This document shows positions 1-36,249 of a stretch of 36,249 nt of DNA, piece by piece. Source of the stretch: a virus. The stretch spans positions 1 to 36,249 of IMG/VR virus record IMGVR_UViG_3300022933_000013. The stretch is one strand, 5' to 3'. Made by a program: the position numbers and the translations under genes. Below the pieces are notes generated by a model, which saw only the letters and a list, made by a program, of their open reading frames with translations, was not told the origin of the DNA and made no database searches. How positions within the stretch are numbered: the first letter of the stretch is position 1; each line of letters begins with the position of its first letter.

Positions 1-104
1 TTTCTTATTACCCCATACAAACAATCAGTACATAAATCTATGTCGTGAAATAACTTGTTCTTAACAAAGTCTTTTTCCTGATGGCATTTCTTACACTTGT
101 TCAT
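1..104 (-). CDS. Tiny CxxC-CxxC zinc-finger protein, cut by window edge
   Basis: The first 34 codons are the same as the complete 38-residue gene at 35524-35640. Two Cys pairs (CKKC and CTDC) would bind one zinc ion. It starts at ATG 104, overlapping the last base of the MCM stop codon, so it is translated after MCM. The C-terminus lies outside the window. The function is unknown; a small DNA- or protein-binding factor is possible. Confidence 0.7.
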   Translation of the reverse strand, partial: MNKCKKCHQEKDFVKNKLFHDIDLCTDCLYGVIR

Positions 105-713
105 CATTGTCTTTTTAGCACTCCAACTCTAGGCTCAAATAACCACCCTTTGACCTTCCTTGCCTCAATGTATCTAAGTACAGAGTCGTCAGTATAAAAC
201 ATTTTTTGGTTTGACAATAACTCTTTGGCTAAATCTTTAAGGTCAACACACCCTTCTTTATCATCTTTTGCTAAAGTTCTAAAACAATCCTCAAAATATA
301 CCTCCTTGTTTGTACTATGTCCTCGAAGATCCATCTGGCTGATACCTTTTTCAACGTTCATACCCAATGTTGATATACATTCCTGATAAAATTTAATCAC
401 ATCTTCTACTATTTCTGTATCAATTTCTGACTTGAATAACAGTTTAGCCTGTGCCTCACATAGTCTTTGTATTCCTTCCATCTGTCTAGTTTGAATTTGT
501 AGTGATCCATCTTCCTGTTCTATCTGGGTAAATTCTACAAATCTATTGATAAGGAGTTCTTCTGCTTCTATTGTGAATATTGGTTTAAGTTTTCTTAGAT
601 AGTTTAACAACCCTTGAACCCATTTAGGATTAGCAACTTGCTCAATATCACCCCTCTTGTTTTTAGTAATATGAGCCATCTTTGCTCGAATCTGATTCTC
701 ACTAGAATCGTGT
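1..713. repeat. Left copy of diverged terminal repeat
   Basis: Aligns without visible gaps to 35537-36249 (offset 35536). Bases 1-118 are identical; from base 119 on, inside the MCM gene, substitutions are frequent. It covers the 3' part of the MCM gene and the start of a zinc-finger gene. The exact part suggests an assembly overlap of a circular genome; the diverged part suggests two strains or two gene copies. Confidence 0.9.
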
Positions 714-2221
714 TTTAGTCTAATCATTAAATCAAATCTGGATATTGTACTGGCGTCAAATGGTAAATTATCAATCAAGTCTTTAGATTCATTCCATCTT
801 TCTGCCTCTGGATTACAACTTGCAATAACTGTTGTTTTACATTCTGAATCTCCCATGTGTCCACCCTTGTTATACTTGGCTCTTTGTTGTTCCATAGCCA
901 CGTTTAGTTTCTTTTGTTCTTGCTTAGGCATTTTGTCATATTCATCTACCATGAGATGTCCTCCATTATTCATAATCATAGCTCCTTGTCTTAAAATTTT
1001 CATACCATCATACTCATCTAGTGCAAACAATATTCCAACACCTGTTGTATTTGATCCATCTATCATAGATGATTTACTAGCCACTTGATTAGCAAACTTG
1101 ACCATTTCAGATTTACCTGTATCTGCTTCACCTACTAACATTAAATGGGATTCTTTCCTATACCCTTCAAAATCTGATCCTCCTAATAGAGCCAAGTATA
1201 ATGCTTTTTTCTCTAGTTCTCTGCCATATATCTTAGGACAAAATGAAGCAATTAATTTCTTCATATAATCTTCCTTCTCTGTGTGTGCAAATTCTTTGGC
1301 TACTGTTAATTCCTGTGGTGATAGTTCCACCTCTGCTTTTTCTTCTAGTTCTTGAATTGACATTGTATCAATGTGAAGTGTTTTTTCTGATTCAACTTTT
1401 GCTCCATTCTTAGGCTCTTGTGTAGAATAAATACCAATGAATCTTTTCGTTTGACCTGTGGCAATATTATTGGTATCGTCACCATGTAATACTGCTTTAA
1501 TCATAATTGGATTATTATTTTTTGCTTTTGATTCTGTTTCCTGTATCAGTACACTTTGAATATATTTGCCTGTCTCAATGTCCAGTTTCTTTGGAGTTTG
1601 ACCTATGATGATACAGTCGAACTGAATCACCCTGCCAAGATCAGATTCCCTTAAATCAGATAAAGTAATTATTGGAATTTTACAAGTGAATGTAACCTTA
1701 ACATCATCAACCCTCTCATAGAATTTATCCAAGTCACTAAGATAATATTTTGTCATTTCTTGTTTGATAATAGTTTCTTTTGTTTGTTCTGCTCCTCCTG
1801 CTATATTTGATATTCTTTCTTCTAGTATATCATCTGACATATTATCCACTTTGGTTGTTGCCCATTTTTTAACACTGAATGTTGAAATAGCACTATGAAC
1901 AGCATTATTAACCCTTTTTGCTAAATCATGTGTTGTAGCCTGGATAAATTCCATATCATCAATATTAACATGGTATGATCCTTTTATCATAACATTGGAT
2001 AAATCTTCATTCAATAATTTATCTCTTAAATCATTCTCATGTTTTGAGGCTGTGAAATTTTGTTCAGTTTCAACGTGAGAAATCATGGTCAATTCTTGAT
2101 TAATATATTTACTAAAGGCTTCCTCCATAGTAATACCCTCACTCATTTTACCTGCTTTGAATTTATTGTATTGGTCTTTGTCACCACTATACTTGAAAGA
2201 AATTATATCACTCATGTCCAT
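104..2221 (-). CDS. mcm: MCM-family replicative DNA helicase
   Basis: A 705-residue AAA+ helicase that would unwind viral DNA at the replication fork; the virus shows no DNA polymerase, so it probably recruits the host replisome. Seen: Walker A GEADTGKS (364-371), Walker B with MVDEYDKM (424-431), sensor-1 Asn in ASCNPE (about 470) and the arginine finger in SRFDLM (Arg495), followed by a C-terminal helical region of about 200 residues. The N-terminal OB-fold region (roughly 170-290) lacks the CxxC zinc ribbon usual in archaeal MCM proteins. ATG at 2221 is preceded by a 20-bp inverted repeat. A second, about 88% identical C-terminal copy lies at the right edge. The MCM family call is firm; the absence of the zinc ribbon is my reading of the N-terminus. 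Confidence 0.93.
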   Translation of the reverse strand: MDMSDIISFKYSGDKDQYNKFKAGKMSEGITMEEAFSKYINQELTMISHVETEQNFTASKHENDLRDKLLNEDLSNVMIKGSYHVNIDDMEFIQATTHDLAKRVNNAVHSAISTFSVKKWATTKVDNMSDDILEERISNIAGGAEQTKETIIKQEMTKYYLSDLDKFYERVDDVKVTFTCKIPIITLSDLRESDLGRVIQFDCIIIGQTPKKLDIETGKYIQSVLIQETESKAKNNNPIMIKAVLHGDDTNNIATGQTKRFIGIYSTQEPKNGAKVESEKTLHIDTMSIQELEEKAEVELSPQELTVAKEFAHTEKEDYMKKLIASFCPKIYGRELEKKALYLALLGGSDFEGYRKESHLMLVGEADTGKSEMVKFANQVASKSSMIDGSNTTGVGILFALDEYDGMKILRQGAMIMNNGGHLMVDEYDKMPKQEQKKLNVAMEQQRAKYNKGGHMGDSECKTTVIASCNPEAERWNESKDLIDNLPFDASTISRFDLMIRLKHDSSENQIRAKMAHITKNKRGDIEQVANPKWVQGLLNYLRKLKPIFTIEAEELLINRFVEFTQIEQEDGSLQIQTRQMEGIQRLCEAQAKLLFKSEIDTEIVEDVIKFYQECISTLGMNVEKGISQMDLRGHSTNKEVYFEDCFRTLAKDDKEGCVDLKDLAKELLSNQKMFYTDDSVLRYIEARKVKGWLFEPRVGVLKRQ

Positions 2222-2223
2222 TA

Positions 2224-2243
2224 ATTAAGCTTAAAAGCTTAAT
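2224..2243. repeat. Perfect inverted repeat just before the MCM start
   Basis: Arms ATTAAGCTT and AAGCTTAAT with two bases between. On the minus strand it sits between a GGAGGG ribosome-binding motif (2252-2257) and the MCM ATG. As RNA it could fold into a 7-8 bp hairpin that brings the distant GGAGGG close to the ATG; as DNA it could be an operator. Either role is inference. Confidence 0.6.
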
Positions 2244-2373
2244 GGTGAAACCCTCCTTTTTTGTAAAAATATTTCTTCTCATCTTCTAAATCTTTAATTA
2301 TTCCAGTATAATATTCTATCTTTTTATCCAATTCAGATAGTATTTTTAAATCAGTTTGTGATAATTCTTCCAT
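2239..2373 (-). CDS. Small coiled-coil protein, 44 aa
   Basis: A 44-residue acidic/basic helical protein, with heptad-like leucines and isoleucines at 9-34. It starts at ATG 2373 in a TAATG overlap with the gene before it and ends inside the inverted repeat that precedes MCM. No family recognised. The tight coupling on both sides supports it as a real gene. Confidence 0.6.
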   Translation of the reverse strand: MEELSQTDLKILSELDKKIEYYTGIIKDLEDEKKYFYKKGGFHH

Positions 2374-2621
2374 TAGTATCTCGCAATATCCACATTTAAT
2401 TTTCTTTTACTTCTAGCATTTCTTGGAGCTCTTGCTAATCTAGTTCCACAGCAAGGGCAATAATTAAAACCCTTGATATAATATTCACACTTTCTACATC
2501 TGAAATACCCATTTCTAAATGCGTTCCTATGCAATTTTGTTATATCAAACTCTTTTTTAAATTGTTCAGTTTGACAATGATGTTTACAAATACAATGCAA
2601 TTTAGTATCTACCACCTTCAT
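2373..2621 (-). CDS. Cys-rich zinc-ribbon protein, 82 aa
   Basis: The reading frame is open further upstream, but ATG 2621 is preferred because longer versions would run far into the gene before it. Three groups of Cys/His are visible: CICKHHC near the N-terminus, CRKC, and CPCC (about 55-70), followed by a basic C-terminus rich in Arg and Lys. It probably binds two zinc ions and nucleic acid. No specific family recognised. Confidence 0.65.
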   Translation of the reverse strand: MKVVDTKLHCICKHHCQTEQFKKEFDITKLHRNAFRNGYFRCRKCEYYIKGFNYCPCCGTRLARAPRNARSKRKLNVDIARY

Positions 2622-2787
2622 ACTTTCTTCTGCCTTTTGTTTTAGTTCTAAGTTTGCTACCACAATTAGGGCAGAAAACACCAACACATTTTGTTTTTAA
2701 TATCCACCCTGACTTGTGACCATCTTCACAATTATTACAATGATTATGTGTCTTATACGAAGTATAGAAATTTTCTCTAATTTTCAA
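2602..2787 (-). CDS. Zinc-ribbon protein, 61 aa
   Basis: Seen: CNNC (17-20) and CPNC (39-42), spaced like a zinc ribbon, with a Lys/Arg-rich tail. It starts at TTG 2787, which overlaps the previous stop as TTGA, and a GGAGG motif lies about 7 bases upstream, which decides this unusual start. Overlaps the next gene by 20 bp. Function unknown; nucleic-acid binding likely. Confidence 0.7.
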   Translation of the reverse strand: MKIRENFYTSYKTHNHCNNCEDGHKSGWILKTKCVGVFCPNCGSKLRTKTKGRRKYEGGRY

Positions 2788-2903
2788 CCTGATTCCTCCA
2801 CTTTACATTTGCATTTTGGACATTCCATAATAGCATATTCCCATTCATCTTTTAACACTTTCATTGGTGTTTTCTTTTTTTCACATAGACAATAAGTAGA
2901 CAT
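2784..2903 (-). CDS. Zinc-binding micropeptide, 39 aa
   Basis: Residues 5-7 form CLC and 28-33 form CPKCKC, enough Cys for one zinc site. ATG 2903 lies one base after the previous stop. It ends in the TTGA overlap that starts the next zinc-ribbon gene. No family recognised. Confidence 0.65.
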   Translation of the reverse strand: MSTYCLCEKKKTPMKVLKDEWEYAIMECPKCKCKVEESG

Positions 2904-2904
2904 A

Positions 2905-3303
2905 TTACTTTTTAACCCTCTGGGTTTTATTAGTTTTACGTTTTTCTTTGATGGTCATTTTTACTGCCAATACTAATCTTTCAAAGTTATCTTTTTTCAT
3001 TCTTGATAAACCATTCCTGGGGTGGTCTATTCTAGTATGAATACCATTTTTAATTAATATGAATCTATTAGGGTTTTTCTCTACCATACCCTTTAATGCC
3101 TTCATATAACTTTGCCTTCCTTTTTCCCCTTTTGGATAGTTTTCCCTCCTTACATCATTAGTGATATACCATAGATGATGAAGTACAAATCCCCTTTCTT
3201 TGAATTTTTCAAGTGTTACAAAACATCTATTTTCATAAAATGTTAATGCAAGATATTGCATGATTTTAGTTGCTTCATCACTCAATGGATTCTTTCCATT
3301 CAT
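2905..3303 (-). CDS. HNH-like putative nuclease common in archaeal viruses
   Basis: A 132-residue protein. It carries an HH pair in FVLHHLWY (about 39-46), then a PKG-x-GRQSYMKAL segment, RFILIKNG and IHTRIDHPRNGL (about 87-98), and a basic C-terminus. The order His-His, hydrophobic core, then N-x-x-H-T-x-I-D resembles the treble-clef (HNH) layout of nucleases, and I associate this pattern with archaeal virus proteins, but I cannot identify zinc ligands, so the nuclease call is tentative. It overlaps the preceding gene by 26 bp. Confidence 0.5.
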   Translation of the reverse strand: MNGKNPLSDEATKIMQYLALTFYENRCFVTLEKFKERGFVLHHLWYITNDVRRENYPKGEKGRQSYMKALKGMVEKNPNRFILIKNGIHTRIDHPRNGLSRMKKDNFERLVLAVKMTIKEKRKTNKTQRVKK

Positions 3304-3496
3304 CTGAATCGTAATTATGTTTCAACCACTCTTTAGAAATTCTGTAAAATTCATTCTTTAAATTCTCTACGATTTCTTCATATATTTCTGGGTTACAGTC
3401 TTTGTAATCATCAAGGCTGTTCCATTCCCTCATAAGTCTTTGAAATTCTTGATTCTTGTAATAATCTGCATTAGTAAAAAATTGGTCAATCATCAT
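3278..3496 (-). CDS. Hypothetical acidic protein, 72 aa
   Basis: A helical, acidic, Tyr-rich protein with no Cys and no recognised family. ATG ATG at 3496 overlaps the end of the gene before it by 11 bp, and its own end overlaps the HNH-like gene. It belongs to the same operon as the surrounding small genes. Confidence 0.7.
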   Translation of the reverse strand: MMIDQFFTNADYYKNQEFQRLMREWNSLDDYKDCNPEIYEEIVENLKNEFYRISKEWLKHNYDSDEWKESIE

Positions 3497-3905
3497 CTTT
3501 GACCTTTTGGTAATTTTCCATCATATCATACGCAAGTTTTGTTACCATACCACGTTTAGCAGGGTTTTCCATTTGAGGATAACTGTTGTATCTATCTTCT
3601 GCTAATAGTGTGTATTCGATTGCTTTGTCTACTATACCAATCCACAATGCTTGTTGTTCTTCTGATACAAGTTTTGGCACAAAAGGTTCTTTAGGTTTTG
3701 GATTGTCAAATCCATCTAGACCTAATCCAGTATTGCATACCCAATTTGATCCATCTTTTTTGTTGTGTGCTTGTTGACCACTAACATTTCTAAGTGTCAA
3801 TGATGTTTTGCCCTGCCATGTTTTAGCCACCCAAATAACTTGAGTGCCACAAACATTACAATCTCCTGTTGTTCCTTCTGCTTTCGGCTCTAATTTGTTT
3901 GCCAT
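3486..3905 (-). CDS. Zinc-binding hypothetical protein, 139 aa
   Basis: The N-terminal half has CNVC (16-19), then AHN (about 46-48) and WVC (55-57), a plausible single zinc site in a small beta domain. The C-terminal half (about 80-135) is helical and acidic. This layout recalls small single-strand or zinc-bound DNA-binding proteins, but I do not recognise the family. ATG 3905 lies 21 bases after the stop of the gene before it. Confidence 0.7.
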   Translation of the reverse strand: MANKLEPKAEGTTGDCNVCGTQVIWVAKTWQGKTSLTLRNVSGQQAHNKKDGSNWVCNTGLGLDGFDNPKPKEPFVPKLVSEEQQALWIGIVDKAIEYTLLAEDRYNSYPQMENPAKRGMVTKLAYDMMENYQKVKDDD

Positions 3906-3926
3906 TATAATTTAATTTATTTAGTT

Positions 3927-4406
3927 TTATTTATTCGTTAGGGTTAAAATCTTTTTAATTCTTTGTATGTTTTTATCCTCTTTTTCTATCACATCATTTG
4001 CATTTTTATTATAGTAATCTAATTGATCACATAGTTTGTTAATTCTTTCTTGATACATTTTGTTCACATTAATTACTTCTTTATCTTTTCTTATCAATCT
4101 GGCTTCTGCTCTTTCTAACTGTATTGGTAGTTGTGCTGTTTGACCACTACATTTCTTTGTGCAGTATTTTTTGGCATTTAATTTGGTCTTAAACTCTCTT
4201 TCACATACAGGACAAATTTTGTGAAAAAATTCAGGTTTTAATTTTCTTTCTTGTTTTCGTTTTAATTCTCTTTTTAGATGAGCTCTTAGTCTTTGTTGTG
4301 CGTCTTTGTTATATTTACAAGCGTTACAAAATCTTCTGTTAGTATCACCTTGATTAAATTCTGACTTACACTTTATACATAATATCATAAAGACAGTTTC
4401 ACTCAT
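3927..4406 (-). CDS. Two-zinc-finger protein with coiled coil, 159 aa
   Basis: Two Cys4 units: CIKC with CNAC (10-30), and CPVC with CTKKC (about 65-86). A highly basic linker rich in Lys and Arg (42-60) separates them, and a long coiled coil (about 95-155) follows. It probably binds nucleic acid and dimerises through the coil, perhaps as a viral transcription regulator. ATG 4406 is 9 bases after the stop of the previous small gene. Confidence 0.7.
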   Translation of the reverse strand: MSETVFMILCIKCKSEFNQGDTNRRFCNACKYNKDAQQRLRAHLKRELKRKQERKLKPEFFHKICPVCEREFKTKLNAKKYCTKKCSGQTAQLPIQLERAEARLIRKDKEVINVNKMYQERINKLCDQLDYYNKNANDVIEKEDKNIQRIKKILTLTNK

Positions 4407-4415
4407 AAACTAAGT

Positions 4416-4526
4416 TTATTTTTTAGCGTTATTTATAGTTTTTAATTGGGTTAGTTCTTGCTCTAGTTGTGCTATTTTTTGTCTTAATGCTATTATATAA
4501 TCAACGGTGTCTATTATCATTGGCAT
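4416..4526 (-). CDS. Short coiled-coil protein after the tail fibre genes, 36 aa
   Basis: Almost the whole peptide is one amphipathic helix with Leu/Ile at regular spacing (10-31). It starts 30 bases after the stop of the preceding fibre gene. Small coiled-coil proteins at this place in tailed viruses often assist fibre trimerisation, but here that is only an inference from position. Confidence 0.6.
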   Translation of the reverse strand: MPMIIDTVDYIIALRQKIAQLEQELTQLKTINNAKK

Positions 4527-4556
4527 GATTTTATTTAGAATAGATTGATTTAAAGC

Positions 4557-5513
4557 TTATGGTGCGTCCCAAACAGGAATACGATAATCCCCACCTGCAA
4601 CTTTAATTTGAAACCAACCTACTATTCCAGTGTATGCTGTATTTGTAGGTGCAGTTGTAGTTGGGCTTCTTATATCAATGTAATTCTGTATTGAAACATG
4701 AGTTGAATGTACTTTCATTCTTTCATCACTGTTGATGTAAAATCTATGAAAGTCACCTGTTGGCACTTTATAGTCTAACCCATCTGCATTACCATCAATT
4801 AACAGATCATTAGTTCCTGTTCCATTTAGATAAACATGAGCCACATCTTGAATACCGTTATTTGACAAGTCTAATGTTGCACCCAATGTTATTAATGTGG
4901 GAGCAATAGTTAATTCAGGTGTTCCACCAATATTGAAATAATGGAATTTGCCTGTTGGTGTGTTATAATTCAATCCTGTTGGAGTTGTTCCACCTGTTAT
5001 TTCTATACCATAATCTGTTGCTGTCCAAGCAGGGCTGTCACTACTTGTAGCACTTGAAAATATTAATTGGTCAACCCCATCAATGTTATATGTCCCCATA
5101 CTAAGATCATCATCTGCTGTAAATGAAACAAAGGAAGTTGAGCCACCACTAGCGTCAACATAGGCTTTGATACTTTCTGATGTTGCAAGTGTGGTAGCTG
5201 ACGCACCTGACATTGTATCACTGTCTAGTATTGTTATTTCTGATGATACGCCTGATCCTGACGCTGTTCTACCTATTACTTTCATTGTTGCTATGTCCTG
5301 AATTTTAGCAAAGGTTATTGATCCATCTGTCACACTAGATGATCCTGTAACAACATTCTCATTGTTGATATTAGTTGCAGTTGTTGGTGATTGTGGAATA
5401 CTTCTAAATGCTGATACAGAATTGTTCTGTCTTGCTTGACCATAACTTTTTACTAGCTTACGCTTTTGTTCAACGTCACTATCGTATGAATTAAACCGTT
5501 TTGCCTTACCCAT
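4557..5513 (-). CDS. Tail fibre-like structural protein, 318 aa
   Basis: Low-complexity beta-structured sequence rich in Thr, Ser, Gly and Asn, typical of trimeric fibre shafts. A repeated unit of the type (Y/D)-NTPTGKFHYF and YKVPTGDFHRFY (about 185-255) marks two copies of one motif. The N-terminal 60 residues are basic and then Ser/Thr-rich, as expected for attachment to the baseplate. It overlaps the end of the 943-residue baseplate gene by one base. It probably contacts the host S-layer. No enzymatic motif seen. Confidence 0.75.
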   Translation of the reverse strand: MGKAKRFNSYDSDVEQKRKLVKSYGQARQNNSVSAFRSIPQSPTTATNINNENVVTGSSSVTDGSITFAKIQDIATMKVIGRTASGSGVSSEITILDSDTMSGASATTLATSESIKAYVDASGGSTSFVSFTADDDLSMGTYNIDGVDQLIFSSATSSDSPAWTATDYGIEITGGTTPTGLNYNTPTGKFHYFNIGGTPELTIAPTLITLGATLDLSNNGIQDVAHVYLNGTGTNDLLIDGNADGLDYKVPTGDFHRFYINSDERMKVHSTHVSIQNYIDIRSPTTTAPTNTAYTGIVGWFQIKVAGGDYRIPVWDAP

Positions 5514-8344
5514 TATGTGAACACCTTACTGCCTTTAATCTTGCGTCTTAAACCACCCTTACCACCTGTTGGTTTTGTAATGCTGTATTCTATCCTTTTG
5601 GCTACTAGCTTAATGTTATTATTCTCACCTGACTTATCATCATCACTAACCAAGTTATCATTATGTAAATAGAAAGAATCACCAAACGGAACATCAAATA
5701 TTTCATCACCACTAGATTCAATGTTAAACTCTTTATGCTTAAATTTCTCTATTTCTAAATGAGATTTTGAGGCATTAAGTAATTGATGATATGATGTTAT
5801 ATCTGGGAATTGTAAGAAATCAGGCTCTAAGTTCCTAGTTGTATTTTGTCCACTTGTGGCAAGTAATGGCTTGATAAATCTAAACCCATCAACCTTTAAT
5901 GATCTATCTGCTCCTGCTATTGATGTCCATGTAAGTGAATCGCCATCACCGTTTAACACGTTCTTGCCTGGATCAAATCTTCCATACTTGTCATACACGC
6001 CTTGAAATTGGACACCAAACATCTTGATATTCCTCCATTCAAATATGTTAATCACTTCCAATTCCTTTGGTGGAATAACTGACGCAATAATAGCTGACCA
6101 CCCATAGATTGGCTTCCTGCCTCTATATGTTCTGAATCCACTTATTGGCAATCTTATGTCCTCCCAATTATTACTGAATCTTATAACGAAATCTTGATAC
6201 ACCACGTTGTCTTTTGTATCTACAAACCATGCCCTAAAATTATGTTCATCATTTAACTCTGCTCCTGCTAACGTTTGAGAATACTTTAGCCACATGGCAA
6301 CAGCACTTATCTGTCCAAAATCTTCTGAGGCTTGACCATGATTAAAACCCTCTAATCCACCTGATGTATAATTCATATTTTGAATATCTAATGTTGCAGG
6401 TTCAAATTTGTTATTAATGCCACCACCATAAATATCTCCAACACCCTCACCAATACCATTATAATTATTACATGGGAATGGGAATCTTATAGTGAATCCA
6501 ATATCATCTGTATAGTATGCTGATGTTGGAGTTGAAGCACCTTCGTAAGCACTTTTGGCAATACCTCCGCTTAATGCTTTAAACTCTATTGCTGAATCAA
6601 TATTCTGACTAAATTGTGTGCTACCTGATTTTGTTATGTCAGGTCTATTAGTTGGATCAGTTAATTTTGATCTTGTTACAACAGTTACATTTGGAATATC
6701 ATTAACTAAATCAACACCATCAACATTATTTGGTGCAGTTGTATATGGGTGAAAACAATCATTACCATAATCCTCATCTTCTATACCTGACCATGTATGT
6801 GTAGGGCTACCTGCTGTGCCAGTTATTGTATCTTTATACACCTTGCCTTCGTGAATTACTGCCACCTGTGCTTTGGTATTTACTTTATCAAAGTTGTATA
6901 ATTTTCCCCATTTTTTACCACCAATAGAATTTGTTGGCTGTACTTCAACAACCATGTTTGGAAAATCAGCCAAGTCACCTGTTGGTGCAGGATCACCTAC
7001 ATTTACTTTAACCAACACTCTAAATCCTCTTGGAAATCTATCCCTTGTGCCATCATAAGAATATCCATCACCACCTGTATCTGCTAAATCATCTAAATCA
7101 CTATCGCTAGTTGCTATTGCGTCAACCCAAGTTCTGAACCAATTATCCTCGTTTATTACACAATTAATGTCAATAAATCCTCCTGCTGTGAAAGTTGTTT
7201 TTTTAGGATCACAACCACTGTTTAACCATAGTGTTTTCTTTTCATCTGTCCAGGGGGAATATTGAACATCATCTCCAAACTCGTCACCCATGTCTATTGT
7301 TGTCCAGTTGTTAGCCCAGAATGATCCACTTCCTGGCTTATCGTTAGATGTGTTAGACGTATGTGCTTGAGTACATTTGTAATGAGTAGGAGCAATTTTT
7401 GTGGTTGTTGATGTTTCAGGCGTGATTTTAACTTTAGCGTCAACAGCATATTCAATACCATTTGACCATTCAGGTCTAAAAATAAAATTTAATATTTGAC
7501 TATCATACTTGCTGTTATCAACTGGCAAAGTTCCATGTTCACCTGATCCCCATGCCAATACATTAGTTCCAGTTGGATTTGATAACATACCCTCTTGCTC
7601 ACCTACTTTAACCCCTGTAACAATAGAATTTTTAATTTGTTTAATTGTGGTATTATCACCCGATGGTCTTAATTTAAAATGAATTGTATTGACGCCAGGT
7701 GTAAGAAAATTCAACTCATAGAATGTTAATGCTCCCCCTGCTTCAACTGCTGATCCTGCTCCATCAATTAAGTCAATCCATCTGTTATAACATGAATCCT
7801 CATTAACTGCAAAATCCCAATTATTAGCATTATAATATGGTAAGCCATTCCCATACCCATAGGAATTAGAATATACAGATGTATGATGTATTAATTCAGG
7901 CTGTCTTGATCCACGATTTAGATTATAAATTTGACCTGCTGATAATGCAACAACATAAGAATTTTCAAAGTAATATGGTTTTGCCATGTGAATCTGTTGT
8001 GTATGATATTCAATACCTAAACATTCAATGGTCAATAATGTTCCCTCACCTTTTGTTTGTGACGGAATTATGTTAAACACTTCAAAATATCTATCATAAG
8101 AATTACCACCCAAGTCAGTACATTGAATCCTTATTCTGTCAAACTCTGCAAATATTACTGATCCTGTAACGTTATAATTTCCGTCCATTGATCTAATAAT
8201 TAATGAGGCTTGATTGACTTCACCTGTTCCTGAATCTGTAAATAACGGAATGGATTTTACATCATCTGTTATGTTTGAAGTTGTTACATAATTATCCGTT
8301 TCATCATACCATGTAACAGTTAAACTTGAAAAATTAGATGGCAC
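5513..8344 (-). CDS. Large tail/baseplate protein with carbohydrate-binding-like segment, 943 aa
   Basis: The largest gene in the window. The N-terminal 115 residues (beta-rich, with VIFAEFDRIRI and GTLLTIECLGIEY) look like the hub or distal-tail domain of long-tailed viruses. Residues about 296-350 contain the pattern Y-x-C-x-x-x-H-T-S ... P-G-S-G-x-x-W, which resembles small chitin-binding (CBM5/12-like) modules of phage tail proteins. The remaining 600 residues are beta-rich and hold no catalytic motif I recognise. It starts at GTG 8344, overlapping the previous gene by 11 bp. It probably forms the tail tip and binds host surface glycans. The structural call is good; the glycan role is inference. 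Confidence 0.75.
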   Translation of the reverse strand: MPSNFSSLTVTWYDETDNYVTTSNITDDVKSIPLFTDSGTGEVNQASLIIRSMDGNYNVTGSVIFAEFDRIRIQCTDLGGNSYDRYFEVFNIIPSQTKGEGTLLTIECLGIEYHTQQIHMAKPYYFENSYVVALSAGQIYNLNRGSRQPELIHHTSVYSNSYGYGNGLPYYNANNWDFAVNEDSCYNRWIDLIDGAGSAVEAGGALTFYELNFLTPGVNTIHFKLRPSGDNTTIKQIKNSIVTGVKVGEQEGMLSNPTGTNVLAWGSGEHGTLPVDNSKYDSQILNFIFRPEWSNGIEYAVDAKVKITPETSTTTKIAPTHYKCTQAHTSNTSNDKPGSGSFWANNWTTIDMGDEFGDDVQYSPWTDEKKTLWLNSGCDPKKTTFTAGGFIDINCVINEDNWFRTWVDAIATSDSDLDDLADTGGDGYSYDGTRDRFPRGFRVLVKVNVGDPAPTGDLADFPNMVVEVQPTNSIGGKKWGKLYNFDKVNTKAQVAVIHEGKVYKDTITGTAGSPTHTWSGIEDEDYGNDCFHPYTTAPNNVDGVDLVNDIPNVTVVTRSKLTDPTNRPDITKSGSTQFSQNIDSAIEFKALSGGIAKSAYEGASTPTSAYYTDDIGFTIRFPFPCNNYNGIGEGVGDIYGGGINNKFEPATLDIQNMNYTSGGLEGFNHGQASEDFGQISAVAMWLKYSQTLAGAELNDEHNFRAWFVDTKDNVVYQDFVIRFSNNWEDIRLPISGFRTYRGRKPIYGWSAIIASVIPPKELEVINIFEWRNIKMFGVQFQGVYDKYGRFDPGKNVLNGDGDSLTWTSIAGADRSLKVDGFRFIKPLLATSGQNTTRNLEPDFLQFPDITSYHQLLNASKSHLEIEKFKHKEFNIESSGDEIFDVPFGDSFYLHNDNLVSDDDKSGENNNIKLVAKRIEYSITKPTGGKGGLRRKIKGSKVFT

Positions 8345-8837
8345 TTGCTATATCTCCACCTAATGCCATAAGTATAACAAAGTGAACAAGGTCTTTATTT
8401 TCCCCGATATAGTTCAGTTTAATATCTCTAATGTGATAGCCATAAGTTGTTGTTGGCACGACATTCCATTGTGGAGCATTGTCTAGTCTTAATCCATATC
8501 TTCCTTTAGTGAATCCTGCTATTGTATTACCATCTTGAATCCATTTGGATAGTTTGTTGACAGAATTTGTAGTTGCGTCATTGTCAGCGTCACCAATAAC
8601 CCCCTCCAACGTAATGTCCAAACCGTCAATACCCATGTCTTGAAGCTCGTTGTTGTCCGTTGCTACTGCCTCATTCTCTGGAACAGCCCTTCTAAAGTTT
8701 ACACTAATATCTGAAATATATGCTCCTGCTGATGGCACTTTAGTTGTGGCATTAAAGTCAATGGTGTAGGTATCTCCTGCACCTGATTCAGTTCCAGTTC
8801 CACTAACTTGTACTTGCCATATTGCTGAATTACTCAT
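8334..8837 (-). CDS. Tail structural protein, 167 aa
   Basis: A beta-rich, Asp/Asn/Thr-rich protein without Cys, sitting between the small tape-measure candidate and the tail-tip gene. It may be a distal tail or tube-related protein. ATG 8837 overlaps the previous stop as ATGA, and GGAGAT lies just upstream as the ribosome-binding site. I do not recognise a specific family; position and composition support a virion role. Confidence 0.6.
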   Translation of the reverse strand: MSNSAIWQVQVSGTGTESGAGDTYTIDFNATTKVPSAGAYISDISVNFRRAVPENEAVATDNNELQDMGIDGLDITLEGVIGDADNDATTNSVNKLSKWIQDGNTIAGFTKGRYGLRLDNAPQWNVVPTTTYGYHIRDIKLNYIGENKDLVHFVILMALGGDIASAI

Positions 8838-9553
8838 TGGAATCTCCTACCATTTCCTTTTGATAAGGACACCCCAGAAGCCACAATTTGAATTGGAGCC
8901 ATGCCTATGTTTTCAGGAAAATTGTTATTTCTAACCATGTCTAATGTATTTGTCACTTGACCTTGACCACCTCTTAATCTTGATGATGAAGTTATAATAA
9001 GATTGCTGAATCCTTGTTTAAGTTTTTGCTGTTCTTCTCTGCGTCTAAATGCAATTATCTCCTTGCTAATGTCACGTTTGAATCTAACATCTAACATTCT
9101 TCCAGGCTTTAGCAGTTCTGATATGATCCACTTTACTGCCTCCATTATAATAACAGCAAGAGCAATTACACCTATGCCTTTGGCGAATTTCTTCATAAAT
9201 GTTTGAATTAAGAATCCAGTTGGATCAGTTGCTATCTGTCTAACGTTGCCCATTTGTGAGCTTGTGAAATTATTAATCTCACCCATGTTGCCTTTTTCAA
9301 ACAGTTTTACTTTGCCTGTGACTTCCGTTAATGCTTTTTTATCTTTCTTAACTTGATCCCCTGCGTCACCAAATCCACCTGATTTTGTCCCACCTGCTTC
9401 TTTAATTAAATCTCTAATATCTTTTTCAAAGTCATACGATTCTGTAATTGTGACATCATCAATATGATAATCGTCAAATCTTGGTGATACTATGTAAGAT
9501 GATTTTAATGCAGTAGCTATCATATTGTTGATTAAATCGGAAAACTTACCCAA
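8834..9553 (-). CDS. Candidate short tape-measure protein, 239 aa
   Basis: Helical and Lys/Glu-rich on both sides of one strong membrane segment (about 126-146, GVIALAVIIMEAV), between the candidate tube protein gene and the tail-tip genes. That is the usual place of a tape-measure protein, and no larger candidate exists in the window. Start is TTG 9553, supported by AGGTGA 6-7 bases upstream. If it is the tape measure, its length predicts a short tail. Alternatives: a tail-associated membrane penetration protein. Confidence 0.5.
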   Translation of the reverse strand: MGKFSDLINNMIATALKSSYIVSPRFDDYHIDDVTITESYDFEKDIRDLIKEAGGTKSGGFGDAGDQVKKDKKALTEVTGKVKLFEKGNMGEINNFTSSQMGNVRQIATDPTGFLIQTFMKKFAKGIGVIALAVIIMEAVKWIISELLKPGRMLDVRFKRDISKEIIAFRRREEQQKLKQGFSNLIITSSSRLRGGQGQVTNTLDMVRNNNFPENIGMAPIQIVASGVSLSKGNGRRFQ

Positions 9554-9562
9554 TTAAATCAC

Positions 9563-10042
9563 CTAAGATGAAGATATTGAAATATCGTCACCTGTAATGC
9601 GTACAAAAATATCAATACTGACCTTGCCTTCTGATGGCTTTGAAATATCATACTCTCTTAACACACCTGTTGCGGCAAAAGTCTTTGTTGCTCCTGATAC
9701 GTTTTTGGCAACTATCTTCCATTGTATAGATTGCATATCGCCATTTGAATCTATTTGAGAAAGAACATTAAATCCTGCTGAATTTGTTTCATCTTCATCA
9801 CTACCTGAATCTGTTGTTACAGCTTTAGTTAATTCTTCACCTGATACTAGCAAAGTTGCTGTAAAATAATTATCCCCTTTGCCGTAAGTAAATAATGCTC
9901 CACCATCTGTTGTTGCCACCCTATCTTCTGGGCGACCAATGTGCAAAGACAAGTTAGTTAATAGTATGTAATTATCTGATCCCACTTCTAAGGTCAATTC
10001 AGAGGCATTAACAATTTCTGCAATTTCCCCAAGATTACCCAT
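9563..10042 (-). CDS. Probable major tail tube protein, 159 aa
   Basis: A compact beta-sandwich-type sequence with acidic Asp/Glu loops (DSGSDEDE, about 78-85), ending in Ser residues. Tail tube proteins of long-tailed viruses are about this long and precede the tape-measure gene, as here. It starts at ATG 10042, a new transcription unit after a zinc-finger gene. No diagnostic motif; the call rests on size, beta pattern and position. Confidence 0.5.
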   Translation of the reverse strand: MGNLGEIAEIVNASELTLEVGSDNYILLTNLSLHIGRPEDRVATTDGGALFTYGKGDNYFTATLLVSGEELTKAVTTDSGSDEDETNSAGFNVLSQIDSNGDMQSIQWKIVAKNVSGATKTFAATGVLREYDISKPSEGKVSIDIFVRITGDDISISSS

Positions 10043-10098
10043 ATAGCATTAATCTGATTATTGTGATAATAGAAGTAATTTAATAAAAAGAGAAAAAA

Positions 10099-10212
10099 TT
10101 AGACGAAAACTAAATCGCCAAATTCTTGTTGTACTTTGTTAAAATGGCAGTAATTATGTCTCCATTTATTTTCTTTAGTGATTTTAAAATCACATTTTTT
10201 ACATTTTTCCAT
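10099..10212 (-). CDS. Zinc-finger micropeptide with its own promoter, 37 aa
   Basis: Ligands CKKC (4-7) and H-x-x-C-H (19-23) form a plausible single zinc site. A TATA box lies 26 bases before ATG 10212, and AGGAG lies between them. It is transcribed divergently from the plus-strand gene at 10299, inside the tail region, so it may be a local regulator. Function unknown. Confidence 0.6.
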   Translation of the reverse strand: MEKCKKCDFKITKENKWRHNYCHFNKVQQEFGDLVFV

Positions 10213-10233
10213 ACTATCTATTCTAACTCCTGT

Positions 10234-10241
10234 TATATATA
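10234..10241 (-). promoter_or_regulatory. TATA box for the 37-aa zinc-finger gene
   Basis: TATATATA reads toward ATG 10212, with its centre about 26 bases upstream, the spacing of archaeal leaderless or near-leaderless promoters. It faces away from the plus-strand promoter at 10271, making a divergent pair. Confidence 0.55.
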
Positions 10242-10270
10242 TTATACCTTTTTAAGCAAAACCGATTAAC

Positions 10271-10278
10271 TTATATTG
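10271..10278 (+). promoter_or_regulatory. TATA box for the plus-strand 37-aa gene
   Basis: TTATATTG is centred about 25 bases before ATG 10299 on the plus strand. The same TTATATT-type box at the same spacing occurs before several minus-strand genes, which supports both the box and the gene. Confidence 0.55.
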
Positions 10279-10298
10279 AACTGTTTGGTAATAAAGAT

Positions 10299-10412
10299 AT
10301 GAATACAATTCCAGTATGGCGAAAAAGGCTACGAGATAACTCAGGCTTTTCTAGTCAGGATTTAGATGGTTCCGATATGGAAGCTATCTACGCAGATAAA
10401 GGTTATTATTGA
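10299..10412 (+). CDS. Plus-strand basic/acidic micropeptide, 37 aa
   Basis: One of only two plus-strand genes. The N-terminus is basic (VWRKRLRD) and the C-terminus acidic and Tyr-ending. It has its own TATA box at leaderless spacing and ends in a hairpin terminator, so a complete small transcription unit is visible. No family recognised. It could be a regulator of the tail genes it sits among, or a non-coding transcript whose reading frame is accidental. Confidence 0.5.
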   Translation: MNTIPVWRKRLRDNSGFSSQDLDGSDMEAIYADKGYY

Positions 10413-10435
10413 AAATAACCTTATAATTTTTATTT
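10401..10435. terminator. Bidirectional hairpin terminator
   Basis: GGTTATT and AATAACC pair across 6 bases (10401-10420), with T-rich DNA after it on the plus strand up to 10435. It lies exactly between the convergent ends of the plus-strand 37-aa gene and the minus-strand gene that ends at 10436, so it may stop both. Confidence 0.6.
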
Positions 10436-10933
10436 TTATGTTCTTACTATAACCTTGAATTTTATTACTCTACCTTTTACCCTATCGCCCTTGAACATAG
10501 ATGGTAAATCCATGATCTGTGTTACCTGTGATGATTCTGCTAGTCTTGTAGATTCTGCTCCATCTCTTAGGTCATAGTTTGTTTCTAGTTTTTCAATAAT
10601 TGACTTTGTAAAATCGTCAATATCTTCTTCTGTCTTTTGACCGTCTTTTGCCTCTACTACGAATAAAATTTTAATTCTAATGTCATATTCTTCACCTAGA
10701 TGTACGTTGTTTTCTATTACTGCCACATGAGATACATTGGCTACAACATCATCACTTGTCACCCATAGTCTAGGTAATGGTGGCTCTTGTATTGCTTTTG
10801 GTGATGGACTTCCTGCCTCTATCTTTCTGAATTTGGTCTTATCACTTGGCGTTGAATCCCACAAGTTTGTAGTATCTGATTTTAAAATATCAACGATTCT
10901 TTCCTTAATTGTAAATAAATCTACTGTGGTCAA
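10436..10933 (-). CDS. Probable tail terminator / tail completion protein, 165 aa
   Basis: Begins with a helix (TIKERIVDIL, 8-17), followed by beta strands and the segment HLGEEYDIRIKILFVVEAKD (about 77-96), then a helix FTKSIIEKLE, and ends with a strand rich in Val/Lys. This helix-strand-helix order and length fit tail terminator proteins that cap the tail tube next to the connector. TTG 10933 starts as a TTGA overlap with the previous stop. The family call is tentative. Confidence 0.5.
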   Translation of the reverse strand: MTTVDLFTIKERIVDILKSDTTNLWDSTPSDKTKFRKIEAGSPSPKAIQEPPLPRLWVTSDDVVANVSHVAVIENNVHLGEEYDIRIKILFVVEAKDGQKTEEDIDDFTKSIIEKLETNYDLRDGAESTRLAESSQVTQIMDLPSMFKGDRVKGRVIKFKVIVRT

Positions 10934-11274
10934 AGTAATGTTTCACCAACAGATAAGGTCTTGATATTTGAATAATATATGACGCCTCCTGCCAGTGAGT
11001 ATTTAGCCTGGATATACCAAATGCCAGGATTGCGTGAGAATATAGCAGATGAAGTTGTAAATGACCATATTCCATCTGTGCCACCATCTACGTTTGTTGC
11101 TGTTGCTGTATGGTTACTTAATTCCCCATCTGGATCACGAAGATAAATAATGATAGCAGTTACGTCATTAAGGTCAATAATTGTATCTGTACTACCTGAT
11201 CTTGACTTGGCTGTTCCCTTGATAATAGTTCCAACATCTTCTGATTGGATAGTTATCTGTGTTCCATTAGCCAT
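10930..11274 (-). CDS. Ig-like structural protein, BppU-N-terminal type, 114 aa
   Basis: A single beta-sandwich-like domain with the order seen in phage baseplate-upper-protein N-domains: a strand, then I(I/V)YLRDPDGEL, a variable loop, G-x-W-x-F, and an ending G-x-WYIQAKY. It resembles the 110-aa protein at 22562 in layout. It overlaps the long repeat fibre gene by 8 bp. Probably a fibre or baseplate adaptor. Confidence 0.5.
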   Translation of the reverse strand: MANGTQITIQSEDVGTIIKGTAKSRSGSTDTIIDLNDVTAIIIYLRDPDGELSNHTATATNVDGGTDGIWSFTTSSAIFSRNPGIWYIQAKYSLAGGVIYYSNIKTLSVGETLL

Positions 11275-13180
11275 TGTCTACCTTCATATCCCCAGAGTCA
11301 AAAGAAGTAAATCCTGTCATATCACCTGTGTCTTGTTGTGTAGATGTTATAAAGTTGCTCAAATCAATTAAGGCTAATGTGATAAAGTCGCCTGTATTAA
11401 CTGTAAATGCTATCAATCTGAATTGGATAGCTGTTCCAACCAATCCTACTGTATCTGATATGTATTTGACTATTCCTGTTACATAGTTCTTTGATTCAGT
11501 TAGTTGTATAATATCGTTAAAGATTTTTGAGAATCCTGTAATTCTGTTTGAAAATTCAGTAAGTCCAATGGTTGATGATTCCCATCTAAAGAGTGATCCA
11601 AATCTTTCTGATAATTCAGTTATGCCAATGGCTTGACTAAAGTTTCTTTTTAATACACCTAATCTGTTACTGGCTTCTGTAATTCCAACTGTTGTACTAA
11701 AGTTTCTGACCATAGTTCTTAACCTGTCGAATGATTCTACAAGATTAACTTGATCAGTAATATTCTTCAATCCACCATATAATTTCTGTGGAGTTTCTGT
11801 TAAATTCATTATTGAGTTTTGTATTCTGATTAATAATACTTGATCCAGTTGATAGAATCCTGCACCATCTTCATTGAGATAACTGCCTGAACCATCTTCA
11901 AGGGCATATACGTTAACGTCAGTGATTAGTTTGTTAACTGTTGATTCTACTGCTACGATAAATTGAGTGGCAACTTTTACTGCTCCTGTGACATAGTTAG
12001 GCAATACAGTTAGTCCAATTATTTCAGCAATATTTCTAATGATTGTATTGATTTGGTTTTTCTGTTCAGTTAGTCCTACTGTGCTGTTGACAACATATAC
12101 TGGAACCTCTAAGTGATATCCACCTGTGCCATCTTCAAGTTGATAGTGTTCAGCGTTTACACCTTCCAAAAGAAGATTCAATGTTGTAATTTCTTTTAAT
12201 GGTGTTTCTGATAATCCTACTATTGATGAAACAACTTTCTTAATTACGTTGTAAGCCTCATTAACCTCACTTAGTCCTACTGTTTCAGAAATCCATCTAA
12301 ACAATACGCCTAATCTGCTCTTGGTTTCTACAATGCCTACTGTTTCATTGAATACTTTTACAGGTGCTTCTTGGACATAGTTTCCAGTTCCATCTTCAAG
12401 GTATAATGTTCCTGATCCATCTTCTAATGTATATTCAAATAATGAAGGCTCTGCTTTATTTTCAATACTGGATAATCCTATTGTATCTGTAACAGTATTT
12501 TTGAAAAATGCTCTTAATCTATTTACTCTATCAACTAATCCTACTGATTCAGATACATTTCTTACTTGTTCCCTTAATCTGTTGAATTGTTCTGTTACCC
12601 CTAATATTGCTGTCAAATTTTTAACTATTGATAAGTTTCTGTTATTTGAATCTGATAGTCCAATTACTTCTGATACGTTTGTTTTATCAGGTGTGTAATT
12701 TCCTAAACCATCTTCAAGTTGTACATTTCCACTACTATCTTCAAGGGAATAATTATCAAAGTCATTAAGTACAACATTTTTAATCATTGATCTTAATCGT
12801 CTTTTTGTTTCAGTTAATTGTAATACTTCATCTAAGTTTCTAACTTGGTTTCTTAGTCTATTCTTAACATCAGTTAATCCAATAGTATCATTAGATTGTA
12901 CTTTGCGATTTCTTACATAATTACTTGATTCTGTTAATCCAATAGTGTTTAATGCGTGATAGATTGGTATGTCTTGTTTGTAATATCCTGTTCCTGTTTC
13001 TAATAGTATTGCACCTGTATCATCTTCTAATAGGAATACATCTTGTTCTGGATCTTTTGATTCAGTAATACCAAGTGATTCATTCTTTACTATGATAGGA
13101 AAATCTTGACGATAACCACCTGATGAATCTTCTAAAAAATAACTCCCTGAATTATCTTCAAGAAGGAATTGTTCACTCAA
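11267..13180 (-). CDS. Repeat-rich tail fibre protein, 637 aa
   Basis: Built of two repeat types. The first is LEDxSGxYxLEDGTGxY, present in about six places (starting near 6, 50, 144, 250, 353 and 433). The second is a unit of roughly 25-35 residues with (V/I)-G-L-(T/S)-(E/D)-x-x-N-R-L, occurring over fifteen times. The LEDGSG motif is well known from viral and metagenomic tail proteins. Start is TTG 13180, in a TTGA overlap with a 19-codon open frame. It is expected to form an elongated fibre. No catalytic motif. The number of units may vary between strains, as repeats in DNA favour slippage and recombination. Confidence 0.75.
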   Translation of the reverse strand: MSEQFLLEDNSGSYFLEDSSGGYRQDFPIIVKNESLGITESKDPEQDVFLLEDDTGAILLETGTGYYKQDIPIYHALNTIGLTESSNYVRNRKVQSNDTIGLTDVKNRLRNQVRNLDEVLQLTETKRRLRSMIKNVVLNDFDNYSLEDSSGNVQLEDGLGNYTPDKTNVSEVIGLSDSNNRNLSIVKNLTAILGVTEQFNRLREQVRNVSESVGLVDRVNRLRAFFKNTVTDTIGLSSIENKAEPSLFEYTLEDGSGTLYLEDGTGNYVQEAPVKVFNETVGIVETKSRLGVLFRWISETVGLSEVNEAYNVIKKVVSSIVGLSETPLKEITTLNLLLEGVNAEHYQLEDGTGGYHLEVPVYVVNSTVGLTEQKNQINTIIRNIAEIIGLTVLPNYVTGAVKVATQFIVAVESTVNKLITDVNVYALEDGSGSYLNEDGAGFYQLDQVLLIRIQNSIMNLTETPQKLYGGLKNITDQVNLVESFDRLRTMVRNFSTTVGITEASNRLGVLKRNFSQAIGITELSERFGSLFRWESSTIGLTEFSNRITGFSKIFNDIIQLTESKNYVTGIVKYISDTVGLVGTAIQFRLIAFTVNTGDFITLALIDLSNFITSTQQDTGDMTGFTSFDSGDMKVDNG

Positions 13181-13236
13181 TGTTTAATTTTAACAATAAA
13201 GGCGTGGTCATTAAACATAGTATTATAAATATTCAT
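13177..13236 (-). CDS. Possible 19-aa micropeptide between fibre genes
   Basis: ATG 13236 overlaps the stop of the glycine-rich fibre gene (TAATG) and its own stop overlaps the TTG of the next fibre gene (TTGA). It fills the gap exactly, which suggests coupling of ribosomes across it. Too short to judge the product; it may serve only to carry ribosomes on. Confidence 0.3.
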   Translation of the reverse strand: MNIYNTMFNDHAFIVKIKH

Positions 13237-14102
13237 TATAGTACATACCTGACAACTACAATACCTGAACCACCAATTGTACCTTGTGCAGTTCCTCCAG
13301 AACCTCCACCTCCACCTCCAGTATTAGTTGCACCAGCAGTATTACCTGTGCCAGTAGACCCATTTCCACCTCCACCAAGTCCCCCTGATGTGTCAACACC
13401 ATCTCTGCCACCCCCACCACCTCCAGCATAATAAATATTACTTCCTGTCCTATAATCATTAACAGCACCATCTCCACCATTTCCAGATGCAAATCCAGCT
13501 TCTCCTTTTCCACCTCCACCTGAACCTTCATTAGAATTGTCATATCCTCCATCATTACCTTGTCCAGCTATACCTGTTCCAGCAGCTCCTTGAGTGGTTC
13601 CATCTGAACCAGGGCCTCCACCTGAACCACCATTTCTAGCAGCTATGTTTGAACGTCCTCCACCTCCACCGCCAGAAGTAGATACTGTTGAAAATGATGA
13701 TGGGCCACCATTATTACCAATAGAATTTGATGCAGTAGTACCACCAGCACCTACAACCGCAGGGTAATTTGTAGAATCAGATAATGTTACACCTGTTTGA
13801 GCAATCATGCCTCCTGCTCCTCCACCACCTCCGTCACCTCCCGATGCAGCTCCAGCAGCTCCACCTCCAGCAACTACAAGAACATCAACATCTCCACCAA
13901 CGGTTACAACAAGATTGGTTGTGCCTGATAAGAAAGTATGAGATCTGTAATTAACTCCAGATACGGTATAATCATTTTCTGTTCCACCTGTGGCTTCTAC
14001 TACACCACCACCACCTAATGCTCCAACAAATCCTGTATTGAATAAATCCATAGGTTTGGATAACTCTTTATTTTTCTTAATTACACTGTCCTTAACAGCC
14101 AT
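13236..14102 (-). CDS. Glycine-rich receptor-binding tail protein, 288 aa
   Basis: Residues about 75-280 are dominated by Gly runs (several stretches of five to six Gly) broken by Ala, Ser, Asn and Asp, ending with G-G-S-G-I-V-V-V-R-Y. This is the pattern of glycine-rich tip domains of phage fibres, which form packed polyglycine-II helices with loops that recognise receptors. The first 70 residues are the attachment part. ATG 14102 is 4 bases after the previous stop. Probably the host-range determinant. Confidence 0.75.
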   Translation of the reverse strand: MAVKDSVIKKNKELSKPMDLFNTGFVGALGGGGVVEATGGTENDYTVSGVNYRSHTFLSGTTNLVVTVGGDVDVLVVAGGGAAGAASGGDGGGGGAGGMIAQTGVTLSDSTNYPAVVGAGGTTASNSIGNNGGPSSFSTVSTSGGGGGGRSNIAARNGGSGGGPGSDGTTQGAAGTGIAGQGNDGGYDNSNEGSGGGGKGEAGFASGNGGDGAVNDYRTGSNIYYAGGGGGGRDGVDTSGGLGGGGNGSTGTGNTAGATNTGGGGGGSGGTAQGTIGGSGIVVVRYVL

Positions 14103-14106
14103 GTTA

Positions 14107-15066
14107 TTATTCCTCTACTGCAAATGCACCGATAATTTCAGCTTCTGTTGTTCCAAAGCTTGTAAATGTAATTATGGCATATTTACTAGCTGTTACTGTG
14201 TGGACATTAGATGTAGGAGCAGTTCCAACCCATTTAATCCCACTTGGGAACGTACATTCTCTATCTGTTGAATCGGCTAATAATCTTATTGTTTTTGATT
14301 TACCTGCTACTATATTTTGGAATGTTGTAAATGTCACATTTCCTGTTAAAGTTGGATAAGTTTGTAATTGATCTTCTGAAAAATCAATATCTAAACCTGT
14401 TGCAGAAATATCATGTATTACATTTTGAACATTATCAATATTATTACCTGCTACATCTAATGAAGCTGTTGTTACTGTTCCTGTAAATGTTGGTGATACC
14501 GATAATACCGTACTACCTGTTCCTGTTGAAGCTGTAACTCCTGTTCCACCTCTTGCAACTGATAAAGTTCCTGTGGTTCCTGCTACTATTGGTAGTCCAG
14601 TAATGTTAGTTGCCACTCCACTTGCAGGAGTTCCCAATGCAGGGGTTGTTAGTGTAGGTGAAGTTAATGTTTTGTTAGTTAAAGTTTGTGTTTCTGTTAA
14701 ATTTGCTAGTTGGAAATCTGTTCCTGCGTCATCAGTGAACCATAGTTGGTTAGGTGTTGCTGTTTTTACCCACATCTGTCCATCTCCTGCTACATCTGCG
14801 TTTGCGGAAGCTTGTTCAGTCATGGATATAGTTCCCATACCTGTTTGATCAAATCCTGATCCAGTTAATGTTCCACCCAAGTCAGGTGTCGTATCTTCTA
14901 CTAGATTGGCTATTGATGTACTATTAGCGTTGATAAATGCCAATACTTGTGTCATTGTTGCTTTTCTACTTGCTGGTGTTCCAGAAGGATCATCAACTAT
15001 TGCTACTAAATCTTCACCTGCTACTGCGGATATTGCTCCAAGTGCAGAGATTTTAATATCAGCCAT
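14107..15066 (-). CDS. Tail fibre protein with ARGGTG motif, 319 aa
   Basis: Thr/Ser/Gly-rich throughout. It contains [19 protein letters not shown] (about 130-150) and [10 protein letters not shown] (about 170-180), both very common in fibres of marine tailed viruses. The N-terminus ([11 protein letters not shown]) matches the usual attachment motif of this fibre family. A GGAGG ribosome-binding site lies 11 bases before ATG 15066. It makes a trimeric shaft; no enzyme domain is seen. Confidence 0.8.
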
Positions 15067-15067
15067 G

Positions 15068-15196
15068 TTAATCTGTGCCTCCTAACACTATATTAATTTT
15101 TTCTGCGTGAAAGATTTTTGCGTCTATACCACCATGAGATTTAGATGGAGTATGATTAAGACGATTTAACATCTCAAACATGGCTCTAAGGCTCAT
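15068..15196 (-). CDS. Small hypothetical protein before fibre genes, 42 aa
   Basis: A 42-residue basic peptide with the hydrophobic end INIVLGG. ATG 15196 follows the previous stop by 2 bases and its own stop is one base before the next ATG, so it is set tightly in the tail operon. No family recognised. Confidence 0.55.
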
Positions 15197-15198
15197 GA

Positions 15199-15858
15199 TT
15201 ATTGATTCTCAAATGCGTGATTTACGAATACCTTTAAGGTGTCAGAGCTAGTCTTTGCAAATGAAGTAAATGAAAAGACTGATAGTAGTTTAGTTGCACT
15301 TACAGGGCTTGAATTGTCGTGAATACAACCTTGTTCAACGGTTGCGTCATTCCAGGCACTTGCAGAATAGTTAACAGCGTATGATACTGCGTCAGTTGCG
15401 TCACCTGTGTTGTCGGTATCGCCTGTATCATTAGTTTTAGGATAACCTGCTGTGAAAGTTTGAATAGATCCAGATATACTTGCACTTGAAGAAACATCAT
15501 ATTGGGCGTATGCGTCACCTTCTGCTTCTGTATATGCTGTTGTACTCATATCAAAATAGCCTGTTCCAGATCCAGTTCCACCGAAATCTTCGTTTGTTGC
15601 AGGTGTTTCTCCTGCTCCCATTTTAGCGTAATAAATTTCACCATCATTGGTTACTAGATTGTGTGTATAGTCAAATTCTTTAATCATGTCTATTGTTCCA
15701 GATGGGCTTACTTCTGGAAAAGATAAAACCCTTACCACGTTGTCTTGTCTTGATTGTTCTGACAGATATCTTGTACTATCTGCCCAAGTTTGAAAAGATT
15801 CTGTTTTGGCTTCATTAATTCTATTAGTTAGATTCCATGAGTTAGGTAATTGAAACAT
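15199..15858 (-). CDS. Virion structural protein, 219 aa
   Basis: A beta-rich protein with long Asp/Thr/Ser/Gly loops (about 85-165) and no Cys pairs. It lies between the head-tail connector candidate and the fibre genes, so a neck, whisker or fibre-base role is possible. Seen: N-terminal helix with Asn/Arg, then an EFDYTHNLV strand. No family recognised. Confidence 0.55.
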   Translation of the reverse strand: MFQLPNSWNLTNRINEAKTESFQTWADSTRYLSEQSRQDNVVRVLSFPEVSPSGTIDMIKEFDYTHNLVTNDGEIYYAKMGAGETPATNEDFGGTGSGTGYFDMSTTAYTEAEGDAYAQYDVSSSASISGSIQTFTAGYPKTNDTGDTDNTGDATDAVSYAVNYSASAWNDATVEQGCIHDNSSPVSATKLLSVFSFTSFAKTSSDTLKVFVNHAFENQ

Positions 15859-15897
15859 TCTGTTAATACCTTTTTTTTCCTGCTATATTAGAAATAA

Positions 15898-16278
15898 TTA
15901 CCATAATCTATACACATCTTCTTGTCTATATCTATCATTGAATCTCTGAACATCATAAGACAATCCTTCAATGCTTCGTTCCTCAACGATTCCGTTAATT
16001 GTATCAATAAACATATCCTTCCAGAATTTGGCAGTATCGTTATCGCCTCTTTTACCCCGAAATAGTGAGCATACATAGTAATTTGCTGACATTTTAACAT
16101 CTGCTAGAATACTAGGCACTTTTAATGGGATTCTTTCATCATGTTGTTTTAAGATATTATCAATATGCTGATTTGCTACTGCTCCAAAGCGATTTAACAA
16201 CTCATCATCAACTGTATCTGTAACTTCAATATTTAGTAAGTCCTTACAAGAGTTTATGCCATAATAATTTCCTGCCAT
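15898..16278 (-). CDS. Head-tail connector / adaptor-like protein, 126 aa
   Basis: An all-helical protein: LLNRFGAVANQHIDNIL (about 27-43), VPSILADVKMSANYYVC (about 54-70), then AKFWKDMFIDTIN (about 82-94). Helix lengths, and the pattern of a helix with Ala/Tyr in the centre, resemble head-tail adaptors (HK97 gp6 / SPP1 gp15 type), which sit under the portal. Its place after the capsid genes and before tail genes agrees. Tentative family call. Confidence 0.55.
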   Translation of the reverse strand: MAGNYYGINSCKDLLNIEVTDTVDDELLNRFGAVANQHIDNILKQHDERIPLKVPSILADVKMSANYYVCSLFRGKRGDNDTAKFWKDMFIDTINGIVEERSIEGLSYDVQRFNDRYRQEDVYRLW

Positions 16279-16320
16279 AGTGATAACTAACTAATTTTTA
16301 AAAATAAAGGAAATAATAGA

Positions 16321-16572
16321 CTAATTGTGTTTTTTAACGTACTCAATAGCCTTTTTTTGAATGGTTAGATACTTTTTTCTGTCATTTTGCCATAAGTAGT
16401 TAGACATATCTTTGCCTGATTTACACATCATATCATGTTGTTTACCAAACACTTTCTGATGGAAATCACACCAACCTACAACATTAACCCATGATATACT
16501 ATCCTCGATTGAATCATCTACCATGACTTGTTTTCTACAATACTTCCAATGACAGGTCATTTGTTTTTCCAT
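16321..16572 (-). CDS. Zinc-binding small protein, 83 aa
   Basis: C7, H8, C12 and C35/H38 (HWKYC, WCDFH) form a likely zinc site; the rest is basic and helical. It has its own TATA box 24 bases before ATG 16572 and follows a strong terminator, so it starts a transcription unit. It may be a regulator or DNA-binding protein. Family unknown. Confidence 0.65.
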   Translation of the reverse strand: MEKQMTCHWKYCRKQVMVDDSIEDSISWVNVVGWCDFHQKVFGKQHDMMCKSGKDMSNYLWQNDRKKYLTIQKKAIEYVKKHN

Positions 16573-16592
16573 AATATCTAATTGTTTTATGG

Positions 16593-16600
16593 TAATATAA
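16593..16600 (-). promoter_or_regulatory. TATA box for the 83-aa zinc protein
   Basis: TTATATTA on the minus strand, centred about 24 bases before ATG 16572. It is the same octamer as the box at 33664-33671. Confidence 0.6.
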
Positions 16601-16621
16601 GTTTATAATCAAAAAATAAAA

Positions 16622-16643
16622 GAAAAAAAAGGGATTATTCCCT
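16622..16643 (-). terminator. Hairpin terminator of the secreted protein gene
   Basis: AGGGA and TCCCT pair around a 4-base loop (16630-16643), followed on the minus strand by a run of seven or more T. The hairpin includes the stop codon of the gene it ends. Confidence 0.75.
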
Positions 16644-17591
16644 GTTGATTTTGTTTTGATAGAATAGGTTGCTCTCTATCAATTCTCTTGCTATCGGTTC
16701 TGCAATATTAGCCTGTACTTGTTTGTCATGTGGTGTAGCTATTTTGTTGCCATAGTCTTGCATGAAGAATGTGTACTCCTCTAGTATTGGTGAGTAGTAA
16801 CTGATTAAACCGTTACCCTCTGGATATGTAAATCCGTCATACTTTATTGGTTCACAACCCATTTGAGTCTTGTAGGTGTCAGGATATGCATGACTGTTAC
16901 ATATTACACCAATGTCTACTGTTCTGTCCGACTTTGTGTACTGTGAGTATGGTATGGCACTTACACCTTCCAATGCTTCCAAGTGGTTAAAATTACCTGC
17001 TCTGTTTGCATCTTCAAAGTGTTTGTACATAACAGTTAAGGTTTGGTTTTCAAGTGTATGCTGTGCTTTACACTCCTCTATTGCCATTACAAGTTCACCT
17101 AACTGTCCTACTACCTGAACATTTGTGACTTCCCAATGATTCCATTCAGATATTACAAAGGTTCTCTCCTCTTGTATTGCTGAGGAATTACCTAATCCCT
17201 GTTGGCACTCGTCAAGAGTTCTTAACATCTGTAATAATACTGCGTCTTGTGTTATCATTGTTCCCTTTACTAACTTTGATTCAAGTTTTAGTATTGTCTT
17301 TTCATCTTTAGTTAGTTCTGGAGTAACTTCCACTACTATTGGAGCAGTTAGCCTGGCTAATTCTTCCTCATAGACTTCTGTACTGATAGAATCTTTGAAT
17401 GATTCCAATTCTTCAATGGTCATTGGCTCGATTTCTCCTTGCCATGTGCATTGATAGGTGGTTTCAGATTCTAACCAACATGAAAGTCCATGATAATCAA
17501 ATGGAACCTGTATTGTCGATTCTTCTGCGTATGCTATTCCAACACCTGATAAAATCAGAGTTGTTAAAATTGCTGTTGTTTTCCATGTCAT
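16635..17591 (-). CDS. Secreted or virion-surface protein with signal peptide, 318 aa
   Basis: A clear Sec signal peptide: Lys4, hydrophobic core about 6-20, and AYA before Glu23 as the cleavage site. The mature part is acidic and helical (about 85-215), with Cys residues (near 38, 48, 128, 173, 230 and 244) that may form disulfides outside the cell. No family recognised. It stands alone, with its own palindromic promoter and terminator, between capsid and connector genes, so it is probably expressed separately. Possible roles: envelope-side protein, superinfection exclusion, S-layer interaction or lysis. Sec export of a virus protein from an archaeon is the firm part. Confidence 0.75.
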   Translation of the reverse strand: MTWKTTAILTTLILSGVGIAYAEESTIQVPFDYHGLSCWLESETTYQCTWQGEIEPMTIEELESFKDSISTEVYEEELARLTAPIVVEVTPELTKDEKTILKLESKLVKGTMITQDAVLLQMLRTLDECQQGLGNSSAIQEERTFVISEWNHWEVTNVQVVGQLGELVMAIEECKAQHTLENQTLTVMYKHFEDANRAGNFNHLEALEGVSAIPYSQYTKSDRTVDIGVICNSHAYPDTYKTQMGCEPIKYDGFTYPEGNGLISYYSPILEEYTFFMQDYGNKIATPHDKQVQANIAEPIARELIESNLFYQNKINRE

Positions 17592-17601
17592 TAAATATTA
17601 A

Positions 17602-17620
17602 ATATTATACGGTATAATAT
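17602..17620. promoter_or_regulatory. 19-bp palindrome in the promoter of the secreted protein
   Basis: Arms ATATTATAC and GTATAATAT are perfect, with one base between. The palindrome is centred 20 bases before ATG 17591 and contains TATA-like sequence on both strands. A dimeric repressor bound here would block TBP, so it is a good operator candidate. Confidence 0.6.
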
Positions 17621-17631
17621 AGTTTTGTAAT

Positions 17632-17653
17632 TAAAAAATCCTACTTGCGTAGG
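17632..17653 (-). terminator. Hairpin terminator after the 39-aa gene
   Basis: CCTAC and GTAGG pair around a tetraloop (17640-17653) and a run of six T follows on the minus strand. The stem overlaps the stop codon. Confidence 0.7.
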
Positions 17654-17760
17654 GATTCCCAAAAGGGTCTAACTGTTTCAATGTATGCCTGTGTTGATGA
17701 TTTCCAAGTGTTATAGACACCATCACATAAGTCAAAATATGCTTTATCGGTTGTTACCAT
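17641..17760 (-). CDS. Small hypothetical protein with own promoter and terminator, 39 aa
   Basis: A helical peptide rich in aromatic residues (YFDLCDGVYNTW, FWESL). A TATA box is centred 26 bases before ATG 17760, and a hairpin terminator overlaps the stop, so this is a complete single-gene transcription unit between the capsid gene and the secreted protein gene. No family recognised. Confidence 0.65.
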   Translation of the reverse strand: MVTTDKAYFDLCDGVYNTWKSSTQAYIETVRPFWESLRK

Positions 17761-17782
17761 ACATTACCACTCAAAACCAACT

Positions 17783-17790
17783 ATTTATAT
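17783..17790 (-). promoter_or_regulatory. TATA box for the 39-aa gene
   Basis: ATATAAAT on the minus strand, centred about 26 bases before ATG 17760, with no ribosome-binding motif needed if the transcript is leaderless. Confidence 0.6.
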
Positions 17791-17811
17791 CTTCTTATAA
17801 ATTAAAAAGGG

Positions 17812-17837
17812 GAAAAAAATAATCAGTTAAGCTGATT
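17812..17837 (-). terminator. Hairpin terminator of the major capsid gene
   Basis: AATCAG and CTGATT pair around a 5-base loop (17821-17837), followed on the minus strand by seven T. It overlaps the capsid stop codon. Confidence 0.75.
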
Positions 17838-19269
17838 AAACTGTTGATGAAACTCGAACGATTGATGTTGCGTCAATTACGCCTGTGTTTGTTCTCCAAG
17901 TGGTATTGACACGCACTTGGTTATCCTCACCGACCTCGTGCATTTTGACAGTTACATCACGTTTGATACCAATACCGAATGAGTGTTTTGGCACACAAAT
18001 AATTGCATTATATGCGTTATTTGTTTGTGATTTTTCTTCAACTGCATTACTAACTACTAATTGAACACCCATGAATTGTTCTAATTCGGCTTTTAACCAA
18101 ATGTCGGGTGCTGATCTAGTTGCTAATGATGTTACATTAGTTGAAGTGATTAATTGTCTCCATTGTTGAGGGTGTAAGAAAGCCACTGGCTTAATTCCTC
18201 CACGCAGATATCCTTGATTCTCAAGAAACTCTCTAGCAACTGCGATTGCAGTTTCGTCAAAGACGACAGATGCTACATTACTTGAAGTAATGGTTGCTCC
18301 TGTGTCAGCACGAATCCATAATCCAGGGGTTAAAGTTCCTTCTGCTGATTTGGTGTTCAACATATCGGTTGCTACGAAATCTTCATAACTAGCTGCACTA
18401 CCTTCGACAATAGCTTGCAAAAGATCAAATGGCGAATTTTCTATTTCGTCAAAATCTCCAACAAGATAGACACCTGTAATGGTTGAAGGTGTGACTTCTA
18501 TTGCTGTGAAAGTTTGTGTTGCTTGTGAAGGTGTAGAACCAACAGTTTGTGAACCGTTAGCAGGGATTGTTGTCTTAAAGAATCTTGCTCTGTCCATACC
18601 TGCTTCGATTTTTTTGACTTTAGCAAATTCGAATACAGGTCTAAAAGATAAACCACCTGGTACGATTGCAACGTCAGTATCTAAGTCCTGTGTTGCGTGT
18701 GTGCCAGATATGCTTACTGCTTCTTGTAGTTGTAGAGGAGAAGCTCTGAATGATTCAGTAACTTGTCCTTGTCTATCTTTAGTTTGTTTAGTATTAACGG
18801 ATCTCAAACTTTCCAAATTAATGTCAAATTCGAATTTTCCGTATTTTCTTAAAGATGGAGCCATGTTTTCTGCTACTTGTTTCCAAGAGTGTACACCATC
18901 TTCCAAACCTACTTGTGCAGTTGGTTTCTTTTCTGAAAGAGCCTTTAAGGATTTTTCAATGCTAGCTAGTTTCTTTTCTGTTGCGATTGAAGTATTGGTT
19001 TGACCAATATCTCCAGTCTTATCAGAACCATTTGGTTGACAAACTCCAGAAGTAGGATCAATAGAGTGTCCATCTGGACAGCCTTCTACTTCTTGTTTAT
19101 CACCTACATCTGCTCCTTCACCAGCTAGGTCGCCAATGGTAGAGTCAGCTTTAGGATCACCAAATGCAGATTCTTTTGCTACGCATTTTCCTTGTGATAC
19201 ATCAAAAGATTGTCCTTCTGGACATTCTTTATCGTCAGCTTCTGTTTTTTTGTTACAGTCGCAAGGCAT
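17836..19269 (-). CDS. HK97-fold major capsid protein with Cys-rich N-terminal domain, 477 aa
   Basis: The main shell protein. The C-terminal 320 residues have HK97-type features: an N-arm, a long helix about 290-310 (SPFDLLQAIVEGSAASYEDF), the segment IKPVAFLHPQQWRQLI typical of the P/A domain, and a last strand ending VRVSSTV. The first 120 residues are a delta-domain-like scaffold containing two copies of a Cys motif, C-P-(E/D)-G-x-S-x-D-(x)n-G-x-C at 16-29 and 64-77, then a coiled coil (about 95-115). The protease encoded upstream probably removes this part during maturation. ATG 19269 follows the KTSC gene by 33 bases. The capsid call rests on sequence pattern plus operon position. Confidence 0.85.
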   Translation of the reverse strand: MPCDCNKKTEADDKECPEGQSFDVSQGKCVAKESAFGDPKADSTIGDLAGEGADVGDKQEVEGCPDGHSIDPTSGVCQPNGSDKTGDIGQTNTSIATEKKLASIEKSLKALSEKKPTAQVGLEDGVHSWKQVAENMAPSLRKYGKFEFDINLESLRSVNTKQTKDRQGQVTESFRASPLQLQEAVSISGTHATQDLDTDVAIVPGGLSFRPVFEFAKVKKIEAGMDRARFFKTTIPANGSQTVGSTPSQATQTFTAIEVTPSTITGVYLVGDFDEIENSPFDLLQAIVEGSAASYEDFVATDMLNTKSAEGTLTPGLWIRADTGATITSSNVASVVFDETAIAVAREFLENQGYLRGGIKPVAFLHPQQWRQLITSTNVTSLATRSAPDIWLKAELEQFMGVQLVVSNAVEEKSQTNNAYNAIICVPKHSFGIGIKRDVTVKMHEVGEDNQVRVNTTWRTNTGVIDATSIVRVSSTV

Positions 19270-19302
19270 AACTAATTCTTCATAAATTCCATTATATAAG
19301 GA

Positions 19303-19650
19303 CTAACAATCATGTAATGATTTAATTTCCCTGTTGAAAAATGCTCCCTTACTGTCAGCTCCTTCAAATGAATCAAATAATCTCTCTGATACATTACAAA
19401 AATGATACTTGTTATTGTTTAGTAAAATATCCATTTCCCTACTTTCCCTATCCCACAAGACATTTCCTATAAAACTAGATGAATGAGTAAATGACTTAAA
19501 CTCTGGATTGCCTACTGTGTCAGATTTTTGACCACTATTGGTAGAATCTTCAATTAAATAATGTTCTAACTCTTTCCAATCTTCGTTAAGTTCTTCTGTA
19601 AAACTAAATTCTAGTTTTTTTTTGGGTGTAGTTTTCCACAATCTCCACAT
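19303..19650 (-). CDS. KTSC-domain protein in capsid operon, 115 aa
   Basis: Residues about 54-112 match the KTSC domain: S-S-S-F-I-G-N-V-L-W-D at the start, then M-D-I-L-L, Y-H-F-C-N-V, and A-D-S-K-G-A-F-F-N at the end. KTSC domains are small, often found in viral proteins or next to lysyl-tRNA synthetase-like genes; their function is not established. It begins at ATG 19650, overlapping the protease gene by 40 bp, and precedes the capsid gene, so it may be a capsid accessory or decoration protein. Confidence 0.75.
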   Translation of the reverse strand: MWRLWKTTPKKKLEFSFTEELNEDWKELEHYLIEDSTNSGQKSDTVGNPEFKSFTHSSSFIGNVLWDRESREMDILLNNNKYHFCNVSERLFDSFEGADSKGAFFNREIKSLHDC

Positions 19651-20195
19651 TCTTCAACGTGCAGGTGATCCATGATTTGTTGTTTAAAGTTGATAAAGTC
19701 GGTTGTCTTAACACCTTCTACTTTGGCTACAATATCAGCCTCTAGTTCATGATGGTTACATTCTTCTATGTATTTTTCTATAACTTTGACAGATGTTTCT
19801 GGCACACCAGGCGTTTCTGTTAATGCCAATCCCTCAGGTCTTAACCCAAATGGCATGGCAAAACAATCAGAATTACCGTTACAGATTTCTGTTACTTCTG
19901 TTGGTGTTGCTTCTATGCTAGTAAATAATAATTTGTTTCTGGCTACATTGGCACTTGCTTCATTGGTTATTTCACCTTCATAATATACGGTTTCTTGTGA
20001 TGGGTTATAATGGAAAGTAACTTCACCAATTACATTAGATGGATCATGTTCCCAATTTAACGGAACAGTAACGCCATCAAAACGTTCCAATTCTTGTTTA
20101 GTGTATAGGTTGTTATTTCTGGATATTCTAGGAATTAATGCTACACCTGTAATTTTAGCAGATTCATTAACGGAAGTATAAGCTTGAAGATTCAA
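19611..20195 (-). CDS. Putative prohead maturation protease, 194 aa
   Basis: Layout of an HK97-type prohead protease: an N-terminal strand (SAKITGVALIPRISRNN), EHD with His50 followed by a strand (VIGEVTFHY), Ser93 in LLFTSIEATP, and the LTETPGVPET segment (125-134), which corresponds to the L-V-x-x-P-x-N segment of the family. His50 and Ser93 are the best catalytic candidates. The C-terminal 25 residues contain a CGDCGKLH metal-binding motif, unusual for this family. Start is TTG 20195, because in-frame upstream codons hit a stop at once and a TATA box fits it. It is the first gene of the capsid operon. Confidence 0.65.
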   Translation of the reverse strand: MNLQAYTSVNESAKITGVALIPRISRNNNLYTKQELERFDGVTVPLNWEHDPSNVIGEVTFHYNPSQETVYYEGEITNEASANVARNKLLFTSIEATPTEVTEICNGNSDCFAMPFGLRPEGLALTETPGVPETSVKVIEKYIEECNHHELEADIVAKVEGVKTTDFINFKQQIMDHLHVEECGDCGKLHPKKN

Positions 20196-20214
20196 TAAAT
20201 AAACTTGGTATTAG

Positions 20215-20228
20215 GTATAATAAGAATT
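20215..20228 (-). promoter_or_regulatory. TATA-like promoter of the capsid operon
   Basis: TTATTATA on the minus strand, centred about 24 bases before TTG 20195, downstream of a hairpin and palindrome that separate it from the small genes before it. Weaker match than other boxes in the window. Confidence 0.4.
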
Positions 20229-20230
20229 AA

Positions 20231-20283
20231 TAGACAAAATGATGTATCTACATTCTTTTTTGTCTAACGATTAAGACGTCTTA
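20231..20283. repeat. Hairpin plus palindrome ahead of the capsid operon
   Basis: Inverted repeat TAGACAAAA (20231-20239) / TTTTGTCTA (20258-20266) encloses a second one, ATGTA (20242-20246) / TACAT (20249-20253). Next to it is a perfect 12-bp palindrome, TAAGACGTCTTA (20272-20283). This 144-base gap between genes otherwise holds no frame over 15 codons. Likely an operator or terminator region controlling capsid expression. Confidence 0.6.
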
Positions 20284-20339
20284 CGCTAGTAATAATATAA
20301 TAAAATAAGTTAAAGTAACCATTAATTAATATTATAAGC

Positions 20340-20435
20340 TTAACGGTTATTTTTTTCACTATTTACAGCATACCACATAACAGCGTTATACTTACCAAAT
20401 TTTAAAAAGTCTATAACGTGTTGGTTTTTTCTCAA
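20340..20435 (-). CDS. Possible small protein, 31 aa
   Basis: TTG 20435 overlaps the previous stop as TTGA, a junction used repeatedly in this genome. The peptide is helical with aromatic residues (WYAV). No ribosome-binding motif close by and no family recognised, so moderate confidence only. Confidence 0.4.
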   Translation of the reverse strand: MRKNQHVIDFLKFGKYNAVMWYAVNSEKNNR

Positions 20436-20530
20436 TTATTACACCTCATTGGAGAATAGTCATTTTGGTCTAATTCTCTTGCCAATACTCTAGCTTTGTA
20501 AGTATGGCATGGAAGGATTTTAGGTGTCAT
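20432..20530 (-). CDS. Small protein, 32 aa
   Basis: ATG 20530 lies 1 base after the previous stop. It has an N-terminal segment with CH (8-9) and a C-terminal RCNN; a single zinc site is possible but incomplete. It fits the operon of small genes before the capsid operon. Confidence 0.5.
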   Translation of the reverse strand: MTPKILPCHTYKARVLARELDQNDYSPMRCNN

Positions 20531-20531
20531 T

Positions 20532-20753
20532 TTATTCACCTTCATGTTCTTTCCATAAAGTACGAAGTTCTCTTGCTAATCTTTCTTCTGCATATTTTGC
20601 AAATAACAAACTTCTTTCTTCTGTTGCTAATCTAGCTTTATGAAAAGCAACTTTTTCTTTGTGTTCTTTAATGCTTTTTCCTGCATTATCTCTAAGTTTT
20701 CTTAGTCTTGAAAGTTCTTTTTCAAAAGCTAATTCTTGTTCTGTTGTATTCAT
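20532..20753 (-). CDS. Charged coiled-coil protein, 73 aa
   Basis: Nearly all helix with Lys/Glu/Arg heptads (3-70), without Cys. A TATA box 26 bases before ATG 20753 and the end of the structured RNA just upstream show that a transcript starts here. Could be a scaffold-like or regulatory protein; no family recognised. Confidence 0.7.
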   Translation of the reverse strand: MNTTEQELAFEKELSRLRKLRDNAGKSIKEHKEKVAFHKARLATEERSLLFAKYAEERLARELRTLWKEHEGE

Positions 20754-20775
20754 ATCTTTTTAAGCAAACAAGATC

Positions 20776-20783
20776 AATATAAA
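20776..20783 (-). promoter_or_regulatory. TATA box for the coiled-coil gene
   Basis: TTTATATT on the minus strand, centred 26 bases before ATG 20753. Confidence 0.6.
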
Positions 20784-20808
20784 CCAATAAGGTTAAAAAA
20801 AATTAAGT

Positions 20809-20938
20809 AAAAATACCACCTCAATGATAGGAAACAAAACCTATGACGCTCTCACGAAACGTGTCTTGGTGGTAGCCTAAGATGGGTATCTTTTTCAGGT
20901 ATCTAGAATCCACAACTCAAGATATCCCATGACGGCTA
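20809..20938 (-). ncRNA. Candidate structured non-coding RNA, about 130 nt
   Basis: No frame over 15 codons, but dense pairing. Domain A: AGCC (20874-20877 region) pairs with GGCT (20934-20937), and inside it 20882-20890 pairs with 20921-20930 (nine pairs, one bulge). Domain B: a 7-bp stem, 20814-20820 with 20868-20874, encloses two hairpins, ATAGG/CCTAT (20827-20844) and CACG/CGTG (20853-20863), giving a three-way junction. On the minus strand it is preceded by TTTAAATA at 20961-20968, placing a start near 20938, and followed by T5 and T6 runs (20813-20809 and 20800-20795). Promoter, fold and terminator agree. No known RNA family recognised. Confidence 0.6.
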
Positions 20939-20960
20939 TATTATAATGAAAGTTATTCCC

Positions 20961-20968
20961 TATTTAAA
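20961..20968 (-). promoter_or_regulatory. TATA box for the structured RNA
   Basis: TTTAAATA on the minus strand, centred about 26 bases before 20938, the first paired base of the RNA. It lies just after the stop codon of the coiled-coil membrane protein. Confidence 0.5.
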
Positions 20969-20973
20969 GTCTA

Positions 20974-21213
20974 TTAAATTATATTTTGTAATACTTCTAC
21001 CATAGTAAATATGATACCCATACCTGCTATGATGATGTAGAACTTTCTATCCTTGTTTGCTTGTTTCCTCTCTATATCTTTAAAGTGATTGTTCAATTCA
21101 TATTCCACCTTCATTAGACGTTCACACAAACTTTCTATCTTTTCCTCAAAGCCATCTAGTTTGTCCAAGATTCTTTTGGTCATGTCGTCAAATTCTGTCA
21201 TTGGCATTGACAC
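20974..21213 (-). CDS. Coiled-coil membrane protein, XhlA-like layout, 79 aa
   Basis: Residues 8-55 form a charged coiled coil, and 58-78 a membrane helix (YIIIAGMGIIFTMVEVL). This order and size match XhlA-type holin-associated proteins of phages. It overlaps the end of the portal gene by 16 bp. It could take part in lysis or be a small structural membrane protein; the layout is seen, the role is inferred. Confidence 0.6.
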   Translation of the reverse strand: MSMPMTEFDDMTKRILDKLDGFEEKIESLCERLMKVEYELNNHFKDIERKQANKDRKFYIIIAGMGIIFTMVEVLQNII

Positions 21214-22565
21214 CCACGCTTTGTACAGAGTGCGTGTTGGCTCTCCTTACACATCTTGCATTTTTTAATAGGCTTTGCCTTTACCTCTGATATCTGTTTC
21301 ATGTTTTCCTGAATAAATTTCTCTTGTTTAATGTCTTTAGCGTTCTTGGCTATTGTTGCTTGTACGTCTTGATTAGCTTGAATCTCTTTATCATCAGGAA
21401 GTTCCATTCCAGTATTGACTCTTAACCATTCTCTTGACTCACCTTTGGTCATGATACCCTGTGTTGACAAATCCTTAATCTGTGCAACTTCCAACTCTAT
21501 AATGTTCTGTGATGTAAATGCAACATTACATTCTTCCACCTCTGGATCATATCCGTTTTGGATTAGTATGTTGTCAAATAGTTCCACCTTTAGTTTGTTA
21601 GCCAAATATCGTTGATAACCTCTAACTCTTTTCATTACAATGTTATCTGTTGTCTCACTACTTGCTCTGCTTGTAAAGTCACCTGTCATAATATCGTGTG
21701 GGAATTGTGTTCCTAACTCGAATACTTTTTCCAAGTGGTTAATGTAATCTGTGTACTTGCTGTTGCCCTGTGTTTCAAAGAACTCTATTTCAGGTTTAAT
21801 CTTCTGTACTCGTTTATCACCTGGCTTGTACTTTTGCCATCTAACTGCTTCCTTTTCCAAGTATGGATCACTTGCTCCTGGGTATGTGATTGTAGTAATT
21901 GGATAAGCATTATTTAGAATGATGGCTGACATGGCGTCCTCTATTCCCCACATGATTTCTATTAGTGGAGCAGTTGTTCTGTTTCCTATTGTTCTTGGAA
22001 TAGCTAGTGAATAGAATAAAGATTTACCCCATGCTTGTTTTGAATAGTTTGTTAAGTTAAATTCTATAAATTTACCTAGTTTGCCCTCACCTAGTTTGGC
22101 TGTTTGACCATGATTAGTTCTATGCTCATAGTATTGTAATTCACCAAACTCGTTTCTTTTCTTGGATATGATGGTTTGCATATCTACTTCCTCTATACCT
22201 TGTATGTCATTCTCGTCTAATTTCTCTAAGATACTATTGCCTGTGATTAAACAAGTAGTGACCATATTTTCAAACTTGTCATAAAAATTAGAATTTCTTA
22301 TCCAATCGTTTAACACTTCTGTTGCTGTATCTGAATTACAGGTGACGTTCATTTCTGTTCCTGTGATTAGTTCTGAATAAGATGATACTGCTATTTGGAG
22401 TTGTGGTGTTCTGTCGTGATACTTTATCAACTGTTCAAAGGTTACTTGGATAGGTTGTTCACGCTGATAATCTGATCGTACAATTTTGGCTAATGGAATT
22501 TTATTCTCTTGTATTCTATTCTCTTGAATATCATAATTAATTGGGTTTCCTATTGCGTCAATCAT
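21198..22565 (-). CDS. Portal protein with Cys-rich C-terminal tail, 455 aa
   Basis: The dodecameric ring at the unique capsid vertex through which DNA passes. The pattern of SPP1/HK97-type portals is visible: an N-terminal wing, MWGIEDAMSAIILNNAYPI (about 205-223), the clip and stem region with FPHDIMTGDFTSRASSETTDNIV (cited in two parts: 289-298 and 299-311), and the helix VRGYQRYLANKLKVELFDNIL (shown as 316-336). Its last 20 residues (436-455) hold five or more Cys plus His, a metal-binding tail not usual in portals. ATG 22565 overlaps the previous stop (ATGA). Terminase and capsid genes nearby support the call. Confidence 0.85.
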   Translation of the reverse strand: MIDAIGNPINYDIQENRIQENKIPLAKIVRSDYQREQPIQVTFEQLIKYHDRTPQLQIAVSSYSELITGTEMNVTCNSDTATEVLNDWIRNSNFYDKFENMVTTCLITGNSILEKLDENDIQGIEEVDMQTIISKKRNEFGELQYYEHRTNHGQTAKLGEGKLGKFIEFNLTNYSKQAWGKSLFYSLAIPRTIGNRTTAPLIEIMWGIEDAMSAIILNNAYPITTITYPGASDPYLEKEAVRWQKYKPGDKRVQKIKPEIEFFETQGNSKYTDYINHLEKVFELGTQFPHDIMTGDFTSRASSETTDNIVMKRVRGYQRYLANKLKVELFDNILIQNGYDPEVEECNVAFTSQNIIELEVAQIKDLSTQGIMTKGESREWLRVNTGMELPDDKEIQANQDVQATIAKNAKDIKQEKFIQENMKQISEVKAKPIKKCKMCKESQHALCTKRGCQCQ

Positions 22566-22894
22566 GCTGTTGCACCTTCAACTACCATTAATTCTTGTCT
22601 ATTTAATGTTGATTCTCTTGCTCCTGATTTAGATAATTCTATCTTGACGTTGTATAAGCCTGGTGGTGGTATCTCATTCTCTGCTACTGCGTATGAAAAA
22701 GTTCCATCTGTTGCTGATACAATAGAACCTGTCTTGTTGAAATAATCACCCCATCTATGATTCTTGGTTAGTCTAATTGTAATTGTATATCCTGTTAAAT
22801 CTGCTTCCCTTGTAAATTTTTGATCTGAATAAATTGTGCCTGTTAGTTTGTTTGTGGAACTATAATCTCCTCTGAACCATTTTGGCTGATCCAT
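22562..22894 (-). CDS. Ig-like structural protein, BppU-N-terminal type, 110 aa
   Basis: One beta-sandwich-like domain: WFRGD at the N-terminus, then D-L-T-G-Y-T-I-T-I-R-L, a variable middle, G-T-F-S-Y, and P-P-G-L-Y-N-V-K-I-E-L. This is the pattern of BppU N-terminal-like domains in phage structural proteins. ATG 22894 is preferred to a TTG further upstream, as the domain begins there. It precedes the portal in the same operon. Probably a head or neck protein. Confidence 0.55.
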   Translation of the reverse strand: MDQPKWFRGDYSSTNKLTGTIYSDQKFTREADLTGYTITIRLTKNHRWGDYFNKTGSIVSATDGTFSYAVAENEIPPPGLYNVKIELSKSGARESTLNRQELMVVEGATA

Positions 22895-22918
22895 TATAAG
22901 ATATAATCCGTAAGCCAA

Positions 22919-22978
22919 TTATTCACTACCACGATTATTAACGGAAGTAATACTCAGATTTAATAATAATGGATTCAT
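22919..22978 (-). CDS. Possible 19-aa leader peptide before portal operon
   Basis: ATG 22978 lies 25 bases after a strong TATA box, so it would be the first codon of a leaderless transcript that continues into the portal operon. An in-frame ATG at 22999 also exists but overlaps the TATA box. Hydrophobic N-terminus (MNPLLLNL). Low confidence as a protein. Confidence 0.3.
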   Translation of the reverse strand: MNPLLLNLSITSVNNRGSE

Positions 22979-22998
22979 AATGTTTTTCTTATTTGTCA

Positions 22999-23007
22999 TA
23001 TATATAA
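22999..23007 (-). promoter_or_regulatory. TATA box of the portal operon
   Basis: TTATATATA on the minus strand, centred 25 bases before ATG 22978. It lies in an intergenic AT-rich stretch after the small-gene operon that ends at 23017. Confidence 0.55.
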
Positions 23008-23016
23008 TAGAATAAA

Positions 23017-23235
23017 TTAATCGGGTATTGGTAATCCACCTTTGCTTCTGAACCAATCTTGGATAATTCTTGTACTGTAATGTAATACAGTTTTAGGTTC
23101 ATTATCCTTTGCTTCCTTTAACTCTTTTTCTTTTGCCTTAACTGAATCTAATAATTCATTTACAGCTTTGACATATAATAATAGTAATTCCTCTGGCGTT
23201 TGTGGTAATCTATTCATAAGATAATATCCACCCAT
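23017..23235 (-). CDS. Hypothetical coiled-coil protein, about 72 aa
   Basis: Residues after the start are hydrophobic-helical (PEELLLLYVKAVNELLD), then a Lys/Glu-rich coiled coil, and a C-terminal W-F-R-S-K-G-G segment. Start is uncertain: GTG 23238, ATG 23235 or ATG 23217. The last has GGTGGAT about 11 bases upstream and only a short overlap with the gene before it. No family recognised. Confidence 0.6.
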   Translation of the reverse strand: MGGYYLMNRLPQTPEELLLLYVKAVNELLDSVKAKEKELKEAKDNEPKTVLHYSTRIIQDWFRSKGGLPIPD

Positions 23236-23290
23236 CACGTTTAAATGTCTTTCCTCTAAATTTAAAACAAATAAATTTAGGTCTAGTCAT
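23210..23290 (-). CDS. Possible basic micropeptide, 26 aa
   Basis: ATG 23290 overlaps the stop of the preceding gene as ATGA, and the frame bridges the gap to the next gene. Lys/Arg-rich (about one third). Its support is mainly the perfect coupling. Confidence 0.4.
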   Translation of the reverse strand: MTRPKFICFKFRGKTFKRDGWILSYE

Positions 23291-23430
23291 TTCCCTAGCA
23301 TTTTATTACTTGCGTATGTAGGAAACATATCAGGAATCCAGGCATGAATGAATAATGCCATACTCATGCTCATGGCTCTCCACCAATGAGTCTTATACCC
23401 CATACAGTTATCTTTTAGATGTTTAAACAT
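23287..23430 (-). CDS. DUF6356-like protein, 47 aa
   Basis: Begins MFKHLKDNCMGYKTHWW, then a hydrophobic helix with Met/Ala (19-30), then H-A-W-I-P-D-M-F and a T-Y-A-S-N-K end. This matches the layout I remember for the DUF6356 family of short proteins in marine phages and bacteria. The function of the family is not known; a membrane-associated role is likely from the hydrophobic middle. Overlaps its neighbours on both sides. Confidence 0.55.
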   Translation of the reverse strand: MFKHLKDNCMGYKTHWWRAMSMSMALFIHAWIPDMFPTYASNKMLGK

Positions 23431-23542
23431 CTCTCATCTCAAAACTGCCTTTAATGTGACCATGTAGCATACAGAAATCCATGTATATCTCTTTACAGAT
23501 TAAACAATATGGGTGTTTTCTTGGTGTACCAGTTAGTTTCAT
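23423..23542 (-). CDS. Small Cys/His protein, 39 aa
   Basis: C13, C16, C24 and H27 (CLIC ... CMLH) form a likely zinc site in a 39-residue protein. ATG 23542 overlaps the previous stop as ATGA. No family recognised. Confidence 0.6.
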   Translation of the reverse strand: MKLTGTPRKHPYCLICKEIYMDFCMLHGHIKGSFEMRDV

Positions 23543-23748
23543 AATGGAGTTCCATCATTCCATGATTCTAATTGTTTTATTCTTACTCGTAGTTGTATAA
23601 TTTCATCTTGCATACCTAAGATATAATCTGCTATATCCCTACTCCTTTCTTCTGGTTTTATACTTATGATTAATTCATCATCTAATAGAATGTCATAATC
23701 CTCATCTATATCTTCCCAGTTGGTGAATCTATACTTAGTTAGTTTCAT
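23539..23748 (-). CDS. Hypothetical acidic protein, 69 aa
   Basis: N-terminal strands with many Asp/Glu (EDIDEDYDILLDD), then a helix with coiled-coil pattern (IIQLRVRIKQLESW, 50-63). ATG 23748 is in an ATGA overlap with the gene before it. No family recognised. Confidence 0.65.
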   Translation of the reverse strand: MKLTKYRFTNWEDIDEDYDILLDDELIISIKPEERSRDIADYILGMQDEIIQLRVRIKQLESWNDGTPL

Positions 23749-23843
23749 TTACAATCATCACAATTTTCATCTACACATACTGGATTATGATTGCCATCTC
23801 TAGTAGGGTGTTTGCTATTTCTGCGTCTAATCGTTCTTGTCAT
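23745..23843 (-). CDS. Basic Cys-ending micropeptide, 32 aa
   Basis: Arg-rich N-terminus (MTRTIRRRN) and a C-terminal C-V-D-E-N-C-D-D-C that could bind a metal. It overlaps the previous gene by 17 bp and the next one by 4 (ATGA). Confidence 0.5.
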   Translation of the reverse strand: MTRTIRRRNSKHPTRDGNHNPVCVDENCDDCK

Positions 23844-24099
23844 TGATTATCTTATTAATTACAGAAGTCGGTAACATATCAAGGTCTTTTGATTCCTCTT
23901 TAATCTTGTTAATAATAGCTTCTTGTTCTTTGAATAAATCATAACCTTGTTTTAATTGTTTAAACGCTTTAACATATTCAGCGTATGAATTGGCAAATAA
24001 TGTAGCTAGTGTTTGTTTGCTGTTTCTTCCTATGGTCTTGCCTGTGGCTTTAACTATAAACTCTTGAAGCTTCTCATCATTAGTCATAATGTTACTCAT
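23827..24099 (-). CDS. Hypothetical coiled-coil protein after terminase, 90 aa
   Basis: Helical throughout; a coiled coil is likely at 38-72. It starts at ATG 24099 in an ATGA overlap with the terminase gene, so both are made together. Its position suggests a packaging or head-assembly role, but no family is recognised. Confidence 0.65.
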   Translation of the reverse strand: MSNIMTNDEKLQEFIVKATGKTIGRNSKQTLATLFANSYAEYVKAFKQLKQGYDLFKEQEAIINKIKEESKDLDMLPTSVINKIINDKND

Positions 24100-25517
24100 T
24101 CAAATACCTCAGTATTTATTGATATTCCACCCTTGCTTTTAGGTTTTTCGGTTTCATCTTGCTTGACTAGCCTATCTGACATGATATCATAGTGACCATA
24201 ATCAAACTCTTTCAAATCCCAACAGCACATGATAAAGCAATCTAACACATCTGCGTTTAGTTCTGACTTGTCTATACCTCCTTTTCCATCAAACTGTGCT
24301 GATCTCATCTGTGCCAATAGTTTAGTATGATTTGGGTGTATTCTCACTTTACCATTCTTGACCATCTGGGAGGCGTTGATTGTCATTTTACTTCTTAACG
24401 ATTGCATATTGGCTGATTCGTGATCCCTTATTTGAAGTCCAAAGTTGATAGGTAAAGCAGGGATTCCTCTTTCCTCTAGGTCACGAATAAATCCAGGGTG
24501 TGCTGAATCTATCTTACAGTTGTCATTATATCTGTGAGCCATTTCTTCAATTACATCTAACATGGCACTTGGGCTTGGTCTTGGAAATTCATTTGCTTCC
24601 GTTACATACAATAAATTATCTCTTATTTCCCCCCCTAGTACACCAAAGTTTGACGAGCCAAAAGCAGGATCACCATAACAGCCACCCCTTCCACCTATTA
24701 CATTCAAATCATATTCTTCTATAATACCTTCAATACCCTCAAAGATATCACCACTACCAAATCCATACTTGAGATTGTACTCACGTTCAAAACTTGGAGA
24801 TTTCTTTGCTGTCTCTATATCCTCTGGCTTGAATACTTTGTTTAATCCTATTGTATAATCCATCTGCTTCATTACATAACCATTGTCAGTTTCATCTTCC
24901 ATTCTCTCAAACAATCCCCCTGGCAAGTTGGGTGTTGATATGAGTAAGATATGTGGGTTGGTCTTTGGTATGTATCTTTCTGCTACTGTGCGAGCTTCAT
25001 CTTGGTATCTGTTCGGGAAGAAATCTGCCTCATCAAGCATTACTATCTTTGGGTTAAGTCCTCTGGCAGGTGACAAGTGGTTAGTTGGAAATGCCTCAAT
25101 CCTACAACCGTTCAATATACAAACTGATTCCTTTGTCTTAAATTCGTGATTAAATAATGACTTCATTCTACCAACTACCTTGTTTGTTAGGTCTTGGTTT
25201 GCTCCTGTAATTATTACCCCTGTAACATCAACTTGGGTATCTTTCCATAAATCATCTTTAAGACAGTTCCAGGCTATCCAACGAATTGTCCACTCGGTAA
25301 TTCCAAGACCTGTCGCCTTTTTCACCCATAGTTTCTTATTAGTTTCTAGTATAGATGTTAATTCCTCCTCATAGTCAAAGTATTCTAATTTGTTTGGTAG
25401 TGCTTCCCAAAACTCTTGAAAAGTTAATCCCCTATACTCTGGGAAATCAACAAATTCCTCCTCAAGTTCTTTCTGCTGTTGTTCCCAAACTGGATAAATT
25501 GATACTTCCTTGTCCAT
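24096..25517 (-). CDS. terL: Terminase large subunit (packaging ATPase-nuclease)
   Basis: A 473-residue motor that translocates and cuts viral DNA at the portal. ATPase part: Walker A-like KKATGLGITEW (66-76), Walker B with IVMLDEADFF (158-167; Asp162, Glu163), and coupling motif STPN (194-197). Nuclease part: Asp283 in YGDPAFG, Asp337 in KIDSAHPG, and Asp423/Asp426 in NADVLD, the RNase-H-like acidic cluster. ATG 25517 overlaps the end of the preceding gene by 56 bp, the usual terminase pair order. Full length for the family. Confidence 0.92.
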   Translation of the reverse strand: MDKEVSIYPVWEQQQKELEEEFVDFPEYRGLTFQEFWEALPNKLEYFDYEEELTSILETNKKLWVKKATGLGITEWTIRWIAWNCLKDDLWKDTQVDVTGVIITGANQDLTNKVVGRMKSLFNHEFKTKESVCILNGCRIEAFPTNHLSPARGLNPKIVMLDEADFFPNRYQDEARTVAERYIPKTNPHILLISTPNLPGGLFERMEDETDNGYVMKQMDYTIGLNKVFKPEDIETAKKSPSFEREYNLKYGFGSGDIFEGIEGIIEEYDLNVIGGRGGCYGDPAFGSSNFGVLGGEIRDNLLYVTEANEFPRPSPSAMLDVIEEMAHRYNDNCKIDSAHPGFIRDLEERGIPALPINFGLQIRDHESANMQSLRSKMTINASQMVKNGKVRIHPNHTKLLAQMRSAQFDGKGGIDKSELNADVLDCFIMCCWDLKEFDYGHYDIMSDRLVKQDETEKPKSKGGISINTEVFE

Positions 25518-25881
25518 TGTCCTTCTGTATTATGTGTTTAGTTGCTTCGTAATAAGCCGATAGGTAAGGCTGTATTTCTCTAATTTCTCTAAGTATTCTA
25601 AGAGCAGAATCAGGTCTATTCAAATGAACCTTCCAATAATTTTTCCATAATAGTTCTTGAACTGTTTCCAAGTTGTCTATACGTTCAAGATGTTGGTCAA
25701 CAAATCCATACTTTCCTATTTCATGTAATCTACTTAGTTTTTCTTTATCTAATTTACCTTTAACTTTATAATAATGTTGAAGGCTTATCGTTACACCATG
25801 AGCTTGAATGTATGCAATAGCCTCTTTACCCCTTAATCTCATACGAACAGATTGCATTACAAGTGTCTCTGTATCATTCAT
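25462..25881 (-). CDS. terS: Probable terminase small subunit, 139 aa
   Basis: The N-terminal 50 residues contain a helix-turn-helix-like segment (VRMRLRGKEAIAYIQAHG then ISLQHYYKVKGKL), as in small terminases that recognise the packaging site. A central helical region (about 75-120) may oligomerise. It lies directly before terL and overlaps it. ATG 25881 is preferred to an upstream TTG at 25890. Family identity rests on position and helix pattern. Confidence 0.6.
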   Translation of the reverse strand: MNDTETLVMQSVRMRLRGKEAIAYIQAHGVTISLQHYYKVKGKLDKEKLSRLHEIGKYGFVDQHLERIDNLETVQELLWKNYWKVHLNRPDSALRILREIREIQPYLSAYYEATKHIIQKDNGQGSINLSSLGTTAERT

Positions 25882-25892
25882 TGGTAACAAAT

Positions 25893-25909
25893 TGATAGTT
25901 TTTCTATCA
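25893..25909. repeat. Inverted repeat before terminase genes
   Basis: TGATAG and CTATCA with 5 bases between, extending to TTGATAG/CTATCAT with minor mismatch. It lies 12 bases before ATG 25881 in the 40-base gap between operon parts. May be an operator or a weak RNA hairpin near the ribosome-binding region. Confidence 0.45.
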
Positions 25910-25921
25910 TTAAGTAACTAA

Positions 25922-26143
25922 TTAATCATACTCTTGGAACACTTCTGGCTCATATTCCCCTTCCAAATAACCCTCACAGCCATCACAATATTTATTATTA
26001 CAGGCTGTGACTACTTCACCATAGGAATTATAAACATAATCCTCCTCCTCTAAGTGTTCTGACCATACATGACCACATCTTCCACATGGATCATCACTAC
26101 CTTCTAACATACTATCTGTTATGCCAGGTGGTAGGCTACTCAT
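25922..26143 (-). CDS. Acidic Cys-rich protein, 73 aa
   Basis: C19-x2-C22 with H24/H29 (CGRCGHVWSEH) and C48, C53, C56 (CNNKYCDGC) suggest two metal sites in an acidic protein ending E-x-E-P-E-V-F-Q-E-Y-D. Starts in an ATGA overlap. Belongs to a series of five such proteins. Function unknown. Confidence 0.65.
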   Translation of the reverse strand: MSSLPPGITDSMLEGSDDPCGRCGHVWSEHLEEEDYVYNSYGEVVTACNNKYCDGCEGYLEGEYEPEVFQEYD

Positions 26144-26283
26144 AATAAATCCTCTATTCTACCCATTTTGATATAATCTGCTAGGCATAGTGGACAATCT
26201 ATTCTTTGCCATTTACTACTACATGGATCACCATACCCACAATCAAATCTTCCTCCACAGGTTCTACAATTATGGTCACTCAT
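26140..26283 (-). CDS. Zinc-binding protein, paralogue of the 51-aa gene, 47 aa
   Basis: Motif CRTCGGRFDCGYGDPCSS (6-23) matches the motif of the gene at 26423-26578, so the two are paralogues. A second Cys pair follows (CPLC, 30-33). ATG 26283 is in an ATGA overlap. Function unknown. Confidence 0.65.
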   Translation of the reverse strand: MSDHNCRTCGGRFDCGYGDPCSSKWQRIDCPLCLADYIKMGRIEDLL

Positions 26284-26426
26284 TCTTTTTCTTCCTTCCT
26301 GATTATGTCTATTATTTCTTCACCTGTTGTGTTGTCTATAATTATTTCAAAAGAATCTAGTTGGATTGATATGTACTCATGTTTGTGTACTTCAATATCA
26401 AATCCACCTATGGTTAGTTGATTCAA
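26280..26426 (-). CDS. Small acidic protein without Cys, 48 aa
   Basis: Start TTG 26426 is decided by a GGAGG motif 9 bases upstream and a TTGA overlap with the previous stop. The sequence alternates strands (IGGFDIEVHKHEYISIQL) and ends in a charged helix. It separates the two paralogous zinc proteins. Confidence 0.6.
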   Translation of the reverse strand: MNQLTIGGFDIEVHKHEYISIQLDSFEIIIDNTTGEEIIDIIRKEEKE

Positions 26427-26578
26427 TTCTTTAATCCCTCCTTTAGATTTGCTTGGAATATTTCTTCAAACCATGCCTCCTTACATTCATCTGAACACCA
26501 TATTTGTTCGCCATGACTAGCACATGGATTTCCATTTCCACAGTCATATCTACCAACGCATTGTTCACAGATGTGCAT
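26423..26578 (-). CDS. Zinc-binding protein, paralogue of the 47-aa gene, 51 aa
   Basis: Motif CEQCVGRYDCGNGNPCAS (4-21), then CSDEC (28-32): five to six Cys for zinc. Pattern C-x2-C-x-G-R-(Y/F)-D-C-G-x-G-(N/D)-P-C-x-S is shared with the 26140-26283 gene. Starts 2 bases after the previous stop. Confidence 0.65.
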   Translation of the reverse strand: MHICEQCVGRYDCGNGNPCASHGEQIWCSDECKEAWFEEIFQANLKEGLKN

Positions 26579-26580
26579 TG

Positions 26581-26796
26581 TCATTGGTTGTATTCCTTTA
26601 CTTTGTCTTGAATATGTTCTTTTACTCTTTGATATGATACTTTGTCAAGGTCAAAATCAAATGAGAAATAGTCAACTGTTAGTTTTTCATCATTCTCATA
26701 TTCTTTTTTCCAATATACATTTACGCCATGTGTGGTATCATACCATTCAAAAACGTACTCTGGACATTCTTCTTCATAAAAAAGGATTTTAGACAA
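26581..26796 (-). CDS. Hypothetical acidic protein, 71 aa
   Basis: Tyr/Phe- and Glu/Asp-rich alpha/beta protein (FEWYDTTHGVNVYW, then VDYFSFDFDLDKV), ending in a charged helix. TTG 26796 is the only possible start and overlaps the previous gene by 8 bp. No family recognised; its charge would allow a DNA-mimic role, which is speculation. Confidence 0.6.
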   Translation of the reverse strand: MSKILFYEEECPEYVFEWYDTTHGVNVYWKKEYENDEKLTVDYFSFDFDLDKVSYQRVKEHIQDKVKEYNQ

Positions 26797-26989
26797 CTTT
26801 CACATGAATCCTTGTCAACCATTGACATTTTACGCATTTTTCAGGCACTTTGCCCTCTACAACTTTTTTTAGTTTGTAGTCATATACCTCTGTATATGTT
26901 TTGTAGCAGTTGGAGCAGAAATAATTTGTTCTGCTAAAACGCCTTAATTTGGCTTGTTTTCCTACCTCAGTTAATTTTTTCCAACTCAT
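26789..26989 (-). CDS. Basic zinc-ribbon protein, 66 aa
   Basis: C25-x2-C28 and C52-x2-C55 form a zinc ribbon with a long basic loop; Lys/Arg-rich N-terminus. TAATG overlap with the gene before it. Likely nucleic-acid binding; no specific family recognised. Confidence 0.65.
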   Translation of the reverse strand: MSWKKLTEVGKQAKLRRFSRTNYFCSNCYKTYTEVYDYKLKKVVEGKVPEKCVKCQWLTRIHVKVV

Positions 26990-27351
26990 TATGCTTCAAT
27001 ATCCTTTTCATAGACTTTATGACCTTGCATTACTAGGTTTGGAACCCAAGTATTTTCCATAAACTCTTTGATTTCTGCGTGATTCTCTGAATAATACGCT
27101 GTGTAATCCATTTGGATTTCTTTGTATGTAATGATTTCTTGTTCCAGTTTGAATAAAATATCTGGATCTTTCATGTAATCACCGTTTTGTTCTCCATAGT
27201 GACACATTGATACAAAAGTTACTGTGTCACCACCTTGCCATGTTTCTACTGTCAAATCCATATAACCTGTTGAGGCTAGTTTGTAGGAATTATGACCTTG
27301 TAGGAATATATCTATTCCAACGCTTTTTAGATACTCTACTGGACTATTCAT
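26989..27351 (-). CDS. DUF6908-like phage protein, 120 aa
   Basis: Residues about 20-75 hold the pattern Y-K-L-A-S-T-G-Y-M-D-L, then S-M-C-H-Y-G-E-Q-N-G-D and D-P-D-I-L-F, which resembles the DUF6908 family of phage and plasmid proteins of unknown function. A charged helical C-terminus follows. ATG 27351 is in an ATGA overlap with the zinc-finger gene before it. Confidence 0.55.
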   Translation of the reverse strand: MNSPVEYLKSVGIDIFLQGHNSYKLASTGYMDLTVETWQGGDTVTFVSMCHYGEQNGDYMKDPDILFKLEQEIITYKEIQMDYTAYYSENHAEIKEFMENTWVPNLVMQGHKVYEKDIEA

Positions 27352-27530
27352 AATAATTCAACCCTTGAGTGACCGTTTTTGTTTATTCCAGGGGAATTGT
27401 GTAAGTCAACACTATCTGCTCTTGAAACATAATCCCAAGTTTTTTTAAAGTGCTTGGTCATTTGTTTTAAATTACCTTCGAATCCACACTCACAAGTGAT
27501 TGCTTCATCTGGGAATATTACGTTTTTCAT
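27348..27530 (-). CDS. Single zinc-finger protein, 60 aa
   Basis: C13-x-C15 followed by H27 (CECGFEGNLKQMTKHF) recalls a C2H2 finger with one ligand still unclear. It is the first gene of a transcription unit: a TATA box is centred 25 bases before ATG 27530. It starts the series of small Cys-rich genes that follows the modification module. Confidence 0.6.
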   Translation of the reverse strand: MKNVIFPDEAITCECGFEGNLKQMTKHFKKTWDYVSRADSVDLHNSPGINKNGHSRVELL

Positions 27531-27551
27531 ATATTTATTAGCAAAATCTGC

Positions 27552-27559
27552 TATATATA
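27552..27559 (-). promoter_or_regulatory. TATA box after the modification module
   Basis: TATATATA on the minus strand, centred 25 bases before ATG 27530 and just upstream of the end of the methyltransferase gene. It separates expression of the small zinc genes from the module. Confidence 0.55.
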
Positions 27560-27562
27560 CCC

Positions 27563-28546
27563 TTAAGATTCAAGTATTTTGACTAAATGTTTAGCAATAT
27601 GCTTCATTAAATTGGGTGGAACTGCTCTCCCTATTCTCTCATATTGTTGTGTATATGTTCCTAATATTTTAAAATCCTCTGGAAAACTGGATATTGCTTT
27701 AAGTTCTTTGATAGTCAATGTCCTGTTTTCTAAGGGGTGATAAATATCAACTGATGTTGTTATAGTAGGACATGGCTTTGTCATTGAGGCTCTACGGTGT
27801 GAAAAATAACTATTGTTTTGATTATACTTACAACATTGTTCACCCTGTTTAGTATAATTTAGATAATATAGAACCCTTTTACTTGTTACTTTTAGTTTTT
27901 CTTTTTCTGCTTCTATTACTGTAATATTTTTTGTTGCTTCCTGAAATGTTATAGGCTTACAGAATGGTTTTGGGTGTGATGGTAGTTTATTCAAATCTTT
28001 TCTTATACCTATTATGATTAATCTTTCCCTGCTTGTTGCTGTTTCAAAATACTGTGCATTAAGCACTTCAACATTTAGATTATAACCTATTTTTTGTAAT
28101 TTAATCAGATAGTTTGTTAGCAGTTCTTTTGCCACACCTAACGTCATACCTTTAACATTTTCTAAAACTATTGCTTTAGGTTTAATTTCAGATATTAATC
28201 TTATCTGCTCATCAAATAAATCATCAACTCTTTGCTCCGTACTTGAATATGATTTAACCTTACCCCATGACCTTTCCCTTTTACCTGCCATAGAAAAACT
28301 AGCACAAGGAGGTGATCCATCAAGGATATCCAACTCGCCTTTTTTTAGTCCAATTAAATCAAGTATCTCTTTGCCTGTTACATCTCTGATATCTTTTTCA
28401 ATTATTGGTGTGCCTGGAAAATTTACCCTGTAACAAATTCTTGCTTCCTCAATAAATTCCAATGAGGCTAATACCTTACACCCTGCTAATTTGTAACCCA
28501 AACTTGATCCACCTACACCTGAAAAGGTTGATACAACTGTTACCAT
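27563..28546 (-). CDS. Cytosine-C5 DNA methyltransferase with Asn-to-Arg change in motif X; predicted Cx-SAM-dependent carboxymethyltransferase
   Basis: 327 residues, Dcm/DNMT fold. Motif I FSGVGGSSLGY (8-18), motif IV GSPPCASFS (77-85) with catalytic Cys81, motif VI ENV (129-131), motif VIII with SRERL (172-176), a short target-recognition region (about 215-270), motif IX LTIKELKAISSFPEDF (about 277-292), and motif X RIGRAVPPNL. In the family motif X is GNxVPP; here Asn is Arg307 (codon AGA, bases 27626-27628). Asn at this place touches the transferred group, and Lys there gives Cx-SAM use in engineered M.MpeI. The residue after Cys81 is Ala rather than the usual Gln. ATG 28546 is preferred over TTG 28567; it overlaps the PP-loop gene by 7 bp. 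The methyltransferase fold is certain; the changed cofactor is inference. Confidence 0.9.
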   Translation of the reverse strand: MVTVVSTFSGVGGSSLGYKLAGCKVLASLEFIEEARICYRVNFPGTPIIEKDIRDVTGKEILDLIGLKKGELDILDGSPPCASFSMAGKRERSWGKVKSYSSTEQRVDDLFDEQIRLISEIKPKAIVLENVKGMTLGVAKELLTNYLIKLQKIGYNLNVEVLNAQYFETATSRERLIIIGIRKDLNKLPSHPKPFCKPITFQEATKNITVIEAEKEKLKVTSKRVLYYLNYTKQGEQCCKYNQNNSYFSHRRASMTKPCPTITTSVDIYHPLENRTLTIKELKAISSFPEDFKILGTYTQQYERIGRAVPPNLMKHIAKHLVKILES

Positions 28547-29343
28547 ATTGTGTTCCAATCCCTGCAAATATCCATTATTCTTGTACGACTCTTAAAATTA
28601 ATTTTTTTATTAGATAATAATGTTTCAAATAATGTGGGTATATTTGCCACTAACTGCAAATTGGAATGTTGTTTTACCTTACCTATTTTTGCAAATTCTT
28701 TAGAATACGCTGTCCTAACATGATGTTTTTGAAATGGTTTATTTACACCATACCAATCAAATTTCATAAAAAAATTAACTATTTCCTTATGTTTCATACC
28801 TATTGATACTAAGATTTTATTATATTCCTGACATAAGTATAGATGTTGATCCATACCATCATTATTAGGTTGATAATGTGTCTTTAAACGATATTCGTCA
28901 AATTTGCTTTTAGGTGTCTTAAAATGAATAGCACAACGTTTAGTTAGTCCATAAAAATCATCAAACCCCATGCCTGTCAATACATATTTTTCTTTTATTT
29001 TTGGATAAACATAGATAAAAGGAAATGCACACTCGAAATTCGTCTTTTTCCTACACTTGTACTTGTTTAATAATGTGAAAAAATCATCATGTAAATTATC
29101 AGTAGGAACAATAATTGTATCTATATCCCACCCAAAAGTGTCAGCAGTTTCTTTGGCTTTATCTGAATCATAAGTAGGTTGATTTTCCAAATGAAATGTA
29201 TAGGCATGAACCTTTTTACCAAGTCTATGAGCTGAAAATGCCACACTTAAACTATCTACACCACCTGATAATAATACTGCAACTTCCTTATCAGGCACTT
29301 CTTTTTCTATAAGTGCTTCCATAATTTTATCAATCTTGGTCAT
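28540..29343 (-). CDS. Asparagine-synthetase-type PP-loop ATPase lacking glutaminase domain
   Basis: 267 residues. ATP-binding PP-loop LLSGGVDSLSV (24-34) and a second motif VLTGMGFDDFYG (121-132), which corresponds to the SGEG(S/A)DE(L/I)FGG motif of asparagine synthetase B. Such enzymes adenylate a carboxylate and then form an amide. The N-terminal glutaminase domain is absent, so it would need free ammonia or another amine. It starts at ATG 29343 in an ATGA overlap with the CmoA-like gene and runs into the methyltransferase gene. Substrate inferred from neighbours: the carboxylate of 5-carboxymethylcytosine, in DNA. Alternatives: a QueC- or sulfur-transfer-type PP-loop enzyme, less likely given the second motif. 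Confidence 0.8.
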   Translation of the reverse strand: MTKIDKIMEALIEKEVPDKEVAVLLSGGVDSLSVAFSAHRLGKKVHAYTFHLENQPTYDSDKAKETADTFGWDIDTIIVPTDNLHDDFFTLLNKYKCRKKTNFECAFPFIYVYPKIKEKYVLTGMGFDDFYGLTKRCAIHFKTPKSKFDEYRLKTHYQPNNDGMDQHLYLCQEYNKILVSIGMKHKEIVNFFMKFDWYGVNKPFQKHHVRTAYSKEFAKIGKVKQHSNLQLVANIPTLFETLLSNKKINFKSRTRIMDICRDWNTIW

Positions 29344-30062
29344 TTAATTGCTATGAATCCTGCAAAATTATACCATTTAAAAATTATGTCATTACAGTAA
29401 AATCCACACTTTCTTAATAATGATTTATTTTCATCTAATGATATTGGAGTCATAATTCCTCGTAAACTCTTTGATTTCTTTTGATTATCAATAGGATTTA
29501 AGCCATTTCTGATTTTCATATCTTGATACAAGTCAATCATTATCTCATTAAATTGGGCGTCAGAACCAACTATTTTTTCTACCATAATTAATGCTCCCCC
29601 TTGACGTAAACCTCGATAAATATTTCTAAGTAACAGTTCACGATTTTCTAAGTTAATGAATTGAAGTGTAAATAATGATATACATAAACTGACAGTATTT
29701 CCAGATAGTGATAAACTATCTAATCCATGATTAAGGTCGGTATTAATTAATTTTACATTATCTATATCCTCTAAATTTTTCTTGGCAACATCTAACATTT
29801 CTTCCGATTCATCTATACCAATAAATTTTAAGTTTTTTCTAGGAGAACTGTTATGAATATTTTTAAGGGTTGTTCCAGTAGATACCCCAATGTCAATAAC
29901 TGTATCATTGTTTCTTAGAAAATAATTAGACAATTCTAATGTCATTCGTTGCACTTCATTGTATAGTGGAACCGATTGTGATACATGATCATCAAAATGT
30001 TCTGCTATATTCTTGGACTTGAATGTCCATACGTCATTATAATCTATTTTCTTTTTGACCAT
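29340..30062 (-). CDS. cmoA-like: CmoA-like carboxy-SAM synthase
   Basis: 240 residues. Class I methyltransferase fold with motif I [12 protein letters not shown]. Segments match E. coli CmoA closely: [12 protein letters not shown] against [32 protein letters not shown] against [33 protein letters not shown] against GLNPGGALVLSEK; and [13 protein letters not shown] against FQCFNFGSLVALK. CmoA converts SAM and prephenate to Cx-SAM for wobble uridine in bacterial tRNA. No CmoB partner is present here, and archaea do not use that tRNA pathway. CmoA Arg199 lies near QKRS; here the aligned segment is QKKS. ATG 30062 is preferred to TTG 30077. Overlaps the ParB-like gene by 26 bp. Confidence 0.8.
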   Translation of the reverse strand: [240 protein letters not shown]

Positions 30063-30555
30063 GTTCACAATCACCAACTATACATCTATGAAAAACATCA
30101 TCTGAAACAGATATCTTGTTATTGGTTTCAGGGATTTCATCTATACTATTATTTAATACACTTTCAAATTTTTCTAATGGTTTACCTAATAATTCAGCAA
30201 AACTGTCCATTCTGTTTGCGTCAAAAATTAACTTAAACTCATCATGGTCTTTTTCTTTATTATGCTCACCCCTTAGTTTGTTCATTAACTGTCTTAATAT
30301 TTTTAAATCAATCTTATCAACATCAATAACATAGGCAGGAATTTTCTTTTTCCCTAATTTTTTATAAATTTTAACTCTATGCTCACCATCAATAACTGCT
30401 AATTTTTTGTTTAATATTACAGGAGCTAAAAACCCAAATTTTTCCATTGTTAATTCTAGGGCTTTTTCTTGCTCATTAGATAATTCATTTGGATTAGTCT
30501 TATCAAACTTAATATCATTGACAATAACACTTGAAATAGCAATTTCTTTTACCAC
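30037..30555 (-). CDS. ParB/sulfiredoxin-like domain protein, 172 aa
   Basis: Residues 5-80 form the ParB N-terminal fold: N-P-N-E-L at 21-25, F-L-A-P-V-I-L-N at 42-49, and IDGEHRVKIYKKLG (55-68) with the GEHR phosphate-binding motif. Such domains bind CTP or act on DNA, and are often encoded with phage DNA-modifying enzymes. A helical region follows, then a Cys/His C-terminus (CIVGDCEHG). GTG 30555 is used because the nearby ATG is out of frame. First gene of the modification operon, with a TATA box 25 bases upstream. Possible roles: sequence-guided loader or regulator of the module. It has no HTH part of true ParB proteins. Confidence 0.75.
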   Translation of the reverse strand: MVKEIAISSVIVNDIKFDKTNPNELSNEQEKALELTMEKFGFLAPVILNKKLAVIDGEHRVKIYKKLGKKKIPAYVIDVDKIDLKILRQLMNKLRGEHNKEKDHDEFKLIFDANRMDSFAELLGKPLEKFESVLNNSIDEIPETNNKISVSDDVFHRCIVGDCEHGQKENRL

Positions 30556-30576
30556 ATATAATCCCTTATTAGGTTA

Positions 30577-30584
30577 CACATAAA
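30577..30584 (-). promoter_or_regulatory. Promoter of the DNA modification operon
   Basis: TTTATGTG on the minus strand, centred 25 bases before GTG 30555, overlapping the gap before the 65-aa gene. It suggests that the four-gene module is transcribed from its own start. Confidence 0.45.
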
Positions 30585-30589
30585 CATAT

Positions 30590-30787
30590 CTATTCGTCAG
30601 GATCAATTCGTGGAAAAGTTATTGCAATATTATCCGTATAATCCCTTAACCAACCAACTTCAATACTATGTTCCCCATGTGCCTCATGTGTTGCTATTGC
30701 GTCATATAGTGTTCTAGTGATAGCTTTGGTTACAAACTGCCATACCTGATCCTCTGTATAGAGTTTTTGATCTCTATTTAGTGGCAT
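30590..30787 (-). CDS. Hypothetical protein upstream of the modification module, 65 aa
   Basis: Helix VWQFVTKAITRTLYDAIATH (15-34), then mixed strands with aromatic residues and a DPDE end. No family recognised. Possible TATA sequence CATATTAA 23 bases before ATG 30787. It precedes the ParB-like gene and could be part of the same system, without evidence beyond position. Confidence 0.6.
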   Translation of the reverse strand: MPLNRDQKLYTEDQVWQFVTKAITRTLYDAIATHEAHGEHSIEVGWLRDYTDNIAITFPRIDPDE

Positions 30788-30841
30788 AGTACATTAAATA
30801 AATTGTTAATATGATTAAAGATGAAATAATGTATATGAAAT

Positions 30842-31543
30842 TCAACGCCTAATGGCTAACCATAGCCAACGCTTGACAATATAGTAGAAACTAAATCTAT
30901 CCCAAACCCTTTGACCATACTTGACTCTGACTCTTAGGATATCCCTATCAGATAAATCCAAATTATCAACAGAATAATATGGATCCATTATATCACTTCC
31001 ATATTTAGCACCTGAAACATCATGTTTTAACCCTAACGTGTGACCTAGTTCATGGATAAGTACAGCATACAAATTATATGTCTTTAATATGTTATCTGGA
31101 TATGATACATTCTCTACTAGACCTTTTTTGATGGCGTCTTTTCCCTTGATACCCCTCCCTTTTAGATCCCAAATGTATGAAGCATTAAACACTACCTGTC
31201 CTGATACACTACCTTGACCTGGGAAATATGCGTATGCTAGAACAGATGGTCTATCTTTGAAATACTTATCCTCATCTTTTGTTCTGAATCTTATCTCAAT
31301 ATCTGCTTTGGTTTTCCATGCCGATTTGAATTTCAACGGTATCTCAAAGTTCCATGTGGATATTGCTAGATTGATTGCTCGTTTTAATTTTCGTTTGGAT
31401 ATTAATTTTAATGAGTCATGGTATTCTACATCATAAGTTAGTATATCTTTTTCCCACTTGTATTTCCATTCTGTTTGTTCTGATACAAATTCCACTTTGC
31501 CATTGACTTCATTTTGTGCAATAATACAATCGGGGTGGTTCAT
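30842..31543 (-). CDS. Matrixin-like zinc metalloprotease, 233 aa
   Basis: Zinc-binding motif HELGHTLGLKH (164-174) with catalytic Glu165, followed by Asp175 and a Met-turn in DIMDPYYS (Met186): the metzincin/matrixin signature. Also matrixin-like: LAYAYFPGQGSVSGQVVFN (102-120). There is no signal peptide; the C-terminus has a hydrophobic-basic segment (FYYIVKRWLWLAIRR). It lies next to a small membrane protein. In a virus of an archaeon with a protein S-layer and no peptidoglycan, a likely role is cutting the S-layer at exit or entry; the protease call is firm, the target is inference. Confidence 0.85.
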   Translation of the reverse strand: MNHPDCIIAQNEVNGKVEFVSEQTEWKYKWEKDILTYDVEYHDSLKLISKRKLKRAINLAISTWNFEIPLKFKSAWKTKADIEIRFRTKDEDKYFKDRPSVLAYAYFPGQGSVSGQVVFNASYIWDLKGRGIKGKDAIKKGLVENVSYPDNILKTYNLYAVLIHELGHTLGLKHDVSGAKYGSDIMDPYYSVDNLDLSDRDILRVRVKYGQRVWDRFSFYYIVKRWLWLAIRR

Positions 31544-31577
31544 AATAAAAAAAATAAAAGTTACCTAAAAAGTATGT

Positions 31578-31748
31578 TTAGGCATTTGTGTCGTTTTTGT
31601 GTTTAGCATAATCGGCTGTGATGATGGCTCCAAGTGCTACAAAAACTGCTGTTGTGACTTCTGGAGATATTTTGTCAAGAATCCAACCTAAAGCTGTCAA
31701 TCCTGTCAAAGCTCCTAAGCCATAGTATCTTAAATTTCCACTAGACAT
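31578..31748 (-). CDS. Small membrane protein, possible holin, 56 aa
   Basis: Two hydrophobic stretches (about 8-24 and 31-46) separated by D-K-I-S-P-E, with a charged C-terminus (AKHKNDTNA): a two-membrane-segment layout found in small holins. It sits immediately before the metalloprotease gene and has a clear TATA box 26 bases before ATG 31748. No sequence family recognised, so the holin role is inferred from size, topology and neighbour. Confidence 0.6.
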   Translation of the reverse strand: MSSGNLRYYGLGALTGLTALGWILDKISPEVTTAVFVALGAIITADYAKHKNDTNA

Positions 31749-31770
31749 TAACAATTTCCTAATTTGCTAC

Positions 31771-31778
31771 TATATATG
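31771..31778 (-). promoter_or_regulatory. TATA box of the possible lysis genes
   Basis: CATATATA on the minus strand, centred 26 bases before ATG 31748, so the small membrane protein and the metalloprotease may form one transcript. Confidence 0.6.
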
Positions 31779-31782
31779 AATA

Positions 31783-32736
31783 TTAATTGTATTTGATAAT
31801 AGGAATATCTATGGTTAATTCCTTTGAAGCACGATACAAGGCTATATTATAATTCATATCGTGACTAATATCTGTGAAACATTTAGGGCATGAACGCAAG
31901 TATAATGGATAATTATCTTCTGATTCAAAAAATTCTCTTACTTTTGGTTCACGCAATAATCCTATTGACCCATATTTCTCTGAATAGTCCATGAGTTGTG
32001 CAATTCTGGCAATAGTTTCACCTGTTTCAATACAAAATGTTCCCATGATTTTTTCATACTCACCAAAGTCACGCCTTAAATCTATCATGCCTTTTGAGTT
32101 TTCTATGTTAGCCCACATCTTTGCATATTCACCTAGCTTTAATTCCACGTTACCTATCTCATTATCAATGATTTCCTGAACTTCATCAGATTTGTTGTAT
32201 CTATCTATCAGAGTTTCAAAGGTTAGATGGAATTTGTTTGCTAGTTTGCTACATGATTTGAGATAAATTAATTCTCTTGTATCTTTATTCAATTTGGGTT
32301 TTAATGGTTTTGGCACAGTATTCTCTTTTTTAGTTTCTTTTGCCCTTTGTTCCACACCATTAATCTTAATGTCATTAAATTGATTTTTCTCTATTGTTAT
32401 AGATGGATCATTAGTTTCTATTAATCTCCAATTCTGTTTCTCTAATTCGGACACGTTGTCCGTTTTATTATAGTTCTGTTTGTAATTATCAGGAAGGCTT
32501 CTGCGTATGTGTCGATCACTTACGCTTATACCTTCTTTGTTTAATTGAGCATATAGATAAGAACTAATTCCATTTACTTTAATGTCAATCATTTTATATT
32601 TAATTTGATTACTAACAATTTCTGCACACTTTTCTAAATAATCTTTGAGTGTATGCTTTTCCCATTTCTCATAATCATCTCTAAACTGTTTTAACGTTTC
32701 ATGCCATTGATTTAATAAAAATTCTGAATCTGACAC
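31783..32736 (-). CDS. HTH-containing protein with C-terminal zinc-like motif, 317 aa
   Basis: Residues about 55-90 (ISSYLYAQLNKEGISVSDRH, then IRRSLPDNYK) look like a helix-turn-helix with recognition helix DRHIRRSL. A charged linker (95-150) and a helical region (about 150-280) follow. At the C-terminus CPKC is followed by a His (283-292), a possible metal site. GTG 32736 is the only start that fits. It is divergent to the plus-strand zinc-finger gene, which suggests regulation at the shared region. Possible replication-initiation or transcription regulator; no family recognised with confidence. Confidence 0.6.
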   Translation of the reverse strand: MSDSEFLLNQWHETLKQFRDDYEKWEKHTLKDYLEKCAEIVSNQIKYKMIDIKVNGISSYLYAQLNKEGISVSDRHIRRSLPDNYKQNYNKTDNVSELEKQNWRLIETNDPSITIEKNQFNDIKINGVEQRAKETKKENTVPKPLKPKLNKDTRELIYLKSCSKLANKFHLTFETLIDRYNKSDEVQEIIDNEIGNVELKLGEYAKMWANIENSKGMIDLRRDFGEYEKIMGTFCIETGETIARIAQLMDYSEKYGSIGLLREPKVREFFESEDNYPLYLRSCPKCFTDISHDMNYNIALYRASKELTIDIPIIKYN

Positions 32737-32814
32737 AAGTTTGTATTTAAATGGTAACTAATAAGGTTAATGCAACAACCTTAAATATGATAACAACTTA
32801 TAATTAATTAGGAA
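32737..32814. promoter_or_regulatory. Divergent promoter region
   Basis: Holds CTTAAATATGA near 32780-32790, which reads as a TATA box on both strands: 30 bases before the plus-strand ATG 32815, and about 48 before GTG 32736. A second box, ATTTAAATAC (32743-32752), is too close to GTG 32736 for a leaderless start. It is one of two divergent promoters in the window. Confidence 0.45.
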
Positions 32815-32931
32815 ATGAGTCAAATATTTACAATACATGATAAGGAAAAGTGTATAATTTGCAAAGAAACAATGAAAGAAATATTTGTTGGCAGATTAAC
32901 TTGTCCTTGTTGTGGAGCTAACGAAGATTAA
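32815..32931 (+). CDS. Plus-strand zinc-ribbon protein, 38 aa
   Basis: C13-x2-C16 and C30-x-C32/C33 (CIIC, CPCC) with a basic middle: a minimal zinc ribbon. One of only two plus-strand genes, divergent from the 317-aa HTH protein, and its stop overlaps the end of the convergent gene at 32928 by 4 bases. Small zinc proteins under divergent control are often regulators in archaeal viruses; here this is inference. Confidence 0.6.
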   Translation: MSQIFTIHDKEKCIICKETMKEIFVGRLTCPCCGANED

Positions 32932-33194
32932 TCAACTGTATCTTCGTCAATAAAGATTTTACCACGAGTTTTCCCCTCTGCTGTTACCTTATCCCAAATA
33001 TCAAATATATGTTGTTGGATTTCTTTTTCTTCAAAGTTTCCAATATCTGATTTGTCTTTGATAACTTTCTTAATGTCCTGATTTCCATATTCAACTGTTA
33101 TATCCCTGACTAATTTCCCTTTGTCTTTTTGTGTACTTGCTTCACCAATATGAAGTCTAACACGAAAGAATGGTGTTGCGTCAAAATCTGTCAT
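32928..33194 (-). CDS. Hypothetical protein, 88 aa
   Basis: Alpha/beta protein: strands at FFRVRLHIG (9-17) and LVRDITVEYG (28-37), then a helical acidic C-terminal half. No Cys. ATG 33194 in a TAATG overlap with the 25-aa gene. No family recognised; a DNA-replication accessory role would fit its neighbourhood. Confidence 0.65.
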   Translation of the reverse strand: MTDFDATPFFRVRLHIGEASTQKDKGKLVRDITVEYGNQDIKKVIKDKSDIGNFEEKEIQQHIFDIWDKVTAEGKTRGKIFIDEDTVD

Positions 33195-33271
33195 TATTCT
33201 TCAATCTCCATGATTTCATTTATTGTTCTAATCTGTGCTTCTGCTATTGTAAGAAATTGCTCAAAGGTCAT
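33194..33271 (-). CDS. Micropeptide, 25 aa
   Basis: A single acidic helix (FEQFLTIAEAQIRTINEIME). It is joined to both neighbours by TAATG overlaps, which is good evidence for translation. Function unknown. Confidence 0.55.
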   Translation of the reverse strand: MTFEQFLTIAEAQIRTINEIMEIEE

Positions 33272-33642
33272 TAAAATCCCTCTCCTGTTTCCATGTTGAT
33301 GAAATTTCCTTCTGATTCATTTTCATACATTTCTTGTGCTATTTCTGCTTCCATTTTTGCTTCTTGTTCTTGGTGTTGAATTATTTGTTTTCTAAGTTCA
33401 ACAAGGTATTTTTTATTGGAATTTACCCATTCAACAACTTCACTTACTGTTATTTCAGGTCTTGATTCAACTTGATCAGAATGATCAAATGTATGTTTTC
33501 CAATGTTAAATCCAATGGATTCAACTGCTTCCATAATTGCTGATGTTCTTTTTTGACTTGGTTTGCCACAAAATCTATCCCCATCTTTTAAAATTAGGGT
33601 GGCTAGTTTTGCAACTTTGTTCTCCAAAACGTTTTTACTCAT
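33271..33642 (-). CDS. Hypothetical protein with coiled coil, 123 aa
   Basis: N-terminal 55 residues basic and mixed (KRTSAIMEAVESIGFNIG), then a helical, Glu/Gln-rich coiled coil (about 65-110), ending in N-M-E-T-G-E-G-F. First gene of a transcript: a TTATATTA box is centred 25 bases before ATG 33642. No family recognised. Confidence 0.65.
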   Translation of the reverse strand: MSKNVLENKVAKLATLILKDGDRFCGKPSQKRTSAIMEAVESIGFNIGKHTFDHSDQVESRPEITVSEVVEWVNSNKKYLVELRKQIIQHQEQEAKMEAEIAQEMYENESEGNFINMETGEGF

Positions 33643-33663
33643 ACTGTACTAATCAAATAACTG

Positions 33664-33671
33664 TAATATAA
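33664..33671 (-). promoter_or_regulatory. TATA box for the 123-aa gene
   Basis: TTATATTA on the minus strand, centred about 25 bases before ATG 33642; identical to the box at 16593-16600. Confidence 0.6.
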
Positions 33672-33673
33672 GC

Positions 33674-33748
33674 CTAGTCCTCATCTTCATAGTCGTCAGA
33701 ATTATCCCACCAATCAGGAAAATCAGGTTGATTTGGAAAACTCATCAT
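33674..33748 (-). CDS. Acidic micropeptide, 24 aa
   Basis: Ends W-W-D-N-S-D-D-Y-E-D-E-D, highly acidic. It overlaps the 43-aa gene in another frame. ATG at 33748 or 33745. The acidic end resembles DNA-mimic or SSB-type tails, but it is very short. Confidence 0.4.
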   Translation of the reverse strand: MMSFPNQPDFPDWWDNSDDYEDED

Positions 33749-33854
33749 ATAGTATTACTAGCATATTGAATAAATGTTCTAATTCTATACTTGTTAATTT
33801 TTCATCTTTTGTAACTAAACTGATTAAATAAACGGTATCATCTAAGTCAATCAT
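33723..33854 (-). CDS. Hypothetical protein, 43 aa
   Basis: Helical peptide: VYLISLVTKDEKLTSIELEH then LFNMLVILYDEF. The final helix is amphipathic. Overlaps the previous gene by 8 bp. No family recognised. Confidence 0.5.
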   Translation of the reverse strand: MIDLDDTVYLISLVTKDEKLTSIELEHLFNMLVILYDEFSKST

Positions 33855-34032
33855 CTGTATCGTATTCCTCCTTGTTTTCCCTCACTATATCATAATAAAT
33901 TACCCTAAAAAGATTGAAGGTTTTCTCATCTGCCTTTGATGGGTGTTTATCTTTGAAGGCTAGATTATACCACTTTAGAATACTTGCATAGTGTTCCTCA
34001 TAGATTCCTACATCATGGTCAATTCTAACCAT
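33847..34032 (-). CDS. Hypothetical protein, 61 aa
   Basis: Helical protein rich in Tyr, Lys and Asp (HYASILKWYNLAF, FNLFRVIYYDIV), with an acidic end. ATG 34032 overlaps the phosphoesterase gene by 8 bp. No family recognised. Confidence 0.6.
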   Translation of the reverse strand: MVRIDHDVGIYEEHYASILKWYNLAFKDKHPSKADEKTFNLFRVIYYDIVRENKEEYDTDD

Positions 34033-34837
34033 GTTGGCTCACCTTGTTATTATAGGCGTCAAAAGATACTGTCCATGTTCCAGGCTTTGAAGTTTGGAGT
34101 TTATTCCCCTTTTGTTCAAACCATTGGTCAACGTTATTCCTAACTGCTGATGTGAAGCAACCTGAATTTACTAGGATTTGTTCCTTTGAATCCCATGAAT
34201 TTTTCTTATCATTGTAGAAAAAAGTGTCACGTTTGATACCCATTGGATCATGTAAGTGACCCATTTGATAAATATCTGCTTCACAATTTACTGTAAGATT
34301 TTCCAATGCTCGTAACGTTCCACCACCCCCTGCTCCATGATTTACAAACAATGTTTTCTTCATCATACTCTTTCCTTTATATCTTATATCTAACCTAAGA
34401 AATGCTTTACTTCCTAAGAATGTCATATTGTTATACTTACAATATCTTTTCATATCACCCTCTGTGACTACTCTTGACTTGTATTCGTGGTTTCCCCATT
34501 GTAGATACCATATTTTTTCCATACCATAGTTCTTTGTATAGTAGTCTTGTTCATCAAATAACTCACTACACCTCTCGTCAAATTCATCTTGTTGTTCTGC
34601 TAGTGTCCTTAGTCCTACTGCCTCATCTTTGAATCTTGGATCACCTGGCAGTATTAAATCAAGCTGATCACCACCAAAAGATGTGAATCTATAAGGATCA
34701 TCTAGAATATCCTTAACCCTTCTTTCAAATAAATCCTCATTAAAATTGGTGTTTCCAATATGAATGTCAGATAAGTTTTCCCAATGGACAATAGTATCTT
34801 TTTTATCTAGTTCTATGATGATCGATTTGCTATACAA
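34025..34837 (-). CDS. Calcineurin-like metallophosphoesterase, 270 aa
   Basis: All metal-binding motifs are present in order: SDIHIG (23-28; Asp24, His26), GGDQLD (55-60; Asp57), GNHE (115-118), NHGAG (166-170; His167), and GHLH (193-196). It may act as a nuclease or phosphatase, like Mre11/SbcD or phage phosphoesterases. TTG 34837 is the start, as no ATG or GTG lies before the first motif. It overlaps the small zinc-finger gene by 25 bp and sits beside an endonuclease, so a replication or recombination role is likely. Confidence 0.85.
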   Translation of the reverse strand: MYSKSIIIELDKKDTIVHWENLSDIHIGNTNFNEDLFERRVKDILDDPYRFTSFGGDQLDLILPGDPRFKDEAVGLRTLAEQQDEFDERCSELFDEQDYYTKNYGMEKIWYLQWGNHEYKSRVVTEGDMKRYCKYNNMTFLGSKAFLRLDIRYKGKSMMKKTLFVNHGAGGGGTLRALENLTVNCEADIYQMGHLHDPMGIKRDTFFYNDKKNSWDSKEQILVNSGCFTSAVRNNVDQWFEQKGNKLQTSKPGTWTVSFDAYNNKVSQHG

Positions 34838-34917
34838 CTATCACAAATTGCTGAACCATCAACTAAAGTAACTATTACATTTGACGAAAAACATACATTA
34901 CATAATCCCTTACTCAT
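34813..34917 (-). CDS. Zinc-finger micropeptide, 34 aa
   Basis: C6-x2-C9 and C25-x2-C28, a complete one-zinc ribbon. Overlaps the endonuclease gene by 8 bp and the phosphoesterase gene by 25 bp. Same type as the other CxxC-CxxC micropeptides of this genome. Confidence 0.65.
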   Translation of the reverse strand: MSKGLCNVCFSSNVIVTLVDGSAICDSCIANRSS

Positions 34918-35347
34918 TTTTTATTAGCCTCAATATCTCACTATTAATGTACTCATAAATATCTAACTTTAACTCCTTACAATTTGCTAAATTAACCACT
35001 ATGAGTTTAATATTATTACTTCTAAATAACTCATTTCTTTGATTTGTTTTTTCTACCTTCCTGTCATGTACTGCTCCATCAACCTCTACTATCCACATAC
35101 CGTATTTGTCAATCCATAATAAGTCAGGATTCTTTACACTACAATCATTAAGGTCAGCCTTTGTTACATATTCCTTAATCTTGATTAATCTATTGTTAAT
35201 ATTGAATATAAGATATGCTTCACGCTTTACTTTAACCTTGTATTTTTTTCTTAGGTATGAGGCTATTGCTATAAGTTGGGCTGTATCTGATTGACCATAC
35301 TGCTTTTTTTGACCATAGGCTATTCCACTTTGTTTGCCTCTAGGCAT
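34910..35347 (-). CDS. PD-(D/E)XK endonuclease, DUF559/Vsr-like, 145 aa
   Basis: PD at 74-75, E-V-D-G at 88-91, His94 and a following N-Q-R-N-E-L helix (102-107), then a strand KLIVVN. The pattern E-(V/I)-D-G-x-x-H-(x)n-R is that of DUF559 and very-short-patch repair nucleases. A basic N-terminal part (1-45) would bind DNA. It may resolve branched DNA, repair mismatches, or cut host DNA that lacks the viral modification; the substrate is unknown. ATG 35347 lies 12 bases after the previous stop. Confidence 0.65.
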   Translation of the reverse strand: MPRGKQSGIAYGQKKQYGQSDTAQLIAIASYLRKKYKVKVKREAYLIFNINNRLIKIKEYVTKADLNDCSVKNPDLLWIDKYGMWIVEVDGAVHDRKVEKTNQRNELFRSNNIKLIVVNLANCKELKLDIYEYINSEILRLIKNE

Positions 35348-35359
35348 TACTTTCTTGCC

Positions 35360-35446
35360 TCATAGTTCAGTTGAACAATCCTTACATTTAAGATTTCCAA
35401 AATGGTTATCACAGCCACATTTAGGACAGGTTAATCTTTTAGTCAA
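35360..35446 (-). CDS. Zinc-ribbon micropeptide, 28 aa
   Basis: CPKCGC (7-12) and CKDC (21-24) make a minimal zinc ribbon. TTG 35446 starts inside the end of the previous gene (8-bp overlap). The Cys pattern supports a real protein despite its size. Confidence 0.5.
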   Translation of the reverse strand: MTKRLTCPKCGCDNHFGNLKCKDCSTEL

Positions 35447-35534
35447 GTTCGTGTTCCTCACATAATTTTATACTTCTACTGTGTCTTGTTTCTAACTCAC
35501 ACCTGCATTTTTTGCATATAATTCTATTCCTCAT
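35439..35534 (-). CDS. Zinc-binding micropeptide, 31 aa
   Basis: CKKCRC (7-12) with C25 and H28 (CEEHEL) gives a possible Cys3His site. It overlaps the 38-aa gene by 11 bp. Arg-rich centre suggests nucleic-acid binding. Confidence 0.55.
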   Translation of the reverse strand: MRNRIICKKCRCELETRHSRSIKLCEEHELD

Positions 35535-35640
35535 TTTTTCTTATTACCCCATACAAACAATCAGTACATAAATCTATGTCGTGAAATAACTTGTTCTTAA
35601 CAAAGTCTTTTTCCTGATGGCATTTCTTACACTTGTTCAT
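35524..35640 (-). CDS. CxxC-CxxC zinc-finger protein following MCM, 38 aa
   Basis: Complete version of the gene cut at the left edge. CKKC (4-7) and CTDC (25-28) with a 17-residue basic/aromatic middle. ATG 35640 overlaps the MCM stop by one base, and ATG 35643 is also possible. Its sequence is identical in both copies over the shared 34 codons, although the MCM genes next to it differ. Confidence 0.65.
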   Translation of the reverse strand: MNKCKKCHQEKDFVKNKLFHDIDLCTDCLYGVIRKNEE

Positions 35641-36249
35641 CATTGTCTTTTTAGTACACCCACCTTTGGCTCATATAACCACCCTTTGACTTTTCTAGCC
35701 TCAATGTATCTTAATACCATGTCGTCACTATAAAACATTTTTTGATTTTCTAATAATTCACTAGCTAAATCTTTAAGGTCAACGTGTCCTTCTTTGTTTT
35801 CTTTTGCCAAAGTTCTAAAACAATCCTCAAAATATACTTCCTTGTTAGTTGAATGACCTCTTAGATCCATTTGAGATATGCCCTTTGATACGTTCATGCC
35901 AAGAGTACATAGACATTCCTGGTAGAATTTAATCACATCTTCTACTATTTCTGTGTCAATTTCTGTCTTGAATAACATCTTAGCCCATGCTTCACATAGT
36001 CTTTGTATTCCTTCCATCTGTCTTGTTTGAATTTGTAGTGAGCCATCTTGTTGTTCTATCTGGGTAAATTCTACAAATCTATTGATGAGTAATTCTTCTG
36101 CTTCTTGATTGAATATTGGTTTAAGTTTTCTTAGATAGTTTAACAAACCTTGAACCCATTTAGGATTAGCAACCTTATCAACATCACCTCTCTTGTTCTT
36201 TGAGATATGTGCCATCTTTGCCCTAATCTCATTCTCACCTGTATCATGC
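35537..36249. repeat. Right copy of diverged terminal repeat
   Basis: Counterpart of bases 1-713. Identity is perfect for the first 118 bases (35537-35654), then falls as the MCM frame begins to differ. If the ends are joined there, the genome is about 35,536 bp long and circular or circularly permuted. Confidence 0.9.
35640..36249 (-). CDS. mcm: Second MCM helicase copy, C-terminal part, cut by window edge
   Basis: The open frame runs through the window edge; the visible 203 residues correspond to about 503-705 of the left MCM. Over the last 191 residues I count 22 differences, about 88% identity, and most are conservative. Walker motifs lie beyond the edge. This may be the same gene of a related strain joined by assembly, or a real paralogue. 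Confidence 0.85.
   Translation of the reverse strand, partial: HDTGENEIRAKMAHISKNKRGDVDKVANPKWVQGLLNYLRKLKPIFNQEAEELLINRFVEFTQIEQQDGSLQIQTRQMEGIQRLCEAWAKMLFKTEIDTEIVEDVIKFYQECLCTLGMNVSKGISQMDLRGHSTNKEVYFEDCFRTLAKENKEGHVDLKDLASELLENQKMFYSDDMVLRYIEARKVKGWLYEPKVGVLKRQ

Follow-up and report, generated by a model that had tools for sequence, protein, structure and literature searches.

A modular structured RNA encoded among the head genes of a probable archaeal tailed virus

Between two head-region genes of the virus record IMGVR_UViG_3300022933_000013, the 36,249 bases of which were analyzed as a whole (hereafter the window), lies an interval that does not appear to encode a protein. The minus-strand order of the surrounding genes is terminase, portal, a 79-aa protein gene, the interval in question, a 73-aa protein gene, head maturation protease, and major head protein (Table 1). 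What does this interval encode? An earlier note, made from the sequence alone, had read positions 20795-20968 as a structured RNA gene with its own promoter and terminator. Comparison of relatives shows that a structured RNA (RNA1) is indeed encoded on the minus strand, from 20938 to about 20809 or 20795; its transcription is inferred.

The virus itself is likely to be a tailed virus of ammonia-oxidizing archaea, an assignment inferred from its gene content. It encodes an MCM helicase, and its terminase is 44% identical over 82% of its length to that of the Nitrososphaera provirus Pro-Nvie1, with no other match among 50,697 phage records. Several further properties of the genome can be mentioned. 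The two ends of the record (1-713 and 35537-36249) are 86.5% identical without gaps (617/713), and the C-terminal part of MCM is encoded in each of them; probably the record, though classed as linear, wraps a genome of ~35.5 kb with a variant overlap. An AT-rich inverted repeat (CCATTAATTAAGCTTAAAAGCTTAATGGT) is present in two copies, before the MCM gene (2218-2246) and between the 73-aa gene and RNA2 (20319-20347), and a similar hairpin is found at the same place in relatives. A matrixin-type metalloprotease (Peptidase_M10, E = 2.5e-26), here in an archaeal virus, is encoded at 30842-31543 (minus strand), and a cluster of cytosine DNA methylase, Asn-synthase/QueC-like protein, and methyltransferase genes (27563-30077, minus strand) suggests DNA or RNA modification.

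Evidence for the RNA comes from covariation. The portal gene was used to gather relatives (41 related loci), and in most of the close ones the RNA1 interval is kept downstream of the portal. No protein frame is present within it: the sole ORF comprises 30 aa, and relatives carry indels of 2-3 nt. In the three-way junction, 12 of the 17 base pairs have changes on both sides among 16 distinct relatives, and 99.3% of the alignment cells are paired, compared to at most 50% with the partners slid; the covariation score is 0.607, versus 0.05-0.07 for slid partners and 0.189 for shuffled ones. When both domains are considered together (14 distinct relatives), 12/32 pairs are doubly changed and 96.9% are paired. 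The P1 helix illustrates this well, with ACCACC/GGUGGU replaced by AUCAAACC/GGUUUGAU and GAUUGACC/GGUCAAUC among relatives. At the same time, the junction strands AAGA (20864-20867) and UCAUUGA (20821-20827) are invariant over the 16 sequences, and the unchanging letters can be written as ACC-AAGA, CA, and UCAUUGA-GGU. The non-Watson-Crick cells in the two alignments (A2 and A3) are G-U in 13 and 17 cases and A-C in none; since G-U cells occur and A-C cells never do, the RNA is read from the minus strand. Folding energy, on the other hand, cannot serve as proof of RNA1: its z scores are not significant (whole interval, -0.56; predicted transcript, -1.20; junction, -2.02), the plus strand scores -2.2, and it is the comparison of relatives that constitutes the proof.

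Thus, the claim of a minus-strand structured RNA without a protein frame held, as did the two folds described by the earlier note, i.e., a long stem closed by AGCC/GGCT (UAGCC/GGCUA here) and a three-way junction with two hairpins closed by 7 bp (6-7 bp here). The RNA system is larger than that note saw. Its modules recur elsewhere, and a second RNA is present.

Table 1. Positions of the genes, promoter elements, and RNA modules in the window
Feature	Position	Strand	Remarks
Terminase gene	24096-25517	-	Large subunit matches phrog_2
Portal protein gene	21198-22565	-	phrog_9232; 455 aa
79-aa coiled-coil/membrane protein gene	20974-21213	-	phrog_2990; upstream of RNA1
TATA box of the RNA1 promoter, TTTAAATA	20961-20968	-	Fixed spacing in relatives, unrelated viruses, and leaderless genes
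RNA1	20795-20938	-	Predicted noncoding transcript of 130-144 nt; covariation, kept downstream of the portal in the virus group, no ORF; 5' end ~20938, 3' end at T5 or T8
Module A (domain 1)	20873-20938	-	Bulged stem; 4 covarying pairs in the inner helix
Module A, closing stem	20934-20938 with 20873-20877	-	UAGCC/GGCUA
Module A, internal loop	20930-20933 facing 20878-20882	-	GUCA facing UCUUA
Module A, inner bulged helix	20919-20929/20883-20892	-
Module C, GAGUUGUGGAUUCUAGAUACCUGAAA	20893-20918	-	26-mer in the apex of module A; small covarying apical stem; same 26-mer elsewhere
Three-way junction (domain 2)	20815-20873	-	Two hairpins; 12/17 pairs doubly changed
Junction closing helix P1	20868-20873 with 20815-20820	-	6-7 bp
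P2 hairpin	20846-20862	-	One-base bulge, GNRA tetraloop (GUGA; GCGA in L009); 5/6 pairs covary
P3 hairpin	20828-20843	-	Stem UAGG/CCUA; 3/4 pairs covary; first pair CG/UA/GC
T5 run, possible terminator	20809-20813	-	Oligo-T; T-rich in relatives, not strictly conserved
T8 run, possible second terminator	20795-20802	-	Seen in the sequence
TATA box of the next gene, TTTATATT	20776-20783	-	30 nt before the ATG
73-aa protein gene, next after RNA1	20532-20753	-
RNA2	20231-20289	-	Further structured element, a 5' hairpin followed by the module B hairpin (20233-20264 by model); upstream of the protease gene
Head maturation protease gene	19611-20195	-	phrog_7015
Major head protein gene	17836-19269	-

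The promoter of RNA1 can be placed by its geometry. The TTTAAATA box is kept in relatives, while the spacer after it varies, and the distance from the TATA box to the first RNA base is 28-30 nt in all four sub-lineages, three of which have a quite different 5' domain. Four genes of the window genome, including those of the major head protein and the 73-aa protein, have a TATA box 29-31 nt before the ATG, i.e., are leaderless. Because the spacing in front of RNA1 equals that of these leaderless genes, its start is predicted at ~20938. The same holds for RNAs containing module A (see below): 22 of the 34 distinct members have a TATA box at this type of spacing versus 0.6 expected from shuffles, and most of the remaining ones have a TATA-like variant at the same place, as judged by eye. 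The 3' end is less certain. In archaea, a poly-U stretch alone suffices for termination (PMC7289017), and the RNA ends in relatives are T-rich; however, several of them have only T3-T4, which leaves the 3' end of RNA1 uncertain. No transcript data are available, and both ends are inferred from the TATA spacing and the T runs. The earlier note had placed the box 26 bases before the first paired base, which holds when counted from the box centre (30 nt from its first base), and its claim of an own promoter is supported by a TATA distance that is fixed both within the window's group and among unrelated viruses. Its T5/T6 runs failed in detail, the runs being T5 and T8, and its terminator rests on weaker ground. 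As the gene behind RNA1 has its own TATA box, read-through of RNA1 is not needed for its expression.

The RNA is modular, its modules being combined in different orders, and pattern and model scans found them in contigs of dozens of other archaeal viruses. The module B hairpin of RNA2 has the core AAAGAAYGUNGAUACRUCAU (an AAAGA/UCAU hairpin). A scan for this core returned 57 stretches, ~30 of them outside the window's virus group, and the module covaries with a score of 0.616 compared to 0.06-0.15 for slid partners (31 sequences); two matches (L161 and L183) look like chance. In several module-B contigs, the core is preceded by GUCAGGGA..ACC..GGUANCCCUCUUA, which corresponds to the GUCA-GGG...CCC-UCUUA frame of domain 1. 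Scanning for this frame revealed module A in 55 viral contigs. The closing stems of modules A and B were not included in the search patterns, and the module A closing stem, lying outside its pattern, covaries in 6/6 pairs. Module C also changes place: it is nested in module A in the window, and in L195, L201, and L236 the identical 26-mer follows module A as a hairpin of its own; L206 has it with one change. Other contigs have module A followed by module B (L160, L163, L166, L173, L180, and others), whereas RNA2 consists of a different 5' hairpin and then module B. In L027, L032, and L034, whose portals are 75-77% identical, the junction persists, with a small hairpin in place of the 5' domain. 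The position of RNA2 also varies (before the protease gene in the window, before the portal gene in L032). In L201, L202, and L236, the RNA gene is immediately followed by another one, which has a TATA box of its own.

The RNA1 junction and module B have an AA-GA/UC-A frame in common, and the junction could conceivably be an elaborated form of module B, an inference only; the junction itself is missing in viruses with modules A and B. At the apex of module C, the loop CUAG is palindromic, as is the CGCG found in its place in L015 (5499-5630). Loop-loop dimers via this apex may be envisaged, with the reservation that the loop change rests on one sequence. A likeness of module C to the 790 loop of small-subunit rRNA was rejected, as L015 and L007 change the letters in question and keep the stem. 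As a separate observation, the modular RNA genes of contigs L160-L241 (e.g., L163 3948-4043, L236, and L201) form a large family; they have TATA boxes, some lie in tandem, and further 3' modules (CGUUCU..CAGGUCG.. and AACGUUGCAACG..) can be recognized in them.

In other viruses, these RNAs are placed beside the packaging genes. Among 45 profiled records with module A, a portal or terminase was found in 41 (the terminases of L160 and L240 were identified separately), and in 38 of these one of the two genes has the RNA on its 5' side at a distance of no more than 2 kb: the RNA is divergent from the portal in 25, ahead of the portal in 2, and ahead of the terminase in 11. G037, G059, and G056 are the exceptions. 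Where both genes were found and the RNA is beside the terminase, the portal is 26-32 kb away, and the reverse is also true. Many of the records are related, so that the 38 are not independent events; among records of at least 30 kb, the count is 13 of 17. In 31 of the 45 records, the portal belongs to phrog_18178; portals of this family have 620-720 aa and resemble those of haloarchaeal viruses. The same RNA loops thus accompany both these portals and the 455-aa phrog_9232 portal of the window. No RNA copy was detectable in the searched pieces of viruses with 55-66% identical portals, the records of which are partial. Distant relatives (L084-L108) are without the RNA; ahead of the protease gene they conserve a TTAATTCTCTTTATATA-like element instead, probably a terminator plus a TATA box.

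Searches against known families support the earlier suggestion of a new RNA. None of the 4227 Rfam models matched at the gathering threshold, and at E<=10 only three weak, unrelated matches appeared, none of them a pRNA. BLAST of the modules against the 50,697 phage records gave no meaningful match (T4-like matches had E = 8). A degenerate junction pattern matched three times in 84,980 genomes of cellular species, all judged to be chance (bacterial, with low model scores), and the same loose pattern gave only chance matches in viral contigs beyond the known group. A weak junction match in L089 was discarded since it lies inside an ORF. The cellular scan covered the junction only and not modules A-C, so a host relative is not excluded. 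A term search of two papers, on archaeal tailed viruses and on thaumarchaeal mobile elements, found no mention of a noncoding RNA, and no description of structured noncoding RNAs of archaeal tailed viruses was found in the literature searched (subscription papers were outside the search).

What might such an RNA do? The reading we favor, and would defend no more strongly than its negation, is an RNA acting in trans by binding a conserved factor, probably one of the host. RNA1, a member of a new family of modular noncoding RNAs in archaeal tailed viruses, would then be an independent viral RNA gene of ~130 nt, with its own TATA promoter served by an archaeal RNA polymerase of the host type and with an oligo-T end. 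Each module is a helix from which an unvarying internal loop, or a junction, is presented. Module A has GUC/CUUA at this place and module C has GAGUUGU/CUGAAA; the junction and module B share AA-GA/UC-A. Because these loops are fixed while the stems change freely, they are read as putative docking sites of a protein or RNP that is itself conserved among hosts or viruses. The occurrence of the same loops across different portal families makes a viral structural protein a poor candidate for this partner and a host factor a better one. The RNA may act in trans in the late phase, as a decoy or a scaffold. Structure, strand, promoter geometry, modularity, and placement are established; transcription, partner, timing, and effect are inferred, no partner having been identified. 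Moreover, the conservation of loops across unrelated viruses might partly reflect recent module exchange, the link to portal and terminase would also fit a role in packaging or late-gene control, and the hosts of the other module-carrying viruses are not established. That a mosaic RNA keeps its loops constant across differing capsid machinery, and lies next to the portal or terminase gene, points to a common target, either of the host or of the assembly pathway.

Regulation of viral genes, either in cis (as a leader, antitermination, or 3'-end element) or by antisense pairing, is the alternative that survives best and remains possible. It is favored by the location of RNA1 between operons of the head cluster, by the RNA directly before the protease gene in L032, and by RNAs before the terminase or portal operon in several viruses. 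However, a cis-acting leader or riboswitch should reside in the 5' UTR of the gene it regulates, which is not the case here, the order being different in L032, and behind RNA1 the window has a separate TATA box for the next gene. The head-gene regulation proposed by the earlier note is therefore not favored in cis. The relocation of RNA2 also speaks against a regulator, and antisense seeds would not be expected to combine variable stems with fixed, structured loops.

Less probable is an RNA of packaging or head assembly that binds the portal or prohead and the terminase, resembling phi29 pRNA and of independent origin. This idea, also raised earlier, has been neither demonstrated nor ruled out. 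Its best support is the proximity to portal or terminase (38/41); a three-way junction of similar size and a self-complementary module C loop, which would permit loop-loop dimers, agree with it as well. Against it, the change from CUAG to CGCG is seen in one sequence only, and no Rfam match was obtained even at E = 10. The constant loops next to differing portals are the reverse of what is seen in pRNAs. The best arguments against are the lack of a detectable copy in relatives with 55-66% identical portals (partial records) and the ordinary TerL (phrog_2); besides, the TerL in L208 has the nuclease domain Terminase_6C. A bolder version, in which the modular RNA is a working part of packaging or head assembly in many archaeal tailed viruses, with modules exchanged and independently of phi29 pRNA, is likewise doubtful.

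A self-cleaving ribozyme or riboswitch-like element, suggested by the invariant three-way junction with a GNRA hairpin, is very improbable in view of the independent promoter, the absence of a fixed downstream gene, and the lack of any match to Rfam ribozyme or riboswitch models; the hammerhead core (CUGANGA and GAAA) was rejected specifically, as the junction strands AAGAC, CA, and UCAUUGA do not fit it. A DNA-level element (origin, packaging site, or attachment site), to which inverted repeats and the association with packaging genes might point, can be all but dismissed given the G-U and never A-C cells, the TATA box at fixed spacing, and the GNRA tetraloop change from GUGA to GCGA.

Among known systems, phi29 pRNA is a close comparison. 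This phage RNA is also small, is about as long as RNA1, and likewise has a three-way junction and two hairpins (covarying in RNA1); the RNA1 family often lies beside portal or terminase. The pRNA forms a ring through loop-loop pairing between molecules; in the RNA1 family, a comparable self-association may be imagined from the palindromic CUAG apex and its single change to CGCG. Unlike pRNA, the family shows no sequence or model match, is modular, has an archaeal promoter, and is missing from some close tailed relatives, and the window encodes a classical TerL matching an archaeal provirus rather than a phi29-type packaging ATPase. While pRNAs share only about 12% of their sequence (PMC5340915), the RNA1 family is characterized by fixed loops with variable partners and not by variable sequence. 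The 6S/late-leader RNA of lambda is a small RNA from a promoter just before the late genes, a situation similar to that of RNA1; however, the genes downstream of RNA1 have their own promoters, and in RNA1 it is the structure that is conserved. GOLLD and ROOL are structured RNAs represented by Rfam families (PMC12286853) that were likewise found by comparative genomics, with their function not known at discovery, but they are much larger single RNAs having neither sequence nor structure in common with RNA1. Adenovirus VA RNA and EBV EBER, of eukaryotic DNA viruses, are compact folded RNAs that each have a promoter of their own and an oligo-T end and seem to work by binding proteins. RNA1 resembles them in its predicted organization, with ends that are inferred and T runs that vary among relatives, and differs in belonging to archaeal viruses, in the TATA promoter for the archaeal polymerase, in its exchangeable modules, and in having no known partner. 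RNA1 and its relatives form a new class of modular RNA that matches no Rfam family, and its mechanism may be a variant of a known principle, that of a decoy or a packaging RNA.
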